This document shows positions 1 to 64,000 of a stretch of 64,000 nucleotides of DNA, one piece after another; the stretch's first letter is position 1, and every line of letters starts with the position of its first letter. The DNA is from Liolophura sinensis (Eukaryota > Mollusca > Polyplacophora > Chitonida > Chitonidae): NCBI RefSeq assembly GCF_032854445.1, contig NC_088295.1, forward strand, positions 90,107,836-90,171,835. The letters are read 5' to 3'. The position numbers were made by a program, and so were the translations under genes. The notes beneath the pieces are model-generated. The model did no database searches, had not been told where the DNA came from, and was given only the letters and a program-made list of their open reading frames with translations.

Positions 1-498
1 ACTGCATTTCACTGAATTGAAAAGAAAAATCTTGAAGACAAATGAAGTCATGCATGTATATGTATATGTTTTGAAAACAGGAAATTTGCATGCTAATGGA
101 CATTTTATTATATTACATTTTTTGGTATTCTGTCACTGTAAGAGATGACACATGCGTCCTATGATTCGATGAATTGCCCCAGTGTTAGGTATATTAATCT
201 GCGGATAAATACTACAACGATTATCTCAAATGTACACTCTTACACACAAGTGTGATTTCTTCCTGCTGTGAAGTTGTGTTTGAAACGTATGAACAGAAAT
301 CACTTCAGCAAAAAGGCACAGTTAAAATTATTCAATGTTTTCTTCGGATAACTCGATGTGAGGCATGCAAAATGACAGATGCATGCCTAAACAAAAAAAC
401 AAAACATAACAAAACAAAAACAGTATTGGCCTACCAGAAGGAAATATCCATCGGATAATATGAAGGGGTCCTGGTTATATAACTGCGAAACACATGTG
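1..498. other. gene-free stretch
   Basis: AT-rich sequence without a convincing reading frame, splice-site pair or repeat that I can name. The short open frames here have no recognisable protein motif. Confidence 0.5.
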
Positions 499-660
499 TT
501 TTTTTTTATTTATTTATTTATTCGACTGGTGTATTACGCCGTACTCAAGAATATTTCACTTATGCGGCCAGCATTATGGTGGGAGGAAACCGGGCAGAGC
601 CCGGGGGAAACCTACGACCATCCAAAGGTTGCTGGAAGACCTCTAAACACGTGTATCTGA
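499..660 (-). repeat. SINE family A copy (3' part)
   Basis: A TTTATTTATT tract is followed by the conserved block around ACGCCGTACTCAAGAATATTTC, then GGGAGGAAACCGG and a CGACCATCC block. The same order recurs near 21237, 25558, 27905 and 35229. The A-rich tail lies at the low-coordinate side, so the element reads on the - strand. The tRNA-like head seen in the copies at 21237 and 35229 is missing or too diverged here. The layout resembles tRNA-derived SINEs widespread in molluscs, but the family name was not checked. Confidence 0.75.
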
Positions 661-1059
661 TGACCGGCACAGCCCACAAATACCGTACACTCCAACGCCG
701 GGAACATGCCAAGCGGATTTTTTATCTTGTAGAGATGATGAACTTAATCCCCCGCGAAATACGCAGACGATATTCGCAGCATAGTTTCAGACACATTAGG
801 CGGGTTTTTTCGTTGATCGTCGTCAGTTGGTTATGTCAGGTGACCTAGTACGCCATGTGACACTAACAAAATTTCACAGGTCAGCACAATTCCGCGTTGT
901 TTGATTGGTCAGCTCGGTCGTCTTGATGGCCGAAATTCGCTGGAGCGGACACACTACGCGGAAAGAGCCAGTGTATTTCTTCCCAAGTATATGACATGTT
1001 CAATGCAAACGAATTTCGGGGCTGACAAGATCGCCGTCAAAATACGCCGTTGCCGGCGT
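661..1059. other. gene-free stretch
   Basis: No supported gene. It separates a SINE fragment from a fold-back element. Nothing else recognisable. Confidence 0.4.
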
Positions 1060-1853
1060 AGCTCTGTATGGCTGTGATTTCAGGGCTCTGATTACTTGTA
1101 CTCTCATAACCCTGTCTTGTTCCATAAGCTTATCTTGAAAGACCCTGTACTTCCCCTCGTCGTTTCAGTATACCTCTGCTGGGCACCAAATAGTTTGTCT
1201 GTCCATAGTCATAGTCATCTCAGCTATCAATTCCAGGTAGGTGTTCTCATGTGTCATGACTAATAAATCCACACAAGCATGAAACTATAGTTGAAATTGG
1301 ATAAAACTCTAACTCCAAAGGCCATGTTTGAATGCATACTCCTCACAGCCCATACAAGGGAGATAACTACGGACATTACTAGCAATTAGTATATTTTGTA
1401 CATCTTGCTTAATCTATTCTTTAAACGTTTGAGAGTTTTTATTATTCATGAATGTTGATTAGGGATTCCCTCTATGTCATTACCGGTGAGACTGATCCTA
1501 AACAATTATCCAGTATTCGTGTCAAAAGGTCTAACTCGCCTAATAGTGACAGTGATAATTGTGTACACCATTCGCTTCACTGTAATGGCAATGCATTCAA
1601 ACATGGCGGTTGGAGTTAGATTTTTTTCAGTTTGTCACTAGTTTCGTGCTTGTGTGGATTTATTAGTGATGACACATGGGAACACCTACCTGGAATTGAT
1701 AGCTGAGACGATTATGACTATGGACAGACAAATTATTTGGTGCCCAGCAGAGGTATACTGAAACCAGGAGGCGAAGTACAAAGGTGTTCTAGGTAAGCTT
1801 ATGGAACAAGACAGGGTGGTGATAGTATACGTAATCACAGCCCCACAGAGCTA
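1060..1853. mobile_element. fold-back (long inverted repeat) element
   Basis: Two arms of about 265-280 bases are inverted copies of each other: 1060-1338 and 1591-1853, with a spacer of about 250 bases. The left arm begins near TAGCTCTGTATGGCTGTGAT and ends near CATGTTTGAATGCAT; the right arm begins ATGCATTCAAACATG and ends ATCACAGCCCCACAGAGCTA. Shared internal blocks include TTGGTGCCCAGCAGAGGTAT and its reverse complement, and TGTGTGGATTTATTAGT. No transposase is visible, so it is a non-autonomous element of unknown superfamily. A single arm recurs at 6781-7034. Small insertions distinguish the arms, so the pair is not recent. Confidence 0.8.
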
Positions 1854-2839
1854 AGCCTTACAGAGATATCACAGGGGCGGACAGACTAAGAAATTTACAA
1901 AATACACCTGTACAAGAGAAAAATCCGTCTAGTGTATTCCCGGCTAAACTCATCTTTTGTTTGAGATGGAATTTTATTTTGCTTGGTATACCGGTATTTT
2001 CGGATTCACGGTTGGAGACCGTTTACTGGCCTCCATGAGTGGCCTGACCACTCACGGAATTTGCTGTGTAGGCCTTCTAAACGCTCGTCAAATATGTCAC
2101 CACTCTAACAAAGGGGGCGCTGNNNNNNNNNNNNNNNNNNNNNNNNNNNNNNNNNNNNNNNNNNNNNNNNNNNNNNNNNNNNNNNNNNNNNNNNNNNNNN
2201 NNNNNNNNNNNNNNNNNNNNNNNNNNNNNNNNNNNNNNNNNNNNNNNNNNNNNNNNNNNNNNNNNNNNNNNNNNNNNNNNNNNNNNNNNNNNNNNNNNNN
2301 NNNNNNNNNNNNNNNNNNNNNNAAAGGGGGCGCTGTATGCGACTGGCAGGGGCCGATTCACAAAGCCAGATTTGACCTAAGTCAAAAATTTTAGATCTGA
2401 TTTTAGAGCTTTATTTTGAGTCCTGTAAATTAAACTTTTAACCATCTCATCAATGATATCGTAAGACAAATGTTTCAAAATTTCAATTTTCATCACCGGA
2501 AATTAAACATGGTGACAACGTTTCAATTTTGATTTAAGTCAGAAATGTATTTGTGGAATCGGCCCATGATTCTCAACCAGTGAGGTCGGGCGTTCGACCC
2601 TCAGGGGCATCTGCCCCTGTCCGTGCATTTAATGCACAGATATCCCCTCCCGGACGACTGGATCTCCAGTTAGACTTCCCTGAACAGTGGAAATAACAGA
2701 TGTGGAGTAACCACTCCATCATATCCAAATTGGACATGCAAGATGGTCGCTACCAGACCGCGTTGTTTCTTCATTCTGTTAGATCTGATGCTTTTGAAAA
2801 TCTACAAATGTTTTTTTTTTTTTTGGTGATGATGAAGAC
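1854..2839. other. gene-free stretch containing the assembly gap
   Basis: No gene recognised. It contains 200 Ns. The segment around 2575-2700 (GTTCGACCCTCAGGGG and following) has the look of a decayed tRNA-derived repeat head, but I cannot assign it to a family. Confidence 0.4.
2123..2322. other. assembly gap (200 N)
   Basis: Exactly 200 undetermined bases. Both edges carry the same AAAGGGGGCGCTG string, so a tandem or dispersed repeat probably spans the gap and its real length is unknown. Reading frames drawn across it are meaningless. Confidence 0.99.
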
Positions 2840-2889
2840 AGAGAAGATTTGCCAACAGTGATTGGTAATTTGACCGACACCTGATTGGT

Positions 2890-3412
2890 TGGACCAGTGA
2901 GACATATGAGAGGTATGTGTTCAATAAAAGGGATCAACAGCCAAATGAGTACATTGATGCATATGTTACAGTGCTCCGTATCTTTGCAACCACTAGCAAC
3001 TTTTGTAACTGCCTACATGACTCCTTAATAAAGGACAGAATAGTACAGGGCACAAATGGAATAAACTGTCGCAAAAGATTATTACAACATAATCTCATTC
3101 TCGCGCAGTGCATCGACATCTGTCGAAGTAATGGAGGCGCCATCAACGCAACTTAAGGCAATGGGTGGAGACAGTGATCAAGTTAACAGGCTAGCGCGGA
3201 AGCAAAACAAGCACAGAAAATTCAAATCCATGGGCCGTAACTCGGGACAGTCAAAACAGAAAGTGCCTCGTGGAAAAATGATGTGTAAGTTTTGCGGCCG
3301 TCGTCGCGAAAAAAAAGAAAGAGTCATGAATTATGGCAAAAATCACTTCGAAATAAAATGGTCCCAACGCTTACAAAGGAAATCGTGTCCACAGTGTCAT
3401 CTCAGACTCTGA
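2890..3412 (+). pseudogene. gag fragment of the Ty3/gypsy element
   Basis: The translated segment starting near 2890 has the pattern of invertebrate gypsy Gag (a YIDAYVTVLR-type helix, then KDRIVQG). A second frame from about 3131 continues with a Lys/Arg-rich stretch and one CxxC half (CKFCG, near 3286) of a probable CCHC zinc knuckle; the His and last Cys are not in frame. The change of frame near 3150 and loss of the knuckle show decay. Gag normally packages the element RNA; this copy cannot make a full one. Assignment is by pattern only. Confidence 0.7.
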
Positions 3413-3509
3413 AGAGGATTCAGGAACTGAATACGTCCTAGGTCTTCAATCGAATTTACCAGACAATACGTCAGTTATAAATCACGAGTTTAGAAAGGGC
3501 GTGTCTGCG

Positions 3510-6174
3510 ATAATGTTGGTTAACGAGGTTCCTGTAAAGTTCCAAATTGACAGTGGAGCAACCGTCAATATCCTTCGTCAATATCCTTCTTCACAAATGT
3601 GTTAGCAATACACAGCTGCAGCCATACCACGTACTCAGCAAATGTGGAATGGGACAGAGTTATCTCCCATAGGCAAGTGTATTAGAAACGCAAAGGACAG
3701 AAAAAAATTTTTTTTTTAGATATGATATAGATAGGTCTAATAACAGTGAACTACAAAAACTTCAATGTTGCAGCTTTATCTGAAGATAAGCCTACAGCAT
3801 GTGAAGAATTCTCTCTGAATACGCCGATGTATTTGATGGTAAGTTAGGCTCCAGGTCAGTCAAGATGGTTCTTCAGGTTAAAGCAGAACTAATTCGACTA
3901 AAAGAGCTTGGTGTAATAACCCTTGTAGATGAATCAGCAGACTGGAACAGCCGAAAGGTAGTTGCCACAAAGAAGTCTGGTGAATTACGTATCTGTTTGG
4001 ATCCTAGGCCACTTAACAAAGCCATGAAGAGAGAAAGATATCAACTCCCGGTATTGGACAAGGTCCTACCTAAACTAGTCAAAGTCAAGTATTTTACGAA
4101 GCTTGATTCGGCGTCGAGCTGTTGGCATGTGCAACTTGACCATGAGTCGAGCCTTCTCACTACCTTTCAAGCTGGGTTTGGTAGATACAGGTGGCTTAGG
4201 TTTGCCATTTGGAACCAACATGAGCTCAGAAATCTTTCAAAAACGACTGTTACAAGCTTTGGAAGGACTTGATGGCCTCATTTGTATAAGCCAATAGCAT
4301 CACTATATATGGTTCGGATGATATATGGACGATGCTCTTATCGACTACGACGTACCTTTGCATCAGCTGCTTCAGAGATGTCGTGAAGTAGGGATTAAGC
4401 TGAACAAAGACAAATTAGAGTTCAGGAAAACAGAAGTCACCTTTCTAGGTCACCATATGACCAGTGATAGTCTGCGTCACGATCCATCTAAAGTTGAATC
4501 TATTACTAAGCTTCAACCCCGTACCAATGTCACAGAAATTCACCGATTGAATGGAACTGTGAACTATCAAAGTTTCTGCCAAAGTTGTCCGCAATAATGG
4601 AACCGATTCGACAGTTAACTTGCAAAGATGTTTCTGGGAACTGGTCGGAAGAAAAGCACAGAGCTTTTGGCGAAGTCAAACGACTAGTAACTGAAGCGTC
4701 TCTGTTAACTTTCTACAACCTGGATAATGAACTTGTTATCCATTGTGACGCCAGTGATAAAGGCGTTGGTTCTGCCTTACTCCAAAATGAGAAACCCGTA
4801 GCGTATGCCAGCCGAGCATTGGCGGATACCGAGGCCAGATATGCTCAAATAGAGGAGATGTTGGTAATCGTCTTCTCTCTAGAGGAATTTCACCAGTACA
4901 CATGTGGTCGACACACAATAGTTCACAGCGATCATAAACCGCTAGGGCTGTTCTAAAGAAACCTCTCGACAAAGCACCCAAAAGACTCCAAGGGATGCTA
5001 CTTCGTGCTCAACAATATGACATTGAAGTCCATTACTTGAATGGTAAGGAATTCATGCAACGGCTGAAAGACATAATCTTGCGTGGATGGCCGGAAGAGA
5101 AGGATCTCCTGCCAGTTCGGTTAAACACTTATTTTTACATCAGAGATGAGCTAACAGCCCAAAAACGGTCTTCTGTTCAAGGGTGAACGGCTCGTCATAC
5201 CGATCACTTTCAGACATAAAAAGTCCATACATCCTTCACATATCGGTACAGATGGCTGTCTCAGACGGGCACGCGAATGTGTTTTCTGGCCAGGAATGTC
5301 CACAGAATTGAGAGAATACCTGTGAGACTTGTAAAAAATTCGATGTGAACCAACCTAAAGAGACACTCTGTTTCCATGATCTCCCAGGCCGTCCATGGCA
5401 AAAGATACGCACAGACCTCTTTCACTTTGACGCGAAAGACTACTTAGTCACTATAGACTATTTCTCAGATTTCTGGGAAATAGACAACGATACCACTACA
5501 ACCAGTGTGGACCGTGCGCTCAAGATGCATTTTGCCCGCTGTGGTATTCCATGTGAAGTCGTGAGTGACCCAGGGCCACAATTCAATTCTGCTAACTAAA
5601 AGCCGAGTCCGCAGTAAAATCAGCGAAACGACCTCTTTGCAAGACAAAGGATTCGAACTCTGACCAATTCCTGGCACTACTCGATTTCCGAAACACACCC
5701 ACACAAAGCATTGGAAGGAGCCCAGCTCAACGCCTAATGAATCGGTGAACCAGGACGTTGCTCCCAGCCACAAGAAACTTACTTGCGCCGAGATCTAAAG
5801 AGAGATCTCTCCAAGCAAAACCGGAGAAAAAAGTTCTATAGGCCCAGCAGAACAAATAGGCCAACTACTACAATCGTACTGCGCACGGCTTACCCGTGTC
5901 ACATGAAGGTGATGTTGTACGTATGCGTCCATACATTAAAGGTGACTGTGGATGTCGCAAAGCCACCGTGACCAAGCGTCTCGATGAAATATCATACGAG
6001 GTCGTTACACCTTTTCGTAGGAATCGACACCAGCTGACGAAAACTAGTGAACCTATGACAAGGCAGCAATCCACAGAGCGCAACACAGTATCAGTGACAC
6101 TGCCGAGCAACGCAACTACTCAGAAAGCAGACCAGCCCAAGCCTGCTATGAGCGACAGTGACAATGTTCAGTGA
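3510..6174 (+). pseudogene. pol remnant: protease, RT, RNase H, integrase
   Basis: Protease: a DSGA active-site motif near 3547. Reverse transcriptase: the N-terminal palm from 3865, a LDP/LNKA block, then the catalytic Y-M-D-D at 4322-4333, separated by a frame break near 4270. RNase H: the HCDASDKGVGSALLQ block near 4740 and a HSDHKPL block near 4925. Integrase: a degraded zinc-binding region around 5190-5340, the first catalytic Asp near 5418 (TDLFHF) and the second near 5567 (VSDPGPQFNS). A Lys/Arg-rich C-terminal frame runs to 6174. Stops and shifts occur near 4272, 4597, 4956, 5186 and 5599. Order and motifs are of Ty3/gypsy type. Not functional as read. Confidence 0.85.
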
Positions 6175-6439
6175 TAACAAAACGGTTTTTTTTCTTATTT
6201 CAAAGTTTGAAAGCCTATGGTTTGATGCTCATTTCATATACATGTATGAAGAGGTACAGTTTGTATACTCAATCAGTTTTCATTGTTCTTTAACGACAAG
6301 ACGTGTTTTTCTTAGAGATTTGATGAACTTTCCAAGATATGTGTTCCAGAGTTTTTGTGTTTGTACAATACTTGTCTTTCTCAATTACACTACAGTGATT
6401 CCCTTTCCTGATTGTGTTCGACATGTAAAAAAGGGAGGA

Positions 6440-6581
6440 TGTTACATGGTCACGCGCATGCGCACTATTACATCGAGATGGTTGTATGCTACCGCATGGC
6501 GGTCAGTCCGTTCTAACCAGTAAAGCTCCTCCACTATTCACCTGGACTTGTCTTCTTCATTCTGAACCCCCGAATATAACA
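6440..6581 (+). repeat. 3' LTR of the Ty3/gypsy element
   Basis: A 142-base segment starts TGTTACATGG and ends CGAATATAACA, so it has TG...CA ends with a short inverted terminus (TGTTA/TAACA). It sits directly after the purine tract AAAAAAGGGAGGA. Very short LTRs of this kind are known among animal Ty3/gypsy elements. No partner LTR was found upstream in the window. Confidence 0.75.
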
Positions 6582-6780
6582 TTAACTGCAAATCAAACCA
6601 AGGCACAAGCGCCAGATCGCGTACATTTCCACACTCGGTATACATGATCAAATACATATAGTTCGCAACTTGTCTGACATTAGTTTTCCAGATTTGTCTA
6701 TGTTGCTAAAAGCCCGCTGGCTTGTCGATCGGTTACATTTTTAACTTTGGTCCTTATGGTGCCGTACGACGTTCATACAG

Positions 6781-7034
6781 GCTCTGTACGGCTGTGATTG
6801 CGTATATTATCACAGCCCTGTTTTGTTCCATAAGCTTACCTTGAACACCTTTGTACTACCTGTGCTGGCTTTAATATAGGCCTACTCCTGCTGGGCACCA
6901 AATACTTTGTCTTTCCGTAGTCATAGTCGTGTCGGCTATCAATTGCAACTAGGTGTTCCCATAAGTCATCACTAATTAATCCACACAAGCATGAAACTAG
7001 TGAAAACTGGGTAAATTCTAACTCCAACCGGCAT
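6781..7034. mobile_element. half copy of the fold-back element
   Basis: Matches the left arm at 1060-1338 in the same order: CTCTGTACGGCTGTGATT, TTGTTCCATAAGCTTA, CTGCTGGGCACCAAATA, ATAGTCATAGTCGTGTC, CACACAAGCATGAAACTA and TCTAACTCCAACCGGC. The second arm is absent; a minisatellite starts exactly where the spacer would be expected. Confidence 0.75.
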
Positions 7035-7370
7035 TTTTGATTATGGCCAAAGTGGGCACAGGGTGGTACAGGATGTGGCCAAAGCAGGTATACAGGATGG
7101 TATTGAGTATGGCCAAAACGGGTACACTGGATGGTACAGGATGTGGCCAAAACCGTTGGTGCACGATGGTACAGGATGTGGCCAAAACCGTTGGTGCAAG
7201 ATGGTACAGGATGTGGCCAAAACCGTCGGGTGCAAGATGGTACAGGATGTGGCCAAAACCGTCGGGTGCAAGATGGTACAGGATGTGGAAAGGCAAATCG
7301 GGCACATGTATAGGGTGTGGTAGAAGCCGGCGTATAGGATGGTACAGATTGTGGTCAAATCGGGTACACA
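7035..7370. repeat. minisatellite, about 35-bp units
   Basis: About nine imperfect tandem units built on GGCCAAAACCGTTGGTGC followed by AAGATGGTACAGGATGT. Several reading frames on both strands stay open because the unit lacks stops, which creates overlapping spurious proteins. It directly abuts the half fold-back element. Confidence 0.9.
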
Positions 7371-8419
7371 GGCCTATATGGTATTAAAATATCTCGAATG
7401 GGATGATAGTGATGCGGGATTCCCGCCAGATCTCACACTGCGTATTACACAAATGCATGTACATGCATATACCTGTCACTCTGATGCGTCCTATATTAAC
7501 CAGGCAATCTGTTAACACTTGCCAGCATGAGATGTTTTACGGCGCTTGTATTGTGGTACATACATGTGCATGCTGGAAGGTGCACATGTCAAGGCATTCG
7601 CGCTTTCAAACAGTGGGAAATAGTATATGAACCGGTACATCATGTAGGCCCACGTTTGTGTACATACATGACACGCCTTTGTATCAGTGAGGCAGGTGAT
7701 GGCAAACACAGTTAAGTACAAATGAAAATTAGGGTAAATAGATACAGCACGATGATTACACAAGAGAAGTACATTTGCCAGTTCACATAAGGGCAGAGTA
7801 CATGAATTAGGTACACTAGGTACATGTGTATAAAGGAAATCAATGGATCATTTTTCTTTTGTTTGAAAATCTATGTCACAAGCAGCATTGAATAATTAGG
7901 CTATACGGCTAGACTGACGCGCTTTGTTTCCATGCATGCGTATAGGCCTAAGCATGGAAGTGGAGCGTCGAAAGCTTTTCTGCAGGTAAGTTGTTTTGTA
8001 CTGGCCAAGGAGCCTGCAGACTCTCTGAATAAACATGATATCGGCCAACTCTTATCATGTTGACTTAGAGTTTCCTATTTGCAATACCGTAAAAGTGTCA
8101 CTAGTTTTATCCGCTTATTTTATTTTATCTGTTGGCTGATACACCGTAATACTTGTCATATTTGTGTAGTACGTCATATTCCAGAATATCTCCGTCACAT
8201 GTCGGCCAACAGCTTTATGAGTTGTGGAAATCGGGAGGAGCCACGGGGTTCATGATTTACTTCAGTTTGATTGCCTTACGGCACATCTGGTTTTTACACA
8301 CATATAAACACGTACAGAAATAACCAAGGTGCGGCATTTGTTTACTCAGGGGTAGATAACTGATACGTGAATAAGCTTGTCTGTTCCATTGGTCGCAAGA
8401 GTACACTCCCTTTAGATTA
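7371..8419. other. gene-free stretch
   Basis: AT-rich DNA with short open frames on both strands (for example around 7403-7763) that show no recognisable motif, splice pattern or codon bias. Nothing else supported. Confidence 0.45.
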
Positions 8420-8700
8420 GTCAGGTATCTCACTTGGAGCGCTGGCGTTCAGAATGAAGGGGATAGTGCAACGACTTGCTGGCTCGTATCGGTATAATGG
8501 CTCGGGCGGGGCGCCTTAATTTTTCTTCGGTAAGGCGTCTCAGTGAAGCAGCACTAGATGAAAGCACGATGGAAATCCGCCCTGCAACAAGGAGACACAT
8601 CACATGTACTCTAAAGATTCCTTTGTCGTCATATGACTGACAAATTGTTAAGTACGACATTAAACCCCAAGCACTCACTCACTCACTCACTCATTTAGAG
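8420..8700 (+). repeat. SINE family B copy
   Basis: Ends with GTCGTCATATGACTGACAAA, then TTAAGTACGACATTAAACCC and a CACTCACTCACTCACTC microsatellite tail. The same 3' block is found at 13260-13330 and, inverted, at 15361-15410. The middle contains a GGTAAGGCGTCTCAGTGAAG block that is also present inverted near 15470. The tail and copy structure are those of a retroposed SINE. Confidence 0.7.
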
Positions 8701-9982
8701 CTCCTGGATACTTCGAGTAAAGAAATAAACCCTGGCACTAATGAGTCCATCTTGATACATTTATGTTCGATTGTTGTTGATGTTGAAAGTCGTAGACCTA
8801 CTTTTCCTAAAAAATAATCGAATAAAATCATGTGGAACGTTTTAGCGACTTACAAGTGTATCAGCACTGAGATAGCCTACAGGTATTTTTAAATAATTTT
8901 AAATATTCAAAAACATCTCGAACTAGTTATCAGCTGTATTATGCAACAACTTCAAGTCACTTGGCTTCCTTTCCTCTGCCAGACAGGACGCTAAATTCCG
9001 AATAGGACAGTATGACGATGTCCTCTCCCAGATAGGACGACGCTGTCTGAATAGAACGATAACCTCTCAATGTGATATTGCCTAATAAAAGTACGCTCTA
9101 AGCCACATTCCTCCGTTAAAGCAGGATGACTGTTTCTCAGTGACCGATTTTATAATGCAGTGGTCACGTTATAATGACTTACATACGTCCACATATACAT
9201 GCAGTTCAATTAACCGGTTATTTGTCACGCATGAATGGGGCAAGACTTTCGGATCTATTTTTATGGCCAGTGTATAAAACAAATGTTCAAACTTCGCGTA
9301 TGTACTCAACTGCACATCCCACCATGGAGACGTCAATCTTGATTGGTCTGACTGACTGGTCGATTTGTTGTCTTGTTTCCAATAATATAGAAGTTATCGT
9401 TAATATATATATAATTCTGCTACTGGTGTTTACAGTATTAGGGTATTGGTGGGAGGGTCGTGGCTGAGTAGTTCTGGTGCTCAGTTGTCATTCGCAAGGG
9501 CACAGGGTTTGGTTCATATCCTGGTTCGGACAGGAACCTACAAGATGTTTCATTTCACTTAATTTCGGTGATGATAATTAAGAGGTCGACATCGCTCTTA
9601 AGACCGCTAAGATTCATTATTCGTAGAAGTTCTTTTAAGATCACTTGCCGTTCATCCATATGTAGAATGTCCTGTACATTGAACTCGCTTTTGCCTTTGT
9701 CACGTGTTGAAAGTTCTTTAGTTAGATGTCTGCTTGCCAATTATCTATTGGTACATGTAAGGTACTCCGGTTTCCTTCACAAGTTAAACTGACCTCCATC
9801 ATATGAGTGAAATACTCGGGAGAATGGTGTTAAACTCGAATGGGACAAATGAATTAAAGTATTTTCTGGTTTGTGTGTTGTGCAATTGGTTCCTCAGTTA
9901 CATGTACATCAGCATCGGGTGGTTGTCCAGATTACGACATTTCCAGCGTAGGAAATAATGAACATAATGAGAGTTGTCAGGC

Positions 9983-9985
<3 letters not shown>
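8701..9985. other. gene-free stretch
   Basis: No supported gene. Around 9455-9530 a segment with GTGGCTGAGTAGTTCTGGTG and GGTTTGGTTCATATCC resembles a decayed tRNA-like SINE head but has no identifiable tail. Confidence 0.4.
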
Positions 9986-10033
<48 letters not shown>

Positions 10034-10055
10034 TATAGATATATATATATATATT
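9986..10055. repeat. (AT)n microsatellite
   Basis: An uninterrupted alternating AT tract of roughly 45 bases, followed by ATAGATATAGATATATAT. Tyr/Ile runs in the open frames here are artefacts of this repeat. Confidence 0.95.
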
Positions 10056-13007
10056 CCGATGCAAATTCCGATGTCCTAACAGTATATAAGACATAGATTA
10101 CAAGTAGCGCTATAATCATAATAACGCCAGGTATGCGTAATGTTATTTCCACAGTATCTTCTCAAAATGTCCCCCAAATGAAACCAGAATCCACTTTTAA
10201 AGAGTTAAATAGGTCTTGGGCTTAATGCACCCATTGTTTCATTTAACAGGTTAACAACTGCGGTGTTAATGAGGAAAGTGGTGAAGTAGGCCTATATAGA
10301 CAGAGAGGTTTCCTGTGTTCCACACCTCATGTCACGGTTGGGGATCACCTGGAGAGATTAGGCCTATATACAGAAGTGTAACCGTCTCGTGTGGCCATAC
10401 GCATGCTAAGCACACCAGTAAGGCTGAAGCCTTTTTAGCTGCTCAGAATAATCAGGTAAATCAAACAGAACTGCTACATGTTCTCCGTCAACTGCCTCGT
10501 TTGATTGGAGCGCGGACGGGTGAGAGGGCCAGTCCACGTCACGCGCTAGTGAGCAAATCATATTGGGAGGGTACAGTCATTCGGCACATGATCGAAGTAG
10601 GACAGGATTTACCTCAGCCAAAACACTGGGTTCAGAATCGCTACCGAAAAGTTTGTTACCTGTGAACTATTGCACAAAACTAGTAGGATGATTGTGCGTG
10701 AGAGATGACGGACAGAGAGAGGTGTCCGAGAGGGGACTTATTGTGAGATATTTACCTGCAGATCCTTAGTCCCGGAACACGGGGGAAGTGGACAGGTGAG
10801 AAGGCTTTACCTGTATCAAGTATTAATATACAACTACTTATGGTAAACAGTGTACAACGCAAGTTTTGTACAGGCCCAAGCAGTTAAATCGCCATATACG
10901 TCTTGGCCTTTCTCCATTGCCAGGTAGTTGATAATTGCCTGCCTTTAAGTTAATGTATGCATATCGTGATGGAAACAAAATCTAAGAAAAACAAGTATAC
11001 ATGTGTTGACCAGATCAACTCAAACAGGTTTCTGTTACAGATGTAGACAGTAATTGCTCGCAAACCTTTTCCTGTACATACATTCTAATGTACGTGTACA
11101 ATCGACTTAACATTGGGCTGTGGTATTAAATACATGTACGTTTAGAATTCATTAGTATAGCTTTTGTTTTCTTGTCTAGAACAAAGGGCCACTTCTATGT
11201 TACTTGTACAGGTGGCAGAGGTTTGCTGTGCTATTTAAGGCACAAACCACATCTGGTATAAACCTGCTATTATCTTACCCGTTTAAAGAGTAAGCCAATT
11301 TTTTTGTCAGAAATAAAGAAAAGACATCTCCAGTGAATCATTTCAGAGGTCTTTTTAGACGTCGTACAGATCTTAAAGAGATTGCGCGGTTTCCTCTTAG
11401 CAGCAGTATCCAGTGATCTAGATATATATTCGAGTGACCCACTTAAACATGCTGACTGCCAAAGACAAATAATGACAGGAAAATCACATAATCATAAAAG
11501 TGTATCCGTGTACTTTAAAAAGAAAAAATACGAATTTTCAGTACGGAAACGGCACACTTGGTTACGTAAGAGTAAAATGCGTAGATTTTATATAACAGAT
11601 AATATTAATTGTGCATACCTTGTGCTAGATTCTGGTTCTTGTGCAGGAACAACAACACCCCAGGTTTTACCAGGTGTTCTATGCCCTGCTTATTAATACC
11701 AGTTTAAACGCTGCATTAATTACACTATTAAAAATACACCATATATCCGTGTGATTTTAGAAAGGTGTACATGTACATTCAGCACGTGTAACATGGTGGC
11801 GATTTATTTGTTACCAGTCACGCTCTACATTGTTACAAATCATCTGTGTAATGCATGTTAATGGTCATTAATTTTATTGGTCATGTGTAATTAATGATGT
11901 AGACTGCAGGTAAAAGGCGCATGATCGAATTTGTTGTATGCATATCAAGCACTGACTACATTAACATATATCCGTGTCATATTATTTAGAAAGATAGTGG
12001 TCAAACGGAGCCATTCCTTCCAGAGATTTCATTATCAGCCTCCATGGTTTAGTTTTAACTGGCCTGATTTGTGTTTTTCTCTTCATAAACGCCACCTAGC
12101 TACCACTCGGAGACAAATTTAACAAGGCAAGGTACTCCCCTAGCCGTGGTGTAATGGTCAGATGTTGTGCTGAACCAAAGATCGCCCGCGTGTTGACGTC
12201 ATACAACTGTGCATAGGGACGTGATGTGCCTGTACGTGCCATACGTGCGCTCATATTTATTTGGTACATCTTATTTGGAAAGCAAGTTCAGAGAAACACC
12301 ACGGGACATTATCAATCCTAATGGTGGGGAAAACTCATATCAGCTTTGTTTAATTTACGAATGCAAAGAAACAATGCCCTCTGTTGTTGATACTACCTCG
12401 CATCATGTGCTTCAATAACTGGTTGTGTAAGTGATGTTTAAGTCGTGCAGAGAGCCACTTAGTCCATCTGCACGTACGTGTTAAGTTGTCAGCTACTCAA
12501 GAAGCTGTAACACAGCGGCGTCTTAACAAAGCCAATAGGCAGTAAAAACATCCACATCTACGTCACCAAGCTTTGTCTGCAAATTGACCATTGTTTTCTG
12601 CATCCGCTTTAATCTACCTCTCAATAAAATAATTGTTGTCACCAGGCAATGTTAACTATAGACTGAGCTCGCCATGTGAAGTGAAAAAATATAATGCGCT
12701 TTCCAATATACGCTTCTTCGTAACAAGTTATGATCGTAGCTTCGCCTAACAGTATGTAGAGAAACCAGGGTTCTTCAGGGAGGAATCCGTCTTTTGTCTG
12801 TTTCAGTGATATGTGGTGAATATCGTTTTACAAATGCAATTACTGTAGCCACCATCTTTGGGCAGATCAAGGTGAACATGTGATTTTCGGCTCAGCAGGT
12901 GTTTCAGGTCCTGAAGCATATCTGTGTTAAGCTCGATAAACTGTAGCTGCATTGCATCGCATCACATGCCTTTTCTGTCCTTCTCACAAAGTCAGGGGTC
13001 CGCTTCC
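10056..13007. other. gene-free stretch
   Basis: Several open frames of 60-116 codons (for example 10315-10665 and 11382-11696) lack recognised motifs and look like chance. Near 12140-12190, CCGTGGTGTAATGGTCAG resembles a tRNA A box and may be a decayed SINE head. I see nothing else. Confidence 0.4.
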
Positions 13008-13335
13008 GTGGCCTAATGGTGAGAAGTCGAAGTCGGGAGACACCAGGATCAAACCCGGGTCGGGTCATACCAAAGACTTTCGAAATGGTACTCTCAACAC
13101 TGAGTGGTTGCAGCAAAGAAACATGGCTGGATGGCCAGGTTTCAGTATAATGAGACAGGCAGGGGTATCATGCCTGGTGTGTTCGGCACGATACTCCAGT
13201 GGCGGCAGCACTTCAATGCCAGCATAGAAACAGAAGACACAATATATGTATACACACTTTAATGACTCCTCGTCGTCATATGACTGAAACAACAAGTACA
13301 ATGTTAAACTCCAAGCACACATAAATACAAAGTCC
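13008..13335 (+). repeat. SINE family B copy with tRNA-like head
   Basis: The head CCGTGGCCTAATGGTGAGAA resembles a polymerase III A box and AGGATCAAACCCGGGTCGGG a B box about 40 bases later. The 3' end GTCGTCATATGACTGAAACA then ACAATGTTAAACTCCAAGCA matches the other family B copies. This is the most complete + strand copy. Confidence 0.75.
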
Positions 13336-15118
13336 GGCTTTATTGCTATTGCAACTCTGTTCATTCTACTTTTATGAACTGTCTTAAATCATCTGGAACA
13401 TTACAAAGTGAGGTGTATTTTTTTCATGCTGAAAAACAAATGAAACGTACGTGAATATGAAGTTCAATTACTGAAGAACCTTTGTGAAATATTGGATTGA
13501 TGCGATTTATACTTTTTGTTTTCTGTTTTAAGGTGTTTTTGGGTGGAGATTCCCTTCATAATAAAAATATGATTATGTGCACCAAAATAATTTCCACATA
13601 TTTGGTGTTTAGTTTGGGAGTAGTAAGCTATAACGAAGAGGGGGAGGGGGGGTGATTTGCATCACACAGGGATGTTTTTTATATTTATTCATATATTATC
13701 AAGCTATATGTTAGATAAGTTTAAATACATTAAATCTATGCAGATTATGTACAGTATTCTTCCAATGAGAGCTCAACGCTATTTACTTCAGCTAACAGCA
13801 TGTCGTACAAATACATTGAGGAAGGGGCCAGCCGTTCATCAGTTTAGCTTCATTAATGTCTTTTAAAGACACTGTCTTATATTCACGGTATAATTCGTGA
13901 GACAAAACTTGTTTCAAATTCCAACATAATAGGATATTATCCTGTGCATTGAAAGGGACACAGTATGGAAATGGTTAGCAACGAATGTTTTAGCTTGGCC
14001 TGTTCCACCGGCTATACCTACAGCATAACAGCTTCAACTGCATTCCGGGGAAGCCCTTGTGTCATTTCGCAGACGATCCCTCACTGTGAGCAGGTTGGCA
14101 ATCGACCTGGGCGACTGGGAGAAGATTTCTCATCTTATTGCAAGGGGTCCTTTGTACAGCATAGATGATATTCCTAATGAGTTATAACACGAAACATGCA
14201 TTGTCCGATGTAAATTAAACATTCAGTTCACGTTTAGTGCGTAGCTTTATGCAGTCCGTATATGCGTATTACATTGCGGTTATTAGCATTGTGTGCGCTT
14301 GTCAGGCAATACATTATGCAAGTCAATCTTGCAAGAAACGTACGCATTTATATATGTATAAATGTGGATTTTCATGCAAAGACTGTTATTCTCTGTTCAT
14401 TATTGATGTTTGAGTTATTATTAACACCATGTTGTTTAATACTCCAGTTGATATATTGATGTATGCATGTATTTAATTCTGTATGTATATCTTAATATAT
14501 ACCGGTACGCATTTCAATCATAATAGTGGAAAACTAATCTGATAGACATCTGTCATTGCTGTTCGTCCAAGTTTATCATCGTTTCTTGAATAAATACCAT
14601 GAGCATATCAATAGGGCTTCCAACACCATCCAACCACCCCATCCTATACCCCTGTTAAATGTGTCTTAGATTGCCACCTACATGTAAGCATGCCTGTTTT
14701 GTTTACTAGAGATTGTTGCGTGTTACACGAAACATATAAGGATTGTATAGCACTCCAGGATAAATAAAAAAGGCGTGGCGCAGAAATACAAAAGTTGTTA
14801 TTGCTGAGCTTAAATTTCATAAAGCTTTATACGGCACACAGGTGTGATGCCCAATGAACACTGATCTCTCAGTGAGTCACATGAAGCCTGTCAACTACAG
14901 CCACGTCCGAAGTTTGTCATCAGTCTATCTGTGTATAATGACAAAAGCTCACGACTTTATAGTGCCTTCACGAATTACGTATTACTTTGACAGTGGGTCT
15001 AGAGAACAATACCCCAGTGCTATAGGCCGGTAACAACCTGTCGTACATCCTGATGAATTCTAAGTACTACGACGCCAAATATCCCATATATCCCAGTACA
15101 TCTACGATCATCTTCCGA
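13336..15118. other. gene-free stretch
   Basis: AT-rich DNA with chance open frames only (13657-13866, 13965-14168, 14262-14459). No protein motif, splice pattern or RNA gene recognised. Confidence 0.45.
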
Positions 15119-15165
15119 AATATAATATAATATAATATAATATAATATAATATAATATAATATAA
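15119..15165. repeat. (TATAA)n microsatellite
   Basis: About nine perfect copies of the pentamer TATAA, ending in TATAAAGC. Confidence 0.95.
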
Positions 15166-15356
15166 AGCAAATTTTTTATAAAATAAAGTATAAAAAAAAC
15201 ACATCCATCAAAACAGCGTGTGGAGTTTTCACACGTCCGTTGTTGCGTTGATCTCATTTTTTTATGTTGTGGTGTTCTTTTCAAAGACAGGTACCTGCAT
15301 TTCTATCAACTGTACGCAGCGGCATCGTTTTAAGATGCTCCAAAGATATAATATAG

Positions 15357-15665
15357 AGTCAGTCAGTCCTTAGAGTTTAACGTCGTACTTAACAATTTTT
15401 AGTCCTTGCAGGGCATGTACGTGTAATGTGGCTACTTGTAGCAGGGCGGATTTCTAGTGCTGCTTCACTGAGACGACTTACCGAAGGTAAGTTAGTATCC
15501 CCACCGGAGCCATTACACTGATTCGGGTCAGCGAGTCGTACTATCCTCTTAATGCTGAACGCCAAGCGAGGAAACTACAACTTACTCTTTTAAAGTGTGA
15601 CCCGACCCAGGATTGACCCGGGATCCCCCGCTCCCGAGGCGGACGCTCTATCAACTATACAACTG
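15357..15665 (-). repeat. SINE family B copy, inverted
   Basis: Begins on the + strand with TTAGAGTTTAACGTCGTACT, the reverse complement of the family B 3' end. At the other side, the - strand head reads TTGATAGAGCGTCCGCCTCG followed by a GGGTCAATCC block, a tRNA-like A/B box pair. The CACTGAGACGACTTACCGAA block corresponds to the one near 8530. Confidence 0.75.
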
Positions 15666-16615
15666 TACCAACTGTAGGGGCAGTAAGATATAATAGACCT
15701 ACAATACATGTGTACATGTGTATAACTACTTAAGTAAATGTAGATTTGGAAGTCTAATTGTGCTGAGAGGAAATGTCAAGCCCTGATCATGGCTTTGGGT
15801 GTTGTGGAGTCGTTATGCTCTACATGCACGTAATGCAGACTATTGCCATGGAGAAGACAACCCGCTCAGTGGGTTCGCCGAATGTATATGTAACTTAATT
15901 AAACACCATTCACCGAACCGGACGATATTTGTGATGTGTTGAGAAACCAATTTGAACTGAAACAGAATAAAAATTAGGGCAAATAGACACAAATGCCGTA
16001 AAGAAACGTTTATATGCGTTCTTAAGCCTGAAGTTTGTTTAATGACGATAGTGAACGTGTAGGTCACCATTATGGTCGCCATTTTCCATGACTAACTTAA
16101 GTCAACAAAAATTTGAATCTGATGGCTTTGTTTACATGACATATATAGTGTTGACAGAGTACACACAGACAGATTTTTTGTGAAGCCGTTGACGAGATTA
16201 TGTCTACACTCTTAGCGATCTCGCTTCTCCTTCCCATACCCAATGACACATCATCTTTTTGCTGTGTCATCACGATATACACTGGAACCTAGTTGCACGG
16301 TAGCCTGTTTTGGCCATTGTGCCTTCCTACAGCGAAAGAACCAACTACAAGCTTAAAGATGATAGTTAGCTGTCTTACTGTGCAGGATTACGACGAAGTA
16401 TCCTTTATCAAAGCATTAAGGTTTATACATAATAATAAATCAATGGAACTCAAAGTCAGTAGAACATATGCGAGGCATAATCGGGGAACCCACTGTCTGC
16501 CTTCCCGCAGCACACACAAACCATATTGAAGGGCATACATTTTCTCCCGGTTTGTGTCACGTTTTGTTTTCTATGCGAGAATCACTCCCTGAGTTTTCTT
16601 TCTTTGTTTGTTCAT
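15666..16615. other. gene-free stretch
   Basis: No recognised gene; chance open frames at 15840-16082, 16097-16282 and 16293-16529 on both strands. Confidence 0.45.
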
Positions 16616-18262
16616 GTAGTGTGCTGTATCAGTAGTGTACTGGGGTGTTGTATCAATAGTGTATTGGAGTGTGTTGTATCAGGAGTGTATTGGAGTGTGT
16701 TGTATCAGGAGTGTATTGGACTGTGTTGTATCAGGAGTCTGTTGGAGCCTGTTGTATCTATAGTGTATTGGAGTGTGTTGTACCAGGAGTGTATTGGAGT
16801 GTGTTGGATCAGTAGTACATAGTAGCAGGAGTTTATTGGAACCTGTTGTCTCAGGAGTCTAGTGGTGTGTGTTATCTTAGTATGTTTCACTTGTAGTCTG
16901 TTGTATGAGAAATCAGTTGGGGCTATTGTGATATGTATATAATGTGTTAGTAGTCCGTTGGATGTGTTGTATCAGGAGTCTGTTGGGTGGGTTGTATCAG
17001 GAGTCTGTTGGATGTGTTGTATCAGAAGTTTGTTTGATGGGTTGTATCAGGAGTTTGTTGGATGGGTTGTATCAGGAGTCTATTGGATGGGTTGTATCAG
17101 GAGACAGTTGGGTGGGTTGTATCAGGAGTATATTGGATGGAATGTATCAGGAGTCTGTTGGATGGGTTGTACCAGGAGTCTGTTGGATAGGTTGTATCAG
17201 GAGTCTGTTGGATGGGTTGTATCAGGAGTTTGTTGGATGGGTTGTATCAGGAGTTTGTTGGATGGGTTGTATCAGGAGTATGGTGGATGAGTTGTATCAG
17301 GTGTCTGTTGGATGGGTTTATCAGGAGTTTGTTGGATGGGTTGTATCAGGAGTCTATTGGATGGGTTGTATGAGGAGACTGTTGGGTGGGTTGTATGAGG
17401 AGTCTATTGGATGGAATGTATCAGGAGTCTGTTGGATGGGTTGTACCAGGAGTCTGTTGGATGGGTTGTATGAGGAGTCTGTTGGATGGGTTGTATGAGG
17501 AGTCTGTTGGATGGGTTGTATGAGGAGTCTGTTGGATGGGTTGTATCAGGAGTTTGTTGAGTGGGTTGTATCAGGAGTCTGTTGGATGGGTTGTATCAGG
17601 AGTTTGTTGGATTGGTTGTATCAGGAGTCTGTTGGATTGGTTGTATCAGGAATCTGTTAGTTGTATGAGGAGTCTGTTGGGCGGGTTGTATGAGGAGTCT
17701 GTTGGATGAGTTGTATAAGGAGTCTGTTGGATGAGCTGTATGAGGAGTCTGTTGGATGGGTTGTATGAGGAGTCTGTTGGATGGGTTGTATAAGGAGTTC
17801 GTTGGATGGGTTGTATCAGGAGTCTGTTGGATGATTTGTATGAGGAGTCTGTTGGATGGGTTGTATGAGGAGTCTGTTGGATAGGTTGTATCAGGAGTTT
17901 GTTGGATGGTTGTATGAGGAGTCTGTTGGATGGGTTGTATCAGGGGTCTGTTGGATGGGTTGTATCAGGAGTCTGTTGGATGGGTTGTATCAGGAGTATG
18001 GTGGATGGTTGTATGAGGAGTCTGTTGGATGGGTTGTATGAGGAGTCTGTTGGATGGGTTGTATGAGGAGTCTATTGGATGGGTTGTATAAGGAGTTCGT
18101 TGGATGGGTTGTATCAGGGGTCTGTTGGATGGGTTGTATGAGGAGTCTGTTGGATGGGTTGTATGAGGAGTCTGTTGGATGGTTGTATGAGGAGTTTGTT
18201 GGATGGGTTGTATCAGGAGTCTGTTGGATGGGTTGTATCAGGAATCTGTTTATGGTATCAGG
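16616..18262. repeat. 1.6-kb minisatellite with 25-bp unit
   Basis: More than 55 tandem units of about 25 bases with consensus GGATGGGTTGTATCAGGAGT followed by CTGTT. The first copies (16616-16900) are more diverged (GTGTTGTATCAGGAGTGTAT). Variants alternate TATCAGGAG with TATGAGGAG and CTGTT with TTGTT. Because 25 is not a multiple of three and the unit lacks stops in this strand, three units encode a 25-residue peptide repeat in every frame. That explains the 184-codon frame at 16944-17498; I do not regard it as a gene. Confidence 0.95.
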
Positions 18263-19771
18263 GGGGTGCGCTGTTAAGATGATAGTAATGTTTAAAGATG
18301 GTGAATAGTCTTCATTGTAAATTTTAGAAAACGAAAATAAACGAACAGGAGTTAACCATAATTACGTGATATATGGAAACATGCTCAATACATGGAATAT
18401 GCAAAGCTTAGATTTATGTACAGCGGGTAACACTGTATGCTTCAATGTACATTCAGCAACAACTGATGTGTGGAGAATGGCTCTCCAGAGTGTAAAATTT
18501 GTAGTACAAACACTGTGGACTGTATGATCCGTGGTGTTAATCACCGTGTATACACAGGGGCAGGTTTGATTCAACAGAAAAAAAACCGCCTACTTCCACT
18601 GTGATATACATGTATATAGCAGTCCGAAATTTACCTTGCCCGTGAAGTGAATGACTGTGTGTCAGTTTGTTGAGAATATGTAGACTGTCAAGGGCAGCCA
18701 TTCGGTCTTATCGTGAAAAATAACAGGATGATCTAGCATTAACCAAGTAATTATAAACTCGTAATTATTCAACGCTGCAAAAACTTTGTGTAATCGGGTT
18801 ACAATGATTCCGTCGGCTCTATTTTCGTAACAACTTACAATGTACATGTACAATAGTTCTTTTGTAATGGCCCAGCCATATAACATACTCTGACAAGCGA
18901 ACTAAAGGCGATATCTCTGGGGTCTTTGTCCCAACCACACATATATTCAACTCTTCTTCACGCATTCCCTAAATTTAGGGCTAGAAAATTGACTCGCTTT
19001 TCGCTTCCAGCTTCACTGTTTCCAGTGGTTGGCTATGTCAGTAGAGTGTAATTACAATTAAAAACCTCATGAGTACCGCAGAACAAAAAATCTCTTCGAG
19101 GTAATATTAGGTAAATATCTCAAAGCGGTTATGACTTTGTGACCGTCTCAGTCACCCGTAGAATTAGCAAAACCCGTGACTGTGAGTACACCACCCCCCA
19201 TCCCAACCACTCCAACATCCCTTTTAAATACACGAGAAACAAACTTCTCCCAAAGTCTTGAATGGACGCTTTTCGAATAAACCTGATGACAACGGCTCTT
19301 TTCTGTAACATTGTATGTTTGCCTGTCCGTGAGCTGCCACGCTCGATCTCTCGTTACATTTGTGGACCCGTCAACCGTGTTATCTACAGAAATGTTAGTC
19401 CTTCGAGTACAAGCTAATCACGTGCGTATGTACAATGCTAACAATCACACGGGAATCTGCTCAGAGTGAGAGCCGAGATGTCTGCAGGTACCTGTATATT
19501 ACCTTGAATAAATTAATGAGAAGGTTATCCAGATATTTATGCGTATTATCATAGCCTGTATTCTCTCGGTTTGTATTTGGAACTCTTAAGTTATACGATG
19601 GAATAGCATCCATTATAAGTAGGGAATACTATATAAAACGCTATGAATGTCTTACTCAAGATGAAATTCTCAGTTAATAACAGTTAATGAGTCAGACTTC
19701 ATGTCAGTCCTGTGGGCATACATGTGCAGGTATGTATGCAGTACCTGAAACGGGCATATACACGAATACTT
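18263..19771. other. gene-free stretch
   Basis: Nothing beyond chance open frames (18362-18574, 18662-18886, 19129-19311 on the - strand). No repeat family recognised. Confidence 0.45.
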
Positions 19772-19896
19772 AAGGTGTTTAGCATAACTACAGGGCTGTT
19801 TTATTACGGGTGCGGCCTGATCTATGTCAAAGACCTCCGCAGCCTGGTTTACTTCGAAGTCTTCCACTGTCGGGTTTACTTCAAACTAAACACCTT
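19772..19896. repeat. small inverted-repeat-bounded segment
   Basis: A perfect 11-base inverted repeat, AAGGTGTTTAG at 19772-19782 and CTAAACACCTT at 19886-19896, encloses 103 bases with an internal near-duplication (GTTTACTTCGAAGTC and GTTTACTTCAAAC). It could be a miniature transposon, but no target-site duplication is obvious. Confidence 0.5.
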
Positions 19897-21236
19897 GATA
19901 TAATATATGTGTGCCGAAACAACTTTACATTTAACATGTAGACTCGAGAAAACAAAAATAAACCCAGAAAAAAATACAATCTAGATTTAGATTTTGAATA
20001 GTATTTCGACAGTTTGTAGTGTTAGCGCCGTTTCAATTTGTTTCTACTCTACCCGTATGTAGATACAACAATAAACCGGAGTACATATATATGCATAGTA
20101 ATATAGTTTCGTGATCAGTCATGTTTATTATTTAGATAAGCCATCCTGAATATATTCCATACGTGCATATGTTGTATAAACGCTTAATCCATATGGGACA
20201 TGGTTTGTATCAGTCTTTTCACAATGTCAGGAATATACATGTATTTTGTGAGGTTTGTTAAGGATATATTTTTGTCAAGGAAATAATCGTGATGTCTCCA
20301 ATATCTACATGTCATGTTAGGTATTTTTGTGTTCTAAAACCTACAAAGCCGACTTTTTAAACCATTATATCAGGAAATATTGATGATCTTAAGAAGTCAT
20401 TAGAAGTTGAATAACAACCCATTGTTAGTTTAACAACTGCGCTCAAAACAGCACCACATTAATTTAGGAAGCTATTCTTCGGCTGATTCTTGATTCTTGA
20501 CAAAACTTACAGGTTTGACGTTTTACTTTTATTTTCTTATATTATAGACAATTGAGATGATCTGTAAGTCACGTATAAAATACAAAGTACAAAGTGTAGA
20601 ATACAATTTTGCGATCAAACTTACAAGTAGGTCGGATTTCCTGTGTAATGCTAATTATTGTACCTATTGCTCTGTGCCTTTAGCGTGATGATAATTGTTG
20701 ACTTATTATTTAGTAGACCCTACTATTAATTATGGTACCTACTGCCCTGCCTTTAACGTGCCGATAATTGTTGACTTGTTATTTAGCACACTCGACTATC
20801 AACTACATGCATCATTACCTACTGCGATTTACTTACAAGATCTGCGATCAGTGTCTACTTATGCTCTTCTTTTTAATACACCTACATATCTGAATGAATA
20901 TGTTTTCTTCTGAGTAATACACGTGTCATCAGTTCTCTTTGATTTATACACTCATGGCGCATGGTTTCTAACGTTTGTTTCTTTATACTGTTTCCGAGAT
21001 GGTCACATTTTAAGTCTTGCTTAAAATACACGTACATCTGAGATCTGTGACTTTCTATTATTCTTAATTAATACACATGGGATTAGTGTCGTTCTGCGTT
21101 TAATTTAAGGCAGACATTATTACTGTGTTAAAGTTGATGGTTCATACATTCTATATTGTTTACCCGAGATCCTCTAATTTATTTGACAAATTCTTAGCTA
21201 CATACTTACTGTGTACTGGTTTTAGCATACAATTTA
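19897..21236. other. gene-free stretch with a tandem duplication
   Basis: No gene. A segment of about 65 bases is present twice, near 20650-20712 and 20725-20790, sharing TAATTGTTGACTT and ATTTAG with flanking ATTGTACCTA/ATGGTACCTA. Confidence 0.5.
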
Positions 21237-21466
21237 CTTTATTTATTTATTTAATTGGTGTTTACGCCGTACACAAGAATATTTCACTTATACGACGGCG
21301 GCAAGCATTATGGTGGAAGGAAACGGGGAAACCCACGACCATCCGCAGGCTGCTGACAGCCCTTCCAACTTACAGCATGAGCTGGACTTGAACCTCACAG
21401 CGACCGCAGGCCTGGGTCATTACGCTGCGCTATCGCGCTAATCAACTGAACCACGGAGGCCCCAGA
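21237..21466 (-). repeat. SINE family A, near full-length
   Basis: On the - strand the head GGCCTCCGTGGTTCAGTTGA then TTAGCGCGATAGCGC is a good polymerase III A box, and GAGGTTCAAGTCC is a B box. The body contains the ACCATAATGCTTGCCGCCGT block and the element ends AAATAAATAAATAAA. This is the reference copy for the family in this window. Structure is of a tRNA-derived SINE of the kind common in molluscs. Confidence 0.85.
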
Positions 21467-22958
21467 CCTACAGCATACACCCTCAGGTTTCTTTCATCCA
21501 TGAACCTATGGACCGAGGTCATATCAGTGAAAAATTCTTCATTACGGCATTAAACACTAATTAGTCAATTAATCGTACCAGTATGAAACTTTGTGTCACA
21601 ACTATGTACCCCCAATAAAGTGAGACATGTGTCACAGTTGCCACAGGTATACCCCCCTATCCAGGTGAAAGACGCAACACAGTTGTCACGGTCGTGGAAT
21701 TCCATGTCAGACACGTGACACAGAAGTCACGGCTATGTACCCATCTAAGTGAGACACTTGTCACAGCTGCCATGGCTGTCTATCCCCATGTACATGTAGC
21801 TCAGTGAGACACGTGTAGGGTGAGTCAGTGTGTCCTTATCCGGTACACCCATGCGTCCTGTCCGAAGGCCAGATCAAGGTTAACGGCCATGGGAAAACAT
21901 TAGATTGTCAATGTAGGACAGACAAACAAGTTATTCTGGTTTAGATTATGCTGGTTCCTACGTACGTCCGAGCTGCATGAAAGGTGCTTTTGTCGGGGTA
22001 CACGCAGACGCCAGTTTAAGCCCTCGGCGGTTTTTATCAGTGTCTATTTCTTGTCACTAGTTCCTGTCATTTCCTACATTCCTTAGCCTACATGTTACAT
22101 GAATCAACCTGCTCCTCACTACACATCAACGCTCAGTCCAAGGCCTTTTTTGATCCCGATCCCTAAACATAATTACAAATATATTATATAGACTATGTTA
22201 TAGGTAAGTTAGTGCTTAATTATAGTCATTGCTGAATATAGAGATTGAATATTCTTCAGTATACGATAACGAGATGTAATTAGCATGCTGTGCGCCTCAC
22301 TTGACATACCGATCTATGATAGGTCCTTATTCGTGACCCTTGTGATATAAGCCAATCATCACGAAGTAGTGTGTTTTTTGTTGTCCAGAAGTTAATGTAA
22401 ATCAGAACGTAGGCCTCTTCCCCCAAACACCGAGTTAATATACTCGTGACGCATTTTAACGGGGAGGATCTCGCTGGCTCTCTGCCAACCGGCACTTCAC
22501 CAATGAGGCCACCTGTTCAAATCCGGGCCTCGCTGGTTCGGCTACCGAAATAAGTGAAAACGCTTAACCATCGGATAAGGGCCATGGTTTGCTTTGGGTT
22601 CTCTCCTCTTTTCTTATTGCCATAGTGTAAATGAAATATTGCAGAAAATGTCACTAACCTCAATCGAATAAATAAATTTTATTTAATTTTACCATTTATT
22701 TTAAAATGAAACAAAATTGACTCATTGTCGTGGTATGAGTGGAAAACTTTGATGATGTAAAAGTAGCAAAGCATTACTATGTTAAACAACACAACGTTAA
22801 GTCCATGTTCATAAAAGACATGTAAATAAATACATTTATTAGCCAACAAATAAACAAACGAATAATTTGATTTTATTGTGTATATCAGTATTGTATAGGA
22901 TATTATATGGTATTGAAGATATGTTATCTCTTCAACAAATACATATGTGTAGCGTTCA
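21467..22958. other. gene-free stretch
   Basis: No gene recognised. Around 21590-21810 the phrase GTGAGACACGTGTCAC and variants recur loosely (about four diverged copies). Around 22455-22560 a GTTCAAATCCGGGCC block resembles a B box of a decayed SINE. Confidence 0.4.
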
Positions 22959-23155
22959 GAGCCAGTGTTGTGTTGTCACGTGAGGATTCATGCTCTTACC
23001 CAGGTACTGTGGCTTTAAGGCAGCAAGTGTTGTGTTGTCGCCTGAGGATTTGTGTCCATATCCAGGCACTGTGGCTGTAAGCCAGACAGTGTTGTGTTGT
23101 CACATGAGGATTCGTGTCCATATCCAGGCACTGTGTCTTTAAGTCACGAAGTTTA
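22959..23155. repeat. tandem repeat of about 61-64 bp, three copies
   Basis: Three copies of AGTGTTGTGTTGTCAC/G followed by TGAGGATT, GTGTCCATATCCAGG, CACTGTGGCTTTAAG. It ends about 140 bases upstream of the kinase gene start codon. Confidence 0.8.
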
Positions 23156-23292
23156 TTACGTGCTTGGCCAAGTCTGGTCATTGTCTCAGTAAACTGTATT
23201 TATATGTACATGACATAAGTAAAAAGCTTTAAACAATTATAAAGGAGCAAAACACCCATGAAAATAAGTAAACACATTTCGTTTTCTCAGTC

Positions 23293-33071
<9,779 letters not shown>

Positions 33072-35228
33072 ACACGCCGATTTCACTTCCGAGTATCTGG
33101 ACGTCATCACTAACTGAACTCTCCCCATTTGGCGGTGCATTCGTTGATGACGCTGAGCTTTGCATGCTGGGATTCCAAATCAAACACGGAACAATGTCTC
33201 TGACTGAATCGTCTCATTCCCGGGTATAGTGTCGACCGCCACGTAGTATACATCGTAGTTTCCACGCAGCTTTTGTGTGTCTTACGAAGACTTGTTGATG
33301 TGACAATTGGACTGAGAGGCACTTAAAATCCTGCTGGAATTAGATATACCACCATTCAGTTGTATATCTTTTCTTGGTTCAGTTTTTGTTTGACTGTTTG
33401 GGAGATATTGCACAGATTTACCTGTAGTCGGCTGATATCGTTCTGCAAAGATTATCCAAAGATTCGGCAGGCATTGAGGTCATGCCTGGATCTGATTGAC
33501 ATTGATGCTTTAGGGATATCTAAAGAGTCGAGTGACATTCATCCGGGAGAAATACTTAATACGCCTTTGTCATTCATCCTTACAAGATGTGCTTTAAATC
33601 GGCTGGCAGTGGTCCTTTAACAGTATCTACAAGCCAACTAGCATTAATCTGCTAAGACTCGACTGGCATACTTGATACTTTAGGTATGGTATATCCATGC
33701 AAAGACTCGTTTTGTAATGATCCTCCACATGGCATTATGTGGACTCTAGCTGACTTTAGAAGCGTGAATATACTGTACAGAAGTAACAAGAAAGTGCATG
33801 ATCTGTGGAAGCGCTCTGTGATTAAAGACATCTGCTTGGCATAAGACACTGGGAACCAAGGATGTGAACCCAAACACATTTATGCTAATATATTAATTGT
33901 ATTCGACAAGATCATTCTTATATATATTAAGCTAGTCGGATATGATGGAGTGGTGCCTAGAAACTGTTGGAACCCATCGACATAGAGCTTCCGTGTATAT
34001 AGTCTTGTAAAGTTGAATTTGTTGTAAAGTTGTATTTGTTGTAGAATGGCAAAAAGACATGTACCGGTAATGTATACGTCGAAATTCCTGGTATTTCGAA
34101 GTCCTATTAGACCTAAAGCTTCATAATACAGACTGATTTTAGAGTTACGTCTTTTTACATTTTAAAGATCAAAGGGTAGAATATGCATACGCAGTGAAAT
34201 ACTGAAACTCTTGAGGCTGGTTTAATATCAGATTACATGTTAAGCTTAGTATTATAGTATTCCTCGACGCCGCACAATAGAGCTTCCGGACAGTGCTATG
34301 ATATTTGCTATTATCGGAGCCCACATCTCTGCACTTGCAGCGGGTCAAATTGCAGGGTTTATTTTTGGTACTGAGAAAAAGAGACATTACCAATCTGCAA
34401 ATAGGTGTACCGGTTATAGGTCTATATATGATGCCTCCGTGATTTCGTTAAACCGGTTTAAAACACTGACCCTGCGTAATACCCCTAAGATGCGTATATG
34501 CAAGGTCCAGGAACATGACTTCCGCAGTATCCAGTGATGACTGATGACGTCATATTTACCTGCACAAACATGTGCTACTAAATGTACATGCACATCACTT
34601 TTGATGGTTACTTTTGATTTACGCCGCCAGCTGTGTTTAAAGTAGACGGAAGTGATTTACAGTGTGGTGTTAAAAAGATAACAGATTAACAATTCGTTAA
34701 TCGCTAAACTATGTTTATTGGTACAGTAGACAAGAGATAGCTCACATCTTGTAAGTCAGTGTCTTGTCCTGTTAGCAACATCCTGTGAATAACAAACGCG
34801 CATCGCGATACTGTAAGCTTTTGTACGGTTGATATATCCAGGTGTATATCTGTGCTTTACATGATGAGATAAATACAACTGTATGTACCACTCCTGATGT
34901 GTTATTCAGTTTTTTTTTTTGCATTGATAAATACTTGCTGCTATATAATCCTAGAAAAATGCATATTCAGTTCGCGGTTGTATTATACGTTGGTATACTG
35001 ATGGCATTGTTGCCCAGGTTTGAAAATGGTACTTGTTGCTGCCTGGCTTGGTGCTCAGCACTAAGAGGTAATAGCAAGGAAACAGGACTGGTTATCCCTC
35101 ACTGGTATCTCTATTATGTTACTGGATGGGGTGTTTTGTGTTTTCTGACATCCTCGAGATACTTCGTTGGCGTCATGGACTCGCTCTATCATAAGAAGAC
35201 ACGGAACACATGTACACTCTCACCTAAT
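33072..35228. other. kinase 3' flank, no further gene seen
   Basis: The beginning probably holds the 3' untranslated region. Chance open frames occur, including 34842-35273, whose start reads as a hydrophobic signal-like segment (MHIQFAVVLYVGILMALLPR) but is not followed by a good donor site. Nothing else supported. Confidence 0.4.
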
Positions 35229-35490
35229 GGCTATTTATTTAGTTTATTGGATGAGTGTTTTACACCGTACTGAAGAATATTTCTCTTTTATGACAGCGGC
35301 CAGCATTGTTTTGGGAGGAAACCGAGCGGAGCCCGGAGGGGAACACACGACCATCTGTAAGTTGCTGAGAGGCCTTCCCAAGCACGGCCGGGAAGGAAGC
35401 AGCATGAGCTGGGCTTGAACTCTCAGCTACCGCATTGGTGAGGGGTTCCTGGATCATTCGCCGTGCTAACGCCTTCGGCCACGGAAGCTC
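35229..35490 (-). repeat. SINE family A, near full-length
   Basis: Contains TTTTACACCGTACTGAAGAA, GGGAGGAAACCGAGCGGAGC and, near 35470, CGTGCTAACGCCTTCGGCCA, whose reverse complement is a tRNA-like A box. GAGCTGGGCTTGAACTCTC covers the B box. More diverged than the copy at 21237. Confidence 0.85.
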
Positions 35491-38400
35491 CCACACTTAA
35501 GAACTGCGCGTCGTCATATGACTTAAATATTGTTCGACTTAAAACCATATACGTATGGTGGCATTATTTTAATTATCAGATGAAGGAAGTGGTACCACAT
35601 TATATGGTTACATCGCCACGATATGACTGAAATATTGGCATTACGGCGTAAAGTAAAAATAATTCATTCCCCTACTGGTGACAATCCAGGCATAGTGAGA
35701 TGGAAAGACACAGACGGATAGTGTTATGGGGGATTTTTAGTATAAAAGAATTCTGCTGATGACAACACTACATTCTGTGATATATTATACATGTACTAGC
35801 TCCTGTCCGGCTTAAGCACAACGGAACACATGCCAGGCTGTTGTACACGTACAAAGTTCAGTTTACATATGTACATATACACGCAGATCTAACCCTAGAG
35901 AAGAATGAAGCTTTAAACACAAGATCCAACATTGAACAGATAGGTTTGTTCGAGAAATATATCAAAGATATACCCACGAGACTTCAATCAAAGTAACCTC
36001 TCAAATACCAATGTACTTGGTAGTGTAGAATTTAAAGTCGTCTTAACATAAAAATGTTAAGTTACAGATCGATCACATTAATCATCAGTCAGGGTTAATT
36101 ATTATTCACATTTTCATGAAGGCACATTAAAGTAGCATGTGTAAGATAAGTGACTATCCAATTTTCGATTTATATGTACATGCATGGCGGCATTGTTTAG
36201 AGAGGTAGTCACTATAGCGGATAGTTTATGACTTAAATCCTTGAACAATGAGGTTCCAAGTTCGAACCCAGCTCCCGCTTTTCACCGATCGACTCATGTA
36301 GTTTCAGTATAATGGGAAGGTGAGGGCTGTCAACATACTCATGTATAGTGTCTCCTCCAGCACTATTAGGCCCAAAAGGTCCGCATTGGGACCGACGAGA
36401 AACCAAAAAGCAAAAAAAAAAAAAAAAATACAGAAAGATTGAAACAATGTTGAAAACTCAGCTCAATGGAAAAACATTCACTGCAAGGCCAACTGTTGTA
36501 TGTAGTTTTCATTGCCACGAGAAACCTAGCCTATCGCTTCAACGGACGGCCCGACCGAAGTTAACCCACCGAAGACCCCAGAGTCAATCCTGAGTTGCCT
36601 ATACTGTAGTCAGAATGAACCCATTGCGATGTGTCTGAAATATTGTTGTCAACGAAATAAACACAAAGCTCACCTGTAAGCACTCATCCGTTACAGTATC
36701 ACTGTCGGTTGTTTTATGTCCAACTCTCGTAAGAGTAGTCACCCTTAGACCAAAGCAGACTTAAACATGTACAGGTAGGCAGTTCCTATCATTTCCAGAA
36801 ATTAAAACTATATACACTACTGAGCTGACAAATGTCACAAATATTGTCCGCATATATCTAGATTTCCGGAAACTATTTATGCTAGTTGTATGTAGATTAC
36901 ATGCTTCAATCCCATCATTCAAAGATTACCTCACTTTTACCTGAGTCTCCTTGGGAATTGTTTCATACAGGCGACATTAGAAGTTTTGTATACGTTTCTC
37001 TGTTTTCTACGCAAACCATCACGCGATGGACTTCACAACTGACGAGTGTATCAGTTGCCGAGGATCCAGATAATTGCAGTGTCGAGTATCGACAATTGCG
37101 TAAGAAAATTATAGACCTAACCATTTTTGTCAGCGTGAGATACCTTCAACATGCTGAACCTACATTCACCAAAAGTGATGACAGAAAAGCCGTTTCTGAA
37201 AAACAAATTGAACTGGCACAGCATTATGGTTAACTGCATTGTAAATGAAAGAGCCTACTGACCGGTAAGCCAAAGTAAACAATATTCCCGTAGAATTTTT
37301 TTAACTGTATATTCCCAGTTAATATATTTGTTAATTTATTCTTTACGTTTTTGCCCAACCAAGGTTATTTCCATTACATCAAGTCTGTAAGGTTTATGAA
37401 TGTTGTTAACTCTGCAAACATCACCAAGTTCAGAAACATTGTGCACAAAGCTGTATACATAGCGGAGGCTTCAGCACACAAAACACCATGGTTACCCCTG
37501 TCAAGCTAGGGTCAATGGCTTCTGTACACTGATGGCGAATTATGGGACCAACCCTTACATAATTGCCCTATCAACGCCACAGGTGTAGGAAGGAGCCGGT
37601 CATATTGTGATCCTATGGTGACAATAATTAACTCTCTATCATATCCAGTCAGCTTGCTGTTGGTGGAACTCGGTCACTTATCGTAATCTGATCCAAATCA
37701 CCGTGACTGAATTTGTCCCTGTGTTTGCAGTCCCTGGAAATCAGAGCTACATGTACCTATAAGATTGCCATAGTTGTCTAAATATGTCCCTGATTGTTGT
37801 TCTTGGAACTAAGCTCGAGGTGCTTGTCAGCCAACCAGGCAATCAATAACTTGTGACAGTTAGCCGTTGATTCATTCGTCTGACCAATAAACGATTGATG
37901 CTAAATTAACTTAGCATTTGCAATGATCATTTAAGAGTAAGACAACGAATAATGTAACCTTAGTTATTTCGGAAAGGGTACGGAAACATACCTAATCGCC
38001 CACCGCTGTTTTGTTGTGACGTGATTAATAACTATAAATTAAATTTTAATCTGGAATTCTAACAAGGCCATGTGATACGCCATGTTAGAGAAACCGGAAA
38101 CACGATAGCGCGTCAGTCGTACCCCACGCTCATGTGACGTTCGCGTTACTTCAGCGGGAACAGTCGCGCTCTCGGGATGTACAAGTAACTCGTGTCTGAT
38201 TGGTTAAACTTGATAACAAGGTGGCTCTTTCGATTTTCGCCATGTGTGCTAATTTCCTTCCTTTGAACTGCGATACCTCGGTTATGCAACATCACGAACA
38301 TAAAATAAAGTATACTTTTTAAACTTTTTGTGTGAAACTTTATCGATGCATATAATTTCGTCTCATTGTGTCTATTGTGTCTATTAAGATGAATAGTCAA

Positions 38401-39501
38401 AGTTAATCATTCAAACCTTTATCGACATTTTCGTCCTGAAAACAAATATAATGGTTAATATTTAAGAACATTCACAAGATAACAACATGACATGTCATAA
38501 ACGGTTCTATCAAGATCAAATTCGAAACATTGAAAATTTAGGTGAGCAGCCAGTATGACTCTGGGATATGGTCCACTGGGCTGGGTCACTATAAATAAAC
38601 TGGAAAAATATACCTTTTTTTCTGTTGTTCTGGGACGCTGGAAGCAAAACGCTCGACCTACAATGCATTCAGCTAAACCAAGATTGTTTTATTTGAGTGG
38701 TTATATTCATGTAAAGGAAGTTTAAGCTGTATCTACGTGCATACCTTACAAAACGAAGCCTGTGGATTCAAAGATCATCTCAGAACATCTGAAGGTGCCA
38801 CCAATTATAGACTGCTCGTAGAACCTCAATACAAATTACATCTATTCGCAAAAAACGAAAATATATTTGTGAATGTTGGATGTTGGCTGTATTTTGGAGA
38901 AAATTATCGTGTACATGTATTACGGGATCAACCTGCTGTAACATAGCCGTCCATGATTGTACTGAAGATGAACATTCACCAGCTCTTTGACATGCTTTAA
39001 CGCGATAGTAGCATTGCTTTTTTAGTACATTCATTCCTTGTCCTGCACACAATCGGACAGTGTATTCTGACAGAAAATATTAATGAAGCTAATGAATGGT
39101 ACATGAATTCAGTGGACAATAATGCCTGTGTCACGGTGCAGGCGTAACAGAAGATCTGTTATCCAGGTTAACGGATTCACAGGGCCCCCTACTAATGTGA
39201 AGATAAAGCGGACGCGCTGAAGCGTGCCGTGTGCTCCTGACAGTGGTTCAAACCTGAGCCCGAGCAAATCTGACCTCCGGCCAGGACTGATACGCGAAGC
39301 ACCACAAACGGTGACTAATGTAAGGCGTTATACTGTACCTTATTACATATAGCTGATTCAGACGAATCCCATTGGAATACTCTAAACCCAGTCTGCTACT
39401 CTGTGAATGGATCAGATGAGTCTAGGAGAGCAAATAGGGCAGTGAGTAACAGTGTTTAGTTTGCAAATTAGCGGTAACAGTTTACAACAGTTAATCAGTT
39501 C
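35491..39501. other. gene-free stretch
   Basis: No gene supported. Short family-B-like tails (GTCGTCATATGACTTAAATA near 35509, CACGATATGACTGAAATATT near 35616) and B-box-like strings (AAGTTCGAACCCAGC near 36259, GTGGTTCAAACCTGAGC near 39243) suggest decayed SINEs. A poly-A run lies near 36412. Chance frames include 36886-37233. Confidence 0.4.
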
Positions 39502-42500
39502 ATGATGATGTACTTGTGGATCCTTATCTTTTTTCAGTCCGTTGGTAAGTAACTATTATATTTGCAATGGTTATTATTTGGAATATTTGGACGACTTGAA
39601 ATTATTTTCACTTTGGTTGACCGACTGATAAAGGGCTGACACCGTTATTGATAATATATGAGCGTACAAATGCGTATATGTAATAGACCCATAGTGCTGC
39701 ATATCCTGGTACACAACTTGAAAATAAATGCAAATATTTAGGACTGCCATCTCGTGCACAAATCAATTTTTATTCACATCAGTAGACCCACATATCATTT
39801 TTTGCCTGATTGTTAGTGAGCTCAGTAAAGCAATGGGTATACGTGGACATGGGTGAAAGGAAGTACACAGCTGTACAGCTGACTGGCGTGAACCATATGA
39901 CCATGTTACGGCAATGTGTTAGCAGATATAGATAACCAAGCACAATGAAGCTTTGTATGTTGTTTTATGAACACATCTACCATGCTACATGCATATCAAC
40001 TGACTATATTTAGTGTGTATGTATGTATGGTTTATGTGCGAACACATTCCACTAAATATATGTATAAACATAAACATCCACCACGCCACCTTACGGCAGG
40101 CTTTTTGTTTTATTTCCTGGTTGAGTCAGTACTGAACTTCCTTGTTATATTACAAAACAATCGATGGCCGACTGTGTAACAGGTCGACATTAGAGGGAAC
40201 GGTAAAGTCAGACATACTTGAACAACGACCTGGTTCAAACAAATTAAAGCAGCTTAGTTTCAGTAATAATAGAGACCCATGCCGATTTTGCAGATTTGAA
40301 ACGATGTTATTTCACGCCCCATGCATAGTTTTTATGAGTTGTGTTATGCATGTCCCAGTAATGGATATCGTATGAACGTGGGATATGCTGGAGCCTGTAG
40401 CCAGGCTTTTTTATATCATGATCTCTTCTTTTTTTTTAATTACTGGTTTTAGGGCCACTTTCCTGGCGGATATCGTGGCCCATCAAATCAGTGTTTTATT
40501 TTTTTTTTAACACATGAATATTTTGGTTACATTATAGCAGTGCGTTGGTATACTATTTACATATGTACATGAGTCAATTAGTGGGATTAAACCTCTTTGT
40601 GGTAGCATGTGTATAGCTTATTGTATAGGTTCAAATGCTGCCATGGCCATTTAACAGAAAGGGGATAAATATTAAGCTATTTACAGAGATTAACGTTATA
40701 TTTACATTAGAAATACATAGACCTACATTAAAGAATTACAATGAGTTGCCTATACAGGAATTTACACAGAGAGAAAACAACAGTAGTGCTTTTATTTATT
40801 GGTTAACAGCTTTGTTCTCTTGCTTCCTCCTCTGTGACGTGGAGTTCAGGAGCTCCCGCCACTAATACCGGACGCCGTCCAGGAGAAACCAGCGTACTGG
40901 AAACCTGTGCCTGTAACAGGTGCGACAAGTATAAATGAGGAGCAAGGATGTCAGGCCTCATCCACTTAGTTGAAGCAAGAGATAGTCCTATTGTCATGAT
41001 GTCTTTCATGTTTCTGGTCTTCATTTCCTGGGTGTTAATTTTCTTTGGTCCCATGGGTCTTCTTATTGTTTTCCCTGTCTTCTTCTTTAATTGATTTCCT
41101 TCTCTATTTCCAATTTTTATTTGTGGCCTCCCATGGCGGCGCAGACAGCACGTTTCATAGTCCGGTAGAACAGTTCCTGGCCTAGAGTGTTTAGGTGCAC
41201 TCCGTCGTTGGTTAGAATTTGCTTTTGTGGTCGGATCAGTCCCCGGTGTCTCCAGAAGGTGGCCAATTGCTTGTTTGTCAGCTTCTTGTTAATTTCATGG
41301 ATTTTTGTATTATAAATGTGGACCGAAATTCGCCGAGTTACCTGACGGTAAAGAAGCTGGCTGATGTAGATCCTTGGAATTTGGAATTTCGATTTAAGTG
41401 CACCAACATAACCTAAAATATCAGCGCAAATTGCTGCTGTTGATTTGTGAGAGTCCGCATCGTTTCCCCCAATGTGGAGGATAACTAGGTCAGGTTTTGT
41501 CCCCTGAAGGAGACTTTCAAATCTTCCAGAGCATCTAAGTGTCCCAACTCTAGCTCCCCCCAATGCCAGAAAACCGAATGTCCTGGCCTGTACCAAAGTC
41601 GATTCTAGAGTTTGGGATCGAATTTCAAAGGATACTATTCTCCAGCCTATGAACGTAACTGCTGTCGATAATAAAGATTTTCATCCTTGTTTTTTTTTTT
41701 CCTGTGAAAACAAATAGAGAAAACAAATATACAAGATAGTTGTATTTTTGATTTGCGAAGGGGTTTTGTTTATGAGATAATGTATATCTTAAGCAAGAAG
41801 ATATTTGATAAAACAGATCTCTTCTCGCAGTTTAACAATTTTTATCTGAGTACAACGCGGAGCTTGAACGGTGATTCGGTTAAGGCGAATCTTTTGTCAC
41901 TTCTGTGAAACAAGCTAGGCTCACATTCCAAGAACATGGTATTCGTTCTTGAGGGGTACACAATACAAAAAAAAAAATAATAAGCAGCCCACAAAAGGTA
42001 TTTAGTCTCCTTTTCCAGAGTGGCATTAAGCCATAATCATTCATTCCTTTTCCAGAAACCACCAGGTAGCAGTGTACTAAATTTAATGCAAACGGGTCTT
42101 TGACACCTTACCACAGTCATTAAACAGATGCATTTCCGTTTCAGCTGCCCAAGACAGCGTTATCAAAATTAAATTTGCTAGTTCCAAAAGAGGACGAGTT
42201 GAAATCGGTCAGAAAACGTCTGTTGTGTTTTCTGTGGGGGAGTTTGAAGCGTTGCAAAGCGCCAAATGGAGCAGGGTGAACAACGCATCGGACGTCATGA
42301 CTGTCATGACCTACTTCCGGGGCACTGGTCTGATGGTCTTGGGATCATGGCTATCACGTGACGTACGTGGGTCCATCCAGCAGACAGACTCAACCTTCAC
42401 TGTGGATTTTCCGCCCTTGATCTACACAGATGAGGGGACGTTCCAAATGGATACTTTCATGTTGAATGGTTCTTGGACCCGGACATACTTGGACCTGCGT

Positions 42501-43259
42501 ATAATAGGTGAAGACATCTTACTTTTTCTCTATTTATAACTTTCATGCACCTGTTCTGTGGAGACACAGAAGGGCCTCCTGCAGTAATACGGGTTGTTGA
42601 AGCTAGACAATAGTAATGGGATAGATTGCTGATGGTAGACAATGCCAGCGTATATTGGTTTTTGATCCTAGATTATTCTGGTGAATAAGAATACTTTACA
42701 ATGAACACAAAATGCTAATGACAAGCAAATCATGCCGATGGTACATACTGATATATAATTGTTGCTATACATTTGCTAGCGTATCACTTACACGTGCCTA
42801 ACTGTAATAAAGCGTAATGTACGACTATTGAATTAAACAACAGAGCTTCAGAAAAACGTATTGGTTCAGCTCATATACATGTACCTGCATAACCAAAATT
42901 TGCTGCAGCTCCTGTCCAAGCTATCGACGTAACCATTAGCCCGGATTTGCCACTCTACCAGCCAGGAACTGACGTCACCGTGACGTGTTACGCTGACGTA
43001 GGACGACCCCCCGCCAACATGGCTGTCGTGATGGCTTCTGCGAGTGGAAGGCGCCAGTTTTACCCCATTTCGACAGCAGAATCATTTTCAAGTCTGACTT
43101 TGACAGAAAATGGAACATTTTACTCTATACTGGTAGCGAAAATGAGGCTTCAAGGGGGAGACAACTCTGCTCGTATCGCCTGTCGGGCAGTTCCTGACCA
43201 CATCACGAGAGGTGTCTACAGTTCGGCAATCAGCACTCAGATATTTCTGGCCGTGAACG
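39502..43259 (+). CDS. Ig-domain secreted or membrane protein, 5' exons only
   Basis: Three exons join in frame with phase-1 introns, the usual phase for Ig modules. Exon 1 (39502-39544) encodes a signal peptide start (MMMYLWILIFFQSV) and ends at GTAAGT. Exon 2 (42145-42507, acceptor TTTCCGTTTCAG) encodes about 121 residues starting AAQDSVIKIKF, with Ig-like strands (DEGTFQMDTF) but no cysteine pair. Exon 3 (42909-43259, acceptor TTTGCTGCAG) encodes an Ig domain with the two expected cysteines (VTVTCYADV and ARIACRAV) and potential N-glycosylation sites. Exon 3 ends at GTGAGT, so more exons must follow, but none is evident before the Polinton at 47348. The layout resembles the 5' part of the kinase gene, so it may be the ectodomain start of a related receptor; this is inference. 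Confidence 0.75.
41117..41650 (-). pseudogene. SGNH-hydrolase-like reading frame, broken
   Basis: On the - strand a frame of about 160 codons contains DLVILHIGGNDA (SGNH block III with the Gly-Asn pair) and near its end ILTNDGVHLN (block V, catalytic Asp and His). The block I serine region (DSSYVHRLE) lies just upstream but one base out of frame, near 41615. No ATG precedes the main frame. SGNH/GDSL family enzymes hydrolyse esters. Similar intronless frames are often carried by molluscan mobile elements, as I recall; this copy lies antisense inside intron 1 of the Ig gene. A poly-A/T run at 41690 may mark its insertion. Confidence 0.65.
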
Positions 43260-43454
43260 GTGAGTGAAAAACAAATGGTATTCTGGTTGTGTATGGAAGA
43301 CTGATACGGTAACTCGCCATCACGAGTTGCGCATTTTATTATAGATATTCGCTATCTCGCACAGCATGAGAACAGGACATCGCGAGAATAACTGTGTTTC
43401 TGTTTACATAAAAAAGGATGAGAACATGAAACTATTAAAAACCGTGCAAGAAAA

Positions 43455-43785
43455 GTTTGATAACTACAGGCACTACTCAAAGCTTGAAACGTACAGGCAC
43501 TGCTCAACGTTTGATAACTACAGGCACTGCTCAAAGTTTGACAACTACAGCCACTGTTCAAAGTTTGAAACGTACAGGCACTGCTCAACGTTTGATGACT
43601 GCGGGCACTGCTCAAAGTTTGATAACTACATACACTGATCAACGTTTGATAATTACAGGCACTGCTTAACGTTTGATGACTACAGACACTGCTGAGAGTT
43701 TGATAACTACAGGCACTGCTCAACGTTTGATAAGTACAGGCACTGCTTAACGTTTGATAACTACAGGCACTGCTCAAAAGAGCGC
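43455..43785. repeat. 27-bp minisatellite
   Basis: About twelve units of TTTGATAACTACAGGCACTG followed by CTCAACG, with CAAAG/CAACG variants. As 27 is a multiple of three, the - strand frame encodes a nine-residue repeat (SSACSYQTL-type); I regard this as non-genic. Confidence 0.9.
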
Positions 43786-45098
43786 TCGATAGTGCACATG
43801 TATGTGGATGTTCTGGTTCTGGTATACACGGAGGTTAGGTGAATTGGTTAAAAACATTGCCATATCAACGAGCTTCCCGTCCTTTATCTACATACAGGTA
43901 ACTGGGTTGTATAGGCCTAGTAGGCCAACTTACAGTAAAGGCAGATGTGGAAACTGTGGGACTTCTTTCATAAACTATTTACTATCATTTACAGTGACGC
44001 CATGAGAAGACCAGAATTCCACAACGAGGTTGCCTTTTGAAAGCAATTCATGACTGGATTAAGTGCATTCCATCCAATCTTTAATTGAAACGGTCGTTTA
44101 CTTTTAGTATGCGCTTCAGATGTTTAGTGACCTTACAAGAATTTATTCCAATACCTGGACCCTTGTTACCTCCCCTTGCCAAGCGCCAGGCCTCGCTATA
44201 ACCTGTCATTAAATTTGATTTAGCATTCCTTGCACACGTGCTAACCAATATCACCTAATTTAAGGTCTTCACAAAGTGTTTGTATTGCTGTGATAATATG
44301 GTATCATCATGAGAACATGCCAACAAGACCTGCTTATAGAAAACGTTCAAGGAAAGCCAGCATTGAGAGGTTAGCTATTCAACAACGACTGTTCCACAAC
44401 TGTGATTTGTAGATTCTAAGGAATATATTGTATTTCTTTGTTTCTTTTCTTAAAGCCCAGATGTACAATTGAAAGAAATTTACTGTTGGCATATATCTCG
44501 ACTGACTGGCTAAGACTAGGAAAGATAAAATTGGGATAATTTGAGAGTCAGTTATTACTGTTCATTATATAGCTATGTGTACATACACTGTATGTAAATC
44601 ATATGTTATGTTGTTACAGACTGATCTGGTGAAAGTGGTTAAGAACATGACCTCGACACACTATGGCCATGCCTTCTCTACATATTTTATACCGTTGCCT
44701 AAACCCCAGCAATGTACCGATCAGTTCACGTAGAGTTATTGACTCGGTCGACTAAGACAAAGCACCAACAACCGTTACCAAGGTGAAACCACGTACATTA
44801 ACCATGGCAATAATGTCAGCAGCTTTAACTTAAACACTCATTGCTATCATATGCCCGACTCGTCACTGTGTTTTGAAGTCATTATACAGTCATACATACA
44901 TATCTAAACTTAGCTGGTCATGGAATATCGCAACCTACATGATTTGTCCGGAAACGATATCTTCCGAATGACTGTGTCTTCTGACAAGTATTGCAACAGA
45001 GCCTTTATCATTGTGAAATATCGCGTATGTGCTGACTTGACACATACTAAGATACAATTTCATGCTATCGCCATATATGCACACAAAGTAAGCTCGTG
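43786..45098. other. gene-free stretch
   Basis: Presumably intron or 3' flank of the Ig gene. No exon with matching phase-1 acceptor and Ig, membrane or kinase motif was recognised. Confidence 0.4.
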
Positions 45099-45350
45099 AG
45101 TGTTTGGGATTATATGTTATACTCATGAAGGACACCGCCTAGTGTTTGGGATTATATGTTATACTCATGAAGAACACCGCCTAGTGTTTGGGATTATATG
45201 TTATACTCATGAAGAACACCGCCTAGTGTTTGGGATTATATGTTATACCCATGAAGAACACCGCCTAGTGTTTGGGATTATATGTTATACTCATGAAGAA
45301 CATCGCCTAGTGTTTGGGATTATATGTTATACTCATGAAGAACACTGCCT
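45099..45350. repeat. 42-bp tandem repeat, six copies
   Basis: Six almost perfect units of GTGTTTGGGATTATATGTTA then TACTCATGAAGAACACCGCC TA. The unit length keeps one frame open (VFGIICYTHEEHRL). Confidence 0.95.
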
Positions 45351-46330
45351 ATTGGCACCATACATCTCACATCATTCCCTGTTGTAGAAATATTCCCACC
45401 ACATTTCCTCTGGTAGAAATTAAGCCTATTCATTCACGATTTCGACCCTTGGTATATGTTATAGGTGGCATTTTACTAATATACAGACGGAAGTTAACAA
45501 TTAATTCCATTTCTTCATGTAGTACTACGGGTATACGACATAATTGTAATTACCACTGTGTAACAATATTACACATATCCATGCACGATAGAGACAAATT
45601 TAACATATAACTAGAAGGGATTTTCCATCAAATCACTCTTGACCTTTAGGTTTAATATAACTCATCATACATGTACACTAATCGTGTTCGACCGGGAAGT
45701 AACAGGGAACAAATGTTAAATGTTAAACTGTGAGCTTTTGTTTCATGCACTTCCCTATATGTATCTATATATCATGCTGTGATTAACAACAAGCAATGAA
45801 GAACACAAATGGACAACTGACGAAAATTGTTTTAATGACCTCACTCAGGATTTAGCCCAGGTCGTTCACCAAGCCGGACACTTGTGAGCACTGTACGTGG
45901 TTTTCATAATGGGTCCATGGGTAGTTATTCACTCGACCTGTTTCTCCCGTACAATAGCCTCACTACAGTCTTGTTCTAATTAACAGCTGACTGTGAACTA
46001 AAAACTAGCTTTGAGAGAAAAGACCGGGAATCCTGGAACATCACACGTCATATCAGTATTTAGAAAACCGTGAGCGCGTTTTTACACCAGCTCCGAGTAA
46101 GGGGAACCCTAGCAGAACCCCCACACCGCGTTACTCTAGGTATTGGCCCTACATACTAGTATATGTTATCCCCACATAGGTGTATAGGAGGGGTCAAGTG
46201 TTGTATCCGGGCTGATACCATCGCTGACATTACCTCACACCAGTGCTTCACCCTGATGATGAGTCACATACTCTCAAAGTGAATACTTACAAAGTTTGTA
46301 TTGTGTTTCCGCATGATTAAGAAGGTAACT
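45351..46330. other. gene-free stretch
   Basis: No supported feature. A short hydrophobic frame (VYVIGGILLIYRRK near 45450) could be mistaken for a membrane exon but has a poor acceptor and no matching donor. Confidence 0.4.
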
Positions 46331-46535
46331 TTATAGACCGCCCCTCTCCACTCAGTTAAGCATACGGTAACTTTATAGACTGTCCCGTTCCACTCAGTAA
46401 AGCATACGGTATCTTTGTAGACTGTCCCATTCCACTCGGTAAAGTATACAGTAACTTTATAGACTGTCCCATTTTACTCGGTAAAGCGTACAGTAACTTT
46501 ATAGACTGTCCCATTCCACTCAGTAAAGCATACAC
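46331..46535. repeat. tandem repeat, about 42-bp units
   Basis: Five units based on AACTTTATAGACTGTCCCAT then TCCACTCAGTAAAGCATAC. Confidence 0.9.
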
Positions 46536-47237
46536 ATATGTATGTACGCCTATATAACTATACACAATAAAAACGACCAAGAAAACTGGCGTTTCGAATT
46601 TGACGGTATTGTTATTCTGAGGTTACCTACTTGGGGAATCAAGATCCATCGTACTGTACATGTAAATTGGTCGAGATTCCTTCTCTGTACCGAACAGTGA
46701 TATACGTACTATAGGTCTATAGATCTCTGGCCGTGAATGGTAACCTTTTTGAGGATTACCCTCAGCAGTGGTCATGTATGGTTGAACCTGTATATATGCT
46801 TTCAGTGTATATGTATAAGTTGTAAATACATAAGAATTATCCATTTTGTCACAAATTGTTCAGATTTAAGTAGCGCAATAACCACTATCTATAGCGGTAC
46901 CCAATAGCTACACAGTACATGTACTACATTGATCCGGACCTTCCGTTATTGACATTATTTGTCCGTGTGCTCAAACCTTTACCAGTATGTACACTTTTCA
47001 TCATCATGACACATACGACCTCCCGCATGCAGTCGCCACACACAAGTGTATTGCTCAGTTTATGACACGTACATGACTAATCTTGAATGTAACAATTATC
47101 ACATGGCTGGATATGGCGTTGAGCCTAATGGAGCTTGGTACGATCAACGACCGCAGTAGTATAGAATGTGACTGACGTTCGGTATTGAGGAGCCATTTTT
47201 TGTGGTTTTGAGGAGCCGTTTTTTGTGGTGATGTGGT
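46536..47237. other. gene-free left flank of the Polinton
   Basis: No gene. Around 47176-47228, GAGGAGCC, ATTTTTTGTGGT and GTTTTTTGTGGT show a short tandem duplication. Confidence 0.5.
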
Positions 47238-47286
47238 GGTGACGTCACACCTGCCAGCCCGAAGGGCTGGTAGGTGTGACGTCACC
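47238..47286. repeat. 49-bp near-perfect palindrome with two TGACGTCA sites
   Basis: Arms of 23 bases (47238-47260 and 47264-47286) pair with one mismatch around a GAA loop. Each arm holds TGACGTCA, a consensus site for CREB/ATF-type bZIP factors. It lies about 60 bases outside the left Polinton terminus. Confidence 0.9.
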
Positions 47287-47347
47287 CCTCAGTTGTGGGT
47301 TTTTTTCCACACCGCGGGGTGTATGTGTGTATAGACGAGTGTGATAT

Positions 47348-47587
47348 AGTATAACCGTATAACAGTATAGGGCAAAAAGAGAGAAAAAAAAAGAGGCAAA
47401 ACGTCGGCTTGTAAAGTCGAGTGGGACAGCTCGAAAAGAGCTCCCGGGCGCCAAAACGGACCAATGGGTGAGCCGGATTTGCCCCAAAACTGCCCAATGG
47501 GGGGCCCGCAAAACGGACCAATCAGCGTGCGAGAAGAGGTTACGTAAGAAAAAAACGAACCAATCAGCGTGTGGTGAATTTCCGCGT
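47348..47587 (+). repeat. left terminal inverted repeat
   Basis: Pairs with 63721-63956 over its whole length, from AGTATAACCGTATAACAG to GTGAATTTCCGCGT, with scattered single-base differences and small indels (240 against 236 bases). It contains four CCAAT boxes and TTACGTAA. Confidence 0.95.
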
Positions 47588-47604
47588 ATCTCAGGTACAA
47601 AAAG
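47461..47604 (+). promoter_or_regulatory. left TIR promoter: four CCAAT boxes, bZIP site, TATA-like box
   Basis: CCAAT occurs at 47461, 47494, 47518 and 47560; the last two are in CCAATCAGCG, a strong NF-Y type match. TTACGTAA (47540-47547) is a palindromic C/EBP- or PAR-bZIP-type site. GTACAAAAAG at 47595-47604 could serve as a TATA-like box. The start codon of the zinc-finger exon is at 47685. All but the TATA-like box lie within the TIR and so are mirrored at the right end. Confidence 0.65.
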
Positions 47605-47684
47605 ACAGGTGCAGCAGTAGTAGATCACTTCACCCGAAGACACCGACCGACCGAGCGAGCGAGCGACCGAGTAAACAAGCAACG

Positions 47685-48119
47685 ATGGATCAAGAGGATT
47701 TCGAGGTTAATATGGAGAAGAAGACGTTGGAGGAGAAGAAGACGGCGAAGCTATTTACCTGCGAGGTGTGTGATCGAGGATTTACCCGACGTGATAGCTG
47801 GCGACGTCATCACCAAACACAGCACGGCGATAAGGAGAAAAAGAAGAAGACGGAGAAGTATTTTTGCCGGGTGTGTGCCCAGCATTTTACCCTGCGGCGT
47901 AACTGGCTCCGACACCAGCGGACGCATCACCAGCCCCAGACAAACACAAGATTCACCTGTCCGACCTGTGACCGGGCGTTTTTTCGCCGAGAAAATTTGA
48001 TCCGCCATCAACAGCGCCATGGCAACAAACGAGAACGTGTGTGGGATTGTGAAGACTGTGGGAAGTCTTTCTACCGGTTGTGGGATTGGCGGACCCATCA
48101 ACGTGGGAAACACGGCTCG
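47685..48119 (+). CDS. four-C2H2 zinc-finger exon, probably spliced to polymerase
   Basis: ATG at 47685 follows a GACCGACCGAGCGAGC-rich leader. The 145 residues begin with an acidic/Lys-rich stretch and hold four C2H2 fingers: CEVC...HHQTQH, CRVC...HQRTHH, CPTC...HQQRH and CEDC...HQRGKH. The exon ends after a serine codon at 48119, where TCG/GTAAGT is a strong donor in phase 0; read on without splicing, the frame stops at 48176. The fourth finger (KSFYRLWDW) resembles the finger inside the polymerase frame near 50710 (KSFPKLWEL), which supports one joined protein. Fingers probably bind DNA or protein, perhaps recognising the TIR (inference). Alternative: a separate short zinc-finger protein. 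Confidence 0.8.
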
Positions 48120-49668
48120 GTAAGTTCTTTTTTTATTATTTTATTTTATTTTTCTCCACCCCAAGCAGCAGGTTGAGTGACCTACTAACCCACGAAGACG
48201 CCGCTTGATTATGGAGGTTGAAAAGCCACTATATTCCATGAATGGTCGGTTAGCTCAGTCGGCAGAGCGTTGGGCTAATGACGCGAATGTCACGGGTTCG
48301 AGCCTCATATCAGCCAGTGGACATTTTTTCATTTTTGTTGGTGGGCATTGATTTTTTTTTCATTTTCGTTTCTTTGCATACTATTTCGTTTTAAATAACG
48401 ACGAGTATGTTGAATTTGGGGATAGTCTTTGAAGTCCAAATGTTGAATCATGTGCATGTATGAGTAGTTGCTTTCCGCGTTCAGCGTTGGTCATCTCAGA
48501 CTTGGTGATAAAAAGGGTCCGTTTCCAAAAAAAAAAAAAAAAAAAAAAAATCATGCGCACAATAAATGTACATGATTTGTTTGTTTCAGGCTGGGGATGA
48601 GTTAGGGGGAGTAATTTGCTTCTTGAAAGTTAATTTAAGACAGTAAGAGCTATCTCATGTTACATGTTTGTAACAGTATATGAAAAAAAGTATAAAAAAA
48701 CTTCTTTACTGGATCATATGCAATAAGACATGCTGCATTTCATTGCTGAAAATTACTATGCAGCCGATCAAAACAAAAAACCACGTGTCCAAACAAAAAC
48801 CACGTGTCAAAGCAAAGCACAGGTGAGAACGATATGTTTCCTGAACAATGGTGAACGGGAATACCTATCTGGATGGTTCCTATGTTTTATGTATTAAAAA
48901 AAAGGGACTGGGTCAGTGTGTCAGTGTGTCATGCTAGGGCTGCTATCTATCGGAATGGTTCCTATGTATTATGCATTAAAAAAAATTTTTTTTAGCGGAT
49001 TGACGCTTCATTTTAATTAGTAGATTACCGTATAAAGTAGTTGTCTATCGGTCACCTTCAGACGTTGTTGTTGTTTCCAATTAATTAATATTACGTAATA
49101 TTACGCTTCGTATTCGCTAGATTTCTTATGGAAATAACAGTAGTTTTAGTTCAATATATTTAAGGATAGTTGTGTCTTTTATAAGTTTGTAACTCTAGTA
49201 AAGCTAGATAGAAAGCCTGAGTAGCTTAGAGGATATTTCCTTATGTATTTCGTAGTAGAAATCCACGAATGTGTGCGATGTCAAATGTATGTAAACAAGG
49301 GGGATAACTCCTGATGGAATACGCTTAGCAGGGGCGACTACTTTTGTTGGAATAATGGAAATAAGGGGCATAACTCTAAATGTCAAACGACAATACGTGT
49401 CTGGAAAGAGTAATATATAGTCATTTTCTTTATTTTTTGTTCCAAAACTGTATAGGGGTTTTGCAGAGTTAACAATTGTATCAGTATATATATCTATATA
49501 TATAGATTTATTTCATTTAGTTCATATTTGTGTAAAGCAAACTCATGTCACAATTCATTTAAACACATTGTATGACTTTATTTCACTTAATTTACAATAT
49601 CCCATGAAAATTAATTATGATTTGTTATGACCTGGGTTATAACGTCTACACCCTTCTATGTTACAGAG
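48120..49668 (+). other. putative AT-rich intron between zinc-finger exon and polymerase
   Basis: Starts GTAAGT and ends near ATGTTACAG. About 1.5 kb, much more AT-rich than either exon. It carries a tRNA-like sequence (48244-48316), a run of about 23 A (48528-48550), and at 48904-48941 a block that is the inverted copy of 61322-61359. No coding frame recognised. Confidence 0.7.
48244..48316 (+). tRNA. tRNA-Ile(AAT)-like gene, possibly degenerate
   Basis: The 72-base segment GGTCGGTTAGCTCAGTCGGC...CAGCCA closely follows animal tRNA-Ile(AAT). D arm GCTC/GAGC pairs, the A box is TAGCTCAGTCGG, the anticodon loop reads CTAATGA with AAT, and the B box is GGGTTCGAGCC. The acceptor stem (GGTCGGT with ATCAGCC) has a mismatch and wobbles, and the anticodon stem TTGGG/CGCGA has one clash. 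It may be a working tRNA, a pseudogene, or a SINE head. T-rich sequence (ATTTTTTCATTTTT) follows within about ten bases and could end polymerase III transcription. Confidence 0.7.
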
Positions 49669-52600
49669 ACCTGTTTCATCTACCACCACCACCACCACCG
49701 ACGACAACAAACCCAGCACGAGTCAAGCTCAAGTGAGTTTAGCGGGGGCTGCCTCGTTGAAAGAAGAAAGAAAAAACAAAAGAAAAAAAGTCCAACGAGC
49801 CAGTTCGAGCCCGACCCAGTACAGCCTCACGAGGCTGTCTTGCCGAGCGGTGACAGTGACGTGCGGGAGTTGTACCAGCGGTATTGGCAATCGATCAGGA
49901 CGTATTTCCATCGCCACAAACCAATTCAAGACTGCTATAATTACCGACTGAGTGATCTCGGTGCTATCCCAGCCTATGTAGACGAGATTTACGAAGACCA
50001 GCCGACTGCTTTCACTATCAATTACAGTTTTGGATATATCCTCCGCCACAAAGAGACGGGTCAGGTGCGGTATTATTACCCGAGCACCAACAACACCCGA
50101 GTACTCGACGCACCGTACCGCGTGGCGAGTCGGGCTGACCTGCGAGGATTCCACACCCAGCATCTCCTCACCCAAGACCCGCTTACCTGGGCCCAAAAAC
50201 AACGCCCCAATACGAAATGGACCGTCGACCTCATCACCAACGTGCTGTTTTTCGTCCACAAACTCCCCCATCAGCCTATCGGTAAAGGTGGGGTAACGTT
50301 ACCCTCTTACCTGAAAGGAAACAAGGGGCTACACACGTTGGTGGGTGGCGATAACGGTCCTTACAGGGACTATTTGTGTTTGTTTCGGTGTCTGGCCGTC
50401 CATCTAGACCAGGTCAACCCCAATAACTGCGAACGCCAGGCTGGGGTGTATTACCGCAGGTATCTGGAGGAAATGGAGATGGAGCCGAGGTATTTCCGCG
50501 GAGTACCCCTCAGTGCGCTGGACACGGTGGAAAGCCTGTTTCAAGTGAACATTCAAGTCTACCAGCTCATCCCCATGGACAGGTCGTACTCAGCACAACT
50601 CATTCACCGCAGTGCCGAGCGCTATTCTACACCTACCCTGCGGTTAAACCTGTACCAGCGGCATTTCAGCTACATCAAAGACATGGGACGTTATGCTCGA
50701 TCTTTCACCTGCCAGGTGTGTCAGAAGAGTTTTCCGAAACTGTGGGAGTTACGACGGCACGGTCAAACGTGCACCGACGCCATTCGACGAAAGTACCCGG
50801 GGGGTGTCTTCCGCAATCAGCCCACCATTTTCGAAACGTTGGCGGACATGGGGATCGAACTCCAGGACGGTGACGACGGCATCTTCCCATACCGAGCGTG
50901 TTACGACTTTGAGGCGTACTTGGCTCCGGTGAACCCGGTGGACGATGCGGCGACTGCCTCGACGGAATGGACGGCTCAACACATCCCCATGAGTGTCAGC
51001 GTCAACTCTAATGTACCGGATTACGACCAGCCCGTGTGTTTCATCTCCACCGGCGATCCCCAGGCACTCGTCGGGGATATGATGGCTTACCTCAACACCA
51101 TCAGCGAGATCAGTAGCGCCTATCTCCACGAGCGTTATGCTTACATCCTGGACGCCTTAGACGAGCGGATCGATCCCGACGAGAAGAAACCGTCTTACAC
51201 GCGCCGAGTGCGGGACAGATTCGTGACCTATATGGACCAACTCCCCGTCCTCGGCTTTAACTCGGGTAACTATGACCTGAACTTAATCAAACAACAGCTT
51301 TACCCCCACCTGGTCCAGAGCGGTGATTTGGAGTATGTGATTAAGCGGAACAATAATCACATGGCCCTCGCCACACCGCAGCTGAAATTTCTGGACATTC
51401 GGAATTACCTGGCCCCGAATTACAGTTACGACAAGTGGGTGAAAGCTTACGACTGTCACGTGACCAAAGGGAAATTTTGTTACAGCTACATAGACTCCCT
51501 GGCCCGGCTGGAGGAAACCACACTGCCACCGCAGCATGCTTTCGACAATGATCTCACCCACCAGCCGTGCACGGACGCAGAGTACAAGACCTTACAGACG
51601 GTGTGGCGAGAGCACGGCATGCGGACCGTCAAAGACTTGCTGCGGTGGTATAATAACCTAGACGTCATTCCCTTCATGGAGGCTGCGGAGAAGATGTCGG
51701 TGTTCTACCGAACCATGCATGTGGATGTCTTCAAACACTGCATCAGCATACCAGGGCTTACCCTCCGCTACTTATTCCATGATTTACGCTCCGTGTTCAC
51801 CCTCGTCGGTGAGAAAGACAAAGACATGCACGATTGCCTCAAGAAAAACATCGTGGGTGGGCCGAGTATCATTTTCCACCGCTACCACGAACGAGGTGTG
51901 ACCCGTATACGGGGTGGAAAGCTGTGTCAGCGCATCGTGGGATTCGATGCCAACGCGCTGTACCTGTACTGCCTGGCCTCACCTATGCCGGCAGGTCACT
52001 GCGTCCGTTGGCGCCGTCAGGACGGGGGAGAGAAGTTCGTTCCCTCCGGCACCGCCACCCGTCTGGCTGAAAAATGGCTGGACTGGAAGGGACAGCAGCT
52101 GGGGGTGTCGATCCGGCACCGACTCAATCACACCGAGAAGCGGATCGGTGATCGACAACTCCCCGTAGACGGGTTCGCCTATATCGACGGACAGCCTACT
52201 GTGTTTCAATTCCACGGGTGTTATTTCCACTATCACGGCTGTCACCTGAATCACCCTCGCCCGGGGAAGGTGTGCTACAACGAGCGGCGGGGATTAACCC
52301 CCCAGGACTTACGGCAGGAGGTGGATGCGAACGACGCATACATTCGCTCCCAGGGCTATCCATTGGTAACGATATGGGAGTGCGAGTTCCACCGCCAATG
52401 CGCGACAAACCCAGCCTTACGGGACTTCCTACAACAGTACGGTTTACCCCCGTCACAGCGACAACCCAAGACACAAGCTCAGCTCATGGAGGCTGTCATT
52501 CAAGGTCAGTTGTTTGGATTTGTGGAATGTGACATCCACGTGCCGGACCACCTCAAAGCGGACTTTGCCGAATGCCCACCCATCTTTAAAAACACCGAGG

Positions 52601-53632
52601 TGAGTCGGGCTGATATAGGCCCCACCATGGCAGAGTTCGCGGCTGTGAATGACATCATGCCCACACCCAGGCGTATGCTGATCGGGAGCATGTTTGGGAA
52701 GCAAATTCTGCTAGCCACACCTCTACTCCAATGGTATCTCGGTCGGGGATTGGTCGTCACGCACGTCTACCAAGCGATGGAATACACACCGGAGCGAGCG
52801 TTCGAATCCTTCGCAGACGCCGTCACCCAAGCTCGACGGGAGGGGGATGTCAACCCCACCAAAGCCCTGATCGGAGAGACGATGAAGCTGTTGGGGAATT
52901 CAGGTTATGGAAAAACCATCACCAATCAAGACCGACACGTGGATGTCAAAATCTGCGATCTGGCAAAAACACGAAAATTACTGGCGAGTGTTCGGTGTCG
53001 AACCGTCGACCCCATCGACGAGACCACCTTTGAAGTGACGAGTAGCAAGAAAACCATTCGCTACAATCTCCCCTTGCAAATAGGGTGCATGGTCTACCAG
53101 TATGCCAAACTCCGCATGTTGGAATTTTATTACGATTTCATGGCTCGTTTTTTCGACAAGGCGGATTGGCAGTACTGTGAGATGGACACAGACTCTGCTT
53201 ACATGGCTTGGTCCGACCCAGACTGGGAATCCCTCGTCAAACCCGAGCTGCGAGCCGTGTACGAGACCGAGCGGGATGCGTGGTTACCCCGTCGCGACCA
53301 TTACGACCACGATAAGCGCACACCGGGGCTTTTCAAAGTCGAGTGGACCGGTGATGCCATCGTCAGTTTGTGTTCCAAGACTTATTATTGTTACGGCATC
53401 CAACACCAAAGACAAACTCTCCTGCAAAGGTGTGAGTGCACGAGGTGTGGACAAGGCCGTGTACCTCTCTGTGTTGCGCAATCACCAAAGCGCGAGTGGT
53501 GTGAATCGGGGGATGCGGATGCGGGGGAATACGATGTACTCGTATACCCAACACAAAGACGCATTCACATACTTTTACGGAAAGCGAAAAGTGCTCCCCG
53601 ACGGGGTGAGCACCACCTATTTAGATCTGTAG
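49669..53632 (+). CDS. polB: protein-primed family B DNA polymerase
   Basis: Replicates the element. About 1,300 residues. Exonuclease motifs: YDFEAYL (near 50902), GFNSGNYDL (51253) and YNNLDV (51648). Polymerase motifs: A as DANALY (51945), B as KLLGNSGYGKT (52884), C as DTDS (53185), then SKTYY (53371). The N-terminal region has a conserved DYLCLFRCLAVH block (50365) and a C2H2-like finger (CQVCQKSF, 50710). The upstream frame opens at 49627, but the likely start is by splicing: CAG at 49664-49666 would give the wrong frame; acceptors ending at 49668 (CAGAG) or 49716 (CCCAG) give the right one. Near 53400 the frame shifts by one base; the conserved C-terminus, ending at the stop at 53630-53632, is in the second frame, while the first runs on without similarity to 53757. 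Either decay or a sequencing error. Confidence 0.95.
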
Positions 53633-53697
53633 AACGGTGCTATGGATACTCTACACACCCGGCTCCTGTGCTCTTGTGCTCTTGTGATACTTCCCAC

Positions 53698-53734
53698 GGC
53701 CCTTTTCAGGGCCAACCAACTCTTTCCGAAAGAG
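53698..53734 (+). terminator. histone-type 3' stem-loop with downstream element
   Basis: GGCCCTTTTCAGGGCC (53698-53713) is a six-base-pair stem with a TTTC loop, exactly the metazoan replication-dependent histone mRNA 3' signal. It is preceded by CCCAC and followed by AACCAAC, and about 15 bases later by GAAAGAG (53728-53734), as expected for the purine-rich histone downstream element that pairs with U7 RNA. It begins 66 bases after the polymerase stop, on the coding strand. No histone gene is present nearby. Confidence 0.85.
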
Positions 53735-53914
53735 TACTTTCTCAATCTAAGCACTAAAAAAAAAAGAAAAAAAAAGAAGCCCCACACCAGACACAGTCTT
53801 CCCATTTTTTTTTTAATTGTACAATTTTTTCATGTGTTTTATCATTCGCAGTGGTACGTACGTGAAAAAGTTAAAAACGTCTAGCGGGGGGCGGCGGGCC
53901 GGGAGCCGTAATAG

Positions 53915-54073
53915 CCTGACACACTGACCCGACTTGCCGTGCCTGCTACATCGTCATACATTGTTGCCGAGCGGCGCCTTGCCGGTATACGGCAGACGGC
54001 CTGGTAACAATGTATGACGCAACAATGTATGACGGTGTAACAGGCGGTGACTGGGTCAGTGTGTCAGTGTGCT
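53915..54073. repeat. imperfect inverted repeat between convergent genes
   Basis: Left arm CTGACACACTGACCC and GTCATACATTGTTGCC is matched, inverted, by GGCCTGGTAACAATGTATGAC...GGGTCAGTGTGTCAG on the right. The centre has TGCCGGTATACGGCA. A second ACAATGTATGAC copy makes the right arm longer. It lies between polymerase and protease ends, where it might stop transcription or hold a replication-related hairpin. Confidence 0.75.
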
Positions 54074-54111
54074 ATAGCTGGCCTGCATGCTGTTGTGGTA
54101 GTCCTCATCAT

Positions 54112-54117
54112 AATAAA
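54112..54117 (+). terminator. AATAAA poly(A) signal, + strand
   Basis: AATAAA in ATCATAATAAAGAA, about 480 bases after the polymerase stop; a back-up or alternative to the histone-type 3' end. Confidence 0.4.
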
Positions 54118-54166
54118 GAAAAAGTCAAACCACCACGGTATGTGAGTCTCATAGTCTCTTTTTAAT

Positions 54167-54172
54167 TTTATT
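54167..54172 (-). terminator. AATAAA poly(A) signal, - strand
   Basis: TTTATT on the + strand reads AATAAA on the - strand, about 100 bases beyond the protease stop at 54270. It could end the long - strand late transcript. Confidence 0.5.
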
Positions 54173-54269
54173 CCATACTGTATGGGGTAACAGGTCGAAC
54201 AGGGAAAACAAGAACGTGGAATGCATAACACGTCGAACTGGAAAGAAAGAATGTTATTTGATGTATGTT

Positions 54270-54843
54270 TTACAGTCCATGGGTGTGGAAAAAAAACGAG
54301 GGATGAATCCCAAACTGACGATCCACCCAATCGAACACCCGCAAGTCATTATCGTAGGTCGTGCACGCTGTGTCCAACGTGTGTACAATAGCATCCATGG
54401 GACGGCCTCGAGCTCGCTGGGTTAAGTAATACACACAATATTGACCGCACACGGTCGTGTCCAGACTCTGCAGCCGCCGATCGTTCCACGTCCAGTGGTG
54501 TGTTCCCCGGTTAAGCCAAGCGGTAATATCGGGTAGAGGGGTGGGAGTCCGTAGGAATCAAAGTATTCGCCCCGGAGATGGGGTGGATTGGACCACTGGT
54601 CTATGAAGACGGCGACCCAATGTCGTCCTGGGCGAAGGCACGTGTCTGTGTTAATGATGCAGGCCCAGCGGGTCCAGGGCATCCTAGGGCGGGGCATGAG
54701 GGTCGTGAGGGGAGTGAGAGGCGTGAGGGGGGTGAGGGGAGTGAGGGGAGATGATCCCGAGGGTAGACACCACCTCCTGCCCCCACCACAGCCCGGGTAA
54801 ACACGTCTGTTTGTAGCACACGTCGCAATTGTACCGTGTCCAT
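54270..54843 (-). pseudogene. adenain-type cysteine protease, frame interrupted
   Basis: Expected role: processing of virion proteins, as adenoviral protease does. The ATG at 54841-54843 opens MDTVQLRRVLQTDVFTRAV and VYPRDHLP. The middle frame has GRHWVAVFID (catalytic His) and EYFDSYGLPP (acidic residue), and a third frame has VCGQYCVYYL (catalytic Cys) and continues to the stop at 54270. So the family's parts are in order but in three frames: one change lies in the CT-rich run about 54690-54780 and the other near 54530-54545. Total span fits the usual length of about 190 residues. The start overlaps the extended capsid frame. Decay or sequencing indels are both possible; the CT-rich run is a likely slippage site. 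Confidence 0.85.
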
Positions 54844-54866
54844 GTTGTTGTTTGTTTTTTGGGTGT

Positions 54867-56176
54867 TCAACTGGCGAAGTCGCAGAGCACGTTTCGGCTT
54901 TGTCTATTTCTATGATATTGCTGAATTCAGCGTAGCACACCACGTTAATGGTTTCCGGCAGTGGTTTGGCAAACCGCATCTCCAGGCGCAAATCCCCTTT
55001 TTGTACCAGGTTCAGTTGGTGGTCATCGTGGAGGCTAGGGGTCAAGTCGAAACAAAACAGCGTGTGGCCTTCGGCGAATGTGGTGCGCTTGATATTGTTT
55101 CCCTCGTCGTGGAACGCTTTCCCCGTGTGGGTAAAGAGGTTCATGTACGTGCGGATGAAATTCTCGTTCTCAAAGTCGGGTGTCAGGGGCTTGGTTGGAA
55201 TCTGACGACCGCCGACGTACAAGGCGACGAAGTTTGTGTAGTAGTGTCGGAAACGAAACGGGTTTTTAGTGTAGTCCCCGTCAAAAGCCTTGTTGCTCAC
55301 ACACCCCACCACTAAACGTGTCGGTAAGCTGCCCAGAAATAGGTTTTGTTCATTGATGAGGGTGTGACCTCTGGGGACAGAGAAATACTTGGTCAGCACG
55401 CGGCGGATTGGGTACTTGGCAGGAGCTTTGGCCAAGGCTTTCAAATGCCCCAGTTGCACACCGCTGGTGATTTTCACTTTACGCACAAAGATCAAGACCT
55501 CCTCCAAGCGAGTCTTGTAACCGGGAGCGGCTTCATCGGACATCAAAGCAAACGAATCCTTAGCCGGGGTGAGACGGATGCGGACCGTGACGTTGTTGAG
55601 CAGGTGTCGGTGTTGCAGGAACATGTCACAATGCAGGCGACCCAGCATGTCAACCGACCGACTTTCAGCCGTGCAGTTCAGCCGATCGACAAACCCGGCG
55701 TTGGTGTCACTCATCGTGTCAAACTTTCCTGGGGTGTCCGCATACCACAAGGCAGCAGACAGCTGGCTCTTTTTAGCCTCTTTACCGTAAGACAACAATG
55801 TCTCCAAGTAAGCCCGGTATGGGTACATGTTGGTGGACGGCGTGATGAGTTTATCGTTCAGGGAGACGTCGACCTGTCGCCACATGGATTGTATCCACAG
55901 GTTAGTCGGAGCCACCTTCTTGTCAGCCGCCACAGCCGTCCCGTCCCCGTTGAGGATTTTTGCCTTCACGTACAGCATGGTGTTGGCCAAGTCCAAGTAA
56001 GTGTCTGCGTCAGCGTTGGTGATGACAAATTCTACAGGTCCCACATCACTCAGGCTGGCGATGGGGCTGTAAGCATCCCAGCGGCCTTCTCGAACGCTGG
56101 TGTCGGTCGGGGGTAAGGTCCACAAATCAAACTCACTGCTGACGGACGGGCAGCATTCGGGGTGGGGAAGAGCCAT
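54867..56176 (-). CDS. major capsid protein, double jelly-roll (hexon-like)
   Basis: Main shell protein of the predicted virion. From ATG at 56176 the frame starts MALPHPECCPSVSSEFDLW and has the hallmarks of Polinton major capsid proteins: WIQSMWRQVDVSLNDKLI near residue 93, YPYRAYLETLLSYGKEAKKS, a central RLTPAKDSFALM, and a YAEFSNIIEIDK block close to the end. About 435 residues is the usual size. Just after EIDK, near 54899-54901 in a T run, the frame changes by one base: the family-like ending (RNVLCDFAS) and a stop at 54867-54869 are in another frame, whereas the original frame runs on through the protease region to 54422, giving a false capsid-protease fusion. Upstream, 31 bases separate it from the small basic protein. 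Confidence 0.93.
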
Positions 56177-56180
56177 GGCT

Positions 56181-56206
56181 TGTGTATGTGCGCGTGCGCG
56201 TGTGTG
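56181..56206. promoter_or_regulatory. 26-base alternating purine-pyrimidine tract before capsid gene
   Basis: TGTGTATGTGCGCGTGCGCG followed by TGTGTG alternates pyrimidine and purine perfectly and contains CG-rich steps, a strong Z-DNA candidate. It fills nearly the whole gap between the stop at 56208 and the capsid start codon at 56176. A regulatory role is only a possibility. Confidence 0.5.
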
Positions 56207-56207
56207 T

Positions 56208-56672
56208 TTAGCTGAAAATATCCGGTGGATTCAGGGCATTCGATGTGGTTCGAGCTTTGATGTGTCTTCTTCTGGGCTTGACGGCACGTCTTTTAAGTCC
56301 CACGTGTCGGTGACGAGTGGGCGTGACGCGCGGTGTCTTCCGTTTTATAGGCTCACCCAGTAACCGCTGTCGGGCGTAGCGACTAGCTTTGACCAGCAGC
56401 TGTTTTCCAGTCGCCAAACCGCGTCGTTTCAAAGCCTGTTGTGGTGACACGCCCCCACTCAGCACATCCCCCACGACTTGCAGTCCTGTTCGTAACGCCG
56501 TTTTGCCCAGTGCTTTCACAGCCGGCGAGGTTAACAAGGGTTGTGGGAGGAGTTTGCTGAGACCGCCCAGCAAACCGTGACCGCGCTGGACAGCCACACC
56601 CCGAAACACAGGTAACCCACCTCCGCCGGCTTGTTTGGTGTAATAGTCGATGTAAGCCTGGTGTGATGCCAT
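56208..56672 (-). CDS. small basic glycine-rich virion-type protein
   Basis: 154 residues. N-terminal YIDYYTKQAGGG and FRGVAVQRGHGLLGGLSKLL form a glycine-rich amphipathic segment, then GKTALRTGLQVVGDVLSGG, and a strongly basic tail (RRRHIKAR). This architecture recurs next to the capsid genes in Polintons and adintoviruses and recalls adenoviral membrane-lytic or core proteins (pVI or pX); the exact homology is not certain. Its ATG overlaps the stop of the penton gene as TAATG, suggesting translation by termination-reinitiation. Likely internal virion component (inference). Confidence 0.75.
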   Translation of the reverse strand: MASHQAYIDYYTKQAGGGGLPVFRGVAVQRGHGLLGGLSKLLPQPLLTSPAVKALGKTALRTGLQVVGDVLSGGVSPQQALKRRGLATGKQLLVKASRYARQRLLGEPIKRKTPRVTPTRHRHVGLKRRAVKPRRRHIKARTTSNALNPPDIFS

Positions 56673-57445
56673 TATTGCAAGGGTAAAGCACGCCGCTGTC
56701 GAAAGTGAAGTGTCACCACCACTTTACCGCGTTCAAATGCGACGGATCGACCCGTGTCGTCCCTAATATCAATGTCCACCGTCGAGAAATGTTTGGACTG
56801 CACGGGGATGTATTCCACGTGTTGGAATGTCTTGGAGACGTGCTCCCCATACTGCCCTTCCCTGGTAACCGTCCGCAACAGCGGGGCCAACGTGTCCCCC
56901 ACCACACGCGGTTCGATAATGTCTGTGTACACGTACAGCGTGGGGGTGCTGATCGTTAAATCCTCGGCACCGACATACATGAGGTCCGCCGGTCCCATGA
57001 GCCATCCGTACGGTAAATTCATGAGTTGCATTAGCCGTGGGCTGAAACCAAGGCCCAGTGGTTTCTCAAACCGCACGCTGTATTTCCGCTGCATATCGTC
57101 GAACTCAAACGTTAAGTCCCCGGCGTGCTCCTGGAGATCGCGGATCTCTGTCTCGCTTAACAATTTGGTCAACCCCCAGGCCAGGTCTTTGGGTGTCGGG
57201 TAGTAGCCGGCTGGTAATATGAGCTTATGCGTAGCGTGGTGCGAGTCTTTTGGGGAGTCTATGGTATACCACACTTCACCTGACCGCACGTTAAACCAGG
57301 TCCGGGGATACTGTATTTCGACCAGCCCACATTCCCAGTCACCTGTCAAATGGATGGGGCGGGGTAATTGGGTGGTGAAACGCGTCAAGGTATTGTTGGG
57401 GAAGTAGTCCAGCGAGCTGTTACTGGGTAGCGTCACGTAAAACAT
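56672..57445 (-). CDS. minor capsid protein, penton-type single jelly-roll
   Basis: 257 residues, intact. The start FYVTLPSNSSLDYFPNNTL and then FTTQLPRPIHLTGDWECGLV with EIQYPRTWFNV is the well-conserved N-terminus of the Polinton minor capsid (penton) protein, which fills the five-fold vertices. The C-terminal part (VEYIPVQSKHFSTVDIDI and VVVTLHFRQR) also fits. Sixty-four bases separate it from the next gene upstream; that gap contains ATTAATTAAATACA on the coding strand, a possible TATA-like element. The stop overlaps the next start as TAATG. Confidence 0.92.
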   Translation of the reverse strand: MFYVTLPSNSSLDYFPNNTLTRFTTQLPRPIHLTGDWECGLVEIQYPRTWFNVRSGEVWYTIDSPKDSHHATHKLILPAGYYPTPKDLAWGLTKLLSETEIRDLQEHAGDLTFEFDDMQRKYSVRFEKPLGLGFSPRLMQLMNLPYGWLMGPADLMYVGAEDLTISTPTLYVYTDIIEPRVVGDTLAPLLRTVTREGQYGEHVSKTFQHVEYIPVQSKHFSTVDIDIRDDTGRSVAFERGKVVVTLHFRQRRALPLQ

Positions 57446-57509
57446 GGTGTGGGTGAGATGATCTCCCTCAGGTGGACTGATCGTTTTGTCCTCTGGCGCG
57501 TGTATTTAA

Positions 57510-58214
57510 TTAATAGGGACTCCACCTGAGCGGGCGTATGATAGATGAAGCGGGCCGGAGTTCGGGTCGCTGGCCTCGGCGCGTCTTCTTGGGTCGCTTT
57601 GGTGTGGTGTGTGTGGTGTGTGGTGTGTGTGTGGAACTAGAGGTGGTAGTGGAGGGCCTGGGTTTTTTTTTATGTTGGCTGGTCGGGGTTCTGGCGATCG
57701 GGGGATTCCCCAGCTCGGTCGGGGGATTCCCCAGCTCGGCGGGTGTGCTCATTTTTTCCCGCACCCAAGCCCGGTAGTGATCCCGGGGTATTGAGCGCTC
57801 GTGTGAGGGGCTAGGGGTGGTAGGGGTGGTAGGGGTGGTAGGGATGGTAGGCTGGAGGGTTTGGGTCGGGGTGTCTAACATCGCCTTATCCGCCTCGCTC
57901 AAAAAACGACTGGCTGTGGATTTGGCCTGAGGTGGGATCGAACTCGGTCGCTGCCCGATTTGGTATTGATCTTGAAACGTTCGGTACCGTTGAAGGGTGT
58001 GGTGATATCGCTGTATTTTCTCCTCGTCCGAGAGAGTCCTGTCGTGGAGGATCGAGGCCATCTCTTGATCGAGTGTGTTGAGGGCTTTCACCGTACTGGG
58101 GACGGGGTATGGGGAGCTGGGGTAGGCTGGAGGTGGATGGGCTGGAGGTGAAGGTCGTGTGAGCGTCTCTAAGAGCCGTGGCTCGACCAAGGCCATTTTC
58201 TTGGCGTGCTGCAT
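57510..58214 (-). CDS. conserved Polinton late-type protein, Pro/Thr-rich
   Basis: 234 residues. The N-terminus MQHAKKMALVEPRLLETL and the helical block ALNTLDQEMASILHDRTLSD then EEKIQRYHHTLQRYR match in style a conserved protein that sits beside the penton gene in many Polintons. The middle is low complexity (PTTPTTPTTPSP) and the tail is basic (KRPKKTRRGQRPE). A DNA- or capsid-associated structural role is plausible, but I do not know a tested function. Its ATG overlaps the stop of the upstream 136-residue gene as TAATG. Confidence 0.75.
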   Translation of the reverse strand: MQHAKKMALVEPRLLETLTRPSPPAHPPPAYPSSPYPVPSTVKALNTLDQEMASILHDRTLSDEEKIQRYHHTLQRYRTFQDQYQIGQRPSSIPPQAKSTASRFLSEADKAMLDTPTQTLQPTIPTTPTTPTTPSPSHERSIPRDHYRAWVREKMSTPAELGNPPTELGNPPIARTPTSQHKKKPRPSTTTSSSTHTPHTTHTTPKRPKKTRRGQRPELRPASSIIRPLRWSPY

Positions 58215-58624
58215 TACCTACCACCAGCTATAGCCTTACTAGTGACACCCTTAACGACACCGCCGACAACACCCCCGAGAACGGCTGGTACAATGGCTTT
58301 GGCGAGGAGGGGAGCGAGAAGCAGTGGCAGGAATCCACCACGTTGAACAATCCGTCCTTTCTTATGCAGGGGAACACTTTTCTTCACCAAAGTGCGAAGA
58401 CCCGTCTTGTGTCGCTGTAACTTCACCTTCTGAGCCGGCGAGAGTGGGACGTTTCCATTTAACACATTCTTAGCACATTCACACAAGCACCGGAGTAATC
58501 CTGGATCGTTACCCCGCAGCACAGCCTGACGAATAGAGGGGGTGGCTCGCGCGAGTAGGGTTAATAAGGGACCGTAACGTTGGAGACGGTGTGACCTCAT
58601 CACGGGTCGTCGTCGTGAGAGCAA
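58214..58624 (-). CDS. conserved small basic protein with hydrophobic C-terminus
   Basis: 136 residues. Helix-rich core LLRCLCECAKNVLNGNVPLS then AQKVKLQRHKTGLRTLVKK is a recognisable conserved Polinton motif (a Cys-x-x-N-x-L-x-G-x-V pattern followed by Lys/Arg helices). The end GGFLPLLLAPLLAKAIVPAV with GGVVGGVVKG could insert into a membrane. Possible virion core or membrane-active role; function unknown. About 40 bases upstream of its start, 58662-58685 carries the dispersed ACACTGAC motif also found before the integrase promoter. It ends in TAATG overlap with the next gene. Confidence 0.75.
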   Translation of the reverse strand: MLSRRRPVMRSHRLQRYGPLLTLLARATPSIRQAVLRGNDPGLLRCLCECAKNVLNGNVPLSPAQKVKLQRHKTGLRTLVKKSVPLHKKGRIVQRGGFLPLLLAPLLAKAIVPAVLGGVVGGVVKGVTSKAIAGGR

Positions 58625-58661
58625 CTGAGGCGATAGACTGTGTGTTCAAAGTTTTATGACG

Positions 58662-58685
58662 ACACACTGACACACCGACCTAGTC
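58662..58685 (-). promoter_or_regulatory. dispersed ACACTGAC motif upstream of the 136-residue gene
   Basis: ACACACTGACACACCGACCT matches the motif at 61322-61359, with one or two differences. Located 38-61 bases upstream of the start codon, so a shared promoter element is plausible. Confidence 0.4.
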
Positions 58686-58817
58686 ACCGCTCGCCGCAAT
58701 AATACACTGTTTTACCAGTCCGTCAGCTGACACGTCAGCCAGCCCACCCACCAGCCTACCCACCAGCCAGCCAGCCAAAACAAACTGATGTTGTCGATTG
58801 TAGGTTCAAAGTTGGTG

Positions 58818-59435
58818 TTATGACTTGGGGAGATAGGCGTGTTGAATCTCCCCGGGGAAAATGTGGGTGCGAAGTCGCAGGTGATCGGGTGTGGTTTGCT
58901 TGAAATCCACCAGCAAATACCCGTGAGGTTCAGCCGTGGCATCTTCAAAGGCCTCGCGCACGTACTGTGTCCGCCCTGGAGCCATTTGTTTAGCGATCGT
59001 GGTAATTTGGGATACATCTCGCGGGTTTTTGAACAGCACCAAGTAGTGTGCGTTCAGACTGATGGTCCGATGGTCTTTGGTTTTGTTAAACAAATTCTGC
59101 ACGATGTACACCACGCTGATATTGCGGTGGTGACTGCCTTTGGTGAAGAGTTTTGTCACGCGATCGTCGGCTTCAGCCATCAAATCATCCACGACGACTA
59201 ACGTCCGCTCCCCCGGGTCGAAACTGGACGGGCTGGGCACACCTTCTTCAAACTGAACGTGAGGTAACGTGGTGTACAATGGCTGCCACTCCCCGTAACA
59301 CCAGATGATGCGTTGTGGGGGTGGATGAATGAGAGCTGGAGCGTGTTCCACTAACCGTTTCACAAACACAGACTTCCCAGATCCCGTCGGGCCGCTGACA
59401 ATGCAGGTAAAGGGATGCTCCCATCGCGTGTCCAT
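58818..59435 (-). CDS. FtsK/HerA-type DNA-packaging ATPase
   Basis: 205 residues, intact. Walker A GPTGSGKS at residues 15-22, Walker B TLVVVDDL with the acidic pair at 83-84, and a sensor-like VVYIVQNLFNK block. A C-terminal FKNPRDVSQITTIAKQMAPG segment is typical of A32-like viral packaging ATPases. It should pump the element DNA into capsids. Nine bases separate its start from the upstream membrane-protein stop. In the 190 bases after its stop, CCACCAGCC repeats occur without a gene. Confidence 0.93.
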   Translation of the reverse strand: MDTRWEHPFTCIVSGPTGSGKSVFVKRLVEHAPALIHPPPQRIIWCYGEWQPLYTTLPHVQFEEGVPSPSSFDPGERTLVVVDDLMAEADDRVTKLFTKGSHHRNISVVYIVQNLFNKTKDHRTISLNAHYLVLFKNPRDVSQITTIAKQMAPGRTQYVREAFEDATAEPHGYLLVDFKQTTPDHLRLRTHIFPGEIQHAYLPKS

Positions 59436-59443
59436 GGGTAGAA

Positions 59444-60064
59444 CTAGCTCCGTCGGCGGTTTGGATCGTCGTACGGGTGGGGGTGGTGGATAGTGGGGGG
59501 AGTGACGGCAGGTGATGGTGCCTGCGTTGCCTGCGTTGCCTGTGTTGCCTGTGTTACCTGTGTTACCTGTGTTACCTGTGTTACCTGTGTTGTGTTAGGG
59601 GGTAGATAGACAGGTGTGGAAACGATGCCCGGTATTGGTGTGGTGGGGTGAGTAGGGGTGGGTGAAGGGGGTGAGGAGTTTGAAGTGTTTGAGGAGTTTG
59701 AGGAGTTTGAGGAGAGTGGGTGCCGTCGGTGTAGTGTGGTTGTGGTGGGTGTGGAGGGTTGTGACGTGGGAGTTCGATCCCAGCTCGGGGTAACGGCGCT
59801 AGTGGCAGTGACGGCGTTCTCGGTATTGTCAAACCGACGGGCGATTGACGGTGGTTGGGGTGGCGATACAGGTGTCCCAATCCAGCGGAAACGCGTCTTG
59901 TTTAATTGTCCTCGTAGATATTGCAGGGTTGACTGGTCTTGGAGCAGTTGTAGGCTGAGTTCTGCAGCCAATCCACCCACTAAAGCACCGATGTACAAGA
60001 GAACGCCCAGTACGGCTGCTACGGTCCCTTTATTCTCGCGCAAGCCTTGTATACACCGATCCAT
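59444..60064 (-). CDS. membrane-anchored mucin-like protein
   Basis: 206 residues. A membrane helix at about residues 13-36 (GTVAAVLGVLLYIGALVGGL) follows a short basic start. The rest is Ser/Thr/Pro-rich with NSSNSSNTSNSS and TQVTQVTQVTQATQATQ repeats, so heavy O- and N-glycosylation is expected if it faces outward. No homologous domain recognised. Place between ATPase and integrase is steady for accessory Polinton genes. Might be an envelope, attachment or viroporin-like component, but that is a guess. The ACCTGTGTT-type nucleotide repeat (59525-59595) encodes the TQV/TQA array. Confidence 0.65.
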   Translation of the reverse strand: MDRCIQGLRENKGTVAAVLGVLLYIGALVGGLAAELSLQLLQDQSTLQYLRGQLNKTRFRWIGTPVSPPQPPSIARRFDNTENAVTATSAVTPSWDRTPTSQPSTPTTTTLHRRHPLSSNSSNSSNTSNSSPPSPTPTHPTTPIPGIVSTPVYLPPNTTQVTQVTQVTQVTQATQATQATQAPSPAVTPPTIHHPHPYDDPNRRRS

Positions 60065-60114
60065 CCCTTAAGGCAGGTCAGTCGGAAGTGGTAGCGACCC
60101 CGTTAGCCTCGGGT

Positions 60115-61236
60115 TTAAATACGTTTCACGTCCGTGGCCGGGACCCAAGAATTAAAGCTGGGTGGATAACCGACCCACTTCACCCAATAGTACAGTTTCC
60201 CTCGCCGCCGCTCCCTTTTTAAGATCTTCTCCACCTGATAAAACTTATCCACCGCGGCTGTCACCGGTTGGAGTTCGGTTTCGTAAAACGTCCCTAGCAA
60301 TTGATCCCCGTTCAAATCCTCCAGTGTGTACACAGCAGGCTGTCGAGGGTGGGAGCGGACGATACGGAACATTTCCGTGCTCCAATTCGGCAGGTATGAT
60401 TTTTCAAATTTCCCTTTCACTTTACTGATACGCACGAGATCACCGGCCCGATACCGGTGGACCGAGCGTTTGTGTGTGGATGGACCGTACAAGACTTGCC
60501 GGACTTCCTTCTGGTTCTGGGGAGTGACGTCGATAGGGGCTCGTCGTATGCTTCGGTGGTAGGCTTGATTGTAACCGCGAACCAGGGCCGGTAAGGCGTC
60601 CAGGTAGCGCCGAGTGTTGTGAGCGGTGAAATATTTGTACATGCGACCTTTCAAAGTGCGGTTGAACCGTTCTACCACGGAGGCTTTGGTTTCGTTAAAC
60701 GTGTGAAAGAAAAACACCCCTTTGTCCTTTAAAAAGGCTTGAAACGGTCTGTTCAGAAACTCTTTCCCCTCGTCCGTTTGCAGGTACAACGGTCGGCGGC
60801 CCGTCTTGAAAATCTGTTGAAATGCCTCGATCAAACGAGCCCCGGTTTTGGCCCGGAGTGGGATCACCCAGGCATACTTGGAGAGCACATCGATGCAGGT
60901 CAGTAGGTAACGGTTGTTGTCATTCTCTTTGGTGAACGCTGTCATGTCGACCAGGTCCGCCTGCCACTGACTGTCCATACCCCCAACCACCACTCGGTTA
61001 CGCGGGTAATGGCGGCGTGCAGGTCGGTGGAGTGTGTACGTGTCCTGCTGAGCCAGCCAAGCCGACACGTGGGTTCGACTCACTTTGAGTCCCTGTTGTC
61101 GAGCTGCCTTGAGCAGGGGTTGAACCCCGCTGTAAGCCGCTGGACTGTCCGGGTTGTAATACAAAGCATGGAGAGCGGTATCGATCGGGTTTGAACCACG
61201 GCCCGGCGTGATTGATTTTTTTTTCGTGCGAGGCAT
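60115..61236 (-). CDS. int: retroviral-type integrase with chromodomain-like tail
   Basis: 373 residues from MPRTKKKS; the frame is open 49 codons further, but the ATG at 61236 lies just downstream of a TATA box and starts the conserved part. A helical N-terminal region (residues 15-60) precedes the RNase H-fold core with Asp94 (WQADLVDM), Asp155 (LQTDEGKEF) and Glu189 (ASVVERFNRTLK), the D-D-E triad. A small beta domain follows (YRAGDLVRISKVKGKFEKSY). The last 42 residues (FYQVEKILKRERRRGKLYYW and VKWVGYPPSFNSW) form a chromodomain-like fold that could read histone marks and guide insertion. It cuts and joins element ends to host DNA. Intact. Confidence 0.95.
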   Translation of the reverse strand: MPRTKKKSITPGRGSNPIDTALHALYYNPDSPAAYSGVQPLLKAARQQGLKVSRTHVSAWLAQQDTYTLHRPARRHYPRNRVVVGGMDSQWQADLVDMTAFTKENDNNRYLLTCIDVLSKYAWVIPLRAKTGARLIEAFQQIFKTGRRPLYLQTDEGKEFLNRPFQAFLKDKGVFFFHTFNETKASVVERFNRTLKGRMYKYFTAHNTRRYLDALPALVRGYNQAYHRSIRRAPIDVTPQNQKEVRQVLYGPSTHKRSVHRYRAGDLVRISKVKGKFEKSYLPNWSTEMFRIVRSHPRQPAVYTLEDLNGDQLLGTFYETELQPVTAAVDKFYQVEKILKRERRRGKLYYWVKWVGYPPSFNSWVPATDVKRI

Positions 61237-61304
61237 AGTCCGCCACGTCGTCCTTGCTGCTTGGTGTCTGTTGTGTGTAATGAGTGAACCCACCTCAGAC
61301 CGCC

Positions 61305-61312
61305 TATATATA
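61305..61312 (-). promoter_or_regulatory. TATA box of the integrase gene
   Basis: TATATATA reads the same on the - strand and lies 69 bases upstream of the chosen integrase ATG. The dispersed ACACTGAC block follows immediately upstream. Confidence 0.7.
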
Positions 61313-61321
61313 GTATAGAGT

Positions 61322-61359
61322 GGCCCTAGCCTGACACACTGATACACTGACCCAGTCCA
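61322..61359. promoter_or_regulatory. dispersed motif, reference copy
   Basis: GGCCCTAGCCTGACACACTG then ATACACTGACCCAGTCCA. It is nearly the reverse complement of 48904-48941 (about 34 of 38 positions), and shorter forms occur at 53915-53930, 54049-54075 and 58662-58685. All five are inside the Polinton; I saw none outside it. Confidence 0.6.
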
Positions 61360-61427
61360 TATAAAAAGAAAACACAAAAACACCGGGGATGGATTCCATA
61401 GTAAGGTAACAGTATTAGTATTATTCT

Positions 61428-63501
61428 TTACAGCAATGTACAGGTCTGTAACACGGAGCGTTGATAGACCTCTGTTAACGTGGGACGAGCAATCTCTACG
61501 TAATACGCTTGAATAGGTCGGGAATCCTCGACATGCTGACAGACGTCTTCAGTATACGCTTGCAGCACCTGCAGTCGTCCCCCGTTCACCCTACCATCCG
61601 CAAACATACTATGAAGTACACTTGTGTAGCTTTGCAGGTCGGTGACGACAGCTACCCAGTCTTTCCATTGCGGTGTTGTACGGAGCTTCGCCAGGCTAGA
61701 AAAGACATAAAGAAGACACCGTCGTCATTCTAATGCCGTCACCGACCGAACCCTAGCCACATCAATCAAACGATAGATAGATAGATAGATAGATAGACTA
61801 TCCCTTCACCAACAGGTAAAGACAATAACCAACACCAAAGACCAGGGTCGTCAACCTGAAAACTTTTTTTATTTATTTTTTCGAACTCGAACAGTGAACA
61901 AACGAATGAACGAATAAATACATGCTGTAAGTGTCCATTATTTTGGTGTCACGGTGAGAAATGTCTCGTGATGACGATTGTATCGCCAATATGAAAGTCC
62001 TGACACTGGTCAATGTTTATAACGCGCACCACCCTAGTCATCTTCCTGTAAAAAACACACATAGGTAAACACAAAACGAGAATGTATGAAGGGAAAAACA
62101 AAACAAAAAAAAAAAAAAAAAAAAAAAAAGCTGGGTAAGGGTGGTGTGGTTAAAACAAAAACACACTCACTCGGTCATCGTAGCCTGGGTGGCCTGGGTA
62201 GCCTGGTTGGGCTGGTTGGCTTGGTTGTTAGGTCGGATTGTAGGCTGCTTGTCAGGTGCAGAGAGGTTGTTGGCTGTCATCAAATACTTCACGTACATCT
62301 GGGCGAATGCCGGGTTCGATTTGTTGATCGGCGTCTCATTTAAAAACTGCCGCAGTTGGTCTTTCACACTCTTCTCCACAGCCCACGGGAGGGAGGCTGC
62401 CTTACGGGCCTGGCGCATGAACTTGACCAACACAGTTCCCTCTTTCAGGTAACGCATACGGGCCTCGTCCACGATACTCAGGGTCAGCTCTCGGTTCTCC
62501 AGCAAGGGGGGCCGGGGAGGAGATGGATCGCTCGCGGTGTTGGTGGGTTGTCGACCGTACACATCACGCTGTAACTTGAGGAGGTGGGGTTGGAGAGCTA
62601 CATCGTAAGCTTGCCACAGCAAGGCTGTTAGCGCCGCCTCAAGCTCAGGGTTTAACGGATCCGCCTTTTCCACCTTTTCCACTGGGATGTCGGGGATGCT
62701 GGGGGTTGCAGTAGCAGCAGTAGTCGCATCATCGGCAGTCTCCCCATCAGCAGTCGTCACAGCAGCCGTCACAGCAGCGGTTAAAGCAGCACTCATAGCA
62801 GCATTCACCTCACCGCCCGTCTCACCAGTCTCTCCAGTCTCTCCAGTTTCTCCAGTCTCTTCAGTCTTCCCCTCCTCCGTTTCCATCATCTCCATCTCCA
62901 TCCCCGGCTCTTGGGGGCCTTGGGGGTCTTGGGGGTCTTGGATGTCGTCGTTATCACCAGCCTCGATCACCACCAGGACCAAGGCGTCGATGTCGGGGAT
63001 GGCCTGGACTAGTTTTTGCCAGTAAGTCCAGTACTTGAGCGTGATACCCTCACTCGTCGGGTAGAGTCGACCGTTCGGCTGGTAGGCTCGCCATTTCTTC
63101 ACATGAACGTACAGGACACCCTCCGAGTTCCTCAGCGTGGACAGAAAGTACCCGTTGGAGAGTGGCTCCCGCACAGGTAAACCGGCCTCAGGTAGATCAG
63201 CAGCCAGGGTCTTGAGCCGAGTCCACCCCACCCCGTCAAGCCTGACGCGTTTGGGTGGAGCGTTCGGGTCTGTCGGTGATTGGCAAATCTCAATCGTCTC
63301 GTCTCTACACACCCCCACCCACAGCCAGGAGGCCAGCTGTAATTTGGCAAGAACCTCGCTGGGTAAGGGCAGGCACACCTTCCTCTTCTTCTCGGGAGGT
63401 TGTTGTTGTTCGGCTATGGTGGATAGCCGGGTAGGTACGGACGCTGAGCGTTTCATCCTGATGGCAGCATGCAGGGGGTTCACGGTGGTGGAGCGTTTCA
63501 T
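61428..63501 (-). CDS. spliced PC4-like DNA-binding protein
   Basis: Exon 1 is 63501-62171 and exon 2 61695-61428. The donor GA/GTGAGT (phase 2) and acceptor TTATGTCTTTTCTAG fit and keep frame, giving about 532 residues. Residues 37-43 (EKKRKVC) look like a nuclear localisation signal. Residues 113-175 resemble the PC4/p15 single-strand DNA-binding coactivator domain: YFLSTLRNSEGVLYVHVKKW, LYPTSEGITLKYW, LVQAIPDID. A weaker, similar block lies at 48-103 (WVGVCRDETIEICQ, VRLDGVGWTRLKTL). An acidic and Ala/Thr-rich middle and a helical C-terminal half follow. It may coat single-stranded DNA made during protein-primed replication, or activate transcription; function is inferred. The intron (61696-62170) has GATA repeats and a poly-A run. 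The promoter lies in the right TIR. Confidence 0.75.
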
Positions 63502-63504
63502 CTC

Positions 63505-63660
63505 GCCAGGTAGGTAGGCAGGTAGGCAGGTAGGCAGGTAGGTACAGGGCAGGTAGGTAGGTCGTGTAGCAGTCTCTTCTCTTCTCTTCTCTTCTCTCGG
63601 GAGGTCAGTAGTTCGGGTCGTCAGCAGGCAGGCAGGTAGGTCGGCAGGCAGGCAGGTCGG
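63505..63660. repeat. GGCAGGTA and TCTCT microsatellite tracts
   Basis: AGGTAGGTAGGCAGGTAGGC arrays at 63509-63570 and 63620-63660 surround TCTCTTCTCTTCTCTTCTCT (63571-63598). They form the 5' leader of the PC4-like gene. Confidence 0.85.
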
Positions 63661-63706
63661 TAGAGCGTCAGGTGCGTCTGAGGCTGCCGGTCGCTGTCTT
63701 CACCGG

Positions 63707-63846
63707 CTTTTATCCTATCCACGCGGAAATTCACCACACGCTGATTGGTTCGTTTTTTCTTACGTAACCTCGTCTCGCACGCTGATTGGTCCGTTTTGCG
63801 GGCCTCCCATTGGGCCGTTTGGGGGCAAATCCGGCTCACCCATTGG
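63707..63846 (-). promoter_or_regulatory. right TIR promoter: CCAAT boxes, bZIP site, TATA-like box
   Basis: On the - strand the order is CCAAT boxes (ATTGG on + at 63842, 63809, 63785 and 63744), TTACGTAA (63760-63767) and, just inside the TIR, GATAAAAG (63707-63714) as a TATA-like box. The PC4-like start codon at 63501 lies about 200 bases downstream. It mirrors the left-end promoter. Confidence 0.65.
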
Positions 63847-63956
63847 TCCGTTTTGGCGCCAGGGAGCTCTTTTCGAGCTGTCCACTCGACTTTACAAGCC
63901 GACGTTTTGCCTCTTTTTTTCTCTCTTTTTTCCCTATACTGTTATACGGTTATACT
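63721..63956 (-). repeat. right terminal inverted repeat
   Basis: Inverted copy of 47348-47587, ending CTGTTATACGGTTATACT. Differences from the left TIR are scattered single bases and small indels. Confidence 0.95.
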
Positions 63957-63960
63957 ACCC

Positions 63961-64000
63961 ATCCACGCGGAAATTCACCACACGCTGATTGGTTCGTTTT
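63961..64000. repeat. direct repeat of inner right TIR at window end
   Basis: The last 40 bases are identical to 63717-63756, 244 bases earlier, and are joined to the TIR terminus by ACCC. So a second TIR-like copy begins here in the same orientation. Confidence 0.95.

Follow-up and report, generated by a model that had tools for sequence, protein, structure and literature searches.

A host-type histone 3'-end signal lies behind the polymerase and RING finger genes of a chiton Polinton family

In animals, the histone stem-loop is bound by SLBP, U7 snRNP pairs with a purine-rich element downstream of it, and CPSF73 cuts between the two; the purine core is AAAGAG in mouse H2a and the pairing core of U7 is CUCUUU (as set out in a section of PMC7026596). 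Histone mRNAs are presented as a unique class ending in a stem-loop, all other eukaryotic transcripts being polyA-tailed, in one passage of PMC12775136. The two kinds of signal may meet on a single gene: an excerpt of PMC9756948 describes human H2AC18 as having both a stem-loop and a polyA signal, with an AATAAA that overlaps the downstream element. The signal described here shares with the metazoan replication-dependent histone 3' end the stem, the loop, an ACCA-like flank, an AAAGAG core at the usual distance and a distal motif seen at many histone genes of the host, but it ends a transposon DNA polymerase B (polB) gene and a RING finger gene, and no histone. It resembles H2AC18 in that one gene has two alternative 3'-end signals, and differs in that the AATAAA of polB is ∼410 nt away.

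The element in the window (the whole stretch of 64,000 nucleotides analysed) is a Polinton, with polB, an rve integrase, an ATPase, capsid genes and terminal inverted repeats (Table 1). It has in common with the Polintons/Mavericks of echinoderms, amphioxus, cnidarians and a tubeworm the polB with C2H2 fingers, the chromodomain rve integrase, the ATPase, the capsid genes and the terminal inverted repeats; a 6-bp target-site duplication is a further feature of Polintons/Mavericks. Two of the frames on the minus strand we take to be the major and minor capsid proteins, the penton-type name of the latter being given from gene order. The polymerase had 2341 homologues, the best at 71% identity among the 120 matches listed; the named homologues among these matches included many echinoderm and amphioxus proteins, several of which join C2H2 fingers and polB in a single protein. 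In an alignment of 20 sequences the polB frame is conserved to about residue 1257 (∼53397) and is then frameshifted, and other copies exist with the main polB and the C-terminal piece in one frame. Since polB is frameshifted and the major capsid frame runs on into protease remains, the window copy is not intact. Several smaller features were seen in the same DNA. Directly past the right end, at 63965-64000, the inner terminal repeat starts again, which points to an insertion of tandem or composite type at the edge of the window, and a tRNA-Ile(AAT)-like gene at 48243-48317, with an A-run ∼200 bases on, lies in the predicted zinc-finger/polB intron and is probably a tRNA-derived SINE insertion. 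The motif GACTGGGTCAGTGTGTCAG recurs, partly inverted, within the element (48906-48930, 54049-54071, 58661-58685 and 61335-61357); beside it near 53941-54045 stands a palindrome whose MIR4387-type match is weak, an arrangement also found in copy L153. Positions 2123-2322 of the window are a run of 200 N.

Table 1. Features of the Polinton and of its histone-type 3' end (positions are those of the window).
Feature	Position	Strand	Evidence
Left terminal inverted repeat	47347..47587	+	Repeats I1-I3, I5; 96-100% complementary to right end
C2H2 zinc-finger coding segment, probable polB first exon	47685..48119	+	Pfam zf-C2H2 in ORF 47571-48176; donor GT at 48120 (predicted splicing)
DNA polymerase B frame	49627..53757	+	DNA_pol_B_2 1.5e-9; candidate acceptor AG 49665-49666
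Conserved polB C-terminal segment, other frame	53396..53632	+	Ends TTYLDL-stop
3'-end cassette common to RING gene of other copies	53691..53822	+	blastn 53691/53692 to 53814-53826, 86-93% identity, 10 RING loci
AACCA flank	53714..53718	+	Sequence; identical in several host histone genes; predicted cleavage position directly 3' of AACCA
GAAAGAG, histone downstream element with AAAGAG purine core	53728..53734	+	Sequence
TCTAAGCAC, distal motif common to host histone 3' ends	53746..53754	+	Sequence; single occurrence in window
AATAAA, possible alternative polyadenylation signal of polB	54112..54117	+	Sequence
AATAAA of convergent structural genes	54167..54172	-	Sequence
Major capsid protein frame (presumed name), continuing into protease remains	54422..56176	-	46% identity to MCP-like frame of tubeworm Polinton L102
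Minor capsid (penton-type) protein (presumed name)	56672..57445	-	40% identity to L102
Packaging ATPase	58818..59435	-	Adeno_IVa2 above cut-off, Pox_A32 below; 62% identity to L102
rve integrase with chromodomain	60115..61383	-	rve 3.1e-11, Chromo 4.7e-10
Right terminal inverted repeat	63721..63957	-	Inverted repeats paired with left end

The histone stem-loop is GGCCCTTTTCAGGGCC at 53698-53713 (+), with a 6-bp stem and a 4-base loop. GAAAGAG is separated from the stem by 14 nt, a spacing that falls within the 10-20 nt expected for the purine-rich downstream element. The Rfam model RF00032 (Histone3) matched 53693-53739 (+) over its full length (model positions 1-46) at 32.4 bits, with an E-value of 5.7e-8 for 201 bases and of 1.8e-5 for both window strands against 4227 families. 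This score is slightly below the RF00032 gathering score of 34, which is why a default Rfam scan, whose one entry for the window is a tRNA, missed the hairpin; at E values up to 3 the window contains no second match to Histone3. The original prediction of a histone-type 3' processing signal behind the polymerase is borne out by the exact core, the AACCA flank, the GAAAGAG element and the full-length model match. Its placement 66 bases after the polymerase stop holds when counted from the stop at 53632 (65 bases between), in the frame of the conserved C-terminus TTYLDL, but fails for the long polB frame, which stops at 53757, past the hairpin. Among 122 proteins examined, only the window's own polB frame had a tail encoded by the hairpin.

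We compared this signal with the histone 3' ends of the host. Exact matches to GGCYCTTTTCAGRGCC number 192 + 92 (284) in the 609-Mb genome, and the reversed pattern has 0 + 1. Eight loci read in a tandem array (C1:57.94-58.03 Mb) are H3 or H1 genes, and in seven of them the hairpin lies 25-32 nt after the stop (126 nt in L105, which has a broken frame), compared with 65 nt for polB in the window. The H2A genes L126 and L127 also end with the hairpin, and the host H3, H1 and H2A ends resemble the element in their downstream arrangement, with a similar purine element; no H2B or H4 gene with the exact core was seen among the loci read. The host end at L107 reads CTTCCAAC-GGCCCTTTTCAGGGCC-AACCAAAACCTCGAAAGAG...ATCTAAGCAC and the element end reads CTTCCCAC-GGCCCTTTTCAGGGCC-AACCAACTCTTTCCGAAAGAG...ATCTAAGCAC. 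In form the Polinton signal resembles the histone ends of the host and is nearly identical to one of them: 52 of 57 aligned bases agree with the best-scoring of 17 host ends. The distal motif is present as TCTAAGCA in 9 of the 17 host ends and as AAGCA in 15. Histone3 scores were 24.0-35.6 bits for nine host genes (four of them below 34), 28.2-36.2 for five polB-type copies including the window, 39.0 for three RING copies and 30.2-36.7 for three divergent loci. The gathering score was exceeded by polB copy L164 (36.2) and the three RING copies (39.0), while L153, L157 and L177 were below it; L173, which has a changed stem base, gave no Histone3 match at E<=0.1. L173 apart, element and host signals cannot be told apart by score. 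For the host U7 RNA, RF00066 gave no match, but it also gave none in 14 control genomes, and a pattern search gave two matches against four in the control. Several host downstream elements (L104-L111 and L143) are palindromic (GAAAGAG..CTTTC) and are followed by TCTAAGCAC or a variant of it; the palindrome and TCTAAGCAC may extend the downstream element in a lineage-specific way.

Searched with polB, the genome yielded 55 matched stretches, with 34 of the 1164 candidates scored. The C-terminal part is reached in 26 polB copies, and the 3' flank was read in all 26: the core is exact in 19, has one change in three (L156, L160 and L173), and the region is missing in four (L154, L158, L159 and L165). 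Absence of the stem-loop behind polB in close relatives had been named beforehand as an outcome that would speak against the signal; the hairpin is instead found in 22 of the 26 copies. L159 and L165 have common neighbouring differences and a similar junction, so a polB subfamily without the signal seems to exist. With four of the 26 copies lacking the region, two of them subfamily-like, polB either can do without the signal or gained it late. Among 21 carriers from the polB list (L173 left out; gaps and insertions uncounted), pairwise divergence was lowest in GAAAGAG (0) and the core (0.006), was 0.021 for the coding end and 0.032 for the spacer that precedes the core, and reached 0.058 over the 79 bases that start at 53752. 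In the core, all 22 carriers together show two substitutions and a single 1-base deletion (the deletion in L160; L173 has the changed stem base). GAAAGAG has no substitution in 21 copies, and L152 has a 1-base insertion inside it. The copies selected by their hairpin include altered elements, GAAATAG in L115 and AAAAGAG in L149, and L141 has lost the element. The copies are close relatives (a few per cent) and young, so that low divergence in 16 + 7 bases is weak evidence of selection. L117 and L142 are deletion derivatives in which an N-terminal polB segment runs directly into the last codons of the gene; they keep the signal, have different DNA after it and are possible non-autonomous elements.

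The same signal is present on a second gene. A genome search with the 132-bp cassette (40 of 125 candidates scored) showed that several of the 40 scored cassettes form pairs that face outward at a distance of 5.5-7.4 kb, such as C8:46608157(-)/46615504(+) and C7:7108150(-)/7113618(+). In other copies of the family the zinc-finger segment and polB are separated by a RING finger gene, which is head-to-head with polB where both were seen (e.g., L145). Its protein, with a proline-rich N-terminal part, is 397 aa long in L149 (Pfam zf-C3HC4_3, 2.5e-11). Ten RING loci have the hairpin (L114, L133, L134, L136, L137, L145-L147, L149 and L151), 47-221 nt after the stop, some of the frames being decayed. 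The RING protein is 99% identical over 84% query coverage to a Liolophura sinensis (chiton) protein, as expected from the earlier suggestion of a molluscan host; the database search scored the 7982 candidates sharing most words and gave four matches at E<=0.001, all from Liolophura. The window copy has only 1.5 kb from zinc fingers to polB, with no RING match and one cassette. We also surveyed 39 loci with 41 dispersed exact-core sites, taken from the first 100 listed of the 284 and apart from the histone array; because the loci were chosen by their hairpin, the survey gives context and not frequency. Of the 41 sites, 16 follow polB or a deletion derivative of it, 10 follow RING genes, nine follow H3, H1 or H2A genes, three adjoin RING-like remnants of divergent elements, and three are others. 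The core is present in L112, L124 and L144, for which no gene context was assigned. The divergent loci with the signal beside RING-like remnants are L122 and L123 (judged by eye) and L128, and their flanks are divergent as well. In L128 the signal (36.7 bits) has two neighbours in head-to-head order, a polB of 34-42% identity that breaks off short of its 3' end and the decayed remnant of a RING gene (tblastn E 0.004). L122 also contains a metazoan SRP RNA gene at 2807-3102 (146 bits).

The family carries a host-type histone cassette behind polB and, in other copies, behind the divergently oriented RING gene, and we consider it probable, with good though not full confidence, that the mRNAs of both are processed by SLBP and U7 in S phase. 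Cleavage, the lack of a polyA tail, coupling to S phase and an advantage to the element are predictions. Since these elements are present in host form, the polB and RING pre-mRNAs should be cut and stay tail-less. Host SLBP would bind the stem-loop in the nascent RNA, U7 snRNP would pair with GAAAGAG, and the endonuclease would cut a few bases past the stem, after AACCA or ACCCA. The predicted products are non-polyadenylated polB and RING mRNAs that would accumulate mainly with histone mRNAs in S phase, and the advantage may be that polymerase is made when nucleotides and host replication factors abound. If cleavage failed, polB could still use the AATAAA ∼410 nt on. An AATAAA is found 402-425 nt after the core start in nine of 11 polB copies checked (568 nt in one, and none within 1 kb in one), so that a polyadenylated polB form is also possible. 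For the structural genes on the opposite strand there is an ordinary AATAAA, and no histone signal in the window. Histone ends on the replication and RING genes, together with polyadenylation of the structural genes, suggest an early programme tied to S phase.

Several observations were counted against SLBP/U7 processing, among them the polB copies that lack the region, the altered cores and elements, the missing match of L173 and that of two tubeworm Polintons. Because the zinc fingers are coded ahead of the main frame with a possible donor at 48120, polB is probably spliced, unlike the canonical core histone genes, which are intronless (PMC5011920). In 10 of the 11 polB copies checked, the kilobase that follows the core contains an AATAAA. 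RNA folding of the window copy gave the expected stem and a second hairpin that covers GAAAGAG by pairing it with a preceding CUCUUU; GAAAGAG can be sequestered in this predicted fold, and the base that completes the pairing is private to the window copy among the aligned copies.

The strongest of the alternative explanations, which we still regard as unlikely, is that an ancestor took up a short host histone 3' piece by recombination, that the piece was duplicated within the element and has no function, and that polB is polyadenylated at AATAAA. The stretch is indeed short and host-like, the AATAAA is within reach in the ten polB copies just mentioned, four of the 26 copies lost or never had the region, and many copies are broken (31 of the 55 polB-matched stretches have in-frame stops inside). 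A functionless piece, however, does not readily explain the coding-strand position behind two genes, 65 nt past the stop for polB in the window and 47-221 nt for RING, nor that the signal is kept in divergent copies with divergent flanks (L122, L123 and L128), that the core and the purine element are the least diverged part, and that the RING cassettes outscore the nine host genes tested.

It is much less likely again that the hairpin mainly terminates transcription between polB and the convergent structural genes, limiting read-through or double-stranded RNA with no role in the cell cycle. The hairpin does sit where polB and the capsid genes converge, but the cassette of the RING gene is antisense to polB and placed between polB and the zinc-finger segment, and a plain terminator needs neither histone-specific flanks nor a U7-type element. 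Such a separator role is compatible with SLBP/U7 processing as a side effect.

The weakest explanation, a chance hairpin or the leftover of a whole histone gene inserted beside polB, has next to no probability and, as stated, is refuted by the recurrence of the signal in 22 of 26 polB copies. The bare 16-mer does occur alone in IMG/VR contigs, but 692 Mb of random sequence gave no match with flank and element, and there is no room for an inserted gene when polB coding extends to 65 bases before the hairpin. In the chance controls, the 16-base consensus with up to two mismatches was matched in 10 of 100 shuffled versions of the window (mean 0.10); the site itself has no mismatch. The 692 Mb of first-order Markov sequence contained 148 stem-loops of loosely histone-like form, among which neither the exact core nor a flank plus purine element occurred. 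The bare 16-mer was present in 101 IMG/VR stretches; A[AC]C[AC] followed it directly in none of the 101, and the histone-flanked pattern was found in none. Bare 16-mers reached at most 19.4 Rfam bits (20 of the 101 stretches scanned), so ∼13 of the bits of the window hairpin come from its histone-type flanks. IMG/VR searches for relatives of polB (with a single sequence and with an alignment), of the ATPase and of the major capsid protein found none, and IMG/VR is therefore uninformative on other animal Polintons. The idea that the hairpin is a fragment of an inserted histone gene does not hold as it was worded, and no histone Pfam domain was found in the 12 ORFs of the element that were scanned; a likely origin is that an ancestral element of this Polinton family took up a histone 3' end alone.

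The signal suggests that the element may borrow the host machinery for making S-phase messages. Taken further, and with confidence only a little better than even, a virus-like element would have captured the host histone 3'-end code for its polymerase and for a RING protein (a putative E3 ligase) and not for its structural genes, its early genes would be expressed as non-polyadenylated, S-phase-coupled mRNAs, and these would be the first genes outside the histones whose 3' end is truly of histone type. We know of no earlier non-histone gene with such an end. If this is true, the histone 3' signal is open to capture and reuse, here on two genes of a mobile element; SLBP and U7 have a natural non-histone substrate; and there is a direct molecular link between Polinton replication and the host S phase.

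No report of a Polinton with a histone-type 3' end was found among the open-licence papers listed or searched in the text, nor was one known to the author of the original prediction, and the Polinton papers PMC8097293 and PMC11071308 make no mention of histone, polyadenylation or stem-loop. As for the signal outside the chiton family, two Polinton contigs of the tubeworm Escarpia laminata (L102 and L103) gave no hit to Histone3 at E values up to 5, so it is not a feature of Polintons in general. In L103 an AATAAA lies about 104 nt after polB. Both tubeworm contigs sit in a GTDB bacterial endosymbiont MAG, where they represent host contamination.
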